Of a DNA stretch of 64,000 nucleotides, positions 1 through 64,000 are shown piece after piece. The notes beneath the pieces are model-generated. The model was not told the origin of the DNA and made no database searches. It worked only from the letters and a program-made list of their open reading frames with translations. The stretch is taken from assembly GCA_009926865.1 (NCBI GenBank), contig RFOD01000005.1:1-64000 (forward strand), read 5' to 3'. This DNA comes from Gammaproteobacteria bacterium (GTDB taxonomy: Bacteria > Pseudomonadota > Gammaproteobacteria > Steroidobacterales > Steroidobacteraceae). Both the position numbers and the translations under genes were made by a program. Positions within the stretch are counted from its first letter, which is position 1. Each line of letters opens with the position of its first letter.

Positions 1-207
1 ACCGCCCATGCTGTAGCCGTTCAGTGCTTGGATCGCACGGGCCGCATCCTCCTGCGACATTTCAACGAAACCGAAACCGCGCTTGCGGCCTGTTTCGCGA
101 TCAACCGGGAGGGCCACAGATTCGACATTTCCGTGCTGAGCGAACAGCGTACGTACGGAATCTTCATCTGCGGTAAAGGGCAAGTTGCCCACATAAATTT
201 TTGCCAT
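1..207 (-). CDS. RRM-domain RNA-binding protein, C-terminus cut by window edge
   Basis: Reverse complement from CAT at 205-207 reads MAKIYVGNLPFTADEDSVRTLFAQHGNVESVALPVDRETGRKRGFGFVEMSQEDAARAIQALNGYSMGG; RNP2 (IYVGNL) and RNP1 (RGFGFVEM) motifs. Not in the ORF track because it runs off the edge. Confidence 0.93.
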   Translation of the reverse strand, partial: MAKIYVGNLPFTADEDSVRTLFAQHGNVESVALPVDRETGRKRGFGFVEMSQEDAARAIQALNGYSMGG

Positions 208-519
208 CTCTGGAATAACTCTCACAAACAAACTAAATAACCGGCCTAAAAAGAAACTGCAGAAGCCAAACGACCTCAGCGGCTGCTCTCGTAAGCCACC
301 TTGATCGATGTCAATTCAGTAATGCAGACCGGCGTTAAAAACGCCCAGAGATGCAGACAAAAGGGCAACGATCTGGGTCAGCATAGCACAGCAACATAAA
401 AAGCAAGGTTTTTTTGTATAGTGCGCGACTTCGCGCCCCGTGGCGTCCAAACAACGAACACCCCGCCCTACCTTGTGATGGCTCTCCCGCTCCCTGAACG
501 ACACCCCTGAAAGAAACCT

Positions 520-1527
520 ATGATTCGATCTGAATATTGGCCTGGTCTGGCACTGGGCGCCCTCGTGACCGGCCTGAGCTTCCTGCCACGCTTACTGGAG
601 CTGCCGGCCATCGGCAAGCTCAGCCCCTTGATGATCGCCGTACTCGTCGGAATGCTAGTCCGTAATACCCTCGGCCGCCCCGACGCCGCGCGAGTCGGTC
701 TCGCGCTGTCACTACGTCAGCCGCTCCGGCTCGGTATCGTGCTACTGGGTCTTCAGGTCACGATGGCAGAGCTATTAGGGATCGGGGCGGCGGGACTCGT
801 ACTGATCGTCGCTGCGGTCGCCAGCACCGTGCTCATCACTTGGCAGTTCGGGCGCTGGCTCGGTGTCGCACCGGGCCTCTCGCTGCTGATTGCCACAGGT
901 ACGGGTATTTGCGGCGCCTCAGCGATCGTGGCGGCTAACACCGTGGTCAAGGATTCGGATGAGTCCGTCGCGTATGCACTGGCCACAGTGACACTCTTTG
1001 GGACCCTTGCCATGTTTGCCTATCCCGCACTGGGCGCCGCCTTGGAGCTTGCCAGTGAACCCTATGGCCTATGGGTGGGTGCCTCAGTGCACGAGGTGGC
1101 TCAAGTCGTGGCGGCAGGCTTCGCCCGAGGTGATGTCAGTGGAGAGCTGGCGACCGTCAGCAAACTCGCTCGGGTCTTGCTCTTGGCGCCGGTCGTGATC
1201 GGGTTGGGATGGAGCTTGCGAGGCCGAGCATTGGCAGCCGATACGGATGGCGCGTCTGCTAAACCGAGCATTCCCATTCCATGGTTCGTATTTGGATTCT
1301 TAGGCATGGTCCTTCTCGCGAGCACGGGCTGGCTGGACCCTGCATGGCGCAGCCAGAGCGCGCTCATCGCTCAGCTACTGCTGGCCTTTGCGCTGAGCGC
1401 GGTGGGGCTCGAGACCGATTTCCGTCGACTCATCGCTCAGGGCTGGCAACCGCTCGCCCTCGGCGCCCTTGCCACCCTTTTCATTGGCGGAAGTACCCTC
1501 GTCGTTATCCAAGTGCTGTCGCACTAG
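520..1527 (+). CDS. YeiH/UPF0324-family putative sulfate exporter-type membrane protein
   Basis: 335 aa multi-TM protein; GTGICGASAIVAANTVVKDSDESVAYALATVTLFGTLAMFAYP and VGASVHEVAQVVAAG motifs typical of the family. Confidence 0.88.
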   Translation: MIRSEYWPGLALGALVTGLSFLPRLLELPAIGKLSPLMIAVLVGMLVRNTLGRPDAARVGLALSLRQPLRLGIVLLGLQVTMAELLGIGAAGLVLIVAAVASTVLITWQFGRWLGVAPGLSLLIATGTGICGASAIVAANTVVKDSDESVAYALATVTLFGTLAMFAYPALGAALELASEPYGLWVGASVHEVAQVVAAGFARGDVSGELATVSKLARVLLLAPVVIGLGWSLRGRALAADTDGASAKPSIPIPWFVFGFLGMVLLASTGWLDPAWRSQSALIAQLLLAFALSAVGLETDFRRLIAQGWQPLALGALATLFIGGSTLVVIQVLSH

Positions 1528-1578
1528 TGACGGCTTTCCAAAAAAACGACCTCGACGACTCGCCACCGAGTCGAGTCG

Positions 1579-4500
1579 TTAACGCGTCGCTGTCGACTCT
1601 GTTGCCTCGCTGCTCGTCAAATAGCGACGCAATTTCGGCGAGAGCCACTGCTCAACATCATCCACCAAAGAAAACACAGCAGGCACAATAATCAGCGTCA
1701 ATATCGTTGAGGTAATGAGCCCACCGATCACAGCGATACCCATCGGCGCTCGGAACTCACCGCCCGTGATACTCAGCGATACCGGGATCATGCCCGCGAC
1801 CATCGCCACGGTGGTCATGATGATCGGTCGCGCACGTTTGTGGCCCGCTTCGATGAGGGCTTCTGTCCGTGACTTACCAGCGCGAATCTCTTCGATGGTG
1901 AAATCGACCAACAAAATCGAGTTTTTACCTACGATGCCCATCAACATCAAAAACCCGATGACCACGGGCAGCGAAAACGGCTTACCCGCCAGCATGAGGG
2001 CGATCACCGCGCCACCGACAGATAGCGGTAGCGCGGATAAAATCGTGATCGGCTGGAAGACTCGGGCAAAGAGTAATACCAGCACCGCAAACACCAATAA
2101 GACGCCGGCCACAATCGCCAACATGAAATTCTCAAAAAGCTCCTGGAAGAATTCCGCCTGCCCCATCTGCACGAGCTGAACCCCTTCCGGTAGTTCGCTG
2201 ATCTCGGGCAAAGCGTAGACTTTCTGTAATGCCGGTCCGAGCTCAACCTTATTGAGATCTGCCTCAATACCCACTCGCCGACTTTGGTTGTAGCGACGAA
2301 TGCTGGATGGCCCCTGACCAAAACTGATATCGGCGACTGACTTCAACGGTACTGTGCTTCCCGAGGCCGTTCGTACGGGTAAATTCTCAAGAGTGCTCAG
2401 ATCGCTACGCGCCCTCTCCAGCAAACTGACGCGAATCGGAATCTGTCGATCCGACAAAGAAAACTTAGCCGCGTTCTGAGGTAGATCACCGAGTGTCGCA
2501 ATACGGATCGTCTGACTGATTGCGGCGACTGAAACACCGAGCTCTGCCGCTAAATCAAGCCGCGGTGTCACCAAAATTTCGGGACGGCTCAAATCACCCA
2601 CTATGCGTGGATCGCGTAGCTCAGGCATTTTGCGCATCGCATCGACGGCACGCTCAGCCGAGGAATGCAGAACCTCCGGATCATCGCCCGTCAAAAACAA
2701 AGTCACCCCTCGGCCAGAGCCGGGATCGTCGCCACCAAATGACACGCGCGCATCGGCGATCTCGGTAAAGCGCGGGCGAATCCGATCTTCCCACTCCCGC
2801 TGAGTCACCGAACGCTCAGCGCGAGGTACCAGCGAAACATAGACCTGCGCGTTACGCACATCGCCCCCGCCGATAGCCTCAATCACATCGGTGACTTCAG
2901 GCTCTTGGGACACCAATGCCACGACACGCGCTGATACATCAGCCGTCTGCTCCAATCGCACCCCCGGCGGTAACTCAATGTTGATCTGTGCGCTCGAGAA
3001 GTCACTGGGCGGCACAAAAGCCTTGGGAATAATTGCAAGCAATCCCAAAGAAACGACGAAAAATGCGGTCCCACCAAAGAGCGTGGCGCGACGATGCTCA
3101 AGCGTCCAACGCAGCGTCTGCAGGTAAGAATCCATCCATGGGCCGTCAGCCACTCGAATATCATCATGTGGCTTTAGAAAATGCGCAGCCATTAAGGGCG
3201 TAATCAAACGCGCTACCAGCAAGGAAAAGAACACCGCCGCCGCCACAGTCAAACCAAATTGTTTGAAGTACTGACCCGTGAAGCCGCCCATGAAACTCAC
3301 GGGTGTAAATACCGCGATAATAGTCGCCGAGGTCGCAACCACCGCCAGACCAATCTCATCGGCTGCCTCGAGTGCTGCTTGGTAGCCGTTCTTACCCATG
3401 CGCATGTGACGCACGATGTTCTCGATTTCCACGATCGCATCATCAACCAGCACGCCGGCGACCAAAGAAAGACCCAAGAGCGTAATGGTATTCAGCGTGA
3501 AATCCATCGCGTACATAAAGCCAAAGGTCGGGATCGCCGACAGCGGGATCGCCATGGCGGAAATCGCCGTTGCCCGCCAATCACGCAAGAACAAAAATAC
3601 AACCAATACCGCAAGAATCGAGCCTTCGATCAGTGCGGTCATGGCCGACCGATAAGAAGCTTTGGTGTTCTCGACAGTGGTAAAGACTCGTGTGATCGAC
3701 AAATCTGGCGTGTCTCGTAGCAGGTTCTCGATCTCCGCCTCGACCCGCTCTTGCACGGCGACATCGGAGGCGCCACGCGCTTTAAAGACGCCGAAGTTCG
3801 TACCGGGTCGACCATTTAGGCGCGACATCGAGCGCTGCTCAGCGACCGAGTCGCGGACCTCGGCGATGTCACGCAAGCGTACGCTCGCGCCACTCGCTAA
3901 GCGCAATTGCACATCACCCAGTTGGAAAGCGGTTTGTGCAGCGCCGAGTACGCGAATGGATTGCTCGCCACCCCCCACTTGAGCCCGCCCGCCGGGCGCA
4001 TCGAGATTGACAAGGCGAAGCTGCTGATTCACCTCAGCCGCCGTGATCCCTAAGGCCTGCATTCGGGCGGGATCCAGCTCAACACGAATCTCGCGACTCA
4101 CACCTCCGCCGCGAAAGACTTGGGCCACACCCGGCAGCGATAACAACCGTTTGGCGATGGTGTTATCCACGTACCAACTTAACTGCTCCGGCGTACGCGC
4201 CGTCGTGCTCACAGCGTAATACGCGATCGCACCGCCCTCCACATCAATCCGATTGATCTGGGGCTCATCAATGCCATCCGGCAAATCCGTACGCACCTTA
4301 CTCACGGCATCGCGCACATCGTTCAAAGCGCGATCCACGGGCGTACCAATTTGGAATTCGACGGTGGTGCTCGATACACCCTCGCGTGCAACCGAACTGA
4401 TGCTCCGTACATCGTTGACGCTACGGACGGCCCCTTCAATTTTTTGGGTGATCTGCGTTTCAATTTCGGTTGGCGCCGCCCCAGGCTGAAACACCTGGAC

Positions 4501-4641
4501 CGATACCAACGGAAAACTCACATCTGGATTGAGGTTGATGGGCAAGCGTAAAAAGCCCGCGAAACCCAAAAACATCAACACCATGAATAAGACGAGTGGC
4601 AACGTGGGGTTGCGAATCGCCCAAGAGGACATGTTCCTCAC
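1579..4641 (-). CDS. RND efflux transporter permease (HAE1/AcrB-type)
   Basis: 1020 aa; FPLVSVQVFQPGAAPTEIETQITQKIE, GVLVDDAIVEIENIVRHM, and GIVGKNSILLVDF motifs. Confidence 0.95.
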   Translation of the reverse strand: MRNMSSWAIRNPTLPLVLFMVLMFLGFAGFLRLPINLNPDVSFPLVSVQVFQPGAAPTEIETQITQKIEGAVRSVNDVRSISSVAREGVSSTTVEFQIGTPVDRALNDVRDAVSKVRTDLPDGIDEPQINRIDVEGGAIAYYAVSTTARTPEQLSWYVDNTIAKRLLSLPGVAQVFRGGGVSREIRVELDPARMQALGITAAEVNQQLRLVNLDAPGGRAQVGGGEQSIRVLGAAQTAFQLGDVQLRLASGASVRLRDIAEVRDSVAEQRSMSRLNGRPGTNFGVFKARGASDVAVQERVEAEIENLLRDTPDLSITRVFTTVENTKASYRSAMTALIEGSILAVLVVFLFLRDWRATAISAMAIPLSAIPTFGFMYAMDFTLNTITLLGLSLVAGVLVDDAIVEIENIVRHMRMGKNGYQAALEAADEIGLAVVATSATIIAVFTPVSFMGGFTGQYFKQFGLTVAAAVFFSLLVARLITPLMAAHFLKPHDDIRVADGPWMDSYLQTLRWTLEHRRATLFGGTAFFVVSLGLLAIIPKAFVPPSDFSSAQINIELPPGVRLEQTADVSARVVALVSQEPEVTDVIEAIGGGDVRNAQVYVSLVPRAERSVTQREWEDRIRPRFTEIADARVSFGGDDPGSGRGVTLFLTGDDPEVLHSSAERAVDAMRKMPELRDPRIVGDLSRPEILVTPRLDLAAELGVSVAAISQTIRIATLGDLPQNAAKFSLSDRQIPIRVSLLERARSDLSTLENLPVRTASGSTVPLKSVADISFGQGPSSIRRYNQSRRVGIEADLNKVELGPALQKVYALPEISELPEGVQLVQMGQAEFFQELFENFMLAIVAGVLLVFAVLVLLFARVFQPITILSALPLSVGGAVIALMLAGKPFSLPVVIGFLMLMGIVGKNSILLVDFTIEEIRAGKSRTEALIEAGHKRARPIIMTTVAMVAGMIPVSLSITGGEFRAPMGIAVIGGLITSTILTLIIVPAVFSLVDDVEQWLSPKLRRYLTSSEATESTATR

Positions 4642-5747
4642 TCGGCGACCCTCACCGTCTCGCCCGCGCGCAGATAGGGACCCGCCAGCGTCACCACTCG
4701 ATCCCCAGCTGACAGCCCATCGTTCACCACCACGCCCTCTGGGCGAGAGCTCGCTACCTCAATGGGTTGCCTTTGTACGCGTGATTTCTCATCCACCAAA
4801 AATACAAAGTTCACGCCGTCATCGGTCATCACCGCTGTCTGCGGAATCAACGCGCGAGTTTGTCGAGTCGTTTCCACTTCGCCGCGGGCGAACGCACCCG
4901 GTCGCAAGTTCGGATGCAGTGGCAAGTCGATCCTGACACTCCCAAGTCGCGTCTGCGGATCGATCACGGCACCGATCAGACGGACTCGACCCTCAAAAAA
5001 TTGCTCGACGCCGGTGACTCGGACCCGCGCGGGCATCCCCACCGCCAGTTGCGGCAGATCCTGCTCGGCCACGTTACCGCGCATTTCAATACCATCGGAA
5101 CGCCCTAAGCGAAATAGCGGCCCAGATCCCGGACCCGCTAACTGCCCGACCTCCGCTGAGCGGGTCAGGACGACCCCGTCAAACGGCGCTCGAACCTCCG
5201 TGCGGGCAAGCCGGGCGCGCGCCTCGCTGAGCTGGGCCTCGGCTACTTTGACGGTCGCCTCAGCCGCCACTTGCCCGGCCTGTCGACGCTCGACCTCCTG
5301 AGCGGAAAGCGCACCAATCTTCGCCACTTCCTGTGCACGTCGATAATCAGCTGCGGCGACCGCTGCGTTCGCCTGCGCCTCCTGCAAGGTTGCCTCCAAG
5401 CGAACGACCTGTGGCGCCACCAATGAGGTATCGAGCTTCGCAAGCAGGGTGCCGGCGTTCACCACATCACCCGCTTCGGCATAGAGTGCCGAGACACGAC
5501 CGCCCTCACCCTCGGCACTAATCGCCGCTTCATCGCGCGCCGCGATCGCACCACTGAACGTCACCATCGCACCGATCTCGCTCGGTCGAACCTCTGTGAC
5601 ACTCACGAGCAGCGGCGGGTTAACACTATCGCCACCGCCAGCCGTGTTGATAAATTGTCGAGCCAAGGCGAGAAGAATGAATGCTGCCAGAATACCGACT
5701 ACCCAACGCAAACTCTGGGGTAGCGCAGCCATGAGTCTCAATTTCAT
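4638..5747 (-). CDS. RND efflux periplasmic adaptor (membrane fusion protein)
   Basis: 369 aa; N-terminal TM, lipoyl-like and coiled-coil regions, VRAPFDGVVLTRSAEVGQLAGPG; overlaps the permease start by 4 nt. Confidence 0.93.
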   Translation of the reverse strand: MKLRLMAALPQSLRWVVGILAAFILLALARQFINTAGGGDSVNPPLLVSVTEVRPSEIGAMVTFSGAIAARDEAAISAEGEGGRVSALYAEAGDVVNAGTLLAKLDTSLVAPQVVRLEATLQEAQANAAVAAADYRRAQEVAKIGALSAQEVERRQAGQVAAEATVKVAEAQLSEARARLARTEVRAPFDGVVLTRSAEVGQLAGPGSGPLFRLGRSDGIEMRGNVAEQDLPQLAVGMPARVRVTGVEQFFEGRVRLIGAVIDPQTRLGSVRIDLPLHPNLRPGAFARGEVETTRQTRALIPQTAVMTDDGVNFVFLVDEKSRVQRQPIEVASSRPEGVVVNDGLSAGDRVVTLAGPYLRAGETVRVAE

Positions 5748-5775
5748 AAACGTGATTAATCTTTTGATTTAGTTG

Positions 5776-5807
5776 AAAAAAGACCGATGCCTAGCCTGGC
5801 ATCGGTC
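5776..5807 (-). terminator. Rho-independent terminator downstream of the serine hydrolase gene
   Basis: Perfect 10-bp stem GACCGATGCC (5782-5791)/GGCATCGGTC (5798-5807), 6-nt loop, A-tract 5776-5781 that is a U-tract when read on the - strand. Confidence 0.85.
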
Positions 5808-5856
5808 GAGCAAAATCAGGTCGAAGTGTTATATTAAACTACAACAGTATAACAGA

Positions 5857-7136
5857 TCAATCCCGTGGTTGCGGAGTGAGTGTTCTCGATGGCGACTGAC
5901 TCATCCAGCCTTTCAACAAGACATTGGGGAGAAAGCTGTTGTCCCATTCCTGCCCCTCGCCCCGAGGCGGGGAAGACCCAACTCTGACAATGACCATGTC
6001 CGCTGACGGGATCATGTACACGACTTGATTGGCGTTGCCATCGAACAGGAAGACATCGTTCGATAAATAAGGTTCCGAGTGCAAAACACGTAAGGCGGGT
6101 CGATCGCGCTCGGGGTTAGCAAAACCGCGACGCTCGATATATCGACCCGCCATATACACGCCCATCCCATAGTAGGGATTTTGGGCGGTGCCTCGGCGCA
6201 TCTCAGCCACGTATCCAGGGGGCAGTAACCGACGATCGGCCCAGACACCATCGGACATGAGCAGCAAACCTAAACGCAACCAGCTCTCGGGCGGCAACAG
6301 CAGGCAGCACCCAGAGTGAGCAGTCCCACCTAGCCGATTGACCCAAATATCGCCGCCCATCGCGCCCAACGGCTGCAGAATCTCCGTGGCCAAAAACTCA
6401 GCATATCGACGACCCGTTGCGCGCTTGATCAATAGCGCCACCAACTCTGAGGTCGCATTGTTGTACTCGTAGCGCGTACCCGGTTCATGCACCAACGGGT
6501 ATTCGTACAAGATAACCTCATCATGACGAGGGTGTAGATAAGCTCGATTCAACACATCCTCAGCCGTGGTGGCGGCGGCCTGCGGCAGGAGACCCGAGCG
6601 CATGTCGAGCAGATGGCGTACTAATATCTTTGATCGCCCGGGATCGTCACGCCACTCGGTAATAAAATCACTGATCGGCTGGTCCAGCGAGCGAATGGCG
6701 CCAAGTTCTAGGGCGCGACCAATCGCGACGGCTGACATGGGTTTCGCGAGCGAACGTTGGCGTCACCCTGAAAGTAGCGGGCCATTTGTAGCTTTCCGCC
6801 CTGCCAAACCAGTAGCGCGATCGACCGATTGGCAGCAGCATAGGCTTCCGCCTGCGCCAAAGCCTCAGCGTTGATCGTCACGTTCTCAGCATCCACCACC
6901 TCAAACGCCTGATCGTCGGTTGCCCCAGGCACCGACTCCAGCGGATCGTAGGTCTCAAGGCCAAGCCCTGACCGGAACGACTCCATCAAAGTCGCAAATC
7001 TTTGTTGGTACACCGCCTCATCCTCAGCTGAGAAACGAGACGAAGCGGCACGGACTTCAGTCGTCACAAGCGCAGTAACGAAGGCGGTTGCTGCGACAAG
7101 CGTCAGCGAAATAAAGTGGCGAGAATTCATCAGCAA
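5857..7136 (-). pseudogene. Beta-lactamase-family (class C-like) serine hydrolase, split by a frameshift near the SxxK motif
   Basis: N-terminal ORF 6708-7136 ends in ...ARYFQGDANVRSRNPCQPSRLVAP; C-terminal ORF 5857-6738 starts at MSAVAIGRALELG. Extending the second frame upstream gives SLAKPMSAVAIG (SxxK) just after an in-frame stop. YEYNNATSELVALL and GGTAHSGCCLLLPPESWLRLG are typical of the family. Confidence 0.8.
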
Positions 7137-7254
7137 AGCGTAAACGCCCTGTTCTGGCTGTACAAGCCGAACGAGGGCAAAACTGTCTGCGCGGGCTGAT
7201 AGACGCCCGTCCCTTGGCTGGCCCGCTATTCCGTGGCCCCGTTAGGTCGCCCGA

Positions 7255-8124
7255 CTAATGGGTCAGGTTGTGTCGCCCGCGCGGAACAAGCAAGACGTCG
7301 CTGGTCAACGCATTTAAAAGTGCCTCGGTAGTCGTTGGACAGCCCTGCTCCCAAGCGCTCGCACGTGCGCCACCGAGCACCAATACGTCCATATTTGAGT
7401 GCGTTCCGCCAGCACCGAAGCTGGCAATCGGGCTCTCCCGACATATGGTCAAGCGATCCACGCTGAGCCCTAGATGATCGCAGGTTTCCTTCGCTTTAGA
7501 TGAGAGTTCCGGGTTGGTGATGGCTGCCGAATCAAGGCAATGCACGATCGAGAGCTCACCGTGACACGCCAACGATAAGCACTCTGCCGTATCGAGAACC
7601 TGCTGAGTCAAGGCTTTATCGTCGCTCGTGAGATCAAGCGCCACCGTGATTCTCGGGACCGATCGCCAAGCAGGGCCACGAGTCCACAGCATGGGCACCC
7701 GCGTCGCACGAATCAACTGCATGTCCAAGGCCTGCGTGGGTCGTAAATGGGGAAATCCATCACTCAAATTTTTGATGACCAAATCTGGACGCCAATCGCG
7801 TACACGTTGTGCGACGCCCTCCGCGAGTTCCGAGACGCAGGCCGCACTGGTGCTGATACGTAGATCGGCCGCGGGGATCGAACCACGTAAGGTGTTCAAA
7901 TAACGATGACTCTCCGCGAGACAGGCATCGAATACTTCGCGTGCAGCCGGCGATTGGCGCTCCACGCCGACGGCCCAAGCGTGCTCAGTGTCACAGGCAA
8001 ATAGCTCAATTTGAGCATGAAAATGCCGTGCCAAGACCGATGCTTTTTGTAGCGCGCTTTGCGCTTCATATGAGCGATCTGCGAGCACTAAAATGGACTG
8101 TACGGTACGCATCAAAAGAGTCAC
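7255..8124 (-). CDS. Tandem universal stress protein (UspA-like)
   Basis: 289 aa, two Usp-like halves: VQSILVLADRSYEAQSALQKASVLARHF and DVLVLGGARAS...LLNALTSDVLLVPRG. Confidence 0.85.
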   Translation of the reverse strand: MTLLMRTVQSILVLADRSYEAQSALQKASVLARHFHAQIELFACDTEHAWAVGVERQSPAAREVFDACLAESHRYLNTLRGSIPAADLRISTSAACVSELAEGVAQRVRDWRPDLVIKNLSDGFPHLRPTQALDMQLIRATRVPMLWTRGPAWRSVPRITVALDLTSDDKALTQQVLDTAECLSLACHGELSIVHCLDSAAITNPELSSKAKETCDHLGLSVDRLTICRESPIASFGAGGTHSNMDVLVLGGARASAWEQGCPTTTEALLNALTSDVLLVPRGRHNLTH

Positions 8125-8130
8125 TGACGG

Positions 8131-8493
8131 TCAGCGTCGATCGGTGGCCGCGCAACGTGCGCACAAATCTGCTTCAGGAATAGCGCTTAGTCGATCGTGA
8201 CCAATCTCCACGCCACAGCGAACGCAATAGGGATACTCGCCTTTCGCGAGGCGCTCTAAGGCTCGATTCACGTGACTTAACTGGTCGCGGGCACTAGCGC
8301 CGATTTCTCGCAACACATCCTCATTGGCGCGCTGGGTGGCCTGATCCGCAAAGTCAGCCACCAAGGGTTCGTGAACATGGTGTAGATCCACCTCCGTGCG
8401 ACCGACTCGCTGGGCTAATTCCGCGCGTCGTGCGAGCAAGATCTGCCGCGTCTCGCTTAGCCACACATGATCTTTGAGCGATCGCTCATCCAT
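8131..8493 (-). CDS. DksA/TraR C4-type zinc-finger protein
   Basis: MDERSLKDH... start chosen at 8493; CVRCGVEIGHDRLSAIPEADLCARC zinc finger; 7 bp upstream of the usp gene on the same strand. Confidence 0.87.
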   Translation of the reverse strand: MDERSLKDHVWLSETRQILLARRAELAQRVGRTEVDLHHVHEPLVADFADQATQRANEDVLREIGASARDQLSHVNRALERLAKGEYPYCVRCGVEIGHDRLSAIPEADLCARCAATDRR

Positions 8494-8684
8494 TTTCGAT
8501 CGTCCGTTGTATCCATAGATATCGTCGCTCCAGCAAACTCGAACCCACTCACCCATTGAGAGCGATGCGAAAAATCGCACGAATGGTGGCAATGGACTAT
8601 TGCTGAAAGTACCTATCGGTCTATCGGGTGATAGGATTCGGGTGCACATTGGCGCCGATACTGCGCGCCAGATTGAGTGTTCAC

Positions 8685-10226
8685 ATGAGCCAAGACCCAA
8701 CCTCTCAACCCGCTTCCGAATATGAACTGCAGGCGCTGCTAGATGCCACGGTAGATGCGGTCATTGTGATCGACGCGCACGGAATCATTGAAAGCTTCAA
8801 TCGGTCGGGCGAGCGTCTGTTTGGTTACACCTCTGAAGAAGTGATCGGCCACAATGTCAGTATGCTCATGACGCATCGCGATCGCGATTCTCATGATCGA
8901 TACATGGCGCGGTATCTCGCAACGGGGGTCCCGCATATCATCGGGATCGGCCGAGAGGTTGATGCCGAGCACAAAGATGGCAGCGTTTTCCCTGTCTTCC
9001 TCTCAGTGGGTCAGATACACGGATCACGGCCGCCTCGATTCATTGGGCTGCTCCATGACATCACGCTGCGACGGGAGGCCATGATGGCGATCCGTCGCGA
9101 ACGTGATCGAGCGAACATGTACCTCGAAATGGCGCAGGTGATACTGCTTGCCTTGTCGACGGACTATCGTGTGCAACTGATTAATCGCAAAGGCTGCGAA
9201 ACCCTCTCGCGGCGAGAAATGGACTTACTCGGACGCGACTGGCTGCATATTGCGGTGCCGGACGATCAGCGCGCGCTCCTAGAAGAAGAGTTTCGTGCCA
9301 TGGAGCGCGATCCCAGTGGCGCAGAACGCTATTTTGAACACGCCGTGCAATCGGCGCACGGCGAGCGCCGCTTAATTGCCTGGCGCTGTATCCCGATGCG
9401 CAATGCCGAGGGACGACTCACCGGATTTTTCTCCTCTGGCGAAGATATCACCGACTCGAGACGCGCCTTTGAAGACGCCCAAGCCTCGCAAGAACGCCTT
9501 ACCCAAGTCTCGCGTTTAGCCACCCTAGGGGAGATGGCTGCGGGCATCGCCCATGAGCTCAACCAACCACTCGCCGCCATCAGCAACTACGCACACGCCG
9601 CTCAGCGTTTTGCGCAGTCTCTCGCGCTTGATCGGATTGATACAGATGGCGATATTCGCGCCGCTCTCGAGCAAATCGCCTCGCAAGCCGTCCGTGCCGG
9701 AGAAATCATTCGCCGGTTACGCGGTCTGGTTCAAAACCGCAATACACAAAAAGAGCCGAGCGACCTTAACCATTTGCTTCAGGAAGTACTCGGTTTTGTC
9801 CAAAGTGAGATTCGTTTACGCCAAATCCGAATTTCTTTGGAGCTAGACCCAACACTCCCATCTGTACCTCTCGATCGCATCCAAATACAACAGGTGCTCC
9901 TGAACCTGCTTCGTAATGCCATCGAGGCACTCGAAAATGCACCACCGACGGCGCGGCAGATTCTATTGCGCACTCAAAGCTCGCCGAGTTCGGGCTACAT
10001 CCGTTTTGTAATTAGTGACTCGGGACCTGGTGTTCCCGAGGACATCTTGCCTCAAATCTTTGATCCATTTTGCACCAGCAAGTCAACGGGAACAGGCTTG
10101 GGTCTCGCGATCAGTCGAACCATTGCGGAGGCGCACCACGGCAAGCTGAACTACGAGCACGCTCCTGGCGGGGGGGCACAATTTGTGCTCAGCCTGCCCC
10201 ACTCAAATCCAGGGGGATCTTTATGA
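8685..10226 (+). CDS. fixL: Oxygen-sensor-type histidine kinase FixL (two PAS domains, HisKA/HATPase)
   Basis: RDSHDRYMARYLATGVPHIIGIGREVDAEHKDGSVFPVFLSVGQ matches the heme-PAS His and Arg segment of FixL; H-box AAGIAHELNQPLAAI; STGTGLGLAISRTIAEAHHG. Start taken at MSQDPTSQ. Confidence 0.88.
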   Translation: MSQDPTSQPASEYELQALLDATVDAVIVIDAHGIIESFNRSGERLFGYTSEEVIGHNVSMLMTHRDRDSHDRYMARYLATGVPHIIGIGREVDAEHKDGSVFPVFLSVGQIHGSRPPRFIGLLHDITLRREAMMAIRRERDRANMYLEMAQVILLALSTDYRVQLINRKGCETLSRREMDLLGRDWLHIAVPDDQRALLEEEFRAMERDPSGAERYFEHAVQSAHGERRLIAWRCIPMRNAEGRLTGFFSSGEDITDSRRAFEDAQASQERLTQVSRLATLGEMAAGIAHELNQPLAAISNYAHAAQRFAQSLALDRIDTDGDIRAALEQIASQAVRAGEIIRRLRGLVQNRNTQKEPSDLNHLLQEVLGFVQSEIRLRQIRISLELDPTLPSVPLDRIQIQQVLLNLLRNAIEALENAPPTARQILLRTQSSPSSGYIRFVISDSGPGVPEDILPQIFDPFCTSKSTGTGLGLAISRTIAEAHHGKLNYEHAPGGGAQFVLSLPHSNPGGSL

Positions 10227-10846
10227 AAACAGCCACCGTCCATGTGGTCGATGATGATGACGCGGTCCGCAGCTCACTTAAGTTATTGCTGAAGTCGGTG
10301 GGCTTAACCACCTCAGTCTATGCCTCGGCACAAGAGTTTTTGAGTCTGTGGCAACCCGATCACGCAGGCTGTTTAGTATTGGATGTGCGTATGCCAGGTA
10401 TGAGCGGACCGGAAGTCCAAATGGAACTCAACGCGCGGGGCGCCATTATTCCAGTGATATTTATCAGCGGTCACGGCGATATTCCGATGGCGGTGGAGGC
10501 GATTCAGCACGGGGCATTCGACTTTTTACAAAAACCGTTTCGCGATCAGGACCTCATTGATCGAGTGCAGCGTGCACTCGCGGCCGATGGCGAAAATCGA
10601 AAATTGCTCTCGCAACGCGATACGCTGCGATCGCGCTATGAATCATTGACCCCTCGCGAACAGGAAGTGCTTGCACTCGTCACCCAAGGCAAAGCCAACA
10701 AAGTGATGGCTGGTGATCTTGGTGTCAGCCAGCGTACGGTAGAAATCCATCGGGCGCGAGTGATGGAAAAAATGGGTGCACACTCGCTCGCCCAACTCGT
10801 ACGTATGGTGCTGGAGCTTGAGAACGACCTCACGACGTCACACTGA
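10223..10846 (+). CDS. fixJ: FixJ-family response regulator (REC + LuxR HTH)
   Basis: MKTATVHVVDDDDAVRSSLKLLL, LVLDVRMPGMSG, LTPREQEVLALVTQGKANKVMAGDLGVSQRTVEIHRARVMEKMGAHSLAQLVRM; ATGA overlap with fixL. Confidence 0.92.
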   Translation: MKTATVHVVDDDDAVRSSLKLLLKSVGLTTSVYASAQEFLSLWQPDHAGCLVLDVRMPGMSGPEVQMELNARGAIIPVIFISGHGDIPMAVEAIQHGAFDFLQKPFRDQDLIDRVQRALAADGENRKLLSQRDTLRSRYESLTPREQEVLALVTQGKANKVMAGDLGVSQRTVEIHRARVMEKMGAHSLAQLVRMVLELENDLTTSH

Positions 10847-11110
10847 TCTAACGCGCACGCTGCTGCAGATCTGCTACTCCTCAGGGAAAGCTTGAGCCCG
10901 CCACCCGACAGCATTCGTCTTGCGCGACGGACACTCAAAATCATCCGCCAAAATTTTCGTTGGGCGGCAGCCCATAATTTCACCGCGCTACCGATCGCGG
11001 TACTCGGCCTGATACCGCCATGGGTGGCGGCGATTGGCACGTCGCCCTCCTCACTCTGGGTGGTCTTTAACGCGCGTCGGCTAGCCGCTGATCAAATCAA
11101 GGAGGCATGA
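10847..11110 (+). pseudogene. C-terminal remnant of a FixI/CcoI-type cation-transporting P-type ATPase
   Basis: The reading frame directly after the fixJ stop is SNAHAAADLLLLRESLSPPPDSIRLARRTLKIIRQNFRWAAAHNFTALPIAVLGLIPPWVAAIGTSPSSLWVVFNARRLAADQIKEA*. This is the terminal TM region of FixI/CcoI; no DKTGT, GDGxND or metal-binding domain precedes it. Confidence 0.85.
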
Positions 11111-11283
11111 TGGCCAGTATTTACTTACTGAGACCGCTATCGATTTTTTTGGTAGGTCTGGCTATCTGGGCATTTTTTTGGGCTGTCGATCAAGATCAAT
11201 TCGAAGACCTCGAGGGGCCCTCCCGATTAGCGCTCGAGGGGGATCAACCGCTCAGCGAGGACGCCAAACCACGCCCAGATTAA
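11107..11283 (+). CDS. ccoS: Cbb3-type cytochrome oxidase assembly protein CcoS/FixS
   Basis: Short ORF absent from the track (58 aa): MMASIYLLRPLSIFLVGLAIWAFFWAVDQDQFEDLEGPSRLALEGDQPLSEDAKPRPD. AFFWAV..DQFEDLEGP is the CcoS signature; ATGA overlap with the P-ATPase remnant. Confidence 0.92.
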   Translation: MMASIYLLRPLSIFLVGLAIWAFFWAVDQDQFEDLEGPSRLALEGDQPLSEDAKPRPD

Positions 11284-12121
11284 AACTACTAAAACGCGCG
11301 AACGCGTAGACCTTATCGTTATCGGCACCGCCATCTAAAAAACGCAGCTGGCCGCGCACGCGCCAATCATCCGAGAGCGAATACGAGAATCCTGCGCCCA
11401 AATCGACGGCGTAGCCTGGACCACCACCCAAAGCATCGATATCTGCCTCGAGTAACCAGCGGTCTGCAAGGGGCTTTTCAACGGCCGCATGCAGCAAGGG
11501 GACAAAGCCCGTATCGTTCTTACTGGCAACTAGCGACCCTTGTCGTAAACGAATACTGGCGTCACGTACTTTAGCGGTAAAACCGACTTTCACTCGTAAA
11601 TCTGCGCGGTCGATCCAAAGATAACGCCAGGTAAGACGCCAAGAGTTGAACTGATAACGGGCATCAATGGAACCCGATGCGAAACTTGCTCCCTGAAACG
11701 CAATATCCGTCGCGCTGGTGCCCGACTCAGACAGCGCCAGCGGTGCAAGCAAGATCCGCCACTCTTGCCGCTCACGCCACTGTCCAGACAGCTCGATACG
11801 ACCGGCGACCCAGGGTCCGTCACCTGTCAACGCATCCAGCGCGAAGCGCGATGCCGACCCATCATTGGGCACCTCGACATCATTACGACCTTGCCAAGTG
11901 ACCACCGCGCTCGCAGAGATCTCCTCCAGGGTCGACTCAGTGGCCGAGACGGTGGGCCCAACTATGAGAGCGCCGACCCAGAGAGCGCCGACGACAAGAC
12001 CATTCATCATAAAACCGCCCACGGCGATAGGGCACCCCGTTACGAAGTCCGCTAAGACTCCAGCCTTAGACTTTTGCGGACCAGACACACGCTGATCGAT
12101 TACTTGGGTTGCGCGCATCAA
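11252..12121 (-). CDS. Putative outer-membrane beta-barrel-like protein of unknown function
   Basis: 289 aa; hydrophobic N-terminal segment and alternating aromatic/hydrophobic strands, ending FNLGVVWRPR; follows ppc on the - strand with a 4-nt overlap. Confidence 0.5.
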   Translation of the reverse strand: MMRATQVIDQRVSGPQKSKAGVLADFVTGCPIAVGGFMMNGLVVGALWVGALIVGPTVSATESTLEEISASAVVTWQGRNDVEVPNDGSASRFALDALTGDGPWVAGRIELSGQWRERQEWRILLAPLALSESGTSATDIAFQGASFASGSIDARYQFNSWRLTWRYLWIDRADLRVKVGFTAKVRDASIRLRQGSLVASKNDTGFVPLLHAAVEKPLADRWLLEADIDALGGGPGYAVDLGAGFSYSLSDDWRVRGQLRFLDGGADNDKVYAFARFSSFNLGVVWRPR

Positions 12122-14856
12122 CCTGTGCTCTGCAAACCTTGTGAGATTCCATTAATACTGGCAAGTAGCGCATCGAGCAAGTCGCGATTATCACGGCCAC
12201 CGGCACGCCATCGAGACAGCAAATCCACCTGCATCAAATGCATGGGGTCTACATAAGGGTTTCTCAATTGCAGCGCGCGCTGTTGCATCGGCTCCTCCTC
12301 CAATAAATCCGCATGTCCTGTGATTTTCAACAAGCTCGTACAAGCGAGCTCATGTTCTCGACTGATCATCTCAAAAAATTGATTACTCTCTTTGATCTGA
12401 TGGCTCGCGAGCGGCAAGTAATGCGCACTGATCGCAAGATCCGTTCGCGACAACATCACCGACAAATCATCAAATAGATGACTCAAAAACGGTTTACGCC
12501 ACGCTGCGCGACACGCTTCCAGACCAAATTGTTGCAAGGCAGCCTGTAACGCTGTGCCAGCGCCAAACCAACCGGGCAAAAGCATCCGATTTTGTGTCCA
12601 GGCAAATACCCAAGGAACCGCACGAATCGCCATCAAACCGCTGTGTCCATGTCGTGTCGTCGGTCGATTGCCGATTTGCATGCGTTCAATCACATCAATC
12701 GGAGTTACCGCCCGGAACCACGCTTCGAAGCCAGGGGACTCGATGATCAGTTCGCGGTACACCCGTGCGCCCGCGACCGCCATGCACTCGGCGATTGGTA
12801 ACCAATCGTTATCCGATGGTACGTCGCCCTCTGGAGCGCCGACTGATGCCGTCGCGAGCGACAAAGATCCAAACGCGCGCTCTAGGGTGCGCAGCGCAAT
12901 CGAGCCCAACCCATAGTGATGATTAATGCCCTCGCCTTGTTCGGTCAGTGCGAGCCAGCCGTTGATGGCGCTCGCTGGCATCCCATTCAGCATGGCATCG
13001 ACGCGACCGCCACCGCGAGGAATACTGCCGCCTCTCGCATGACACAAAAGCTGCTTTTCACCGGCTGCGTGCAGAGCCTTGACGATATCCCCTTGGGCTC
13101 GATACGCCGCAAAGCGTGAGGCAACGATACCAGCTTGCTTACTGCTCTCGGAGTATCCTACCCACACCCATTGGCGCTGGCCGCGACCATCCAAATGTCG
13201 TCGATAGAGCGGCTCTGCCAATAGGCGCGATAGACTGCTCCCAGCGGCCTCCAGCGCCTGCATCGAATCAAACATCGGCGCAAAGTCGATCGCCACTAGG
13301 TCGGTATCTTTGTTGACCGCATCGGCCCAACGCGCAAGCAACACCGGCGCCAACATATCATCCGCACTCGTCACGCCGTTCACCACATACGCCCCAACCG
13401 AGGCATCACCGTATCGGCGACGACTCTGCAGTAAGGTGGCAAATACCGCCAGCGTACGCTTACCGAGCGCGTCCAAATCCGCTTTAGGGCCTACATCCTG
13501 TTCAAGCCACGAAACTAGCTGAGCATGTCTATCTGCCGCTGTCAGTAGTAACCAATCGGGGCGATCCATGGCCCGCGAGATCACCCCGTGGTGAATCAAA
13601 CTGTGCTGCCGAACATCAAGTGTCGCCAAATGAAAACCGAAAGTATCAACCCGTCGCTGCAATCGCCGTACGGCATGCAGACCGGCGTAGAGCCCCTTAT
13701 TTGACAACAAACTCTCAGCGACCAAAGAAATATCACGTGCGAACTGCTGCGGATTTTCGTAGCCTGTCGATCGCGACTCATAGGTGGCGCGAAGACGCTC
13801 GGCAACCTGTAGCAAAAATACGCGGTACGGCATACTGTCATGACGCGCCGGCGCACTCGATCGTACATCGGGCATGAGTAAGGCGTATTCCGCCGTTCTT
13901 TGTCGCACCGCCTCGCTCACGGTGACTCGACTACCGCTCTGCGATAAAACCTGCGCTAATTCCTGAACTTCCAAAAAGTAGGCATTGACGATGCCCTGTT
14001 GTTGTCGCGCTAACGTTTCTCGGATGGTTTTCCCGTGCACATCCGGATTACCGTCCATATCCCCGCCCACCCAGGACGCAAAACGAATCAACACAGGAAT
14101 ATCGATCGGATCGGGCGACGATCCGTAATGTTGGCCAATCGCCTCGGCGATTTCCTCGTAGAAATCTGGCACGATCCGGTAGAGCACTTCAGCCAAATAA
14201 AACATCACGTGCTCGCGCTCATCCGCAACCGTTAACTGCTGGCGTGGATGATCGCCCGTTTGCCAACTGGTCGTCAGTTCACTGCGAATTTCCGCCACAG
14301 AGGCCCGTTGCTCGCTCGGCGAAAGGGTCGGATTTAGCCGATCAAACAATAAATCTGCTAAACGCTGCTGCTTACGCAATATCGTTCGACGTGTGGATTC
14401 CGTCGGATGCGACATGAAGACCGGTACGACTTGTAGCGACCGCAGTAGCGCCATTAAAGCGTCTCGATCTAGCCCCTTTTCTTTGAGCGCCCCGATCGCG
14501 GCACTCACACCACCCGGCTGAGGTCGGTGACGATCATCCTGAAAATAAGCGCGACGACGACGCACCCGATGAACTTGTTCAGCGAGATTGACGACCTGAA
14601 ACCACGCCGTAAAAGCCCGCTCCAGTTCACGCGCCATTTCCGGTGACCGACCACGGGTCCGTTGCTCGAGTTCACTGGCTGCATCGAGATCGCCATTACG
14701 TCGAGCGATCGCTAACTGTCGATCGGTTTCGACGACTTCAAAGAGTGCGTCACCCCCCTGATCGCGCAATACCTCGCCGACTAACGAGCCAAGTAGATGC
14801 ACATCCTCGCGTAGCGCGGCATGCTTTGGCGGAAACTGGATCTCGGTGCGGTTCAC
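12118..14856 (-). CDS. ppc: Phosphoenolpyruvate carboxylase
   Basis: 912 aa; VFMSHPTESTRRTIL, FASWVGGDMDGNPDV, VGYSESSKQAGIVASRFAAYRAQ, HARGGSIPRGGG, RNPYVDPMHLMQVDLL. Confidence 0.97.
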   Translation of the reverse strand: MNRTEIQFPPKHAALREDVHLLGSLVGEVLRDQGGDALFEVVETDRQLAIARRNGDLDAASELEQRTRGRSPEMARELERAFTAWFQVVNLAEQVHRVRRRRAYFQDDRHRPQPGGVSAAIGALKEKGLDRDALMALLRSLQVVPVFMSHPTESTRRTILRKQQRLADLLFDRLNPTLSPSEQRASVAEIRSELTTSWQTGDHPRQQLTVADEREHVMFYLAEVLYRIVPDFYEEIAEAIGQHYGSSPDPIDIPVLIRFASWVGGDMDGNPDVHGKTIRETLARQQQGIVNAYFLEVQELAQVLSQSGSRVTVSEAVRQRTAEYALLMPDVRSSAPARHDSMPYRVFLLQVAERLRATYESRSTGYENPQQFARDISLVAESLLSNKGLYAGLHAVRRLQRRVDTFGFHLATLDVRQHSLIHHGVISRAMDRPDWLLLTAADRHAQLVSWLEQDVGPKADLDALGKRTLAVFATLLQSRRRYGDASVGAYVVNGVTSADDMLAPVLLARWADAVNKDTDLVAIDFAPMFDSMQALEAAGSSLSRLLAEPLYRRHLDGRGQRQWVWVGYSESSKQAGIVASRFAAYRAQGDIVKALHAAGEKQLLCHARGGSIPRGGGRVDAMLNGMPASAINGWLALTEQGEGINHHYGLGSIALRTLERAFGSLSLATASVGAPEGDVPSDNDWLPIAECMAVAGARVYRELIIESPGFEAWFRAVTPIDVIERMQIGNRPTTRHGHSGLMAIRAVPWVFAWTQNRMLLPGWFGAGTALQAALQQFGLEACRAAWRKPFLSHLFDDLSVMLSRTDLAISAHYLPLASHQIKESNQFFEMISREHELACTSLLKITGHADLLEEEPMQQRALQLRNPYVDPMHLMQVDLLSRWRAGGRDNRDLLDALLASINGISQGLQSTG

Positions 14857-14889
14857 GCGCGGAGTTTACACCCGAGGTGTGAGGACAGA

Positions 14890-14926
14890 TAAAAAAAGGG
14901 CCGAGCAAGCTACGTTGCCCGGCCCT
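14890..14926 (-). terminator. Rho-independent terminator downstream of the TonB receptor gene
   Basis: Stem AGGGCCG-a-GCAA / TTGC-c-CGGCCCT (14897-14926) with A7 at 14891-14897 reading as a U-tract on the - strand. Confidence 0.82.
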
Positions 14927-14991
14927 CTTCGAATGTGGAGCGCGTTAATTGTTAGCCGAACTTAACGCACCCTCTCGACCACCATCCCAGA

Positions 14992-17511
14992 TCAACGGAA
15001 CGAGTACGCGAAGTCCACGCCCCATGAGGAGCCCGGCGCATCGTGAATGAACGATCCACCGAATTCTGGGGCAGGGATCACCTCGGCCAAGTAATTCTCG
15101 TCCGTGATGTTGCGACCCCAAGCGGTGACGCTCCAGGTGCCGTTGGAGACACCCAAGCGTGCGTTCATCAGCGAGAACGACTCACGCTTCTGCTTAGAGA
15201 ACTCGCCCTGTCCGAAGCCGAAGTAGGTAAACAGGTTCGGCACCAGATTCGCTTGCACGGTGCTAAACCATGTCTCGCCCACGAAGGAGCCGTCGAGGCG
15301 CGCGTTCACCACCCAATCCGAGGCACCGACCGGAATCTTCAGATCAATACCTGCGTTACCGGTGTACTCCGGCGCGTAGGGGATCTTGTTACCGGCGGTA
15401 TACGGGCGGCCGTCATAGCGCTTGATTTCGCTGTCGGCGGTGCCGTAGCCCGCAAACAAGGTCACCATGCTGTTCACGCGCCAACGCGCATCGATTTCAA
15501 CACCCTTCACTTCCGCTTCTTCGGCGTTGGTCACCACGCGCAGCAGTCCAAACGGACCCGCAAAGAAGTTAAAGAACTGCATATCTTCGATATCGGTCTG
15601 ATACACCGCACCATTGATCGCGAGCGAGCCATCGAGCAGCGTAGCCTTGAAGCCTGCTTCGAAAGACTTCGAAACTTCCTTTTCGTACTCGTCTTTCACG
15701 TTGCTCAACGAACGATCTGAGCCGTCGGCATTACACGCCGGCACGGTCAAGAAGGTGCTGATCGCGATGTTTTCCCACTGGGTCGGACCCGTGCACAGAC
15801 CACCGAAGTTCAGCTCCACCGTATCGCGGCTACCCGAGGAGTTGAAACCGCCCGAGCGGAAGCCGACGCCGTAGGAAGCGAAGACCGCAAAGTCATCCGT
15901 TGCCTTCCAATTGATGGAGAGCTTCGGCTGCATCTCTGAGAAGGTGCGCTCACGGCTTGGAATCGAGGTGAGTGCCGGATTGACATCGTAGGCGGGGTTG
16001 ATAAACGCACCTGTGCCGCTGAAGCCTGGCGTCTGCGGCCCAATCTTTGGCACGTTGTTCGAGACTTCGCGCTTTTCTTCGTCGTAACGCAGTGCGAGCG
16101 CGAGCTCGAGTCCCTCGGAAATATCGTAGGCAATTTGACCAAAGCCCGCGAGCACTGTGCTGTCAAAGTTGTCGTCATACAGCAAGTCGGTTGGATTCGG
16201 GCCACCGGTCCGAACCAGAGGTTCGGTCACGAAGCCCAAATCATTGTCCGAGCCCTGCGAGACCACCACGCGACGCTGAATATCGGCAGCATAAACACCC
16301 GCCACCCAGCGTAAGGCCTCATCGCCAGGTGAGGTCAATCGCAGCTCAAAGCTGAGATCCTTCTGGTTGCGCTCTTGGTACTGATAGCCATCGCAGGTCA
16401 CCGGACCATAGGGCGGCAACAAGCCGGGATAGAAGAACGGAGCCGGCAGTGGCGTGTCAGCGGTACGAGCAGCCAAGGAGTTTTGGCAGCTCGCGACGTT
16501 GGCATACAAACCAAAGGCCGCGCTGGTGCCGTCGGTCAAAAAGTAATTCTTTTGATCATTGTACGCGACCATCGTAGTCAACGTACCCGGCGCCACGTCA
16601 AACTCGGTCTTCAACGAGAAGTTGATGTTCTCTTGCTCGTTCTGCGGCTTGACGTTGTTGAGGTATACAAAGTTATGGGTATTAGCATTCTCCCAAAAGA
16701 GATCACCAAACCCGCTTAGTGCCGCTTCCTGTAAAGCAAACGAGGCATTGAAGTTGATCGCACCGGCATCGAGTTTTGACACCTTTAGCTTCGCATCAAA
16801 GGTACCGTTGTCACCGAGCGAGCCTATCAAACGACCGCTAGCGCCGGTTTCTTCAAAGAAATCAACGCAGTCATCGCAATTGAGGTAGCTGTTATCCCAC
16901 TGCCCGTCGGTCTTGCGCGTGTAAGCAGAAAAAGAGCCACGGATGTCATCGGAGATCGGACCGCCTACGTAAGCGTTGAGCTTGTAGCTACCGTACTGTC
17001 CGAAGCCACCACCCACGTCAAACTCGAGACTCTCGCCCGGTTGGCGTGTGGTGATAATCATTGCGCCCGACACAGCGTTACGACCGTAGAGCGCGCCCTG
17101 CGGGCCCTTCAACACTTCGATCTGCGAAACGTTGTTCAACTCTTGGTTCAAGGCCTGCGGGTTGGTTTGCAGCACGCCATCGACGACCAGCGCAAAGTTG
17201 GTCTCGGCATCGCGTCCGGTGTTGATACCGCGAATCGTGACCTGAAGGTCTCCAACTTCCGCGGTTTGCACTTGGGCGACGCCCGGCGTCAGCGCGATGA
17301 AGTCTTGCGGACGTTCGATACCCGCGGCTTGGATTTCTTGGGCAGTAAATGCCTGCACGGTGGCCGGCACATCTTCGATGCGCTCGGCACGTTGACGGGC
17401 AGTCACCACGATTTCTTCTAGCTGGGCTTCCTGAGCCAGTGCTTTGCCGCCACTCAGAGCAGCCAACACCGCCGCACCGACCAGCGACGCACGCGAAAAA
17501 CGATAAGACAT
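14992..17511 (-). CDS. TonB-dependent outer membrane receptor
   Basis: 839 aa; signal peptide, LEEIVVTARQRAERIEDVPATVQAFTAQEI plug, VLKGPQGALYGRNAVSGAMIITT, C-terminal beta-barrel ending in F-R. Confidence 0.95.
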   Translation of the reverse strand: MSYRFSRASLVGAAVLAALSGGKALAQEAQLEEIVVTARQRAERIEDVPATVQAFTAQEIQAAGIERPQDFIALTPGVAQVQTAEVGDLQVTIRGINTGRDAETNFALVVDGVLQTNPQALNQELNNVSQIEVLKGPQGALYGRNAVSGAMIITTRQPGESLEFDVGGGFGQYGSYKLNAYVGGPISDDIRGSFSAYTRKTDGQWDNSYLNCDDCVDFFEETGASGRLIGSLGDNGTFDAKLKVSKLDAGAINFNASFALQEAALSGFGDLFWENANTHNFVYLNNVKPQNEQENINFSLKTEFDVAPGTLTTMVAYNDQKNYFLTDGTSAAFGLYANVASCQNSLAARTADTPLPAPFFYPGLLPPYGPVTCDGYQYQERNQKDLSFELRLTSPGDEALRWVAGVYAADIQRRVVVSQGSDNDLGFVTEPLVRTGGPNPTDLLYDDNFDSTVLAGFGQIAYDISEGLELALALRYDEEKREVSNNVPKIGPQTPGFSGTGAFINPAYDVNPALTSIPSRERTFSEMQPKLSINWKATDDFAVFASYGVGFRSGGFNSSGSRDTVELNFGGLCTGPTQWENIAISTFLTVPACNADGSDRSLSNVKDEYEKEVSKSFEAGFKATLLDGSLAINGAVYQTDIEDMQFFNFFAGPFGLLRVVTNAEEAEVKGVEIDARWRVNSMVTLFAGYGTADSEIKRYDGRPYTAGNKIPYAPEYTGNAGIDLKIPVGASDWVVNARLDGSFVGETWFSTVQANLVPNLFTYFGFGQGEFSKQKRESFSLMNARLGVSNGTWSVTAWGRNITDENYLAEVIPAPEFGGSFIHDAPGSSWGVDFAYSFR

Positions 17512-17588
17512 GAGGGCCTCCAGAATCTTTCCTTAGACGAACGGAGTTGTGAGTCAACGCGCAGTGTACGAGGGACTGTCATCGGATA

Positions 17589-17605
17589 GCAACGGAGTCC
17601 GTTGC
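17589..17605. promoter_or_regulatory. Perfect palindrome in the divergent TonB-receptor/amidohydrolase intergenic region
   Basis: GCAACGGA-G-TCCGTTGC, 8-bp arms; a second GTTG...GCAAC-flanked GTAATTAC element lies about 20 bp further on. Confidence 0.45.
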
Positions 17606-17775
17606 GAGCCCGGTCCAAGCGTTGTAATTACGCAACAAATTGATCACCCCTCGACCCGCGTGCGACCAGACAGCGACCCCTGCCTGTTGGTCGCACCGAC
17701 TTGCAAGCCCACTCCCAGTCGCCGCCGCGAGCAATAATGCACACTCAACTACACCAAAGATGAAGTGAGACGCCT

Positions 17776-18705
17776 GTGAGCACGACCTCCGTCACCCGGC
17801 CAGACAGCACCCAACCTGAGAGCGCCCCGCCTAGGCCCGCGGTAGCCCCCCCGGTCCCCGCCATCGACATCGTGGCGGGTATCTGGACCGAAGAGGCGCT
17901 GAGCTATCGACCTGGCTGGCAAGACCAATTCTTTGCCGGAAAGATGAAATCGAAAGCCAATATGCAAGGGCTATCTCTCGACGCTCAGCTCGCGCAGATG
18001 GCAGAAGCGGGTATCGAGCGGGCTTTTCTCTTCGCGCCAAAGGTCGGGCGGTTAGGTCTACCGGGGTCCTTCCATTTACCGTATGAAGTCGTGGCGCGCG
18101 CGGTCGAAAAATACCCAGGCCGTTTTTATGCCATGGCAGGCATTGATCCGTATGAAGGTATGAACGGTGTGCGCGCATTGGAAGATGCTGTCAAGAATAT
18201 GGGTTTTATCGGCGCCCACGTATACCCGCACTGGTTCGACTTGCCGCCCGACCATGCCAAGTACTATCCCTTTTACGCTAAGTGCGTGGAGCTTGGCGTA
18301 CCGATCCAAATGCAGGTCGGACAATCGATGGTCTACGCCAAAGAGGCGCCCATGCGTAGCGTCGGTCGACCCATTTTACTCGACGGCATTGCTTGCGATT
18401 TCCCAGAGCTCAAGCTGATTGGCATTCATGTCGGGATTCCCTGGACGGACGAGATGATCGCGATGGCATGGAAGCACGACAACGTATTCATTGGCTCTGA
18501 TGCACATAGTCCAAAATATTGGCCGGAAGCGTTCGTGCGCTATATCAACTCGTATGGTCAGGACAAAGTATTGTTCGGCACAGACTTTCCCGTACTCGGC
18601 TTCAAACGCACCATGGACGAAGTGCTCAGCCTCGGACTCCGGGAGCAACCGTTGCGTAAGTTCCTACGCGATAACGCGCTGAAGGTTTACGGCCTCAGCG
18701 AATAA
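17776..18705 (+). CDS. Amidohydrolase family (metal-dependent hydrolase)
   Basis: 309 aa; FYAMAGIDPYEGMNGV, LKLIGIHVGIPWTDEMIAMAWKHDNVFIGSDAHSPKYWP, KVLFGTDFPVLGFKRTMDEV typical of amidohydrolase_2. Confidence 0.88.
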   Translation: MSTTSVTRPDSTQPESAPPRPAVAPPVPAIDIVAGIWTEEALSYRPGWQDQFFAGKMKSKANMQGLSLDAQLAQMAEAGIERAFLFAPKVGRLGLPGSFHLPYEVVARAVEKYPGRFYAMAGIDPYEGMNGVRALEDAVKNMGFIGAHVYPHWFDLPPDHAKYYPFYAKCVELGVPIQMQVGQSMVYAKEAPMRSVGRPILLDGIACDFPELKLIGIHVGIPWTDEMIAMAWKHDNVFIGSDAHSPKYWPEAFVRYINSYGQDKVLFGTDFPVLGFKRTMDEVLSLGLREQPLRKFLRDNALKVYGLSE

Positions 18706-18755
18706 TCACTAGGCAATAGTAGCCAGGCCCATTCGCTCAGGCCCAGTTACTGAGT

Positions 18756-19985
18756 CTAATCACCGCCATGAGCCACTGACTCGCTCGCCTGCTCAGCCGT
18801 CAAGGCCGCGCGGGTCGACGTTAATTCTTTGATTGTCTCGGCAGACAGCCCAGCCTCTCGTAACACTTGCTCGGTGTGCTCCCCCAACCGTGGAGCGTGC
18901 TTATCAATAGAGGCTTTGGTACTACCGAAATTCACCGGGAAAGACGGCATCCGTAACTTGCCTTCAGTGGGGTGATCCACAAATTGCCAAAACCCTGTCG
19001 CCTCCAGATGCGGATCGGTGGTTAAGCTCTCAAGCGTATTCACCACAATGAGCGGTACCCCCGACTTATCAAAGGCCTTGAGCCAATCCGCTGTGGTACG
19101 AGTCGCCATGATCTCGCCCGTAATTTGATACGTGTCATCAATATTTCGAACCCGATCGGCAAGGGTCAAAAACCGCGGATCCTCAACGAGGTCCATTCGG
19201 TCTGTAATACGACAAAACTTGGCCCAGTGCGCATCGAGGTACGGCAGGATCGCAATATAGCCATCCAGCGTTTTGTAGGGTTTGCGATGGTGGCTCATCA
19301 GACGTACGTAACCCGGCTTACCGAGCGGCGGCTCAAACGTCATGCCCCACAAGTGCTCTGCCATCACGTAGTTCACCATCGTTTCAAACATTGGCACTTC
19401 GAGTTCTTGACCCTCGCCGGTTCTTTCGCGGTGAAAGAGCGCCGCGAGTACCCCATACACGACAGTGAGTGCAGTGGTTTTATCTGCCACGATGGTTGGC
19501 AGATAACGCGGCTCACCGAGCACCATTTCATTGAGCATCGCGATACCGCTGACCGCTTGAATAGAATCATCCAGAGCGCCCAAGCTACCGTAAGGACCCG
19601 CCTTGGCATAACCGTAGGCACCACAGTAGATCAGCCGCGGATTCACTGCGCGCATGTCGTCGTACTCCAAATGGAGCTTGGTCATCACCTGCGGGCGATT
19701 GTTGTGCACAAACACATCCGCATCCTTGACCAAGGCCAGCAAGGCGTCGCGTGCACCTGGCTGATTGAGATCGAGCACGATGCTGCGCTTGTTACGGTTG
19801 CAAGTCAGGTACAGCGCCGACATGCCCGGGTGACGGGACGCGCCCAGCGTACGATTACTATCGCCGCGCGGCTGCTCAATCTTGATGACATCCGCACCCA
19901 TGTCGGCGAGCATCTGACAGGCCCAGGGACCGAGCACTACGCTGGTCATCTCGATAATCTTTACGCCGTGCAACGGACCAGGCAT
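18756..19985 (-). CDS. CaiB/BaiF family CoA-transferase
   Basis: MPGPLHGVKIIEMTSVVLGPWACQMLADMGADVIKIEQPRGDSNR; RNKRSIVLDLNQPGARDALLALVKDADVFVHNNRP. Start chosen at 19985; the longer ORF would overlap the divergent gene. Confidence 0.93.
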   Translation of the reverse strand: MPGPLHGVKIIEMTSVVLGPWACQMLADMGADVIKIEQPRGDSNRTLGASRHPGMSALYLTCNRNKRSIVLDLNQPGARDALLALVKDADVFVHNNRPQVMTKLHLEYDDMRAVNPRLIYCGAYGYAKAGPYGSLGALDDSIQAVSGIAMLNEMVLGEPRYLPTIVADKTTALTVVYGVLAALFHRERTGEGQELEVPMFETMVNYVMAEHLWGMTFEPPLGKPGYVRLMSHHRKPYKTLDGYIAILPYLDAHWAKFCRITDRMDLVEDPRFLTLADRVRNIDDTYQITGEIMATRTTADWLKAFDKSGVPLIVVNTLESLTTDPHLEATGFWQFVDHPTEGKLRMPSFPVNFGSTKASIDKHAPRLGEHTEQVLREAGLSAETIKELTSTRAALTAEQASESVAHGGD

Positions 19986-20073
19986 CCCGATATCTCCTTC
20001 GCTTGCAAACCGTCCACTCATGGCGTGTCGTTGCGTTGCGCACCTTCGTGCGCACTGACTACGGCACCCCCGT

Positions 20074-21066
20074 GTGAATGATACGCTTGGCGTCATGTCC
20101 GAAGCACCGCCGACCGTCCCCCGTCTCCCACAGGCGGTCTCTCTCATGGACCCCATCGGGGCCAGCGCGGTCATGGTCGCGGCTATGCTGTTCGCTACCA
20201 AGGGAATTTTTGCCAAACATCTCTATGACATGGGTGTCTCGGTGGAAGCCGTGGTCACAGTCCGTGCAGTGCTCGCCCTACCGCTATTTTGGTGGTTTGC
20301 CATTTACCGCGAGGGTTTACGCAAAATTCTTGATACCCCTCGTGAGGCGCTTATCGCAGCGGCAGCCGTGGGCGCACTTTGCTATTATTTTGGCGCGCTG
20401 ATCGATTTCATTGCCTTGACCATGATCGATGCCAGCATCGAAAGGGTCTTAATTTTTAGCTATCCCGCGATGGTGGTCATCGTCACGTGCTGGCGAGACC
20501 GGGCTTGGCCGAGCCCGGCCGTGACAACCGCGACGCTTCTGACCTACCTCGGTATTTTCTTCACCATGGGTGGCTTCGATCTCATCGAACTTAAGGCCAA
20601 TCTATTGGGAGCGATGCTGGTGATTGGTTCGGCGATGACTTATACAGTCTACTTTTTGATCAGCGAAAAATATACTCGTCAGATCGGCAGTTCGCGCTTT
20701 GCTTTATTTGCGATGACGGCGGCGCCTGCCTGCCTCGTACCGCATTTTCTTTGGACTCAAGATGTCGGCAGCTTGAGCGAGATCTCCGCGAGCGGCTGGG
20801 CATTGCTGCTTGCTCTCGGTGTGCTCTGCATGTTCTTTCCCGCCCTTTTACAGGCCGAGGGCGTACGTAGAATCGGCGCGCAGTTAGGTGCGGTACTCTC
20901 GACAGCCGGACCACCCACGACGGTGGTGATCGCGTGGCTGACGCTTGATGAGCGACTCAATCTTTGGCAATGGCTAGGGATGGCCTTGATCGTTCTTGGG
21001 ATTTTGGCGCTTGATCTTGCCCGCAGCCGCGGAGCCTTGGTCGCAACTCCATCATCTAGCCAGTAA
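20074..21066 (+). CDS. EamA/DMT superfamily membrane transporter
   Basis: 330 aa, about 10 TM segments in two repeats; typical EamA C-terminus PPTTVVIAWLTLDERLNLWQWLGMALIVLGI. Start may be 20095. Confidence 0.87.
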   Translation: MNDTLGVMSEAPPTVPRLPQAVSLMDPIGASAVMVAAMLFATKGIFAKHLYDMGVSVEAVVTVRAVLALPLFWWFAIYREGLRKILDTPREALIAAAAVGALCYYFGALIDFIALTMIDASIERVLIFSYPAMVVIVTCWRDRAWPSPAVTTATLLTYLGIFFTMGGFDLIELKANLLGAMLVIGSAMTYTVYFLISEKYTRQIGSSRFALFAMTAAPACLVPHFLWTQDVGSLSEISASGWALLLALGVLCMFFPALLQAEGVRRIGAQLGAVLSTAGPPTTVVIAWLTLDERLNLWQWLGMALIVLGILALDLARSRGALVATPSSSQ

Positions 21067-21079
21067 TCGATTGCACCAC

Positions 21080-21847
21080 CTATTCAGTAACCCAGGCAGA
21101 ACCTGATGGCGCACGCTTAAGATTAAAGGCGTACGTGAATCGAGACGCCGGATGTCGGGCGACCGTACAGAGCAGCAGTTCATCAGAGGCGCTCAAGTAG
21201 CGCCGAAGTACTTCAAGCGTAGGGGATGACCGCTCCACCTGCAAACCCTCAGCGCTTTGCGTATCCAAAGAAACCGAGCGGATTTCTACCTCCACGCGCT
21301 GGACGCGACGTCCATAACGCTTTTCGATGAGCTCAAATACGCGGCCGGTGTGCTGACCCACAATGGGCGCGACCGCCGCATAATCGGCTGGCAAATAAAT
21401 ATCGGACCAGCCAATAGCTTCGCCGCCGCTCGCGAGATAGCGCTTCGCCGAGACGCGATACCACCCCTCACCTGGCGGAACGCGAAGCTGACGCGCGAGC
21501 GCGCCATCAATCGTGACCGGCTCGATGCACACCGCCTCCAATCGACTGCCAGTCGGGTAGCGCATCAGCTCGGCGGGTGAGCCTAGATGTTGCACCGTCG
21601 CTTTGATGGGCTCTTGCGCGATCACGACCGTGCCAATGCCACGCGCGCGACTGATCAGACCCCATTCGCTCAGACGCCGCAGCGCTTCGCGGACCGTGTA
21701 GCGGCTGACCCGGTAACGCGATACCCACTCGTGCTCACCAGGGAGGATACTGCCGACTGGGTAGCGACCGCGGGCGATGTCCGTCGCTAGGCGCTCAGCG
21801 AGTTGCTGATAACGTGGTGTCTTCACCCGATGTGCATTCGCATTCAT
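21080..21847 (-). CDS. GntR-family transcriptional regulator (HutC/UTRA type)
   Basis: MNANAHRVKTPRYQQLAERLATDIARGRYPVGSILPGEHEWVSRYRVSRYTVREALRRLSEWGLISRARGIGTVV wHTH followed by a UTRA-like domain. Confidence 0.92.
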   Translation of the reverse strand: MNANAHRVKTPRYQQLAERLATDIARGRYPVGSILPGEHEWVSRYRVSRYTVREALRRLSEWGLISRARGIGTVVIAQEPIKATVQHLGSPAELMRYPTGSRLEAVCIEPVTIDGALARQLRVPPGEGWYRVSAKRYLASGGEAIGWSDIYLPADYAAVAPIVGQHTGRVFELIEKRYGRRVQRVEVEIRSVSLDTQSAEGLQVERSSPTLEVLRRYLSASDELLLCTVARHPASRFTYAFNLKRAPSGSAWVTE

Positions 21848-21866
21848 GACGTGGCATCCTACCGTT

Positions 21867-21876
21867 TGTCCGGACA
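21867..21876. promoter_or_regulatory. Candidate GntR operator TGTCCGGACA
   Basis: Perfect 10-bp palindrome 20 bp upstream of the likely GntR start, in the divergent GntR/MaoC intergenic region. Confidence 0.4.
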
Positions 21877-21926
21877 TTTGCACAGATATCTCTATCGCCA
21901 CCCATGCCCAATGGAAGGATGCCTGA

Positions 21927-22445
21927 ATGAGCCAGTCCTCAAAGCCGATCGGTCCGCAACGTTTCCGCGAATCTTTTGGTCGTTATTACGAAGATTTCAA
22001 TGTTGGAGACGTATACGAGCATCGCCCGGGACGCACGATTTCTGAAACGGATAACACCTGGTTCACGCTACTGACTATGAATACGCACCCGCTGCACTTT
22101 GATGCGGAATACGGCAAAGCATCGGAGTTCGGTCGTTGCATCGTGTGCTCCCCTCTGACCGTCGCACTGCTCGTGGGCATGAGCGTCACTGACGTGAGTC
22201 AAAAAGCCGTCGCGAATCTCGGTTGGAAAGAGATCCGCATGTCAGCCCCGGTCTTCGCGGGCGACACCTTGTACGCCGAATCGGAGGTCCTCGCCAAGCG
22301 CGAGTCCAACTCACGCCCCACCGCTGGCATCGTGACCGTTCGAACCATCGGTCGTAATCAAGATGGCACCGAGGTCTGCAGCTTCGAGCGTAGCATCCTC
22401 GTCGCCAAACGCGGGCACTCGGTCGAAGATAAGCTGAATTATTGA
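21927..22445 (+). CDS. MaoC-family (hotdog) acyl-CoA hydratase-like protein
   Basis: 172 aa; YYEDFNVGDVYEHRPGRTISETDNTWFTLLTMNTHPLHFDAEYGKASEFGRCIVCSPLTVALLVGMSV. Confidence 0.92.
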   Translation: MSQSSKPIGPQRFRESFGRYYEDFNVGDVYEHRPGRTISETDNTWFTLLTMNTHPLHFDAEYGKASEFGRCIVCSPLTVALLVGMSVTDVSQKAVANLGWKEIRMSAPVFAGDTLYAESEVLAKRESNSRPTAGIVTVRTIGRNQDGTEVCSFERSILVAKRGHSVEDKLNY

Positions 22446-22492
22446 AGCTTCAAACATTTTGCTTCCAACCTAATTTTCAATTGAGACGCAGC

Positions 22493-23647
22493 ATGAACAC
22501 GTCACCCCTCGATATCGATCAAGACATCCTAGACAGCATTGAGCGCTGGAGTGAACGCGAACTCAAACCGATCGCTAAAAAATACGATCATGCCGATGAA
22601 TATCCCGAAGAAATCGTCGAGCAAATGCGCGAGCTCGGCTTATTTGGCGCGACGATCGCGCCGCAGTACGGTGGGCTAGGACTTAGTGCCTCGACCTATG
22701 CGCGCTTGGTCACCCAAATTGCCTCCATCTGGATGGCGCCCGTCGGTATTTTCAATTCGCATCTAATCATGGCGGCCTGCGTTCAGCGCCACGGCACGGA
22801 TGCCCAAAAAGCACGCTGGTTACCCAAATTCGCGAGTGGCGAATGGCGCGGTGGGATCGGCTTGACCGAGCCCAATGCCGGTACGGATCTACAATCCATT
22901 CGCTCGGTTGCGCGTCGGGATGGCGATTCGTATGTCATCAACGGCACCAAGACTTGGATTACCAACGGCGTCTATGGCTCTCACTTTGCGGTATTGGTTA
23001 AAACAGATCCAGAAGCTACCCCGCGACACAAAGGAATGAGTCTCTTCATCTGCGAAAAAGGCGAAGGTTTTACGGCGGCCAAAAAAATCCGTAAATTGGG
23101 CTATAAATCTATTGATAGCGCGGAACTCGTGTTCACCGATTACCGCGTACCCGCTGATCATCTCATCGGCGGTAGTGAGGGACGCGGCTTTCAACAAGCC
23201 GTCGGCGGTCTTGAACTCGGTCGCATTAATGTTGCCGCTCGTGGCGCGGGAATCGCTCAAGCCGCTTTACGCGACGCACTTCGCTACGCGCAGGAGCGCC
23301 AAACTTTTGGTAAACCGATCGCTCAACATCAAGCCATCCAGCTCAAGCTCGCGGATATGGCGACCCGTGTAGAGGCGTCACGTCTACTGATTGACCAAGC
23401 CGCGCAAAAATATGATACCGGCGAGCGCTGCGATCTCGAATCGAGCATGGCTAAACTTTTCGCCTCGGAAGCCGGTGTCGAGAATAGCCTCGAGGCCATG
23501 CGGATCTTTGGCGGTTACAGCTACTCGATCGAGTACGACGTGGAACGCTACTATCGTGATGCGCCGCTCATGTGCATTGGCGAAGGCACCAATGAAATGC
23601 AGCGGATCATCATTGCCCGCCAGCTCATGGAGCGAAATCCGCTGTGA
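22493..23647 (+). CDS. Acyl-CoA dehydrogenase
   Basis: GGIGLTEPNAGTDLQSIRSVARRDGDSYVINGTKTWITNG; RQTFGKPIAQHQAIQLKLADMAT; GGYSYSIEYDVERYYRDAPLMCIGEGTNEMQRIIIARQL. Confidence 0.95.
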   Translation: MNTSPLDIDQDILDSIERWSERELKPIAKKYDHADEYPEEIVEQMRELGLFGATIAPQYGGLGLSASTYARLVTQIASIWMAPVGIFNSHLIMAACVQRHGTDAQKARWLPKFASGEWRGGIGLTEPNAGTDLQSIRSVARRDGDSYVINGTKTWITNGVYGSHFAVLVKTDPEATPRHKGMSLFICEKGEGFTAAKKIRKLGYKSIDSAELVFTDYRVPADHLIGGSEGRGFQQAVGGLELGRINVAARGAGIAQAALRDALRYAQERQTFGKPIAQHQAIQLKLADMATRVEASRLLIDQAAQKYDTGERCDLESSMAKLFASEAGVENSLEAMRIFGGYSYSIEYDVERYYRDAPLMCIGEGTNEMQRIIIARQLMERNPL

Positions 23648-24843
23648 CCACACCGCACTTGCCGCTCAAAGGGGTTCGGATTCTGACATTTGAGGCGTTC
23701 GGTGCAGGGCCATTCGGATCCATGTATCTCGCTGACCTTGGCGCAGAAGTCATCAAAATCGAGAATCGAGCCCAAGGTGGAGATGCAACGCGTGGCATGG
23801 GCCCCTATTTTTTGGGCGAACACGACTCGCATTTTTTTCAGACCTTTAATCTCAATAAACGCAGTGTCTGCTTAAACCTGAAGACCGATGCCGGTCGTGC
23901 CGCCTTTGAGCGTCTAGTTGCTCGCTCAGATGCCGTCATGAACAATCTGCGCGGCGATCAACCTGACAAACTCGGTCTGACTTATGACGCACTGAAAGCG
24001 GTTAACCCTCGCATCGTCTGCGCTCACCTGTCCGCCTATGGACGACAAAACGAACGTCGTGCGTGGCCGGGGTATGACTATTTGATGCAAGCCGAGGCGG
24101 GGTACCTCCATGTGACTGGTGAACCGGACACCCCTCCCGCGCGGATGGGCCTCTCGATCATTGACTTCATGACGGGTATCACAACGGCATTAGCCTTGGT
24201 GTCCACTCTGTTGGGTGTCTCCCGTAGCGGAGTCGGTCGCGATATCGATGTCAGTTTGTTTGATGTGGCTTTACACCAACTTTCCTACCCTGGAACGTGG
24301 TACCTCAATGAAAAATGGGTGACTGGGCGAGCACCTCGCAGCGCCCATCCAACGGCGACACCGGTCCAATTATTCAAGACCGCTGACGGCTGGATTTTCA
24401 TCATGTGCATGACAGAAAAATTCTGGCAGGAACTCATGGGGGTACTCGGTCGCCCTGCTCTCGCTGACGATATCCGCTTCAGCACGATGCCCGCACGACG
24501 CGAGCATCGCGAGGCGCTCACCCCACTCTTGGACACTATTTTTGAAACCGACACCACCGCCAACTGGCTGCAGCGTCTACAAGGCGTATTACCTGCTGCG
24601 CCCGTCCATGATCTCGCACAGGCCTTAGAGAACCCATTCCCCATCGCGACAGGGATGATCCGTCATACGCCCCACCCTAAGCGTAACGACTTCAGAAGCT
24701 TTGCAAACCCCATCTTGCTTGATGGCGCACGCTTGCCGGCAAAGTCGGCGCCTGCACTCGGCGCAGACACGGACGCGGTACTCAAAGAATTGGGCTACAC
24801 TGATGACGAGCTCACCGCCCTACAGCAACAAGGTGTGATTTGA
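23644..24843 (+). CDS. CaiB/BaiF family CoA-transferase
   Basis: LKGVRILTFEAFGAGPFGSMYLADLGAEVIKIE; NKRSVCLNLKTDAGRAAFERLV; overlaps the ACAD stop. Confidence 0.93.
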   Translation: MTTPHLPLKGVRILTFEAFGAGPFGSMYLADLGAEVIKIENRAQGGDATRGMGPYFLGEHDSHFFQTFNLNKRSVCLNLKTDAGRAAFERLVARSDAVMNNLRGDQPDKLGLTYDALKAVNPRIVCAHLSAYGRQNERRAWPGYDYLMQAEAGYLHVTGEPDTPPARMGLSIIDFMTGITTALALVSTLLGVSRSGVGRDIDVSLFDVALHQLSYPGTWYLNEKWVTGRAPRSAHPTATPVQLFKTADGWIFIMCMTEKFWQELMGVLGRPALADDIRFSTMPARREHREALTPLLDTIFETDTTANWLQRLQGVLPAAPVHDLAQALENPFPIATGMIRHTPHPKRNDFRSFANPILLDGARLPAKSAPALGADTDAVLKELGYTDDELTALQQQGVI

Positions 24844-24852
24844 CAACGAAGA

Positions 24853-26034
24853 TTGCAGGATGCATGCATGAAACTGGAAGGTTTGCGGGTCGTTGATCTG
24901 TCGCTATTTCTGCCGGGACCCTTTCTCACGCAGATTATGGCGGATCATGGTGCCGAGGTTATCAAGATTGAGCCGCCCGGCGAGGGTGAACCGGGACGTC
25001 ACATTGGCTTAGGCGAAGATGGGAATAGCGTTTTTTATCGCAATACGCACCGCGGCAAAAAAAGCGTTTGTATCAACCTTAAGCATCCAGCCGGTCGCGA
25101 GCTCGTACTTGATCTCTGTGATCGCGCCGATGTCGTGATCGAAGCCTTTCGGCCCGGAGTGGTCGACCGCCTAGGCGTCGGGCCGGGAGTGGTGAGATCA
25201 CGAAATCCCAAAGTGGTCTACTGCTCGATTGCCGCGTTTGGGCAAACGGGACCCTATCGGGATCTGCCCGCTCATGATTTGGCCACCGAAGCACTCGGTG
25301 GCGTGGTGAGCCTCAACCTAGGACAGGACGGCGAGCCCACTCTCCCCCACGTGCCCGTCGCCGATATCAGCGCGTCGCTCTTTGCATTCGGGGGCATCAT
25401 GATGGCGCTCTATCGTCGCCAGCAAACCCAACAAGGCGACTACCTCGATATGTCCATGCATGATGCGGTGCTCGCCTGCACACCGAATGTAACAGGCCCA
25501 GTTTTTGTGGATAAACAAGCACCTGTGGTCAAACAACAACGTAGTTTAGGCGGCGCTGCGTTTTACAATATTTATCGAACGGCAGATGGCCGACACATCG
25601 TGCTCGGCGCCCAAGAAATCAAATTTGTTCGTAACTTACTCACCGCACTGGATCGCCCCGATTTCATTACCCTCTGCGAGCAAGGCCCTGGCGCGCATCA
25701 GCAACCGCTGATCGATTTTTTGCGCACTACTTTTCTCACCCGAACAAGGGATGAATGGGAAGCGTGGTTTCGAGGCAAGGATATCGGATTTGCTGTCGTC
25801 AAAGATTTGCGTGAAGCATTTGATGATCCGCAAGCCGAGGCACGCCAAATGCGCCTACTCGATGCGCAAGGCCGCGAGCATATTGGTCTGGCGGTCAAAT
25901 TCATTGACGAGCCTGGCAGGGCGAATTTCTCGCTCGCCGGAAAAGGCGAGCACAACGATATGATCTTGCGCGAACTCGGCTATGACGAGACAGCCATTCG
26001 CGCGCTTTACGCCGCTGGCACCCTGGAGTCCTAA
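24853..26034 (+). CDS. CaiB/BaiF superfamily CoA-transferase, possibly alpha-methylacyl-CoA racemase-like
   Basis: LEGLRVVDLSLFLPGPFLTQIMADHGAEVIKIEPPGEGEP; FGQTGPYRDLPAHDLATEALGG...VADISASL. Confidence 0.9.
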   Translation: MQDACMKLEGLRVVDLSLFLPGPFLTQIMADHGAEVIKIEPPGEGEPGRHIGLGEDGNSVFYRNTHRGKKSVCINLKHPAGRELVLDLCDRADVVIEAFRPGVVDRLGVGPGVVRSRNPKVVYCSIAAFGQTGPYRDLPAHDLATEALGGVVSLNLGQDGEPTLPHVPVADISASLFAFGGIMMALYRRQQTQQGDYLDMSMHDAVLACTPNVTGPVFVDKQAPVVKQQRSLGGAAFYNIYRTADGRHIVLGAQEIKFVRNLLTALDRPDFITLCEQGPGAHQQPLIDFLRTTFLTRTRDEWEAWFRGKDIGFAVVKDLREAFDDPQAEARQMRLLDAQGREHIGLAVKFIDEPGRANFSLAGKGEHNDMILRELGYDETAIRALYAAGTLES

Positions 26035-28403
26035 TGCGAAACACGCGTGCTCACGTCGGTGCGATGGCAGCCGGCTGGGCGCTGGCGGTAGTGGGCGCCT
26101 CACTGGGCGGTTTACACGCCCAAACAAAGCAAGACACCCCCATATCGGTCAACGGCGGCTCGACCACAGATCGCGTAGAGCCGGATGAGCCTATCGAGCT
26201 CGAAGAAATCGTAGTCAGCAGTCGCAGGCAGATCGGTAGCGTGATAGGCGATATCGAACCAGAACTACAATTAAGCGCGCGGGATATCCGTAACCTCGGC
26301 GTGAGCAATGTGGCAGAGCTCATCAGCGCGCTCGGCTCGCAGCTGGGAAGTGGGCGCTCGGCCGGCGGGGGTCGCCCGATCGTTTTACTAAACGGCGTGC
26401 GCGTCGCGAGCTTTCGCGAAATTCGCGATTTACCGAGTGAGGCTATCCTACGCAGCGATATCTTGCCGGAAGAAGTGGCGCTCAAATATGGCTATGCGCC
26501 GACCCAACGCGTATTGAACATTGTCTTACGACCGCGTTTTCGAGCGATCACACTGGAAGCAGACGCGGGCGGGCGTAGCGCAGGGGGTCGTCGTACTGAC
26601 GAGCTCGAGGCGTCTTGGCTACGGCTACGCGATCCTTTGAGATGGCAGCTAGAGGGCGCTCAATCACAGAGTGACGCCCTCTTGGAGGCCAGCGATCCCA
26701 CCCGCTCGCTGTTACCTGAGCTCCGTACACGCGCGCTCAACACTGTTGTTGGCCGCCCACTCATGGAGGGCTGGTCCGGAACACTCAGCGCATCGATTGA
26801 TGAGCGCGAAAGCACACGACGGCTTGGATTGGTCAAGGACCAGCGCGTGACTCGCGAGAACGATTTACAGCAGTTACGCGGTAGCGGACAACTACAAGGC
26901 GCGTGGGCGGGTTGGCGAATCACCGCGAGTCTCAATGCAGAGCGCGAGCAAAACGAGTCACGGACGCGTGCGGGCGAGCAGCTGAGCGCAAGCAGCGAAT
27001 CGACTAACCAGACGCTGGATGCGGACGTGCTCTTATCCGGCAGCGCTGGCGATTTACCCGCGGGCGCAAGCTCGGTCAATGTTCGTATGGGTTATGGCGA
27101 GCGACGTATCCGCGCCACGACAAGCGCGCTCACTCGTTTATTGACGCGAGAGCGCCAAGACTTGCGCGCCAGTATCGATCTGCCAATTTGGGAGGGCAGC
27201 AATCCCGAAAGCACGCGTCGCAGCCTCAGCCTCAATATAAATGGGGCGATGGAAAATCTCTCCGACTTTGATCAGCTACATGTCGTGGGCGCGGGACTGA
27301 ATGCCCGAGTCGCCGACGAATGGCGAGTGCTTTTATCTTTGACTCAAGAAGAGAATGCACCTGCCATGACGGAACTCGGTGCGCCCGAAGTGCGCACGCC
27401 TGCGGTTCGTAGTTTTGACTTCCTGCGCAACGAGACCGTTTTCGTCACTCGCATCGATGGTGGTAATGCCGATTTGCTCGCGAGTGAAACTCGTACGATA
27501 AAAGCGGGCATTAATGGCAAACCACTCAAAGATATCGATCTCGATTTTGGTATCGAATATCTGCAGATCGACTCTGATCGTCTAATTGGAGATCTGCCAC
27601 TCGCCACCGCAGTCACCAGCCTTGCGTTTAGCGAACGCTTTGAGCGTGACGAGGACGGACGCTTAACGGTGATCGATGCGCGCCCCCTAAATCTTGGCGA
27701 TCGGCAACGACGCGAATGGCGGTGGACCGCAAACCTGCGTCGACCTTGGGGCCCGCAGCTTGAGCCTCCCGCGCGTGGACGCGGACGGCCCGATCCTGCT
27801 CGCTTTCGCGCGTTCGCCCGTCAAGGCAGCTGGCAACTCGCCCTCACCCACACACTGCGTCAGCGAGATTCCGTTCGTCTAAATACCCCAAATCGTAGCG
27901 TGCTGGATTTACTGGACGGGGACCTACTTTTCAATGATCGCGGCAGTACCCAACAGGAGATGGAGCTACGCCTCAGCGGTGCGCGCAATGGCTACGGAGG
28001 ACGATTGAACGCGCGCTGGCAACAAGGTACGCGGGTTAACACCGGTCTGATCGTGAGTGCCGAACAACCCGATCCTCAAGGATTACGCTTTGCCGATCTG
28101 ACGACCGTGGATCTGCGACTCTTCGCTGACCTTGGCCTGCAGTCCTTCGCGAGCGGTCGCGACTGGCTGCGTGGTGCACGGGTCGTTGTCAGAATCGATA
28201 ACGTCTTTGATCAGCGTCAGTCCGTCACGGATTCGGCGGGGTTAACGCCCGCGAACTACCGACCTGAACTCTTGGATCCTCTTGGACGATATATCGAACT
28301 CAGTGTGCGAAAACTCTTTGTTCCCTTTCGTCCTACCGCTCGTCCTCGTACGGAGCCAGAGTCAACCGAGACATCGCGCACCGCTCCACCGGTACCCCGT
28401 TAA
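26034..28403 (+). CDS. Atypical TonB-dependent receptor-like outer membrane protein
   Basis: 789 aa; ELEEIVVSSRRQ near the N-terminus, plug-like RPIVLLNGVRVASFREIRDLPSEAILRSDILPEEVALKYGYAPTQRVLNIVL; TAATG overlap with the preceding CaiB-family gene. Confidence 0.75.
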   Translation: MRNTRAHVGAMAAGWALAVVGASLGGLHAQTKQDTPISVNGGSTTDRVEPDEPIELEEIVVSSRRQIGSVIGDIEPELQLSARDIRNLGVSNVAELISALGSQLGSGRSAGGGRPIVLLNGVRVASFREIRDLPSEAILRSDILPEEVALKYGYAPTQRVLNIVLRPRFRAITLEADAGGRSAGGRRTDELEASWLRLRDPLRWQLEGAQSQSDALLEASDPTRSLLPELRTRALNTVVGRPLMEGWSGTLSASIDERESTRRLGLVKDQRVTRENDLQQLRGSGQLQGAWAGWRITASLNAEREQNESRTRAGEQLSASSESTNQTLDADVLLSGSAGDLPAGASSVNVRMGYGERRIRATTSALTRLLTRERQDLRASIDLPIWEGSNPESTRRSLSLNINGAMENLSDFDQLHVVGAGLNARVADEWRVLLSLTQEENAPAMTELGAPEVRTPAVRSFDFLRNETVFVTRIDGGNADLLASETRTIKAGINGKPLKDIDLDFGIEYLQIDSDRLIGDLPLATAVTSLAFSERFERDEDGRLTVIDARPLNLGDRQRREWRWTANLRRPWGPQLEPPARGRGRPDPARFRAFARQGSWQLALTHTLRQRDSVRLNTPNRSVLDLLDGDLLFNDRGSTQQEMELRLSGARNGYGGRLNARWQQGTRVNTGLIVSAEQPDPQGLRFADLTTVDLRLFADLGLQSFASGRDWLRGARVVVRIDNVFDQRQSVTDSAGLTPANYRPELLDPLGRYIELSVRKLFVPFRPTARPRTEPESTETSRTAPPVPR

Positions 28404-28510
28404 AGGCTTTCCGCTCCTCCGTTGGCGAACACGGCAAAAACCACAGTGGTGGCCATTGACCATGGCTGCGATAATGCGCCTCGTCATCCTTAGTCTGTAG
28501 GCCGTCTCTC

Positions 28511-29698
28511 ATGCTTGAGTCTCTGGAACGCGTTCCGCCCGATCCCATCCTCGGTGTGTCTGCTGCGTTTGCGCAGGACCCCTCCCCCGACAAAATCGAT
28601 TTAGGGGTGGGTGTGTACAAGGACGAAGCGGGTCGTACTCCGGTGCCGCGCGCGGTTCGTGCTGCAGAGTCGGCAATGCTCGCGGCACAATCCACCAAGA
28701 GCTACCTCAGCCCGGTGGGTAACCCGCAATTTAACCAACGGGTGGCTGAACTGGTCTTGGGCGACGGCCTCGGCGGTCGACGAACCGACTTATCGCTTGC
28801 TCAAGCGCCAGGTGGAAGTGGCGCACTACGCCTTGGCGCAGCTTTGCTCACAGCGGCCTCGCCTCAGGTCGCCATGCACGTGAGCGATCCGACTTGGGCG
28901 AACCACATCCCTTTACTCGGTAGCGCCGGTATTCCGCTCAGTCGCTACCCCTATTACGACCCCACAACACATCGCGTGCGGTTCGCAGAACTCTGTGACT
29001 ATTTGAATACGCTGCCGGCTGGCGCTGTGGTGCTACTCCATGCCTGTTGTCACAACCCGACCGGACAGGATCTAGACCTTTCGCAATGGCAGCAGATTGC
29101 CGAGATTCTGGTGCATCGCGGCCTACTGCCCTTCTTAGATATCGCCTATCAAGGGCTAGGTGAAAATCTACAAGCCGATAGCGCGTCGATTCAGTTACTC
29201 GCCAAACGCGTTCCGGAAATGATTGTTGCAATTTCTTGCTCAAAGAATTTTGGACTCTATCGTGAGCGCACCGGCCTTTTATTGGTTGCCAGTGAAAATG
29301 CCGAAAGAGCGTCCATCATCAGCGGACAATTAGGTCGGTTGGCGCGTACTCTTTGGTCAATGCCACCCGATCACGGAGCAGCGATCGTCGCGCACTTACT
29401 GGGCGATCCGGCACTGCGCAGCGACTGGCAAGGTGAGCTTGCGCATATGGCCGGACGGATCAATGATTTGCGCCGCGCTCTCGCCGATACACTTAGCCAG
29501 AAGACACAACAAGATTTTTCCTGGATCGCTGCGCAGCGTGGCATGTTCTCGAAACTACCGCTTGATGCCGGGCAGGTGAGAGCGGCCCGTGAGCAACACC
29601 ATATCTACATGGCGCCCGATGGCCGTATCAATATCGCAGGCGCAAGTAACGAGAATATGTCGCGCCTGACGGAAGGACTCGCAGCGGTGATGGCGTGA
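28511..29698 (+). CDS. Aromatic/aspartate aminotransferase (class I PLP)
   Basis: DPILGVSAAFAQDPSPDKIDLGVGVYKDEAGRTPVPRAVRAAE; LLHACCHNPTGQDL; AISCSKNFGLYRERTGLLLV. Confidence 0.94.
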   Translation: MLESLERVPPDPILGVSAAFAQDPSPDKIDLGVGVYKDEAGRTPVPRAVRAAESAMLAAQSTKSYLSPVGNPQFNQRVAELVLGDGLGGRRTDLSLAQAPGGSGALRLGAALLTAASPQVAMHVSDPTWANHIPLLGSAGIPLSRYPYYDPTTHRVRFAELCDYLNTLPAGAVVLLHACCHNPTGQDLDLSQWQQIAEILVHRGLLPFLDIAYQGLGENLQADSASIQLLAKRVPEMIVAISCSKNFGLYRERTGLLLVASENAERASIISGQLGRLARTLWSMPPDHGAAIVAHLLGDPALRSDWQGELAHMAGRINDLRRALADTLSQKTQQDFSWIAAQRGMFSKLPLDAGQVRAAREQHHIYMAPDGRINIAGASNENMSRLTEGLAAVMA

Positions 29699-31053
29699 TC
29701 GCCCGAGACACAGCTAGCGCTACGGCCGTCCCGAGCGCTGGACACCCTTCGCTCGATGCGTGGTGGATGCCCTTTACTCATAATCGGTTTTTCAAAAATC
29801 ATCCGCGTCTGATCACTGCAGCCGAAGGAGCTTATTACACACTCTCCGATGGTCGGCGAGTCTTTGATGCTTTGTCGGGGCTATGGTGTTGCCCGCTCGG
29901 GCACTCCCCTCGCGCGATTGTCGAAGCCGTTCAGCAGCAGGTCGCCAAGCTCGACTTCAGTCCCAGTTTTCAGATGGGCCATCCGGCGGCCTTTCACTTG
30001 GCCGAACGAATCACGACACTCGCCAAGCGCGAAGGTGACAAAGTATTTTTAGTGAACTCGGGCTCCGAGGCTGTTGATACCGCGTTGAAGATCGCGGTTG
30101 CCTATCACCGAGCGCGCGGCGAAGCCTCGCGGACACGGATTATTGGACGCGAACGTGCTTACCATGGCGTGGGTATGGGCGGCATTTCAGTCGGCGGCAT
30201 CCCCGCGAATCGAAAAATGTTTGCGCCGTTGATGATCCCGGGAGTGGATCACTTACCGCATACTTTCGAACCGTCAAAAATGGGCTACTCCCGAGGCCAA
30301 CCCGAATGGGGTTTACACTTGGCCGACGAACTTGAGCGACTCGTTGCACTGCATGATGCCAGCAATATTGCAGCGGTCATCGTGGAACCCATGCAGGGCT
30401 CAACGGGAGTCATCGTGCCTCCTAAAGGATATTTACAACGGCTACGCGAAATTTGCACGCGGCATGGCATCCTACTGATCTTTGATGAAGTGATAACGGG
30501 GTTTGGTCGTCTTGGGACTCCTTTCGCAGCGGATTTCTTTGCTGTGCGCCCTGACATGATCACCTTTGCCAAGGCCGTCAATAATGCGGCCGTCCCTTTA
30601 GGTGGCGTCATCGTGGATCAAGCCATCCACGATGCATTCATGACTGGACCCGATCATCTGATCGAATTCTTCCACGGCTACACCTACTCAGGCCATCCGC
30701 TAGCGGTCGCTGCGGCGCACGCGGCGCTCGATTTGCTACCCACTGCACTCCCGCACGCCGCGAGCCTATCGCCGGTGCTCGAGGACTGCGTTCACTCCTT
30801 AAGGGGCGAACCCCTCGTCACCGACATTCGTAATCTCGGGCTCGCTGCAGCCATCGATGTTGCGCCAGTACCGGGCATGCCGGCACTGCGTGCCTTCCAA
30901 GTTTTTGAGCAAGCCCTGCAGCGTGGTTTGATGCTGAGGTTCACTGGGGAAACCCTAGCCATGGCACCACCGTTCATCAGCACGATCGATGAAATCAAAG
31001 AGATGACCGAAACACTACGTGAGGCCTTACGCGCGACCGCCGCACTGGGCTGA
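29695..31053 (+). CDS. Omega-amino acid (beta-alanine)--pyruvate aminotransferase, class III
   Basis: WMPFTHNRFFKNHPRLITAAEGAYYTLSDGRRVFDALSGLWCCPLGH; LVNSGSEAVDTALKIA; LLIFDEVITGFGRLG; overlaps the previous stop. Confidence 0.9.
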   Translation: MIARDTASATAVPSAGHPSLDAWWMPFTHNRFFKNHPRLITAAEGAYYTLSDGRRVFDALSGLWCCPLGHSPRAIVEAVQQQVAKLDFSPSFQMGHPAAFHLAERITTLAKREGDKVFLVNSGSEAVDTALKIAVAYHRARGEASRTRIIGRERAYHGVGMGGISVGGIPANRKMFAPLMIPGVDHLPHTFEPSKMGYSRGQPEWGLHLADELERLVALHDASNIAAVIVEPMQGSTGVIVPPKGYLQRLREICTRHGILLIFDEVITGFGRLGTPFAADFFAVRPDMITFAKAVNNAAVPLGGVIVDQAIHDAFMTGPDHLIEFFHGYTYSGHPLAVAAAHAALDLLPTALPHAASLSPVLEDCVHSLRGEPLVTDIRNLGLAAAIDVAPVPGMPALRAFQVFEQALQRGLMLRFTGETLAMAPPFISTIDEIKEMTETLREALRATAALG

Positions 31054-31058
31054 GAACC

Positions 31059-33041
31059 CTAACCCGTCAGTAATATTTGCTCGGCTCGTTCAAGCTCGGC
31101 CGGTAATCCGGCCAGAATAACCTCATCGCCTGCTTGCAGTTGCAGACTCGCCTCGGGCTCGGTCCCTGCGATGCCGTGACGACGCACTGCGTTGACCGTG
31201 ACGGCTATTTCGCGCTCCGCCAAGACTGCAATCGCTCGCCCCACGGCCCAAGCCTGTGGAGGCAGCACGACCGTGCGGATCTCCTCTACGGCGAGGCCTA
31301 CAGCTTCGGCCACCCGCTCGCCCTCCCCGACCCACAAGCCTCTCAACTGCTGGTAACGCTGCGCACGTATCGCATCAATACTTTGTAGCACCTCAGCCGG
31401 GGGCTGCCCCAGCAACTGTAGCGCGTGTGCAGCCAACATTAAGCTCGATTCAAAGGTATCCGGAACGACCTCATTGGCTCCAGCGTTCTGTAAGGCGACT
31501 AACTGTCGATCATCTTCAGCGCGCACCAGAATCGGAACGTCGGGCCGACTTCGTCGAACGGCTGCGACAATCCCCAGCGCAACGTCAGGTTCCGCGAACG
31601 TAATAACCACTGCATTCGCGTGCTCGACACCCACATCCTGGAGGAGCCCCTCATCGGCTGCATCGCCATACATCACCGGTAAACCCGCCCCCCGCGCCGC
31701 CCGTACGCGCTCGGGATCGAGATCCATGGCAATGTACTCAAAGCCCTGAGACTGCAAGACGCGCGAAACATGTTGGCCGACGCGTCCAAACCCACAAATG
31801 ATCACGTGCTCGCGATCCGCGAGAGTGGTGAGTGCCACTGAGGTCTCCGGCGGCGATGGTGGCGCGGCTTGCGCAGCGCCGACGGACCACTCTGCGAGCC
31901 AACGGTTGTAGCGCAGAATAAGCGGCGCGCCCACCATACTTAAGACCAAAGCCACCAACAACGGCTGTGCGATGAGCGGATCCAGCACACGACCCTGAAT
32001 TAAAATAGTCAGGATCGCGATACCGAATTCGCCAGCAGACCCCAAGATGATGGCCGTACGCATCGCTTTGGTGGAAGGTAGCCCTGCGATGCGCGCAATC
32101 AGCCACATGAGTACGACTTTGATCAGCCACAAAGACATCACAAGCAGCGCAATCAAGGACCATTGCTGCTGCAGCACCGATAGGTCCAGCATCATGCCGA
32201 CTGAAATAAAAAATAAGCCGAGCAAAATATCTCGGAATGGCCGAATCACCGCCTCCACCTGATGGCGATACTCGGTCTCAGCGAGCATCATCCCCGCTAA
32301 AAACGCACCCGTCGCCATCGAGACACCCGCGGCATGCGACACCCACGCCGAACCGAGCACCACGCCCAAAACCGCTAGAGTAAAAAGCTCTTTCAAGCGA
32401 CTATGCGCCATTTCATGTAACAAAGGTCTGAGCAGAAAGCGCCCCGATACGACCACCACAGCAACCGCCAAGATTGCCAAACTCGTTGCAGTCAAAATAC
32501 CGCTCAAAGAAAAATCTAGGCGGCCGGCGCTCAAAGCGCCTGCTAAGACTAAAAACGGGACAAATGCTAAATCTTGGAATAAGAGCACGCTGAAAGCCAT
32601 TCGCCCATGACTTCGATTGAGCTCATCCTGCTCTGTCAATTGCTGCAAAATGATGGCGGTCGAACTGACGGCCACGGCACCCCCCACCGTGATAGCCGAT
32701 AACGCCGGTAGACCCCATAGGAGAGCGATCGCTGCCACCACCGTGGAGGTTAAGAGCATCTGCGCAGCACCGACCCCAAATACTTCGCGCCGCATCGCCA
32801 CCATTCTTGGCCACGAGAACTCTAGCCCCAGAGTAAAGAGCAAAAAAACAACCCCGAGTTCGGCCAAAAGTCGTGACGTATCGGAGGCACCGAACCAACC
32901 CAAGGCATGCGGCCCGAGCAGGCCACCCGCCACGACATAACCTAAAATAGTGGGCAGACCCACGCGGCGCGCAAGTGCTACCACTAGCACGGACGCCGCG
33001 AGGACGATCAAAACAACGGCAAGCGGATCGTCCTGCATCAA
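31059..33041 (-). CDS. CPA2 family monovalent cation:H+ antiporter with RCK/TrkA domains (KefB/YbaL-like)
   Basis: 660 aa; Na/H exchanger TM domain plus Trk[36 protein letters not shown] and TrkA-C-like region. Confidence 0.93.
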
Positions 33042-33703
33042 GCCGGCGAAGTCATACCGACACAGCGCACACCAGTTCCGGCAAGACCACAGTAGCCGCC
33101 AGGGTTCTTAGCCAAGTATTGTTGGTGATAGTCTTCGGCATAAAAGAATTCAGGTGCGGCAGCAATCTCGGTCGTAATCGAGCCATAGCCGCTCTGCGCA
33201 AGACCCGCCTGATAGCGATCACGACTGGCTATCGCCTCGGAATACTGCGCCTCCCCAAAACAGTAAATCGCCGAACGATATTGCGTCCCGATGTCGTTAC
33301 CTTGGCGCATGCCCTGAGTGGGATCGTGTTGCTCCCAAAACGCCGTCAATAAGGCTCCATAAGCGATCTGCGTCGGATCAAAGACCACCCTCACCACTTC
33401 GGTGTGGCCCGTCCGTCCCGTGCAGACTTCCTCATAGGTCGGGTTTGGCGTAAAGCCCCCCGCGTACCCGACTGCCGTGTTGATCACGCCCGGTAGCTGC
33501 CAAAAAAGCCGCTCTGCCCCCCAAAAACAGCCCAAGCCAAACATGGCAAGCTCACTGCCCTCGGGGAAGGGCGGGTACATGGACGAGCCATTCACCCGAT
33601 GCGATTGAGCAACAACAATCGCCTGAGAACGCCCAGGTAACGCATCCTTGGCGGCGATCATCTCGGTTTTTTTACTGAACAGCGATTTTCCAAATAAGGC
33701 CAT
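33038..33703 (-). CDS. msrA: Peptide methionine sulfoxide reductase A
   Basis: [27 protein letters not shown]...[60 protein letters not shown]. Start chosen at 33703. Confidence 0.97.
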
Positions 33704-33797
33704 GGGTGACTCCATCCGTGAGCGGTTATTATGGGCGCGACCAGGGTCGATGGCATGGCGCAAGATGCCTTGATCGCCAGATGCATCGATAACGAAT

Positions 33798-34421
33798 ATG
33801 ACCACAGCGAGCACCCAGCGACTACAGCGAACCTCCCGAGCGTATCTGCTGCTTATCTGTCTGACCGTGTTGTCACATCCCTCACAGTGGGCGCAATCCG
33901 CTTCTCTCGGGCTGACCCTAGCAGGTCTATTGTGTGTCGCGATCGCCTGCCTCGGTCGCATCTGGTGTTCGGTGTTCATCGCGGGTCGTAAAGATCAACA
34001 ATTGGTCACCCAAGGTCCCTACGCACTCGTGCGTCATCCGCTCTACAGTTTATCGATGGTGGCGGCACTCGGAATTGGTCTTGCCACACTTTCAGGTCTA
34101 CTGACGATCGCGCTGCTCGCCGGACTCGCCTGGTTATTACGCGATGCCGCCCTCAGCGAGGAGCGACGCCTAAGTGCCGTCTTTCAGGAGTCTTATCAAG
34201 GATATCGAGCCATTACACCCCGCTTCTGGCCGCGACTTGGCGCCTGGCTGGGTCACACCACCTCTGTGAAACATCTGCCGACCTCGTTGACGATCCATCC
34301 GCCGATTCTTTGGAAAGCCTTTGTCGATGCATCGGCTTTTTTTCTGTTATTCATCTGCATCGTCGGTGCGCGCCAGATTTCTTTGTTATGGACAGCGCCA
34401 GCGCTCCTACATTTGCCATGA
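33798..34421 (+). CDS. Isoprenylcysteine carboxyl methyltransferase-like membrane methyltransferase
   Basis: 207 aa; [27 protein letters not shown] and [25 protein letters not shown] motifs. Confidence 0.85.
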
Positions 34422-35152
34422 AGGAATCCACCAGCCGTCTCCTTAAGCAAGACTTGCTCGGTCGCGTCAGTCTGATTGATGAAAGCACTCGCCCCTTTGT
34501 ACGTCGCGACTCGGCGTACGCGCACCCGGTCTTGCGCACTCTCGCGCGTCACCTAATGCACCGCGAGCGACGCGCGTTACAACACCTCGCAACCCAAGGG
34601 CTCGCCGAGCCGCAGGGTATACCGCAATTGATACGCTACCAAGGGTCGATACTGGAGCGAACCTGGATTGAGGGCCGCCCCATGCACGAGGCAAAGCCGC
34701 GAGATCCTCGCTACTTCCGAGCGGCTCTTAAACTATTACGACAGCTGCATGCGGCGGGTATTAGCCATAACGATCTTGCGAAGGAGCCGAACTGGCTCGT
34801 TACACCTCAGGGCGATGCCGCGATTGTCGACTTTCAACTTGCGCGTCGGAGTCAGCGACGCAGTGCGCTCTTTCGCTTGCTCGCCTATGACGACCTACGC
34901 CATCTGTATAAACACAAGCGCAGCTATTGCCCAGAGCATCTCAGCGCTCGTCAAAGGCGCCTGTTAGCGCAACCCTCGGGACTCTCGAAAGCGTGGCGGA
35001 TACTCGTCAAACGCCCCTACTGGATCATTACGCGTAAGTGGCTAGGTTGGGCCGATCGCGAGGGGCTCTACGAACGCGAGTCCACTACCGCGCCAAAGCG
35101 CAATGCCGCCCCGCAGCATAGTCCCATTGAGCCGCCCAAGCGTCACAGGTAA
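34418..35152 (+). CDS. Small RIO/LPS-kinase-like protein kinase
   Basis: LRQLHAAGISHNDLAKEPNWLVTPQGDAAIVDFQLARRSQRRS resembles catalytic-loop and DFG regions; ATGA coupled to the methyltransferase (alternative start 34388). Confidence 0.72.
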   Translation: MKESTSRLLKQDLLGRVSLIDESTRPFVRRDSAYAHPVLRTLARHLMHRERRALQHLATQGLAEPQGIPQLIRYQGSILERTWIEGRPMHEAKPRDPRYFRAALKLLRQLHAAGISHNDLAKEPNWLVTPQGDAAIVDFQLARRSQRRSALFRLLAYDDLRHLYKHKRSYCPEHLSARQRRLLAQPSGLSKAWRILVKRPYWIITRKWLGWADREGLYERESTTAPKRNAAPQHSPIEPPKRHR

Positions 35153-35163
35153 TCTTCACATCT

Positions 35164-35412
35164 ATGCCTATTTGCCAAGACCACAATCTGCGCGTTAGTC
35201 GCGCCATCCACCAAACCAAGCCCTATGGATTGCGTGTCTCGCTGCGTGAGGGAGATCCGTTTCGCAAACTGCTCGGCGCAGACTGGCAACGCGTGCATTG
35301 GTTTGACAGTGAGTTGGCTCGTGATCAAGCGCTGCGGGAGATGAGCCGCAAGCACGAATACTCACGCCCCGGCGATCAGCCTGCGCACGTCTACGAAAAG
35401 CTCAAGCGCTAA
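35164..35412 (+). CDS. Conserved-looking hypothetical protein, 82 aa
   Basis: Intact ORF in a short gap, same strand, 11 bp after the kinase; no recognised family. Confidence 0.55.
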   Translation: MPICQDHNLRVSRAIHQTKPYGLRVSLREGDPFRKLLGADWQRVHWFDSELARDQALREMSRKHEYSRPGDQPAHVYEKLKR

Positions 35413-35446
35413 AGTTCAGCCCTGGCGTTCGTTTGCGATGGCGTCA

Positions 35447-37774
35447 CTAAAAGGTACGCCCCAAAAATAAATAGAAGGCGGTATCACCGCTCTCACCAAA
35501 GCCACTACCGAGATAGACGGGCCCAAATAGGGTATCAAAACCAAAGAATAGGCTGCCCTGCTTGAGTGCCGAGCCCAAAGAAATATCACTGCGATCCTGC
35601 CATACATTGCCCACTTCAAAAGACAGACCTGCATAGGCGGGCACGTTGAGAAAACCCTCCCCTCCGCGACCAATCTGGCGATAGTAGAGTAGGCGAGTAA
35701 TCGCATAATGCCGCGCGCTAATGGAATCGCGCGCAAGCCCCGACAAATTCAAAAATCCCCCGAGGGTGTAGAGATCACGCACGTTCGCGGGATCACCATC
35801 CACTTGCGTACCGAATGAACTCCACAAAACGCCCGTATGCCGCCCCCAAGACCGCGCAATCAATCCATCAAGATTGACCCGATCCGCGCGTTGCCCCGAA
35901 CCGAGACTCGGGTGCTCGGCACGCCATTCCGCGGTAAAGTACCCACCCTCTCGCGGAAAATTTCGATCATCCAAACGATCGTACGAGAACCGACCAAAGT
36001 ATTCGCGAACGTCGAAGTCCTCTGCAACCGGCGTGGTGGCCGCCCCGATCCGCAGACGCGTACTACCCGTGACACGTCGTAGTCCAAAACGCAGCTCAGC
36101 GACGTTACCAAACTCCCGCCCGAGATCGAGTCCGTACTCTCCCGTGCGTAATCGATACTCTGCAACAGGCTCGCCCTGCTCGAGCAAAGGGATATTTCGC
36201 AACTGCAAACTGGCGTTGGGAAGTAAAAACCACGCCCCGCGATCTCCCATCGGCCAATAAATTTCGCTAGCGATCCGAGGCTCAGAGCCCACTTGCAAAT
36301 CCCACACCCACTCGCCACCCAGATCACTAATATCCGCTAAGACAAAGCGTGCGGCTGCGTTGTAACTCGAGTTGCCACTGAAATCGTCTTCTAAATTCAG
36401 GCCAAACCGAACGTAGTTTGGGCCCCAGGAATTGCGCTTAGCCGCCCACTCAAGGTCCACCAGACGCTCGCTGGTTGATTGCAGCGTGTAATCGACCGAT
36501 TCAAAGTTGCCTCGTCCGTAAAGCAAGGTCACCGCTTGATCTAAGTCCTCGGCAGACAACGTCAGCGATTTGTCAGCTGTCAACAATCTTTGATAACGCT
36601 CAGAATCTTTTTTTACCCGAACCTCTGCAAGCGTCGGTTGGATGACACCCTGTTCCCGACTCGCACGATAGCGGGCGTAGTCCTCTTCCGTTCGTTGAAG
36701 CGGAATCAAACGTGCCAAAGCATTGCGTGCTGCACTTTCACCGCGCTCGCTCGCCATCGACTGAATATCGAAATCAAAGCTAGAGGCCTCGCCCAAATCG
36801 GGCAACAACAAGATATCGTCGGACTGCAACGTTCTTCGCTGCGCATCGGAACCCCGACGGATCAGGATCGCTAGCATCTGGTTAGAGATGGTCGTGACCG
36901 AATCCAGCGTTTCACGCGTACGCAACGGAAAACCCACATCCACGACGATCAACACATCGACATCCATGGAGCGCGCGACATCAACAGGCAAGTTATTGGC
37001 AAGCCCACCATCGACCAGTAGCTTGCCGTCAATCTCCACTGGCGCAAAAACCCCAGGCGCAGATAAGCTCGCGCGCATGGCCGCCACCAGATCACCGCTT
37101 GCAAGTGTCACGGCATCACCCGTCTCGAGATCCGTAGCAACCGCGCGAAAGCGAGTTGGCAAATCATCGAAATTTTCGATCGTTGCGACATCAAAAGTCG
37201 CGCGGCGCAATAATTGATTGAGACGCTGGCCAGATACTAAACCCTTCGGTAAACGAAAACTGCCGCCCTTCAGACCGAGCGGGAAATCGACCAGAAAATT
37301 TTGATCTTCGATTTTTCGACGGAAACTTAATCGATCGCGGGGAGCCGGCTCCCGAAAAGCCTCCAGCCACTCCTGCGAAGACAACAAAGTTTCGATTTTT
37401 TCGGCCGACATACCGCTCGCGTATAGTCCGCCGATCAAGGCGCCCATGCTGGTACCGGCAATCGCATGGATGGGAATCCGCGCCTCCTCCAGCACCTTGA
37501 GAACCCCCACGTGTGCCGCGCCGCGCGCGCCACCCCCAGAGAGGACCAAACCGATACGAGGTGCATCGGCCGCATGAGTTAACGCCTCACTCGCCACGGG
37601 TGCGCGAGAAGCGTCCGTGGCGGCCACAGCAGCCTGCACGATGCCCGCCATGAAATATAAGCCGATCACGCAGGTGGCGCGTAATGAGCGGGCCCACGCG
37701 CCACGCAGCGCTGTGCGCAGAGCTTGCGCGAGCGGAGTCAACGTGACAGTCATGAGGCAGAAAGAGCGCACCAC
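35447..37774 (-). CDS. Patatin-like phospholipase fused to a BamA-like beta-barrel (PlpD/RssA-type)
   Basis: RIGLVLSGGGARGAAHVGVLKVLEEARIPIHAIAGTSMGALIGGLYASG (GxSxG), LLVDGGLANNLPVDVARSM (DGG), POTRA-like segment and C-terminal surface-antigen barrel. Confidence 0.93.
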   Translation of the reverse strand: MVRSFCLMTVTLTPLAQALRTALRGAWARSLRATCVIGLYFMAGIVQAAVAATDASRAPVASEALTHAADAPRIGLVLSGGGARGAAHVGVLKVLEEARIPIHAIAGTSMGALIGGLYASGMSAEKIETLLSSQEWLEAFREPAPRDRLSFRRKIEDQNFLVDFPLGLKGGSFRLPKGLVSGQRLNQLLRRATFDVATIENFDDLPTRFRAVATDLETGDAVTLASGDLVAAMRASLSAPGVFAPVEIDGKLLVDGGLANNLPVDVARSMDVDVLIVVDVGFPLRTRETLDSVTTISNQMLAILIRRGSDAQRRTLQSDDILLLPDLGEASSFDFDIQSMASERGESAARNALARLIPLQRTEEDYARYRASREQGVIQPTLAEVRVKKDSERYQRLLTADKSLTLSAEDLDQAVTLLYGRGNFESVDYTLQSTSERLVDLEWAAKRNSWGPNYVRFGLNLEDDFSGNSSYNAAARFVLADISDLGGEWVWDLQVGSEPRIASEIYWPMGDRGAWFLLPNASLQLRNIPLLEQGEPVAEYRLRTGEYGLDLGREFGNVAELRFGLRRVTGSTRLRIGAATTPVAEDFDVREYFGRFSYDRLDDRNFPREGGYFTAEWRAEHPSLGSGQRADRVNLDGLIARSWGRHTGVLWSSFGTQVDGDPANVRDLYTLGGFLNLSGLARDSISARHYAITRLLYYRQIGRGGEGFLNVPAYAGLSFEVGNVWQDRSDISLGSALKQGSLFFGFDTLFGPVYLGSGFGESGDTAFYLFLGRTF

Positions 37775-37831
37775 GCAAGAATACCAGCGACCGTGCTGCC
37801 GTCACCACGATCCATCCGCCATAATTGACCT

Positions 37832-39931
37832 ATGAATCGCAAGGGTCTCTTCGGAATCGCGCTCGCTTGCACACAGACAATCGTCACCCCTGCGCTGCCC
37901 TCGCCGGAGTTGCCCTCGCCGGCGCTGGCCTTGGAAGAGGTGATTGTGACCGCTCAACGTCGCGTGCAATCGCTGAACGACGTCGCCGGTGCGTACAGCA
38001 AACGAGTCGCTCTCGATGAAATGGGTCTACTTGGGCTCACGCACTACGAGGACGCGCTCAATCAGGTGCCCGGTGCACTCATACAGCGGGGCAGCGGACA
38101 GGAAAGTCTGGTTGCTCTGCGCTCGCCCGTGTTGAGCGGATCGGGTGCCTGTGGTGCATTTTTGATGTTGGAGAACGGCTTTGCGATACGTCCGCGAGGC
38201 TTCTGTAACATCAATCAAATGTTCGAGGTTAATACCCGACAAGCCGCCGCAATCGAGGTGCTGAGGGGTCCAGGAACCAGCCTGCACGGCGCGCACGCGC
38301 TGCATGGTGTCATCAATGTGATTCAACCGACCGTTGCGGCGTTAGAGGGTCTGCGTCTTGGACTGACCGCAGGATCGTACGAGCACGCCGTAGGCACCGT
38401 CGCTGTCGGTCATGGACGCTCAGCCCTGCAAGCGTATTGGCGTCACGATGGCGGATTTCGCGAGGATGCTTCGGTCAAAGATGGTCAGCTCAACCTGATG
38501 CATGATCAACCCTGGCGTACAGGGACCCTAGAGTGGCGACTCAACCTAAGCGAGCTCGATCAAAATACCGCCGGATTCATTCAAGGTTTTGATGCCTATC
38601 GCGATCCGCAGCTGCGGCGTGGCAATCCCAATCCCGAGGCCTTTCGCGAGGCCGATAGCGCCCGCTTCTCCGTACGTTGGCAAGGTGGTGATTGCGACGG
38701 GTGCGAAGAAGAGTGGCGTGCGATCGCTCGTCATTCGTCGATGGTCTTCCGACAACATTTTTTATTGGGTAAACCACTCGAGTCCAACGGACAACGCAGC
38801 CTGGCAGCGAGCTTTTCGCGTCGACAGCCTTACCACGGCTCGATGGGATTAAATCTGCAGTGGGGTGTCGAGGCGGAATGGGCGCTCGCGGATTTGCTGC
38901 AAGTTCAGACGGGCGACACCCTCGAAGGTAGCGCCGTCGCAAGGGGTATTCGCCCCGCAGGCCGGCATTATGACTACGAGGTGGATATTGCCTCGCTCGG
39001 CCTACACCTGAGCGCCGACGTGGAGCGTCCGCAGTGGATGTGGCGTGCGAGCGTGCGGTTCGACCACAGTCGGTTTGACTACAACAATAAAATGGGGGCG
39101 GGTAATACCAACGAACAGGGCCTGCCGTGTGACTTTGGGGGCTGTCTTTATTTACGTCCTGCCGATCGCACCGACACCTTTACCGATCTCACCCCACGAA
39201 TCGAAGTCATTCGCAAACTGGGGGCTGAGGGTTCAGCGGGTGCGATTTATTTGGTCGTTAGTGATGCATTTCGACCACCAGAAGTCAGTGAACTTTACCG
39301 CTTGCAACGCGGTCAGTCGGTCGACGGCATTGACTCCGAACGTATGAGTGGCGCGGAGTTGGGCTGGCGCTTCGTCCACCCTGCCCTACGCGGTAGTCTC
39401 GCTATCTTTGATCAACGCAAACGTAACCTCATTTTGCGTGATGCCAATGGCCTGAGTGTCTCGGGAGGCGAAAGCTCTCACCAAGGGCTCGAGTATGAGC
39501 TCGCTTGGCAAATGAGCGAGTCCCTAAAATTGCGCGCAGCAGGCTCGTTTGCGCGCCATCGCTACGAGTTCGATCGCCTCATCGGTGGCGCTGAGCGCAT
39601 CATCTCAGGCAATGACATAGACACCGCGCCGCGTGAGCTACATTCGCTTGAGCTCAGCCGACGCTGGGGAGATCGCTTGCTCGTACTCGATCTGCGTCAG
39701 GTCGGCCGCTATTTTGCCGATGCCGAAAACCTGCGAGTCTATCCAGGCCATACTCTGCTCGGGCTGCAATGGCGTCAGCGTCTTAAAGATCATGTGCAAC
39801 TCGCTGTGCGCCTTGAAAACCTAACTGATCGTCGCTTTGCGGATCGCGCCGACTATGCGTTTGGGAACTGGCGATACTTTCCGGGTCGAGGTCGTAGCGC
39901 CTACCTCAGTCTGGACTGGCGACTCGATTAG
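37832..39931 (+). CDS. TonB-dependent outer membrane receptor
   Basis: 699 aa; ALEEVIVTAQRRVQSLNDV, AAIEVLRGPGTSLHGAHALHGVINVI, C-terminal barrel AYLSLDWRLD. Confidence 0.92.
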   Translation: MNRKGLFGIALACTQTIVTPALPSPELPSPALALEEVIVTAQRRVQSLNDVAGAYSKRVALDEMGLLGLTHYEDALNQVPGALIQRGSGQESLVALRSPVLSGSGACGAFLMLENGFAIRPRGFCNINQMFEVNTRQAAAIEVLRGPGTSLHGAHALHGVINVIQPTVAALEGLRLGLTAGSYEHAVGTVAVGHGRSALQAYWRHDGGFREDASVKDGQLNLMHDQPWRTGTLEWRLNLSELDQNTAGFIQGFDAYRDPQLRRGNPNPEAFREADSARFSVRWQGGDCDGCEEEWRAIARHSSMVFRQHFLLGKPLESNGQRSLAASFSRRQPYHGSMGLNLQWGVEAEWALADLLQVQTGDTLEGSAVARGIRPAGRHYDYEVDIASLGLHLSADVERPQWMWRASVRFDHSRFDYNNKMGAGNTNEQGLPCDFGGCLYLRPADRTDTFTDLTPRIEVIRKLGAEGSAGAIYLVVSDAFRPPEVSELYRLQRGQSVDGIDSERMSGAELGWRFVHPALRGSLAIFDQRKRNLILRDANGLSVSGGESSHQGLEYELAWQMSESLKLRAAGSFARHRYEFDRLIGGAERIISGNDIDTAPRELHSLELSRRWGDRLLVLDLRQVGRYFADAENLRVYPGHTLLGLQWRQRLKDHVQLAVRLENLTDRRFADRADYAFGNWRYFPGRGRSAYLSLDWRLD

Positions 39932-41069
39932 CCGGTATCTGCTGGGTGATGCAATGAATATTACCGCCGCCCAATAAAATCTCTCTGGCCGGCACACCGA
40001 CCACTCGTCGTCCGGGAAAGCATCGGGAGAGCATCTTTCGGACTCGCTCATCCCAACGCGGATCCAGTAGCGGCATCACCACGCCCCCATTGGCGATATA
40101 AAAATTTACGTAGCTCGCTGCTAAGCGCTGGCCACTCTGACGCCGCATACCCGATACGCTCATTGGACCCAATCTCCCCACATTGGGACCGACATTGGTC
40201 ACGACGCCTCGAGCTTCGTATTCACTCTGGTATAGCGGCCCAGGCAGCGGCAGACGATGAATACGCAAACGACGCCCCTGCGCATCACGCGCGAGACTCA
40301 GACGACGGTAAGCATCTTCTGAAATCCGAAATTGAGGATCCCGACGATCCGAGCACGCCTGCAAAATCACCTCACCCGGACGCGCAAAGCAGACGAGGTT
40401 ATCGACGTGACCGTCCGTCTCGTCCTGGTAGATCCCCTTACCCAACCAGATAATTTTCTCTGCACCCGTGTACTCACACAGCCACTCTTCGATCTCTTGT
40501 CGTGAGAGCTCTGGATTTCGGTTGGGGTTCAGCAAACATTGTTCGGTCACCAGCAAGGTGCCCTCACCATCGCTATGAATCGCACCGCCTTCACAAACGA
40601 GCGGGGCGCGATACCGGGCCAGCGCCTCGATACGCAACACCCGTCGGGCGACGAGCGCATCGCGATCCCAAGGGAAATAGAGCCCTCCGTTCAAGCCACC
40701 CCAAGCATTGAACTCCCAATCAACGCCGCGAACTCGGCCGATCTTATCCATCACACAGGTGGGGCCGACATCACGCATCCACGCGTCGTCACTCTCCAAG
40801 CGCAATACCCGGATGCGCGGCTGCAGCGCCAAGCGCGCCTCGTCAAAGACCCTCGCGGGAACACCGACCGTGACCGGCTCGAAATCCGCAATCGCATGCG
40901 CGACCGCGGCAAAGGCTCTTTGCGCCGGCCGAGCTGCTTCGCGCCAGTTGTCGGATCGGGTGGGCCACAGCATCCAACAGCCTCGATGTGGCTCAAACTC
41001 TCCCGGCATTCGAAAGCCGTGCTCGCGGGGCGTTCCCGCTAAATCCGCGCTGCTGTGCAATGGTTGCAT
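39906..41069 (-). CDS. aguA: Agmatine deiminase / peptidylarginine deiminase family
   Basis: FRMPGEFEPHRGCWMLWPTRSDNWR; DDAWMRDVGPT; EGGAIHSDGEGTLLVTEQCLLNPNRNP; DETDGHVDN; GGGNIHCITQQ. Confidence 0.92.
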   Translation of the reverse strand: MQPLHSSADLAGTPREHGFRMPGEFEPHRGCWMLWPTRSDNWREAARPAQRAFAAVAHAIADFEPVTVGVPARVFDEARLALQPRIRVLRLESDDAWMRDVGPTCVMDKIGRVRGVDWEFNAWGGLNGGLYFPWDRDALVARRVLRIEALARYRAPLVCEGGAIHSDGEGTLLVTEQCLLNPNRNPELSRQEIEEWLCEYTGAEKIIWLGKGIYQDETDGHVDNLVCFARPGEVILQACSDRRDPQFRISEDAYRRLSLARDAQGRRLRIHRLPLPGPLYQSEYEARGVVTNVGPNVGRLGPMSVSGMRRQSGQRLAASYVNFYIANGGVVMPLLDPRWDERVRKMLSRCFPGRRVVGVPAREILLGGGNIHCITQQIPANRVASPD

Positions 41070-41180
41070 ACCGGCATTCTAGCCGAGCCGTTGGGCCCTG
41101 CATGGTAGGATGCGCGCTGCGCGCGACACGGGGGTTCTGTGACGCCGCGCCCGTATTTTCTCCAAGGAGTTCGATTCGTC

Positions 41181-42488
41181 ATGACCACAGCGGCAAAGAT
41201 CACGCTGACACCTCCCGCAGGCGGTGCCAAGATTCATATCGACCAGGGCAAATTGGTCGTTCCCCCTAATCCCATCGTACCTTTCATCGAAGGGGACGGA
41301 ACCGGGCCCGATATCTGGCGCTCGAGCGTTCGAGTTATGGATGCGGCGGTTGAAAAGGCCTACGGCGGTCAGCGCAAGATTCACTGGATGGAAGTCTATG
41401 CGGGTGAAAAAGCTAACAAGCTTTTCAACACTTGGTTGCCTGATGAGACGGTCACGGCCTGTCGCGAATACCTCGTCTCGATCAAAGGCCCGCTGACCAC
41501 CCCAGTGGGAGGTGGTATCCGTTCACTGAATGTGGCCTTGCGCCAACTCTTAGACCTGTATGTCTGCCTGCGCCCCGTGCGTTGGTTCAAGGGTGTTCCC
41601 TCACCCGTGCGTCACCCGGAAAAGGTCAACATGTCCATCTTCCGAGAGAATACCGAGGACATCTACGCGGGGATCGAGTTCGAGCAAGGTACCGCTGAGA
41701 ACGAGCTCTTCAAAAAGCTCTTCAAAGAAAACTTTCCAAAAGCCTATGCCAAGATTCGCTTCCCCGAGACATCGGGAATCGGTATCAAGCCCGTTTCGAT
41801 TGAAGGCACTGAGCGCCTCTTCCGTGCAGCGATCCAATACGCGATCGACAACCAACGTAAGAGCGTGACGATCGTCCATAAAGGGAACATCCAAAAATTC
41901 ACCGAGGGCGCATTCCGAAATTGGTCGTACGCCCTCGCCGAGCGAGAGTTCCCGGGTCAAACCTACACGTGGGAGCAGTGGGAACGCACTAAGGCCGAAG
42001 ATGGCAGCAAAGCAGCCAACGAGGAAATGGACGCGGCACTGAAATCAGGCAAGATCCTGATCAAAGACGCTATCGCCGATATCACCCTACAGCAGGTACT
42101 GACGCGCCCAGAAGAATTTGACGTCATCGCGACGCTCAATCTTAATGGCGATTATCTCTCGGACGCGCTAGCGGCACAGGTTGGCGGTATCGGTATCGCT
42201 CCCGGGGCCAACATCAACTACGACACGGGTCACGCCGTGTTCGAAGCGACCCACGGCACTGCGCCAAAGTATGCCGATCTCGATAAAGTGAACCCGGGCT
42301 CGGTGATCCTCTCGGGCGAAATGATGCTGCGTTACATGGGTTGGACTGAGGCCGCAGATGCCATCATTCACGCCATGGATCGCACCATCGGTCAAAAGAC
42401 AGTGACCTATGATTTCGCACGTCTGATGGAAGGTGCCACAGAGCTCAAGTGCAGCGAATTTGGCGATGCCCTAATTCGTAACCTGTGA
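41181..42488 (+). CDS. icd: NADP-dependent isocitrate dehydrogenase
   Basis: [15 protein letters not shown]...[87 protein letters not shown]. Confidence 0.97.
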
Positions 42489-42490
42489 TC

Positions 42491-44185
42491 ATGGGATCCG
42501 CCGGAACACTATCTGCGGATGGTGCCCGGCGGATCGCCGATGCCTTTGTTCATTACAACGCCGAATTTCGCGATATCACTCGGCGTGCCGTTCGACATTT
42601 CGATGCGCGTGACTGGGTTGCACGTGAGTCCGACTCCGTCGCTCGTATCGAACTTTACGAACAGTGGGTGACGGGTACCGTCAAACAGATAGCGACGCTC
42701 CTCGATGAGCGCTCGATCGATCGCGAACTCTGGACGGAGATCCGCCAGGAGTTTTCCCGTCGCGTTGCCGGACTACCTGACGCGGCTTTCATGCGCACTT
42801 TTTTTAGTTCGGTCGTCCGTCGTAGCCTCGGCACTGTGGGCGTCGATGTTGACACAGAGTTTGCCGTCGACGCACTCGATCCCTTAGAAGGGATTAGCTC
42901 AAGCGCCGAAACCGTGCGCTACCCGCATCGCGGCGGCCTCGAATGGCTCGCTGAGGATCTACTCGGTGACATACGACTGCGTTCGAGCTGGATCGACTTT
43001 GAAAAAAGCGTCCGCTATCTTGCCCAACAATTGATGCCGATCGGCACGATTCAAAGAATTGACATTCTACGTCCCTTGTTTTGTCAGTCGACACGGGCTT
43101 ACGTGGTGGGCAAGATCACCCTCGATGACGGTCAAGTTCGACCGCTTGCGATCGCCTTGCAAAACTCAGAACGTGGCTTATTGATTGATGCGGTCATGAC
43201 CAATGAAGACGAAGTCAGCATACTGTTTGGCTTTACGCGCTCTTACTTTCACGTCGATCTCGAACGAGTCGTCGAAGCCGTGGTATTTCTGCGAGCGCTA
43301 TTACCGAAAAAGCCACTATCGGAACTGTTTGCGGTACTCGGTCGCATCAAACAAGGCAAAACCGAACGCTACCGCGAGCTCATGCTGCATTTAGATCGCT
43401 CACAAGATCAATTTCAGCATGCCGCCGGCGAACGTGGCCTCGTGATGGTGTGCTTTACACTGCCCTCACTCGATGTGGTCTTCAAACTCATCCGCGATCG
43501 CTTTCCCCCTGTCAAGAACGTGGTTCGCCAAGACGTTTTGGATAAATATCGTTTTGTGTTCCGCCACGATCGAGCCGGACGCCTCGTTGACGCACAAGAG
43601 TTCAAACAAGTTCGTCTGCCGCGCGCGCGCTTCAGTGAGGCACTGCTTGAGGAACTCGCCACCGAAACGCGAGAAACGGTCCACGTGGATGGCGACGATT
43701 TAATTTTCGACCACATGTACATTGAACGACGAATGACCCCGCTCAATCTGTATGTCCGGGAGGCGCCCGCGACTCTCGCAGATCTCGCCGTCATCGACTA
43801 TGGCCAGGCTATTCGCGACCTCGCTTGCTCGAATATTTTCGCGGGCGACCTATTGCTCAAAAATTTCGGGGTCACTCGTCACGGTCGCGTGATTTTTTAT
43901 GACTATGACGAGCTCTGCCCCGTGACCGAGTGTCGCTTTCGCGATTTACCGGAAGCGACCAATGAAGAGGATGAGATGCGCAGTGAGGCGTGGTTTCATG
44001 TCAATGATAACGACGTCTTTCCCGAAACGTTTATCAATTTTCTAGCTTTTAACGAACAGCAAAAATCTGCTTTTTTACGTACTCATGGCGATCTACTGAC
44101 TGCAGACTTTTGGCGTGCACTCAAAAAGCGACTCAAGGCAGGCGAAATACTTGAGGTATTACCTTACCGCCGGACACTCTCGTAG
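42491..44185 (+). CDS. aceK: Isocitrate dehydrogenase kinase/phosphatase
   Basis: Translation has the AceK architecture including YFHVDLERVVEAVVFLRALLPKKPLSELF, YRFVFRHDRAGRLVDAQEF, DHMYIERRMTPLNLYV, LLKNFGVTRHGRVIFYDYDELC. Confidence 0.96.
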   Translation: MGSAGTLSADGARRIADAFVHYNAEFRDITRRAVRHFDARDWVARESDSVARIELYEQWVTGTVKQIATLLDERSIDRELWTEIRQEFSRRVAGLPDAAFMRTFFSSVVRRSLGTVGVDVDTEFAVDALDPLEGISSSAETVRYPHRGGLEWLAEDLLGDIRLRSSWIDFEKSVRYLAQQLMPIGTIQRIDILRPLFCQSTRAYVVGKITLDDGQVRPLAIALQNSERGLLIDAVMTNEDEVSILFGFTRSYFHVDLERVVEAVVFLRALLPKKPLSELFAVLGRIKQGKTERYRELMLHLDRSQDQFQHAAGERGLVMVCFTLPSLDVVFKLIRDRFPPVKNVVRQDVLDKYRFVFRHDRAGRLVDAQEFKQVRLPRARFSEALLEELATETRETVHVDGDDLIFDHMYIERRMTPLNLYVREAPATLADLAVIDYGQAIRDLACSNIFAGDLLLKNFGVTRHGRVIFYDYDELCPVTECRFRDLPEATNEEDEMRSEAWFHVNDNDVFPETFINFLAFNEQQKSAFLRTHGDLLTADFWRALKKRLKAGEILEVLPYRRTLS

Positions 44186-44189
44186 ACGC

Positions 44190-45350
44190 TCAACGTAACG
44201 CTTGATCTAAATCGGCGATCAAGTCTTCGACGTCCTCTAGGCCAATCGATAGACGCACTGATCCCTCACCGATATCTGAATAAGCGCGTTGTTCAGGCGT
44301 AAATTCTTTGGGCTGCATCATTTGTGGCGCCATCACCAGCGACTCGGCCGAACCAAAACTGGGTGTCTTCGCAAAATACTGTAAACGCTCAGCGAAACGC
44401 CGACCCGCCTCAGCCCCTGCGCGAATATCAAAGGCCAGCACACAACCCATGTCCTGCATTTGCCGGCGTGCCAAGGATGCCGCAGCGCCATTACCCCAGC
44501 CTGGATAACGCAGCCTGGTACAGGCGGGATGCGACGCTAAAAAGTCGGCAATCCGCTGGGCGCTCGCGCTCTGCGCCCGATAGCGCACAAAATAGCTCTT
44601 CATCCCACGCAACATGAGCGAGGCTGAGAGCGGATCAAGCTGGGCACCCAAAATCGAAAAGTCGGATTTTATTTGGGCTATTAATTCCGAACGACTGATG
44701 ACGGCTCCGCCCATCACATCGCCATTTCCCGTGGTGAACTTCGTTAAGCTGTGGACAAACACATCAATGGGATATTGCCCATGTTGGTGAAAGCCTGCTG
44801 CCGTATTGTCGAGCACAGTGAGCGCCCCATAGCGCTGAGCAAGCTCAGTGATCACCGCGATATCGGCGATCTTGTTAATCGGATTAGTCGGGCTTTCAAA
44901 GAAAATAAGACGCGTGGGACGAGCTGCTAACTCGCGCTCAATACCCGCATGATCGTCAATCGAGATCATGCTGTGTGTGACGCCATATCGTCCAAGCAGG
45001 TTACGAATAATGGCGCGCGTGGGACCGTAGCCCTCCACAAAAAACAATACGTGATCACCCGCCCGGCACAGCGCAATAAGCGTTTGGGCAACCGCGTTGA
45101 CACCTGAGGCGGTGGCAAGACATTGCTCCCTGCCCTGCAGACTGGCTAACAAGGTTTCGAGTTGATGGACCGTCGGGTTACTGACGCGCGAATAAAAGTA
45201 CCCAGGACGCTGCCCACGAACAATGCCGAGCGCATCATCGATGGTCTCGGTCTCCCATTTCACATTTTGGTAGACCGGAAAATTAAGCGGGCGATTGTCT
45301 GCAGGTGTCTCAACCACCGGCGCATGGATCACATAAGTTTCGGGCTTCAT
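44190..45350 (-). CDS. Cys/Met metabolism PLP-dependent enzyme (cystathionine gamma-synthase/lyase family)
   Basis: MKPETYVIHAPVVETPADNRPLNFPVYQNV; YFYSRVSNPTVHQLETLLASLQG; HSLTKFTTGNGDVMGGAVIS; SIGLEDVEDLIADLDQAL. Confidence 0.92.
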   Translation of the reverse strand: MKPETYVIHAPVVETPADNRPLNFPVYQNVKWETETIDDALGIVRGQRPGYFYSRVSNPTVHQLETLLASLQGREQCLATASGVNAVAQTLIALCRAGDHVLFFVEGYGPTRAIIRNLLGRYGVTHSMISIDDHAGIERELAARPTRLIFFESPTNPINKIADIAVITELAQRYGALTVLDNTAAGFHQHGQYPIDVFVHSLTKFTTGNGDVMGGAVISRSELIAQIKSDFSILGAQLDPLSASLMLRGMKSYFVRYRAQSASAQRIADFLASHPACTRLRYPGWGNGAAASLARRQMQDMGCVLAFDIRAGAEAGRRFAERLQYFAKTPSFGSAESLVMAPQMMQPKEFTPEQRAYSDIGEGSVRLSIGLEDVEDLIADLDQALR

Positions 45351-46120
45351 CCGCACAGTGTAGCCTCCCACGCTGCCCGAGCCGCACCGATCACACCCGC
45401 TTGGCCGCGCAAAGCGGCCGGTTGTAAGCGCAGTGGGGAGGTGAGGTAAGGCATCCACTCTTCGGCGTGCGCGCTCACCGCACCGCCCAACACGACCCAG
45501 TCTGGGCGTAGCAGCCGATGGAGCTCCGACAGATAGTCATCTAGGCGTCGACACCATTGAGACCAATCTAATTGCAGGCGTGTCTTCACGCTCGCGGCCG
45601 CCCAGCCCTCGCCATCCACGTCGGTGAGGCCCGGCAGATGTAGATGCCCAAGCTCGGTATTCGGCCATAACTTTCCGCCCACGAATAAGGCCGAGCCAAT
45701 GCCGGTCCCAAGCGTTAAGACAATGATGGTTGCGTCAGGTTTGTTCGCCTGTAACGCGACCCCCGTCCCAAAACGCATCTCCGCTAAACCCGCTGCATCG
45801 CCGTCATTAATCACGAAGCTTGGGCGATGGGTCAGGTCAAAGAAAGTTTTCGCGACATCAAGGCCGATCCAAGACGAATCCAGATGGGCTGCAGTACGGG
45901 CAATACCGCGCTCAGCAACGGTGGGCAGACCCAGCCCCACTGCCCCCTCAGTATTGGCAACTAATGGACTCGCCGCTAAAGCCTGCAACACATCGTCTGG
46001 CCGAGCACCCGGTGTCATGGGTAGGCTCTCGACCTCGCCGATCACTTGGCCTCGTTCTATGTCCACCCGCGCAAGGCGTAAGGTCGATCCGCCGACATCG
46101 ATACCGAGACGCTCTGTCAT
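45347..46120 (-). CDS. ROK-family sugar kinase, polyphosphate glucokinase-like
   Basis: LGIDVGGSTLRLARVD; TIIVLTLGTGIGSALFVGGKLWPNTELGHLHL; DYLSELHRLLRPDWVVLGGAVS. Start chosen at 46120. Confidence 0.82.
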   Translation of the reverse strand: MTERLGIDVGGSTLRLARVDIERGQVIGEVESLPMTPGARPDDVLQALAASPLVANTEGAVGLGLPTVAERGIARTAAHLDSSWIGLDVAKTFFDLTHRPSFVINDGDAAGLAEMRFGTGVALQANKPDATIIVLTLGTGIGSALFVGGKLWPNTELGHLHLPGLTDVDGEGWAAASVKTRLQLDWSQWCRRLDDYLSELHRLLRPDWVVLGGAVSAHAEEWMPYLTSPLRLQPAALRGQAGVIGAARAAWEATLCG

Positions 46121-46127
46121 CTCACCC

Positions 46128-46979
46128 TCACGTCGACACGGGTCGCTGTACTTGTCGCTCACGGCGTCGACTCAGCCAAGTACCGCATCCCAGAACCAGA
46201 GCTACGAAAAGTATCACGAGCGTCGCGAGCGCGTTGATCTCTGGACTCACTCCCAAACGCAATTTCGAGAATACCCACATGGGTAATGTCGATGCATTCG
46301 GTCCCGCCACAAACTGTGCAATGACCACATCGTCCCATGACAGGGTAAACGCCAATAACCAACCGGACAGCAGCGCAGGCCACATCAGGGGTAAGGTGAT
46401 TCGCCAAAACACCGTTGTCGGCGTGGCACCTAGATCCAGCGCGGCTTCTTCGAGCGAACGATCAAAGCTCGCTAATCGCGACTGAACGACGACGGCCACA
46501 TACGCCATGGCGAGCGTGGCATGCGCTATGACTATGGTCAGCATCCCGCGACCGGCAGGCCATCCGAGCCACTGCTCCAAGGTCACAAAAAGCAAGAGCA
46601 ATGACAGTCCGGTGATGATCTCGGGCATCACTAAGGGCGCACCGATCATCGCCGAGAGTAAGGCGCGTGAACGCAAAGGCCCCGCACGCAGTAACGCAAA
46701 CGCGGCCAATGTGCCAAGCACGACCGCGAGCGTCGCCGTCAACGCCGCAACCTGCACCGACAACCACGCTGCACCCAGCAAGGCCTCGTTATTCAAAAGC
46801 TCCTGGTACCACCTGAGACTCGGTGAATTTGCTGAGTCCCATACCGTGACTAGACGCGAATAATTGAATGAAAAAATGATCAAGGAAATAATAGGCAGAT
46901 ACAAAAATAAAAACCCTAATACCAGCATGAACCGACTGAAGCGTCCCGCTGCTAATGACCCATATCCTCGCCGGCTCAT
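46128..46979 (-). CDS. Polyamine ABC transporter permease (PotI-like)
   Basis: YLPIISLIIFSFNYSRLVTVWDSANSPSLRWYQELL; EEAALDLGATPTTVFWRITLPLMWPALLSGWLLAFTLSWDDVVIAQFVAGP. Confidence 0.92.
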   Translation of the reverse strand: MSRRGYGSLAAGRFSRFMLVLGFLFLYLPIISLIIFSFNYSRLVTVWDSANSPSLRWYQELLNNEALLGAAWLSVQVAALTATLAVVLGTLAAFALLRAGPLRSRALLSAMIGAPLVMPEIITGLSLLLLFVTLEQWLGWPAGRGMLTIVIAHATLAMAYVAVVVQSRLASFDRSLEEAALDLGATPTTVFWRITLPLMWPALLSGWLLAFTLSWDDVVIAQFVAGPNASTLPMWVFSKLRLGVSPEINALATLVILFVALVLGCGTWLSRRRERQVQRPVST

Positions 46980-47863
46980 ACGCCGTCCTCACTCTGACGC
47001 TGTATGGATTTTTGAAATCCAACCATCGGCAAAAGTAAGACGATCAATAAAATCATAGCTACAGCACCAGCCACTGGCCAGTCACGATTGGCAAAGAACT
47101 CATCGGCGAGTACCCGCCCAATCATTAACTGATCCGACCGTCCTAGTAACGAGGGGATCACAAACTCACCCGCCGCAGGAATAAAAACGAGCAGGCAGCC
47201 GGCCACGACACCCGGCCTTGAAAGCGGTAGCGTAATGCGCCAAAAACGTGTCCAAGTACTCGCCCCGAGATCCGCCGCCGCTTCGAGCAATAATCGATCA
47301 TGACGCTCAAGGTTGGCGTAAAGCGGCAAAATCATAAACGGCAAATAGGAATAGACGATACCGATGAGCACCGCGAAATCGGTATACAGCAGCTGCAGCG
47401 GCGATGTGATCACCCCAAGCGCCAAGAGTGCTTGATTGATTAAGCCATCGGTTTTAAGCAACCCGATCCAGGCATACACTCGAAGTAGAAAAGATGTCCA
47501 AAATGGCAAAATAATGGCAAGCAATAGCCATGATCGCCAACGCTCCGGCGCCTGTGCAATAGCATACGCCATGGGATAGCCGACAAGCAGACAACACAGA
47601 GTCGCGATGGCCGCGACTTTTAATGAATACGAAAAAGCCTCAAAGTAAAGCCCATCCTGCCAAATGAAAAGGTAGTTATCCGCATCTAGGTTCCATCGCC
47701 AACTATCTGCCACCCATTCAATGAAAGGCGCATAGGGCGGCATGGCAAGACGCACCTCGCTGAGCGAGATTAAAAACACCATGACAAAAGGTGCCGCTAG
47801 AAACAGCAACAACCAAATCAGCGGTATCGCGACGGTCCAACGCGAGATACGAGACCTTCCCAT
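46976..47863 (-). CDS. Polyamine ABC transporter permease (PotH-like)
   Basis: EAAADLGASTWTRFWRITLPLSRPGVVAGCLLVFIPAAGEFVIPSLLGRSDQLMIGRVLADEFFANRDWPVAGA. Confidence 0.93.
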   Translation of the reverse strand: MGRSRISRWTVAIPLIWLLLFLAAPFVMVFLISLSEVRLAMPPYAPFIEWVADSWRWNLDADNYLFIWQDGLYFEAFSYSLKVAAIATLCCLLVGYPMAYAIAQAPERWRSWLLLAIILPFWTSFLLRVYAWIGLLKTDGLINQALLALGVITSPLQLLYTDFAVLIGIVYSYLPFMILPLYANLERHDRLLLEAAADLGASTWTRFWRITLPLSRPGVVAGCLLVFIPAAGEFVIPSLLGRSDQLMIGRVLADEFFANRDWPVAGAVAMILLIVLLLPMVGFQKSIQRQSEDGV

Positions 47864-47864
47864 C

Positions 47865-48953
47865 TCAGTCCGTCAGCACAATCAGATCATCGGCTGACCA
47901 CGTCAGCGTTACGCGTTCTGCGCGTTGGATTCGCTGACTGGCATCGCGCCGATGATTCACCACATCCACACGTAGCGGGGTCCCGTCATCGAGCCGAACG
48001 CGATAATGCGAGCTCTCACCGAGATACCCGACCTCTTCGACCGTTCCGCGCTGTCCAACTTGCGCACCTGTGTCGCTCTGACGTTGTAGGCGGATTTTCT
48101 CTGGGCGCAGCGCGAGCGCGAGACGGGTACCATCGGGCATCGCCACGCGCGAGGGCAGCGGTATTTGTAAAGCACCGCAGTGTGCAATCAAGCCCCCTTC
48201 GCCTGAGTTACCGATGTGTCCCTCAAAAATATTCACACTCCCAATAAAATCGGCCACAAAACGAGTCGCGGGAGATTCATAAATCTCATCGGGCGTACCG
48301 ACCTGCACAATACGCCCTTGATTCATCACACCGATCCGTGTCGCAAGACTCATCGCTTCCTGCTGATCGTGCGTCACGACCACAAAGGTAATGCCGAGCT
48401 GCCGCTGCAGCGCGACCAGCTCAAACTGCGTATGCTCACGAAGCTTTTTATCGAGCGCGCCGAGCGGCTCATCCAATAAGAGTAATTTGGGACGTTTGAC
48501 CAAGGCCCTTGCCAACGCCACCCGTTGACGCTGTCCCCCCGAGAGTTGTTGGGGTTTACGCCCGGCGAGACCCTCGAGCTTGACCGCATCCAACATCTCC
48601 CGCACGCGTCGATCAATTTCGGTGCGAGATACGCGCTCCTGCTCGAGGCCAAAGGCAACATTCTGGAAAACGCTCATATGTGGAAAGAGCGCGTAGGACT
48701 GAAACATCAGATTCACGGGACGGCGATTGGGCGGCACGTCGGCCATATCCATACCGTCGATCAGAATACGCCCAGCGGTAGGTCGCTCGAAGCCCGCGAG
48801 CATGCGTAGTAGTGTCGTCTTACCGCAACCCGAACCACCCAGTAAGCAAAAAATTTCGCCGCGCCCAACACTCAGCGACACATCCGATACCGCAACGGTT
48901 TCGGCAAAGTGTTTACTGAGAGACTCGATTTTTACGCATTCGGAGAGCGACAT
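47865..48953 (-). CDS. Polyamine ABC transporter ATP-binding protein (PotG/PotA-like)
   Basis: LLGGSGCGKTTLLRMLAGFE Walker A; LSGGQRQRVALARALVKRPKLLLLDEPLGALD; C-terminal TOBE-like domain. Confidence 0.95.
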   Translation of the reverse strand: MSLSECVKIESLSKHFAETVAVSDVSLSVGRGEIFCLLGGSGCGKTTLLRMLAGFERPTAGRILIDGMDMADVPPNRRPVNLMFQSYALFPHMSVFQNVAFGLEQERVSRTEIDRRVREMLDAVKLEGLAGRKPQQLSGGQRQRVALARALVKRPKLLLLDEPLGALDKKLREHTQFELVALQRQLGITFVVVTHDQQEAMSLATRIGVMNQGRIVQVGTPDEIYESPATRFVADFIGSVNIFEGHIGNSGEGGLIAHCGALQIPLPSRVAMPDGTRLALALRPEKIRLQRQSDTGAQVGQRGTVEEVGYLGESSHYRVRLDDGTPLRVDVVNHRRDASQRIQRAERVTLTWSADDLIVLTD

Positions 48954-48958
48954 GATGG

Positions 48959-50101
48959 TTACGGTCGCCCCGATTTGACCCGCGTGTATAAACGGGTGAG
49001 TTCACGGGTGTGCCGAAGATCCTTCGGCAAATCAACCGCGGTGCGCGCCATGATCGCATCGGGGGGATAGATACCGCGATCGTTGGCGACCTCGGGTGCC
49101 AATTGCGCTCTGGAGGCTAGATTACTGTTGGCATAGCGCACGAAGTTACTATTCTTAGCCGCGTTTTCGGGCCGCAACAGAAAGTCAATAAAACGGTGCG
49201 CGTTGCGCGGATGCTCTGCATCGGCAGGAATCGCTAGCTGATCAAAGAATAGCAAGGCCCCCTCCTCGGGGATTCGGTACTGAACCGTAAATTTTTTTCC
49301 CGCCTCTACCGCTCGCCGTTTGGCCTGCAAAATATCGCCCGACCAGCCCAACGCGAGACAGGTTTCGCCATTGGCGAGATCCTCAATGTAACGTGAGGAG
49401 TCAAAGTTACGTATGTAGGGACGAATCGCTTTGAGCACGGCCTCGGCTGCGGCGAGATCTTCGGGCTTTGAGCTATTGGCATCTTTACCCAAATAGAGCA
49501 GCACGCTACCGACCACCTCCGACGGTGCATCGAGTAAAGTCACGCCACAGTCCGCAAAACGTGACACCACCTCGGGGTCAAAAATGAGACGCCAACTATC
49601 CACTGGCGCTTCAGGCATACGCGCCGCGATGGCCTCGGCGTTGAAACCAAACCCTGTCGTCCCCCACAAGTGTGTCACCGAATAGCGATTCTCCGGATCA
49701 AAGGCCGCCACGCGATCGGTCAGCACCGGATCGAGGTTCACTCTATTTGATAACCAATCGGGGTTAAGGGGTTGATAGACCCCCGCTTCAATCTGACGGG
49801 ATAAAAATGCGGCGCCTGGCACCACAAGATCGTATCCAGAGCGACCCGCCAATAATTTAGTCTCAAGGATTTCATTTGAGTCGAAGACGTCGTAGGTCAC
49901 CCGGATACCGGTCTCTTCGGTGAATGCCTCAATGACGCTCGGGTCGATGTAATCTGACCAGTTATAGACGTTCAACACGGACGGCTCACCGTCGAGCCCC
50001 TCGCTCAAATCCGTCCGCGGCTCAGGGGGTGAACCTGACCCGCAGGCCGTCAACAAGATCAGTAACGAGCCGCCTAAGGCTACCCGGACTCGACTCATCA
50101 T
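48959..50101 (-). CDS. Polyamine-binding periplasmic protein (PotF-like)
   Basis: SVLNVYNWSDYIDPSVIEAFTEETGIRVTYDVFDSNEILETKLLAGRSGYDLVVPGAAFLSRQIEAG; CLALGWSGDILQAKRRA. Start taken at MMSRVRVAL. Confidence 0.93.
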   Translation of the reverse strand: MMSRVRVALGGSLLILLTACGSGSPPEPRTDLSEGLDGEPSVLNVYNWSDYIDPSVIEAFTEETGIRVTYDVFDSNEILETKLLAGRSGYDLVVPGAAFLSRQIEAGVYQPLNPDWLSNRVNLDPVLTDRVAAFDPENRYSVTHLWGTTGFGFNAEAIAARMPEAPVDSWRLIFDPEVVSRFADCGVTLLDAPSEVVGSVLLYLGKDANSSKPEDLAAAEAVLKAIRPYIRNFDSSRYIEDLANGETCLALGWSGDILQAKRRAVEAGKKFTVQYRIPEEGALLFFDQLAIPADAEHPRNAHRFIDFLLRPENAAKNSNFVRYANSNLASRAQLAPEVANDRGIYPPDAIMARTAVDLPKDLRHTRELTRLYTRVKSGRP

Positions 50102-50188
50102 GATGGGGATACTCCGCGAAGATCTACGCACGCGCGCCCGACGCACGCGGGCGACGTTATAGCGCAGCGACAGAAGGGATTAAAGACC

Positions 50189-51529
50189 CTAGACGTTCAA
50201 CAGCAGGTGCTCACGCTCCCAAGAGCTGATGACCTGCAAAAAGACCTCGTACTCAGCCTGCTTGACCACCGCAAAGGCCTGCACAAACGATTCGCCCAGC
50301 ACCTCGATCAACTCCTGGCACTCACGAAGGCCTCGAATCGCCTCATCCAGATTGCGCGGTAGCGCGAAGGGTAAATCATGCGCACTGCCACTAATCGGGT
50401 CGGACGGACTTAAGCCCTGCGCCATCCCGAGATAGCCACAGGCAAGCGAGGCGGCAATGGCCAAATAGGGGTTAGCGTCCGCTCCGGAAATTCGATTCTC
50501 AATTCGTCGCGAATTTGCATCGGACATCGGCACACGTAGGCCCGCGGTGCGATTGTCATAGCCCCACTGCACGTTGATCGGTGCAAGCTGAGTGCGCGTG
50601 ATGCGACGATACGAGTTGACGTTCGGCGCCAACAGCGCCATCGCCGCTGGCAAATAACGCTGTAAGCCTGCGATATGGGCAAAGAAAAGCTCGGAGGGCT
50701 GATCCCCCTCACCTGAAAATACGTTCCGCCCCGATTGTGAATCCACAATGCTTTGGTGAATATGCATGGAGCTACCCGGCTCCATCGCGTGTGGCTTGGC
50801 CATGAACGTCGCGTACATCTTGTGACGTAGTGCCGCCTCGCGTGCGGTACGTTTAAACATGAAAGCCTGATCTGCCAAATCTAAGGCGTTTCCATGCAGC
50901 AGATTGATCTCCATCTGTGCTGGACCATCCTCATGGATCAACGTATCGATGTTGATTTCCTGATCCTCGCAAAATTGATACATCTCATCGAACATCGGGT
51001 CAAATTCATTGACCGCTGCGATGCTGTAGGACTGCCTCCCGGGCTCGGCTCGCCCAGAGCGACCAATCGGCGGCTTCAGTGGGTAATCCGCATCAATATT
51101 TGGTTCAACCAGATAAAACTCAAGTTCCGGTGCCACTAGTGGCTCCCAGCCACGCTGCGCGTACAGATCTAGGACATGCTTGAGGACTTCTCGAGGCGAC
51201 ATCATCACTCGACGCCCATCCCCATAAAAACAGTCGTGGATGACCTGCGCCGTGGGCTCTGCCGCCCAAGGTACTTTGCGTACCGTACGCGGATCTGGCT
51301 TCAACACGATATCGCTCTCGGCGGGACTCATCGCGGACCCTGGATCTTCCGGATAATCGCCGGTCACCGTTTGCAAAAAGATACTCTCAGGAAGACGCAT
51401 CCCCTGCTCGGTTTGGAATTTTTCAGCAGGCATCAACTTGCCACGCGCCACCCCGGCCATATCCGGCACGATGGCCTCGACTTCTTGTATCGCATGCTCA
51501 CGAAAGAAATCGGCAATTGAATTTCGCAT
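50189..51529 (-). CDS. Glutamine synthetase-family gamma-glutamylputrescine synthetase-like (PuuA)
   Basis: 446 aa; DMAGVARGKLMPAEKF; EINIDTLIHEDGPAQMEINLLHG; GSSMHIHQSIVD; NSYRRITRTQLAPINVQWGYDNRTAGLRVP; gene context. Confidence 0.88.
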   Translation of the reverse strand: MRNSIADFFREHAIQEVEAIVPDMAGVARGKLMPAEKFQTEQGMRLPESIFLQTVTGDYPEDPGSAMSPAESDIVLKPDPRTVRKVPWAAEPTAQVIHDCFYGDGRRVMMSPREVLKHVLDLYAQRGWEPLVAPELEFYLVEPNIDADYPLKPPIGRSGRAEPGRQSYSIAAVNEFDPMFDEMYQFCEDQEINIDTLIHEDGPAQMEINLLHGNALDLADQAFMFKRTAREAALRHKMYATFMAKPHAMEPGSSMHIHQSIVDSQSGRNVFSGEGDQPSELFFAHIAGLQRYLPAAMALLAPNVNSYRRITRTQLAPINVQWGYDNRTAGLRVPMSDANSRRIENRISGADANPYLAIAASLACGYLGMAQGLSPSDPISGSAHDLPFALPRNLDEAIRGLRECQELIEVLGESFVQAFAVVKQAEYEVFLQVISSWEREHLLLNV

Positions 51530-51541
51530 AAGACACCTACT

Positions 51542-52300
51542 TTATTTTCTTTGACTCTGACGCTGTCGAGCGGCTAACCCAAACTCCGTGAACAGGGCAC
51601 GCGAGAGCTCATCTTCGGTTGCTCGCCACTCTGGATGCCACTGCACCGCCCAAGCAAAACCGGTAGCATCTCGGACGCTGACCGCTTCAACCAGCCCATC
51701 CGTAGCTCTCGCCTCCACCTGCAAGCGCTCGGCTAATCGGGCGATCCCTTGACCATGCAAAGAATTCACTTGATAGCTTACTCGACCACCCGACCATTCT
51801 CGTAAGCGGCTTGCCGGCTCAAACTCGACCGTATGGGCGGGACCGTACTGTACGTCGACGTCGGCGCGTGGATCGTCCCGGTGATCCATCATGCCGGCGA
51901 CCTCCTGTACCCGTTGGTGTAGTGTGCCACCGAGTGCAACATTCAGCTCCTGTAACCCTCGGCAGATGCCAAACAGAGGGATTCCCTGCGCCAACGATTG
52001 ATGAATCAACGCAAGGTTTGTGCGATCACGCGCTTCATCAGCCGGTAAGCTCGGATCGAGGGTCGCCTGCCCATAGAGCGCTGCGCCCACATTACTGACA
52101 CTGCCCGTCAATAAAATGCCATCGACCTGCGCGAGTATCATCTCGATGGGCAAAGGCTCGGGCAAGCATGGCCAAATCCAAGGTAACGCCCCACTGCAGT
52201 GGAGGATGGCCTCAAGATACTTTTCACCCACCGACTGCCACCCATGCGGCCCTTTGCGACGCCGATCGGCAGGAACCAGAATTATGGGTGGACGAGACAT
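51542..52300 (-). CDS. Gamma-glutamyl-gamma-aminobutyrate hydrolase-like class I GATase (PuuD)
   Basis: DGILLTGSVSNVGAALYG; LFGICRGLQELNVALGGTLHQ; VSYQVNSLHGQGIARL; FAWAVQWHPEWR. Confidence 0.92.
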   Translation of the reverse strand: MSRPPIILVPADRRRKGPHGWQSVGEKYLEAILHCSGALPWIWPCLPEPLPIEMILAQVDGILLTGSVSNVGAALYGQATLDPSLPADEARDRTNLALIHQSLAQGIPLFGICRGLQELNVALGGTLHQRVQEVAGMMDHRDDPRADVDVQYGPAHTVEFEPASRLREWSGGRVSYQVNSLHGQGIARLAERLQVEARATDGLVEAVSVRDATGFAWAVQWHPEWRATEDELSRALFTEFGLAARQRQSQRK

Positions 52301-52341
52301 GGATACAATCTACAAGGCTCAGCTGATTGAGCATCCTCATT

Positions 52342-53646
52342 ATGACCGACACCTACTCCACTACGCACGCGTTGAACTGGTATGCCGAGGGCAGTACGCA
52401 GCGACCCTTCGCCCACCTGCAGGGTGAGATCGCGGTCGATGTGTGTGTGGTGGGCGGCGGTATCGCCGGCTGCTCAGCCGCGCTGCACTTAGCTGAGCGG
52501 GGCTACCAAGTCGCTGTTCTAGAAGCGGAATCTATCGGCTACGGCGCCTCGGGTCGCAGCGGTGGTCAATGCTTACCCGGCGTCTCGTGCGGCCAAACTC
52601 AGCTTGAAAAACTGCTCGACCCTGCGCTCGCCCGTGCAGCTTGGGACCTCACGGTGGAGGGCCTGGCGCTACAGCAGCAGCTGATGGCCCGCCATGATAT
52701 CGACTGTGATTGGCAAGCGGGACACTTACAGGTCTGCTGCCATCGCCGCCACGAGCGTGAACTGCACGCTGAGCTTGAGCATCTGCAACGACGATACGAC
52801 TACCACTCCCTCGAGTGGATCGACCGATCCGCCATCGCCGAACACGTAGGAAGCGCCTGCTATGTGAGTGGTGCACTCGATCGACAGGCCGGACATTTAC
52901 ACCCCTTGAAATACACCCAAGGTCTCGCGCGCGCGGCGGTTAGCGCAGGCGCGACCGTCTATGAAGGCAGTCGTGTACTCGGGCGTCAACGAACCGCAAG
53001 AGGTTGGCAGCTGGTGACTCGCGAAGGCACGGTGTCTTGTCGCGAAGTGGTACTTGCAGGTAACGCCACTCTGGGTAACTGGGAGCCTTCGCTACAACGC
53101 AAAATCTTAGGAGTGGGCACCTACATGATCGCGACCCAATCCTTGAGTCAGGAACGGGCTCAGCAGCTGATCCCGCAAAATGTTGCCGTCTCCGATATGA
53201 ACTGGATCATCGATTACTTTCGTCTTTCGGCCGATCGACGTCTCTTATTTGGCGGTGAAGTGAGCTATGGCGGACTCTATCCCGCACACTACGCGGGGGC
53301 GTTGCGGAAACGGATGCAGCGCGTGTTTCCCGAGCTCTCGACCACGCCCATTACCCATCATTGGGGCGGCTGGCTCGATATTACGGTCAATCGAGCCCCC
53401 CACTTTGGGCGGCTTGAACCCGGGGTCTACTTTGTACAAGGCTTTTCGGGGCATGGTCTCGCACTCGCCGGTATCGCGGGCAAACTGCTAGCGGAAGCCG
53501 TCGCGGGCACCCAAGAGCGTTTTGATGTGTTTGCTCGCCTACGGCATGCCGACTTCCCCGGCGGCCCCTGGCTCAGGCGACCCGCCTTGGTGTTCGCCAT
53601 GCTGTGGTATCGCCTGCGCGACTCATTGGGATCGCTCACGAGCTAG
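52342..53646 (+). CDS. FAD-dependent oxidoreductase, gamma-glutamylputrescine oxidase-like (PuuB)
   Basis: DVCVVGGGIAGCSAALHLAERGYQVAVLEAESIGYGASGRSGGQCLPG; GRLEPGVYFVQGFSGHGLALAGIAGKLLAEAV. Confidence 0.92.
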   Translation: MTDTYSTTHALNWYAEGSTQRPFAHLQGEIAVDVCVVGGGIAGCSAALHLAERGYQVAVLEAESIGYGASGRSGGQCLPGVSCGQTQLEKLLDPALARAAWDLTVEGLALQQQLMARHDIDCDWQAGHLQVCCHRRHERELHAELEHLQRRYDYHSLEWIDRSAIAEHVGSACYVSGALDRQAGHLHPLKYTQGLARAAVSAGATVYEGSRVLGRQRTARGWQLVTREGTVSCREVVLAGNATLGNWEPSLQRKILGVGTYMIATQSLSQERAQQLIPQNVAVSDMNWIIDYFRLSADRRLLFGGEVSYGGLYPAHYAGALRKRMQRVFPELSTTPITHHWGGWLDITVNRAPHFGRLEPGVYFVQGFSGHGLALAGIAGKLLAEAVAGTQERFDVFARLRHADFPGGPWLRRPALVFAMLWYRLRDSLGSLTS

Positions 53647-53684
53647 GACCGTCGCCGAACCCCTTGACAGCTGTGTTTCACATC

Positions 53685-53708
53685 AGTACCTTTTTCAATA
53701 AAGGTACT
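53685..53708. promoter_or_regulatory. Perfect inverted repeat upstream of the PadR gene, candidate autoregulatory operator
   Basis: AGTACCTTT (53685-53693)-ttcaat-AAAGGTACT (53700-53708), 9-bp arms, 6 bp before the ATG at 53715; TTGACA at 53664-53669 is a possible -35. Confidence 0.65.
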
Positions 53709-53714
53709 ATCTGA

Positions 53715-54044
53715 ATGCTTAGTGACAACAAACTTGCACCGCTGCGCAAAGGCTTGCTTGAGTTCTTGGTACTCAAGATTTGTAGCGCACGTAGTGTTTA
53801 CTCTGCCGACATCCTGCGACGACTTGCCGAAACCGAGTTCGCGACTCAGGAGGGTACGCTTTATCCCCTCCTTAGCCGGTTACGACGCGAGGGGTTACTC
53901 GCCTACGAGTGGCAGGAATCAGACACGGGTCCGCCACGCAAGTATTACCAACTCACTGACAGCGGCCGCGAACAAGTCAGCGCGCTGGATCATTACTGGG
54001 ACCGACTCAATCACACGATTGCCAACTTAGGACATTGCGAATGA
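53715..54044 (+). CDS. PadR-family transcriptional regulator
   Basis: LLEFLVLKICSARSVYSADILRRLAETEFATQEGTLYPLLSRLRREGLLAYEWQESDTGPPRKYYQLTDSGREQ. Confidence 0.95.
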   Translation: MLSDNKLAPLRKGLLEFLVLKICSARSVYSADILRRLAETEFATQEGTLYPLLSRLRREGLLAYEWQESDTGPPRKYYQLTDSGREQVSALDHYWDRLNHTIANLGHCE

Positions 54045-54700
54045 AACCTGTCGTTACCGCAAGCCTTAATCAACAGGCCTATTTCTTTGAGCAAGATGCC
54101 TTTATGCGTCTTGAAGACTACCTACATGATGCGAATCGCGTGCTCGCGCACAACCCCGACCGTGAGGAAATCTTGCGTGATCTTGAGCAAGCCATCGCTG
54201 AGCGCTGCCCTGCCCGCGCGCGCACCGCGTCCGCCGTGATCACCCTAGCGGAACTCGAGCCGATCTTGACCGAGATGGGCCCCGTGACCGATCCCTCCTC
54301 CGCACAATCCCAAGAGCATTCCCGCGAACCAGGGAAAGACTCCGCTGATGCTGAGCACACCACTCACACCGGACCCGCAGATACCGCCCACACACACCGT
54401 CAACATCGCGCTGAGTATGTCCGCCCGCCGCTAGAGCAAATCAGCGAGGGAGCGCTACTCAGTGGAGTCTGCATGGGGCTATCGCGATATTTTGGAATCG
54501 AAGTCTCACTGATCCGAATCGCGATGGTTGTGCTGACGCTGATCAGCGCAGGTCTTGCGATCGGCCTATATCTATTTTTGATGTTTCTGCTGCCGTACGC
54601 GCCAGTCGATCTCGATGGGACGCCGATCCGACGCTGGCCGCGCAAAATACGCGGATGGGTGGAGCGAGCGCGGGCACGCCTCTCTGGCGCGCTACGCTGA
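54041..54700 (+). CDS. PspC-domain membrane protein
   Basis: EGALLSGVCMGLSRYFGIEVSLIRIAMVVLTLISAGLAIGLYLFLMFLLPY; ATGA overlap with padR. Confidence 0.88.
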   Translation: MKPVVTASLNQQAYFFEQDAFMRLEDYLHDANRVLAHNPDREEILRDLEQAIAERCPARARTASAVITLAELEPILTEMGPVTDPSSAQSQEHSREPGKDSADAEHTTHTGPADTAHTHRQHRAEYVRPPLEQISEGALLSGVCMGLSRYFGIEVSLIRIAMVVLTLISAGLAIGLYLFLMFLLPYAPVDLDGTPIRRWPRKIRGWVERARARLSGALR

Positions 54701-57700
54701 GGCCGCTGACGAACCAGCCTCGCCGCGAAGTCCTAACCAACGTCGCAGCGTGGGTCGAACAAAACGTTCGGTGACTTCGGCCACCAAAGAATAGGCTGCC
54801 GGCACGACTACCAACGATAAGAGCGTGGATGTCATCAAACCGCCGATCACGGAAATACCGAGTGGCGTGCGGAAATTACCATCTGCACCGAGCCCAAGCG
54901 CTAAGGGCAGCATGCCCGCACCCATCGCGAGCGTGGTCATGATGACTGGCCGCGCTCGCTTACGGCAGGCCTCTATGAGCGCATCATAGCGCGGCATCCC
55001 CGCGCGCTCACCGATAATGGCGTAATCGACAATCAGGATCGAGTTCTTAGTCGCAATACCCGTCAACAACAAAAGCCCGATCAAAGACGGGAGCGATAAT
55101 GCATTCTGTGTCAAAAGCAGCGCTCCGAAGGCACCGCCGCCACAGAGCGGTACGGCTGCCAAAATCACAAACGGCTGAGTCGCGCTGTGAAACAGCAACA
55201 AAAGAACCACGTAAACCGCAACCACACCGGCTAACAACGCCAACACAAATCCCAAAAATAATTCAACGAATGCCTCGGAGTCCCCCGCTGGCACAATACG
55301 CACGCCAGGCGGCAAATTACTCGCTTCAGGCATGCGCATCACCTGCGCCATGACATCACCGAGCGGTCGACCGTTGAGCTCTGCGGAGACAGTGACATTG
55401 CGTTCCCGGTTCAAGCGATCGATGCGTGCAGGACCACTTCCCTCGGCGATCTCAGCCACAGCCGCGAGTGGTACCGGCCCGCGGCTACCCGGAACACGTA
55501 ACTGTCGTAATACAGACGGATCCGTCAAAGAAGTCCCCGCGAGTTGTACCCTTATTGGAATCTGTCGATCTGCGAGATTCAGTTTGGCTAAGCGTTGGCG
55601 AATGTCACCGCTCGTCGCAATACGCGCAGCATCGGCAATCGCCACCGTCGAGACCCCTAAATCAGCGGCGCGCGCAGGATCCGGCCGAATAATGATTTCT
55701 GGTCTAAGTAAAGCGGCAGTGGTGGTCACCGATCCCAGACCGGGAATGTCGCGAATCGCCGCGGCAAGTTCCCGCGAAGACTTGCCAAGCGCATCCAAGT
55801 CGCGCCCCGCGAGTACCAGACTTAATCGATCGCCGGGCCCCCCCGCTGCAAAGCCGACCCGAACACCCGGTATGTCCACCAAGGTAGCGCGAATCGCATC
55901 TTCGAGCTCAGCGCTACTGCGCGCTCGGTCTTTGACAAACTGCAGTGTTAAATTGAGTCGTCGCACCTCGGCAAAGCTCACGCCACCACTCATGGTCTCG
56001 CCCGCTTCACCGCCGACGGTCGTAAAGATACGCTCAATCTCAGGGACCCCCGAGCGCAAGCGTGATCGCACCTCACGTCCGATCTCCAATGAATCGCTCA
56101 GGCGTGCTCCAGGCGGTAACTCCACTTGCAGCTGTGCGCGAGACGCGTCGGTGGTCGGTACAAATGTTTTAGGAATTAAGGGAATCAGCGCCATCGACAG
56201 CACAAAGATGACGAGCGCCCCCACCAAGGTCAGACGTCGATGATGTAAAGCCAGATCAACCCAACCGAGATAACGTTTCAAAAGTTTCGAGTCAGCGGTG
56301 GACTTTGGCTCTCCCTGCATAAAGGTTGCCGCAAGCATCGGCGTTAAAAGTCGCGCGACGAGCAATGAAAATAGCACCGCTGCAGCGGCCGTCCAGCCAA
56401 ATTCCCGAAAGAACTTCCCTGTGACGCCTGGCATGAATGCGACCGGTACAAACACCGCCGCCAAAGTGGCCGAGGTCGCAATCACCGCGACGCCGATTTC
56501 ATCTGCTGCATCAATCGCCGCTTGTCTGGGCGATTTACCCATGGCCCGGTGACGGGCTACGTTCTCGACTTCAACAATCGCGTCATCCACCAGGACGCCA
56601 ATCACCACTGCCAGAGCGAGTAGCGTCAAAAGATTGAGCGAAAAATCGAGCCAGTACATCACAGCAAACGTTGGAATCACCGATAACGGCAGAGCGGTCG
56701 CAGAGATCCAGGTCGCTCGACTGTCGCGCAAGAAAAACCACACGACGATCACCGCCAGAATCGCGCCCTCCAGCAACATCGCCATCGAGGCATCGTAAGA
56801 CGCTTTGGCATCCTCGATGGTGGCTTGTACCTCGGTGAAGCGTACTTCGGGATGACGTTCGGCCAGACGCGCGAGCTCCTCGCGCACCGCCTCGCCCACC
56901 GCGACTTCACTGGAGCCACGAGTCCGACGCAAAGAAAAGCCGATGACGGACTTTTCATCCAGAAAAGCAGCACTGCGCGGCTCGGCCGCCCCGTCAGTCA
57001 CCGTCGCGATTGAAGATAGGCGTACGCTACGTCCATCGGGCAAATAAATCGGGTAGTTCGCTAAATCATTGGCCGTACGAACGACCGCAACCGTACGAAC
57101 AGACTGCTCAGCACCGCCCGCCTCGGTACGTCCACCCGGCCGCTCCAACTGTAAGCGTGCCAATTGATCCGATACCGAACCTGCCGACACACCCAAGGCT
57201 TGTAAGGCTTCAGGTCGTAAATCGACTCGTACCTCACGTTCGATCCCACCGACCCGACTGACCGAACCGACCCCCGAGACGCCATACATCGCCTTGGTGA
57301 CCGTGTCATCCACAAACCAAGATAATTCGTCGGGTGCGAGTCGATCCGACTCGACTGAATAAGCGAGTAAGGTTCCGCCGACCAGACTGAGTCGCTGCAC
57401 GAGTGGCTCATCGATATCGGCAGGTAACTCGCGACGAATTCGTGTGACCGCATCGCGCACCTCATCGAGCGCCTGATCCATGTCGCGACCGAGCTCAAAC
57501 TCAATTTTGGTGATCGATGAGCCTTCGCTGATCGCCGAGGTCATCCGATTGATATCGGCGATGCTGGAAACAGCATCTTCAATTTTGCGCGTGATATCGG
57601 TCTCAATTTGTGACGGCGTCGCCCCCGTCAACCCGACCGACACTTGCACACTCGGTAGTGCGATATCAGGTAGCTGCGAAATCGGTAGCTGACGCCAGCC

Positions 57701-57781
57701 CCAAAAACCCGCGAGCACCAAACCGACGAACAGCATCAAAGAAGGTAACGGGTACTGAATACCCCAGCGCGAGAGATTCAT
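54692..57781 (-). CDS. RND efflux transporter permease (second system)
   Basis: 1029 aa; LPSVQVSVGLTGATPSQIETDITRKIED; GVLVDDAIVEVENVARH; GIATKNSILIVDYAI. Confidence 0.95.
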   Translation of the reverse strand: MNLSRWGIQYPLPSLMLFVGLVLAGFWGWRQLPISQLPDIALPSVQVSVGLTGATPSQIETDITRKIEDAVSSIADINRMTSAISEGSSITKIEFELGRDMDQALDEVRDAVTRIRRELPADIDEPLVQRLSLVGGTLLAYSVESDRLAPDELSWFVDDTVTKAMYGVSGVGSVSRVGGIEREVRVDLRPEALQALGVSAGSVSDQLARLQLERPGGRTEAGGAEQSVRTVAVVRTANDLANYPIYLPDGRSVRLSSIATVTDGAAEPRSAAFLDEKSVIGFSLRRTRGSSEVAVGEAVREELARLAERHPEVRFTEVQATIEDAKASYDASMAMLLEGAILAVIVVWFFLRDSRATWISATALPLSVIPTFAVMYWLDFSLNLLTLLALAVVIGVLVDDAIVEVENVARHRAMGKSPRQAAIDAADEIGVAVIATSATLAAVFVPVAFMPGVTGKFFREFGWTAAAAVLFSLLVARLLTPMLAATFMQGEPKSTADSKLLKRYLGWVDLALHHRRLTLVGALVIFVLSMALIPLIPKTFVPTTDASRAQLQVELPPGARLSDSLEIGREVRSRLRSGVPEIERIFTTVGGEAGETMSGGVSFAEVRRLNLTLQFVKDRARSSAELEDAIRATLVDIPGVRVGFAAGGPGDRLSLVLAGRDLDALGKSSRELAAAIRDIPGLGSVTTTAALLRPEIIIRPDPARAADLGVSTVAIADAARIATSGDIRQRLAKLNLADRQIPIRVQLAGTSLTDPSVLRQLRVPGSRGPVPLAAVAEIAEGSGPARIDRLNRERNVTVSAELNGRPLGDVMAQVMRMPEASNLPPGVRIVPAGDSEAFVELFLGFVLALLAGVVAVYVVLLLLFHSATQPFVILAAVPLCGGGAFGALLLTQNALSLPSLIGLLLLTGIATKNSILIVDYAIIGERAGMPRYDALIEACRKRARPVIMTTLAMGAGMLPLALGLGADGNFRTPLGISVIGGLMTSTLLSLVVVPAAYSLVAEVTERFVRPTLRRWLGLRGEAGSSAASA

Positions 57782-58854
57782 GCGCCGCTATCCGTCACAA
57801 GACGTACAAACTCCCCATCACCTAAAAAACCCGCGCCGCGGACCACGATCACCGCATTGACATCTAGGCCTGCACGAATCTCAATGAATTCGCCTTGCGA
57901 CGCACCCATCTCAATACGCTGCTGGCGAACACGATTACCCTCTTCGAGCACGAACACGTAGGGGAAGCCATCGCGAAATACCACCGACTGGCGCGGCACA
58001 ACGGCCACACGCGCAAGCCCCACGCGCAAGCGACCTTCGGCAAACATACCGGCGCGAAGTCGCCCCGGTTCAGGTAAATCCGCAAAGATTAAGGCGGTAC
58101 GCGTTTGTGGATCGAGCGAGGGCGAGACCGCACGAATTTGACCATTCACAATTTGGCCATCGAGCCCACGGACCTCAACCGGCGCGCCCACTTCGAGGCG
58201 TGATAGATCCGCTTCAGCGATTTCAGCTCGCCACTCTAGGCGGCCATCGCGAATCAGGCGAAGTAGCTCGACACCCGTTGAGACGATCTGACCGGGTTGC
58301 ACCGCTCGTGCAGCGATGATGCCCGCGTGCGGCGCGCGCAGTGTGGCAAAGCCCAAACGTAGGCGCGCCGAATCGCGCTCGGCTTCCGCCACCACACGCT
58401 GTGCCTCAGCTCGCGCTCGATTGGCTTGTAACTCATCAAAATTACTGCTGGAAATTAAATTTTGGGCCAACAGGCTCTCGCCACGCGTCGCCTGCGCCTG
58501 CGCGAGCTGCAAACTCGCCTCGGCCTGAGCAAGATTCGCTTCCGCCTGACGCGCTTGCACCTCGAGCGTCCGCTGATCGAGCTCGAGTAATGCTTGACCG
58601 GCCTCGACGCGATCGCCGGGTTCCACGAGGACCTTGGCGACTCGCAATCCGGACAGTTCAACGCCAAGCAGCATCTCCTGCCAGGCCGCCACCGAACCCG
58701 AGGCGATCACCTCACGCTCGACATCACGCATCTCTAACTGAGTCGTCGTCACCGTTAACGAGGCTACTGGCTCGCTCTCAGGCGCGGCCCGTCTGCCACA
58801 GGCCGATAAAGCCAGAACGATTAGACACAAAGAAAGCCAATGGGTAGCACGCAT
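57778..58854 (-). CDS. RND efflux periplasmic adaptor (second system)
   Basis: Lipoprotein-like start MRATHWLSLCLIVLALSACGRR; lipoyl/coiled-coil region; LRAPHAGIIAARAVQPGQIVSTG. Confidence 0.93.
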   Translation of the reverse strand: MRATHWLSLCLIVLALSACGRRAAPESEPVASLTVTTTQLEMRDVEREVIASGSVAAWQEMLLGVELSGLRVAKVLVEPGDRVEAGQALLELDQRTLEVQARQAEANLAQAEASLQLAQAQATRGESLLAQNLISSSNFDELQANRARAEAQRVVAEAERDSARLRLGFATLRAPHAGIIAARAVQPGQIVSTGVELLRLIRDGRLEWRAEIAEADLSRLEVGAPVEVRGLDGQIVNGQIRAVSPSLDPQTRTALIFADLPEPGRLRAGMFAEGRLRVGLARVAVVPRQSVVFRDGFPYVFVLEEGNRVRQQRIEMGASQGEFIEIRAGLDVNAVIVVRGAGFLGDGEFVRLVTDSGA

Positions 58855-58944
58855 ACGCGCACGATACGCCTCCCCTAGGGGTCCCGGCGAGACCGATGGA
58901 CACCCTGACCAGTCGTCGGCCAGAGAGGCCTCCAAAGGAGGCTG

Positions 58945-61263
58945 TTAGCGAGAACGAATCTCAAAGCATTGGTGGATACGACTGTTACGCGCAAAGTCAG
59001 GCGGCAAGCTGCGTCGACTAATATCGCTAATCACAAATTGAACCGCCAAATTGGGGTCCAACTGAAATCGTTGGGCATTGGTGGAAAATACTAATAGCCC
59101 TGCGGGCGCCAATAATTGCATGCATTGCGCGATCAGCTGCGCATGATCCCGCTGCACATCGAGTACCCCCTGCATGCGTTTGCTATTGGAAAACGTCGGG
59201 GGATCACAAAAGATGAGATCGTACCGAGGCGCTGATGGGCGGATCGACTCCGCTTGCAGCCATTCACGCACATCCGCCTGGATCAACGCGTGCGGCGGCC
59301 GGGTCGCAGGAGAGGACCGACCCTCAAGCGGCGGACGCCAAAAGTCGGCAACCAAGCCGTTCAAGCGAAAATTATCTTGGGCCCACTCTAAATAGCGACC
59401 GGATAGATCTACGCTCGTGGTGGACAAAGCGCCTCCGACCGCCGCCTGCACACTCACACTCCCAGTGTAAGCAAATAGGTTCAATAATCGTTTACCGCTT
59501 GCGAGCTTGCTAAGCTGTTGGCGAATCGGACGGTGATCAAGGAAAAGTCCTGTATCAAGATATTCGCCTAAGCTAACAATAAATAGACAGTTATTTTCTT
59601 TGACCTGTAAGTTTATTGGCTCGATCTCGCTACGCTCGTATTGCTCACCGCGCTTACGACGTCGCCGAGTTCTTAGTCTGACCTGCTCTGGCGCAACACC
59701 CGTTGCCGACACGAGTCCTGCCAAGGCTTCATTACGACGCTTACGCAAGGTCTCCTCGGGAATCTGAGGAGGGGCGGCGTATTCTTGCACCATGAGCCAA
59801 GTCTGCTCAGCAGACGGTTCGCTAATCGGCGCTTGGGTGGCCTCGACGCCCAACGGCCTTCCCCGATACACATCGATCGCAAACGCATACTCGGGCATAT
59901 CTGCGTCATAGAGTCGATAACAATGAACGTCGTCGCGACTGAGCCATGCTGCCAACTGCTTCTGATTCTTACGTAGCCGGTTGGCCAGCATTTGCGCCCC
60001 TGGGGATTCGACGAGCGACAGATCGATACGCGGATGCGCCTGCCGAGTTGGGCGCATCTCGCGTGCACTCGACTCAGTCAAGTCAAAGCGCAATAAACGA
60101 CACTCCACCGCACCATTGAACACCGTATGCACTCGGCGCGCGCGCATGCCAAGCTCCAACCCGAGCGTCGCGTCACCGGTCAAGATCGCCGCCTGCCAGC
60201 CTTGAAAATGTTCCCTCAAAATGACGCCGAGCTGTTGATGCACGGCACGCGCGCCTTCCCTGTCTTCCAACCTGATGCCCCAAGGGGGGTTGGTACACAC
60301 GAGCCCGCCTGCCGACTGGATATCGGACACCGGCGGGGCGATCGTGTCGGTTAAATCCTCAACTTCAAATCGCGCCCACTCCTCAACCCCCGCACGCCGC
60401 GCATGCTCTCGGGCTGCACTGACTCGGCGACGATCCCGATCGCAACCGATCGCTACCACTTGGGGCGCTTTGGTCGCCGCAGCGTCGCCCGCGGTCATCG
60501 CTGAGGCGGGTACAGCTGAGGCTGTCAAAGATTGCCATAGCTCTGGGTCATGCCCTCGCCAGCCCAAAAATCCGAAATATTGACGATGGGCGCCTGCCGC
60601 CTCACCTTTGGCCATCCGTGCAGCCTCAATCACCAACGTGCCGACCCCACACATTGGATCGAACATCACCCCGCCTTGCTGCCTCACGCTCGGCCAGCCC
60701 GCGCGCAGTAGTACACCGGCTGCGACATTTTCTCTGAGGGGTGCGACACCGCTGTCGCTACGCCAGCCGCGTCGATGCAAGCTATCGCCCGCGAGATCTA
60801 CCGAGACCGTCAACTGCAGACCGTACGCGTGCACATGAATCCGCACATCCGGTTGCTCAGCCGCGATATTCGGTCGTCTTCCGTAGCGTTCGCGCAAACT
60901 GTCACAAATCGCGTCTTTGATTCGAAGAGCGCCGAAATGGCTATTGTTGATCGCCGGGTGTTGTCCTGTGAATTCACAGGCGAGCGTCCCATCGGGATCT
61001 ATATGTCGCGACCAGTCTAAGGCGCGTAGCCCTTGATAGAAGGCTTCTGCATCAGGCGCCTCCAGACGCGCAATCTCAAGATAGATCCGACTCGCAAGCC
61101 AGGACTCTCGACAGGCGCGATATGCCACGCGCAAATCGCCTGTGAATTGCACGGCGTTACCCCGCTCACGGATATCCTTGGCTCCAAGCTGCTGCAGTTC
61201 GATCGCGAGCAAATCAGCGAAGCCTCTCGGCACACTAGCGAGAAGGCGATAAAGTTCAGACAT
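58945..61263 (-). CDS. rlmL: Bifunctional 23S rRNA methyltransferase RlmKL
   Basis: MSELYRLLASVPRGFADLLAIELQQLGAKDI; THUMP region; FDPMCGVGTLVIEAARMA; LNLFAYTGSVSVQAAVGGALSTTSVDLSGRYLEWAQDNFRLNG; LIFCDPPTFSNSKRM. Confidence 0.96.
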   Translation of the reverse strand: MSELYRLLASVPRGFADLLAIELQQLGAKDIRERGNAVQFTGDLRVAYRACRESWLASRIYLEIARLEAPDAEAFYQGLRALDWSRHIDPDGTLACEFTGQHPAINNSHFGALRIKDAICDSLRERYGRRPNIAAEQPDVRIHVHAYGLQLTVSVDLAGDSLHRRGWRSDSGVAPLRENVAAGVLLRAGWPSVRQQGGVMFDPMCGVGTLVIEAARMAKGEAAGAHRQYFGFLGWRGHDPELWQSLTASAVPASAMTAGDAAATKAPQVVAIGCDRDRRRVSAAREHARRAGVEEWARFEVEDLTDTIAPPVSDIQSAGGLVCTNPPWGIRLEDREGARAVHQQLGVILREHFQGWQAAILTGDATLGLELGMRARRVHTVFNGAVECRLLRFDLTESSAREMRPTRQAHPRIDLSLVESPGAQMLANRLRKNQKQLAAWLSRDDVHCYRLYDADMPEYAFAIDVYRGRPLGVEATQAPISEPSAEQTWLMVQEYAAPPQIPEETLRKRRNEALAGLVSATGVAPEQVRLRTRRRRKRGEQYERSEIEPINLQVKENNCLFIVSLGEYLDTGLFLDHRPIRQQLSKLASGKRLLNLFAYTGSVSVQAAVGGALSTTSVDLSGRYLEWAQDNFRLNGLVADFWRPPLEGRSSPATRPPHALIQADVREWLQAESIRPSAPRYDLIFCDPPTFSNSKRMQGVLDVQRDHAQLIAQCMQLLAPAGLLVFSTNAQRFQLDPNLAVQFVISDISRRSLPPDFARNSRIHQCFEIRSR

Positions 61264-62725
61264 CCGTGAATATCCTGTTTTCCGATTCCAAGCCGTCATC
61301 TAGTGACCAAGGACGGACTTTAATTTTTGATCGACTAAGCGCCCGACAGAGAATTCGATAGGTATCGATATCAAAGGGTGCATCTTGTGGCCGACTCATT
61401 TGGAGTGTCTGCAGTGAGTGGGGTGACGGCGGCAAATCATCAGCATCTGACTGAACGCTACCCACATATCGCCAGCGATCGATCACATGCCACTCACAGA
61501 GACCAAAATGACTACGCTCCTCGACGATCACGGCACCTGGCCACGGCCAGGGTTTTAACTTTTGTCTCGCGAGCGCGAGACTTGTCCTCAAGGCATGCTT
61601 GGCGGGTGGTTCTTTGCTCACGCACGCCCCCGCACAGCGGCCTACTTGAAACCCAAAGCAACTGCCCTCGCCGCGCTCCAATCCCAATAATTTACGACAT
61701 AGCTTGGATTCATCAGCGATCGACTCCAAGGCTTTCTTTGCATCTTTCGCACTACGATAAAGACCATAGAGATCACCCTCCGTAGGCCATGACCCACTGA
61801 GCTCGTAGAGCTTTGGCATTGAAGTGGGACTCCCGAGATACCAACTCCACCGCTCACCCTGGCCTCGCAATTGGCGGTTGTACACCGGCTGTAGCTCTTT
61901 GACCCAGCGAGCCTCGCGTAGCAGAGCGCCCAGTTCGCCGGCCGATTCATGCCAATCGATACGCCGGACCTGAGCGGCTAAGCGCTGCGCCTTGCCGTCC
62001 CGCAATGCGGTCCCAAAATGGGATAGGACTCGCTCGCGTAAGTTATTGGCTTTGCCGATGTAGAGAAGCGCTTCTTGCCCCGGCTCGCCTTCACCCCAAA
62101 AACGGTACACGCCTGGACTCTCGGGCAGATCATCGATCAGGTCCGAGGATAGGTGACTCGGCAGCGAGGGCCTTCGTGATACTTGGTCAATGGCTTGCTG
62201 CAGAGCCTCTGGCGCCTGCGTTTGTAATAACACCTGCCAAAACTGAGCGAGTAAATCGGCATCAGGCAATGCACGGTGTCTGTGCTCGCATTCAAGTCCG
62301 TGCCGCAGCATGATGGAATCTAAATTATGTCGCGGCTGCTCTGGAAATAGCGTTCGCGACAGTCTGACCGTACAAGTCACGGGCGCCACGTACGCGCGTC
62401 CAGCTCGACGCAGCTCGTTGCGTACAAACCCGTAATCGAAACGCGCGTTGTGTGCAATAAAACGACGTCCCTCAAGACGGGCTAAGATTTCGGGGACGAG
62501 GGAGGCAAATGGCGGGGCTTCAGCGACCATTTCATTGGTAATCCCGGTGAGCTGCACGATACCCGAAGGGATGCGCACACCCGGGTTCACGAGGCTCGAC
62601 CAGCGCCACTCGACCTCGCCGTCCGACATACCGACGATGGCGATCTCAGTAATCCGATGGAGGGCAGCGTGACCCCCCGTCGTTTCCACATCGACAAAAG
62701 CGATGGGCTGTCGCGCGGCCGTCAC
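61256..62725 (-). CDS. DnaQ-like 3'-5' exonuclease fused to a UvrC/Cho-type GIY-YIG endonuclease
   Basis: IAFVDVETTGGHAALHRITEIAIV ... HRALPDADLLAQFW (DEDDh); then LPESPGVYRFWGEGEPGQEALLYIGKANNLRERVLSHFG (GIY-YIG). Confidence 0.93.
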   Translation of the reverse strand: MTAARQPIAFVDVETTGGHAALHRITEIAIVGMSDGEVEWRWSSLVNPGVRIPSGIVQLTGITNEMVAEAPPFASLVPEILARLEGRRFIAHNARFDYGFVRNELRRAGRAYVAPVTCTVRLSRTLFPEQPRHNLDSIMLRHGLECEHRHRALPDADLLAQFWQVLLQTQAPEALQQAIDQVSRRPSLPSHLSSDLIDDLPESPGVYRFWGEGEPGQEALLYIGKANNLRERVLSHFGTALRDGKAQRLAAQVRRIDWHESAGELGALLREARWVKELQPVYNRQLRGQGERWSWYLGSPTSMPKLYELSGSWPTEGDLYGLYRSAKDAKKALESIADESKLCRKLLGLERGEGSCFGFQVGRCAGACVSKEPPAKHALRTSLALARQKLKPWPWPGAVIVEERSHFGLCEWHVIDRWRYVGSVQSDADDLPPSPHSLQTLQMSRPQDAPFDIDTYRILCRALSRSKIKVRPWSLDDGLESENRIFTDV

Positions 62726-62727
62726 AA

Positions 62728-64000
62728 TCAGAGAAGCTCAAGCCAAGTCGTCTTGAGCTCCGTGTATTTATCGAATGCGTGCAGTGATTTGTCGCGACCC
62801 ATACCCGACTGCTTAAAACCGCCAAAGGGCACAGTGATATCGTCGGCATCGTAGCAGTTAACGTACACCGTCCCCGCGCGTAACGCCTTGGCCGTGCGAT
62901 GAGCAAGGCTGATGTCCCGACTCCACACCGCCGCGGCCAAGCCATAGTCCGTGCCATTCGCGATCTGAATCGCCTCCTCAGCCGTCTCAAATTCGATCAC
63001 ACTCAGCACTGGACCAAAGATTTCCTCTTGTGCAATCCGCATCCCAGGCTGCACATCATCAAAAATAGTAGGCGGAAAGAAATATCCCCCAGATTCCTCG
63101 CGCACTCGCTCGCCACCGCATCGCAGCATGGCGCCTTGCTCGAGCCCACTTGCCACATACTGTTCAACTCGCGCGAGCTGGGCGGCATCCACAAGCGCCC
63201 CTAACCGAGTGGCAGGATCTAGAGGATCCGCGGGTTGATACTGACGAGAGAGCACCTGCAAGCGCTCCAATAACGCCCCCTTCAAACTACGGTGCACGAG
63301 TAGACGGGACCCCGCTGAGCACATCTCGCCCTGATTATAAAAAATCGCGCCCGCCGAGGCGGTGGCGGCGGCATCGAGGTCCGGACAATCCGCCATGATG
63401 ATATTGGCCGACTTGCCACCACACTCTAATCCGACGCGCTTCATATTCGAGTCAGCCGCATCGCGCATGACCGATTTACCCGTGAGAGTGGAACCCGTAA
63501 ACGCAACCGCATCCACCTGCATTGATAGCGCGAGCGCACGGCCTGCTGTGGGCCCAAAACCGGGTACTACATTAAACACACCGGCTGGAATCCCGGCCTC
63601 AATCGCCAACTGGGCTAATCGCAAAGCCCCCAGCGGAGATTTCTCTGACGGCTTTAACACCAACGAATTTCCTGCTGCCAAAATCGGCCCGATTTTCCAC
63701 GCGGCCATGAGCAGCGGAAAATTCCACGGCACGATCGCGCCGACCACACCAACCGGCTCCCGAGTAATCGTTGCCAAACTACCTGGGCCGGTGGGAGCTA
63801 CTTCCCCATACACTTTGTCGATCGCCTCGGCGTACCACTCGATACAGCGTGCGGTACCCGGTACGTCGGCGCGCAAACTCTCGCTGATGGGTTTACCCAT
63901 ATCGAGCGTCTCGAGTAGCGCCAATTCTTCTTTGTGGCGCAGGATCAAGTCAGCGAATTTTTTTAAAATGCGCTTGCGTTGAACGGGCCGCAACCCCGAC
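62728..64000 (-). CDS. NAD(P)-dependent aldehyde dehydrogenase (PuuC/gamma-glutamyl-aminobutyraldehyde dehydrogenase-like), 5' end cut by window edge
   Basis: RPVQRKRILKKFADLILRHKEELALLETLDMGKPI; VPWNFPLLMAAWKIGPILAAGNSLVLKPSE; GLECGGKSANIIMADCPDLD; FYNQGEMCSAGSRLLV; frame stays open to the window end. Confidence 0.93.
   Translation of the reverse strand, partial: SGLRPVQRKRILKKFADLILRHKEELALLETLDMGKPISESLRADVPGTARCIEWYAEAIDKVYGEVAPTGPGSLATITREPVGVVGAIVPWNFPLLMAAWKIGPILAAGNSLVLKPSEKSPLGALRLAQLAIEAGIPAGVFNVVPGFGPTAGRALALSMQVDAVAFTGSTLTGKSVMRDAADSNMKRVGLECGGKSANIIMADCPDLDAAATASAGAIFYNQGEMCSAGSRLLVHRSLKGALLERLQVLSRQYQPADPLDPATRLGALVDAAQLARVEQYVASGLEQGAMLRCGGERVREESGGYFFPPTIFDDVQPGMRIAQEEIFGPVLSVIEFETAEEAIQIANGTDYGLAAAVWSRDISLAHRTAKALRAGTVYVNCYDADDITVPFGGFKQSGMGRDKSLHAFDKYTELKTTWLELL

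Follow-up and report, generated by a model that had tools for sequence, protein, structure and literature searches.

A ccoI remnant between fixJ and ccoS, very probably the scar of a cbb3 operon deletion, beside a retained FixLJ oxygen sensor

Organization of the locus

The window, which is the whole stretch of 64,000 nucleotides analysed here, carries an oxygen-sensing gene pair followed by remains of a cytochrome cbb3 oxidase locus. The fixL gene (8685..10226, forward strand) is full length and encodes a haem-PAS oxygen-sensor histidine kinase with PAS, HisKA and HATPase domains. Its haem-PAS region aligns to the Bradyrhizobium FixL structures (BjFixL; E-value of 1.2e-32) and keeps the elements HD-Y, RY and HIIGIGR, which we take to be the haem-PAS residues that include the proximal His and the distal Arg. 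The response regulator gene fixJ (10226..10846, forward strand) is intact, matching the FixJ model with an E-value of 3.3e-69 and its same-genus orthologues with 75–85% identity.

Directly after fixJ, an open frame of 87 residues ends in TGA (10847..11110, forward strand; coding part 10847–11107). Profile, structure and congener alignments assign it to ccoI/fixI, of which it retains the last approximately 80 residues (TM7–TM8), without the catalytic domains. It overlaps by one base, in a TGATG stop/start arrangement also seen between ccoI and ccoS of the congener G007, with a complete 57-codon ccoS frame (11110..11283, forward strand) preceded by AGGAGG at 11100–11105. The ccoS product matches FixS PF03597 (E-value of 4.9e-15) and TIGR00847 (E-value of 1.1e-10; 41 bits against a cut-off of 28.35), the family profile covering most of this short protein. 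On the right flank, two genes recognized by synteny with congeners lie on the reverse strand: one convergent with ccoS (11252..12121), presumably encoding a porin-like outer-membrane protein to judge by its appearance, and ppc (12118..14856), approximately 60–64% identical to its congeneric counterparts, whose product we take, from its sequence and general knowledge, to be phosphoenolpyruvate carboxylase.

Further to the left, on the reverse strand at 5857–7136, what looks by eye like a serine-hydrolase/beta-lactamase-like protein is spread over two overlapping ORFs (6708–7136 and 5857–6738). At the syntenic place in G019 (L076:5575-7059) there is a single long frame of this kind, and the split in the window is a frameshift or a sequencing error.

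Identity of the ccoI remnant

The remnant matches positions 483–560 of the 560 positions of TIGR01525 (heavy-metal P-type ATPase; E-value of 3.6e-17). It also matches the final part of the copper ATPase model TIGR01511 (E-value of 5.7e-14), aligns with the C-terminal end of copper ATPases in the PDB and is 61–70% identical to the C terminus of congeneric CcoI. The profile matches and the congener identity uphold the initial annotation, made from the sequence alone, which had read the frame as an in-frame C-terminal remnant of FixI/CcoI after fixJ. Its further statement that the catalytic domains are absent also stands: DKTGT, GDGxND and the CPC membrane motif are missing, homology starts at SNAH, and only residues past GDGxND are left. 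Compared with CcoI/FixI, the PIB-type copper ATPase of cbb3 assembly, the frame shares the TM7–TM8 sequence, with its C-terminal helices, and the place just before ccoS. It differs in lacking approximately 90% of the protein (metal-binding, A, P and N domains), all catalytic motifs and the copper-path residues Tyr and Met, which are changed.

Such a tail could in principle still work, as a two-helix membrane protein of reduced size that pairs with CcoS, and its 87 open codons, the retained TGATG coupling to ccoS and a coding-like codon-position pattern speak for this. Against it, there is no conserved start; the sole candidate, TTG at 10892, lies on ancestral Leu-Arg-Glu-Ser-Leu codons. Nor was a stand-alone copy of the tail found in the 23 other same-genus genomes searched. 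The stand-alone form occurs in the window only, the other ten tail-bearing congeners having the tail inside a frame of 272–969 codons, the shorter of which are cut by contig ends; the initial annotation had named conservation of the short ORF as a gene of its own in relatives as the finding that would undo its reading, and these ten long ccoI frames show the opposite. Relatives have an intact ccoI orthologue at the corresponding position in the gene order.

The junction and the missing genes

Homology to fixJ on the left meets homology to ccoI on the right at 10841..10855, where the fixJ stop is joined to the ccoI codons for SNAH. The ccoI homology starts at the first or second codon past the fixJ stop (window SNAHAAADLLLLRES versus SSIAHAAGDLLLLRES), which places the breakpoint within a few bases of 10846, at or just after the fixJ stop as originally proposed. 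The sequence around the junction showed no repeat.

In congeners, the gene order on single contigs is usp-fixL-fixJ-ccoNOQPGHIS-porin-ppc; the porin-like gene is absent from some, and some may have a small cytochrome c-like gene between fixJ and ccoN. The distance from fixJ to ccoS is 7.7–8.8 kb in five genomes (G006, G007, G010, G011 and G015) and less than 300 bases in the window, which has the usp/fixL/fixJ side and the porin/ppc side and is without ccoNOQPGH and approximately 90% of ccoI. Because both flanks follow the conserved order, the junction is not a fusion of unrelated sequences. That congeners carry ccoNOQPGHI at this place agrees with the earlier suggestion that a deletion may have removed cco/fix genes between fixJ and ccoS.

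The segment between fixJ and ccoS is therefore very probably a scar, left when one deletion of approximately 7.4 kb took ccoNOQPGH and the first approximately 90% of ccoI and spared ccoS. Observations of several kinds carry this reading: homology, synteny, the lack of the other genes in the assembly, the position in the tree and the loss of copper-path residues. One event would have removed the approximately 7.4 kb missing relative to congeners and joined the fixJ stop codon in frame to the last approximately 80 codons of ccoI. The tail would then be a non-functional pseudogene fragment, and ccoS an orphan, read along with fixLJ and presumably idle.

Terminal oxidases elsewhere in the genome

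The genome is a draft of 103 contigs that is 97% complete, so the cbb3 operon might exist in the organism and have been dropped during contig building. The searches for the missing genes covered CcoO, CcoN, CcoG and CcoI. FixO/CcoO had no match in any of the 103 contigs, and CcoN had none beyond a single COX1, which is of the aa3 type and adjoins coxB and ctaG. In cbb3-plus congeners, COX1 gives two or three matches, some of them split by contig ends. CcoG was likewise not found in the 103 contigs, in a search that had no positive control. The genome search for a second full ccoI that had been proposed at the outset returned neither a second CcoI nor another CcoI tail; this genome has just one other P-type ATPase, a cation pump belonging to a different class. 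These absences, like the lack of a visible repeat at the junction, count against an assembly collapse. Cytochrome bd was also not found in the genome, and respiration would run through the single aa3-type oxidase. There is also no cbb3 oxidase for a two-helix protein to assist.

Decay of the remnant

The Tyr-Asn residues of TM7 and the Met-x-x-Ser-Ser residues of TM8 serve the copper path of these ATPases. All ten aligned full copies have Tyr-Asn and Met-Ser; the window has His-Asn and Thr-Ser-Pro-Ser-Ser, the TM7 Tyr being replaced by His and the TM8 Met by Thr. Among the 43 tail columns that are invariant in nine congeners, seven are changed in the window, as against 0–3 in any other member. 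The FixJ of the window has changes at 4 of 121 invariant columns (Fisher P of 0.008 for tail versus FixJ, in a test that ignores shared ancestry). The tail thus shows the relaxed constraint of a pseudogene remnant. CcoS has no excess of this kind, 0 of 18 invariant columns being changed in a comparison of low power, although it carries LLRPLS in place of LLIPLS.

The loss of two copper-path residues indicates that the tail has been drifting for some time. This is evidence against an assembly collapse: a collapsed assembly should leave an unmutated tail, and here two near-invariant residues are changed. Together with the absence of the missing genes elsewhere, this makes the collapse raised in the initial annotation very unlikely. 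The same residue losses disfavour the locally reduced C-terminal membrane module that it had also offered; as judged from the sequence, the drift argues against a copper-handling function, and we consider a working two-helix protein highly improbable. Two properties of the tail weigh against the deletion scar: no stop interrupts the frame, and its codon-position pattern (p12/p3 of 0.41) does not stand apart from that of functional copies (0.39). Either the deletion is recent on the time scale of the lineage or some constraint is left; as the pattern is still coding-like, the deletion is probably of later date than the lineage.

Recurrent loss in relatives

A tree was built from FixL, FixJ and Ppc, with a second version from FixLJ alone. 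The window is placed beside a cbb3-plus clade of G001, G005, G007 and G023 with a bootstrap support of 75, rising to 91 with FixLJ alone; G005 and G023 show just part of the operon, as contigs end there. Three further cbb3-minus loci also adjoin cbb3-plus relatives: G009 beside G010 and G015, G014 beside G021, and G019 contig 94 beside G006 and G019 contig 4. The scars differ among the cbb3-minus loci. In the G009 locus, the ccoN promoter element and the final codons of ccoS have been left behind (L080:6080-6220), G014 has a scar resembling that of G009 between fixJ and the porin-like gene (L079:9040-9230), and in G019 contig 94 the fixJ frame continues into ccoS-end and ppc-end sequence.

Because each of these three loci has cbb3-plus neighbours and a scar other than that of the window, the simplest account has four losses or more, and the operon has probably been lost at least four times, a count to be read with the likeness of the G009 and G014 scars and with the two fixJ loci of G019, which may be mixed. 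Independent losses in relatives also tell against an assembly artefact in the window. A history in which the operon was never in the lineage, with fixLJ alone ancestral and the cco genes gained by congeners, would fit the observation that the majority of same-genus genomes, many of them incomplete, have no FixO match. This history is almost certainly wrong: the ccoI tail and ccoS of the window and the ccoS end fragments of other cbb3-minus loci are remnants, and cbb3-plus members are spread over the tree with the operon at the same syntenic place.

On the reading of repeated deletion, FixLJ with its haem-PAS survives in three of the four cbb3-minus loci (the window, G009 and G014), FixL being full length in G009 and G014. 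The FixL of G019 contig 94 (L076:6840-7946) consists of the kinase part only, its PAS sensor region gone; G019, possibly a mixture, has another fixLJ locus as well, which is cbb3-plus. In the window, FixLJ would be an oxygen-sensing two-component system that presumably still signals and is left without its neighbouring target. The recurrence of operon loss and the orphaned oxygen sensor go beyond the initial annotation.

In G009, fixJ and the porin-like gene have a small cytochrome c-like gene between them on the opposite strand (L080:5400-6080; weak CcoP match), and apparently so in G014 (L079:9230-9900). The fixJ–ccoN gaps of three cbb3-plus loci (L066, L067 and L074) would be long enough for such a gene.

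We found no report in the literature of this cbb3 deletion scar. In Bordetella pertussis, functional ccoNOQP has been lost in a lineage-specific manner with the aa3 oxidase kept; functional copies were lost in the descent of one lineage, and premature stops are common to its strains (PMC11257404). Here, too, cbb3 has been lost by lineage and aa3 kept, but the losses affect several species, lie beside a retained FixLJ and came about through deletions whose end points differ. A single deletion scar is ordinary; repeated cbb3 loss with the oxygen sensor retained is the part worth attention. The genus offers a natural series in which the same high-affinity oxidase operon has probably been removed repeatedly from one syntenic place, with different end points and the sensor mostly kept. 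It allows one to ask what FixLJ does once its textbook target is gone, and how fast sensors, promoters and assembly genes decay after the loss of an enzyme.

Candidate FixJ boxes

Upstream of fixL in the window lies a candidate FixJ box, GCTGAAAGTACCTA (8602..8615, forward strand), a putative autoregulatory site put forward for its conservation across loci. The element CATNGCGN5TACSTA, counting near forms, occurs 51–81 bases before the fixL start in 14 of 14 loci, and each of the 14 upstream regions has one TACNTA element, in the context ATNGCN6TACNTA. The box pattern has one match in the window, as it does in 49 of 100 shuffles, so the case for the fixL box rests on conservation.

A candidate box of the form GCGN5TACNTA also precedes ccoN in congeners, whose upstream regions contain GCGTNNTSTACYTATTC or a near form, in tandem in G011 and G017. 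When no mismatch was allowed, a search with the full ccoN pattern in five cbb3-plus genomes gave a single match per genome, lying upstream of ccoN, and the genome of the window gave none. The FixJ site from SELEX is quoted as GTAMGTAG, complement CTACKTAC (PMC4999443); read on the other strand, the box core resembles both this site and GTACGTAG of Rhodopseudomonas palustris fixK (PMC13327599).

These boxes suggest that FixJ may control ccoN and fixL directly, with only the fixL site at 8602–8615 surviving in the window. The arrangement is like the FixLJ–cbb3 regulation of Alphaproteobacteria (PMC4999443, PMC13327599, PMC7078487) in its haem-PAS FixL, its FixJ and its high-affinity oxidase output. 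It differs in that the candidate box stands directly upstream of ccoN and fixL with no fixK between, and in that the oxidase is gone in the window. A tentative reading, less likely than not, is that FixLJ has outlived cbb3 in several lineages of this genus by controlling itself and other genes through GCGN5TACNTA, an oxidase-independent second regulon that the losses would expose.

A search of the genome of the window for further ccoN-type boxes gave two matches with two mismatches, against four for a reversed control, and nothing is claimed from it. Another FixJ-like response regulator, near which a match similar to the box occurs, was rejected, as this match falls inside a long coding frame just upstream. 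Elsewhere in the window, at 301–314, a perfect FNR/ANR-like palindrome, TTGATCGATGTCAA, lies upstream of the ORF at 520–1527; at least one such match occurs in 18 of 100 shuffles, and the palindrome may be due to chance.
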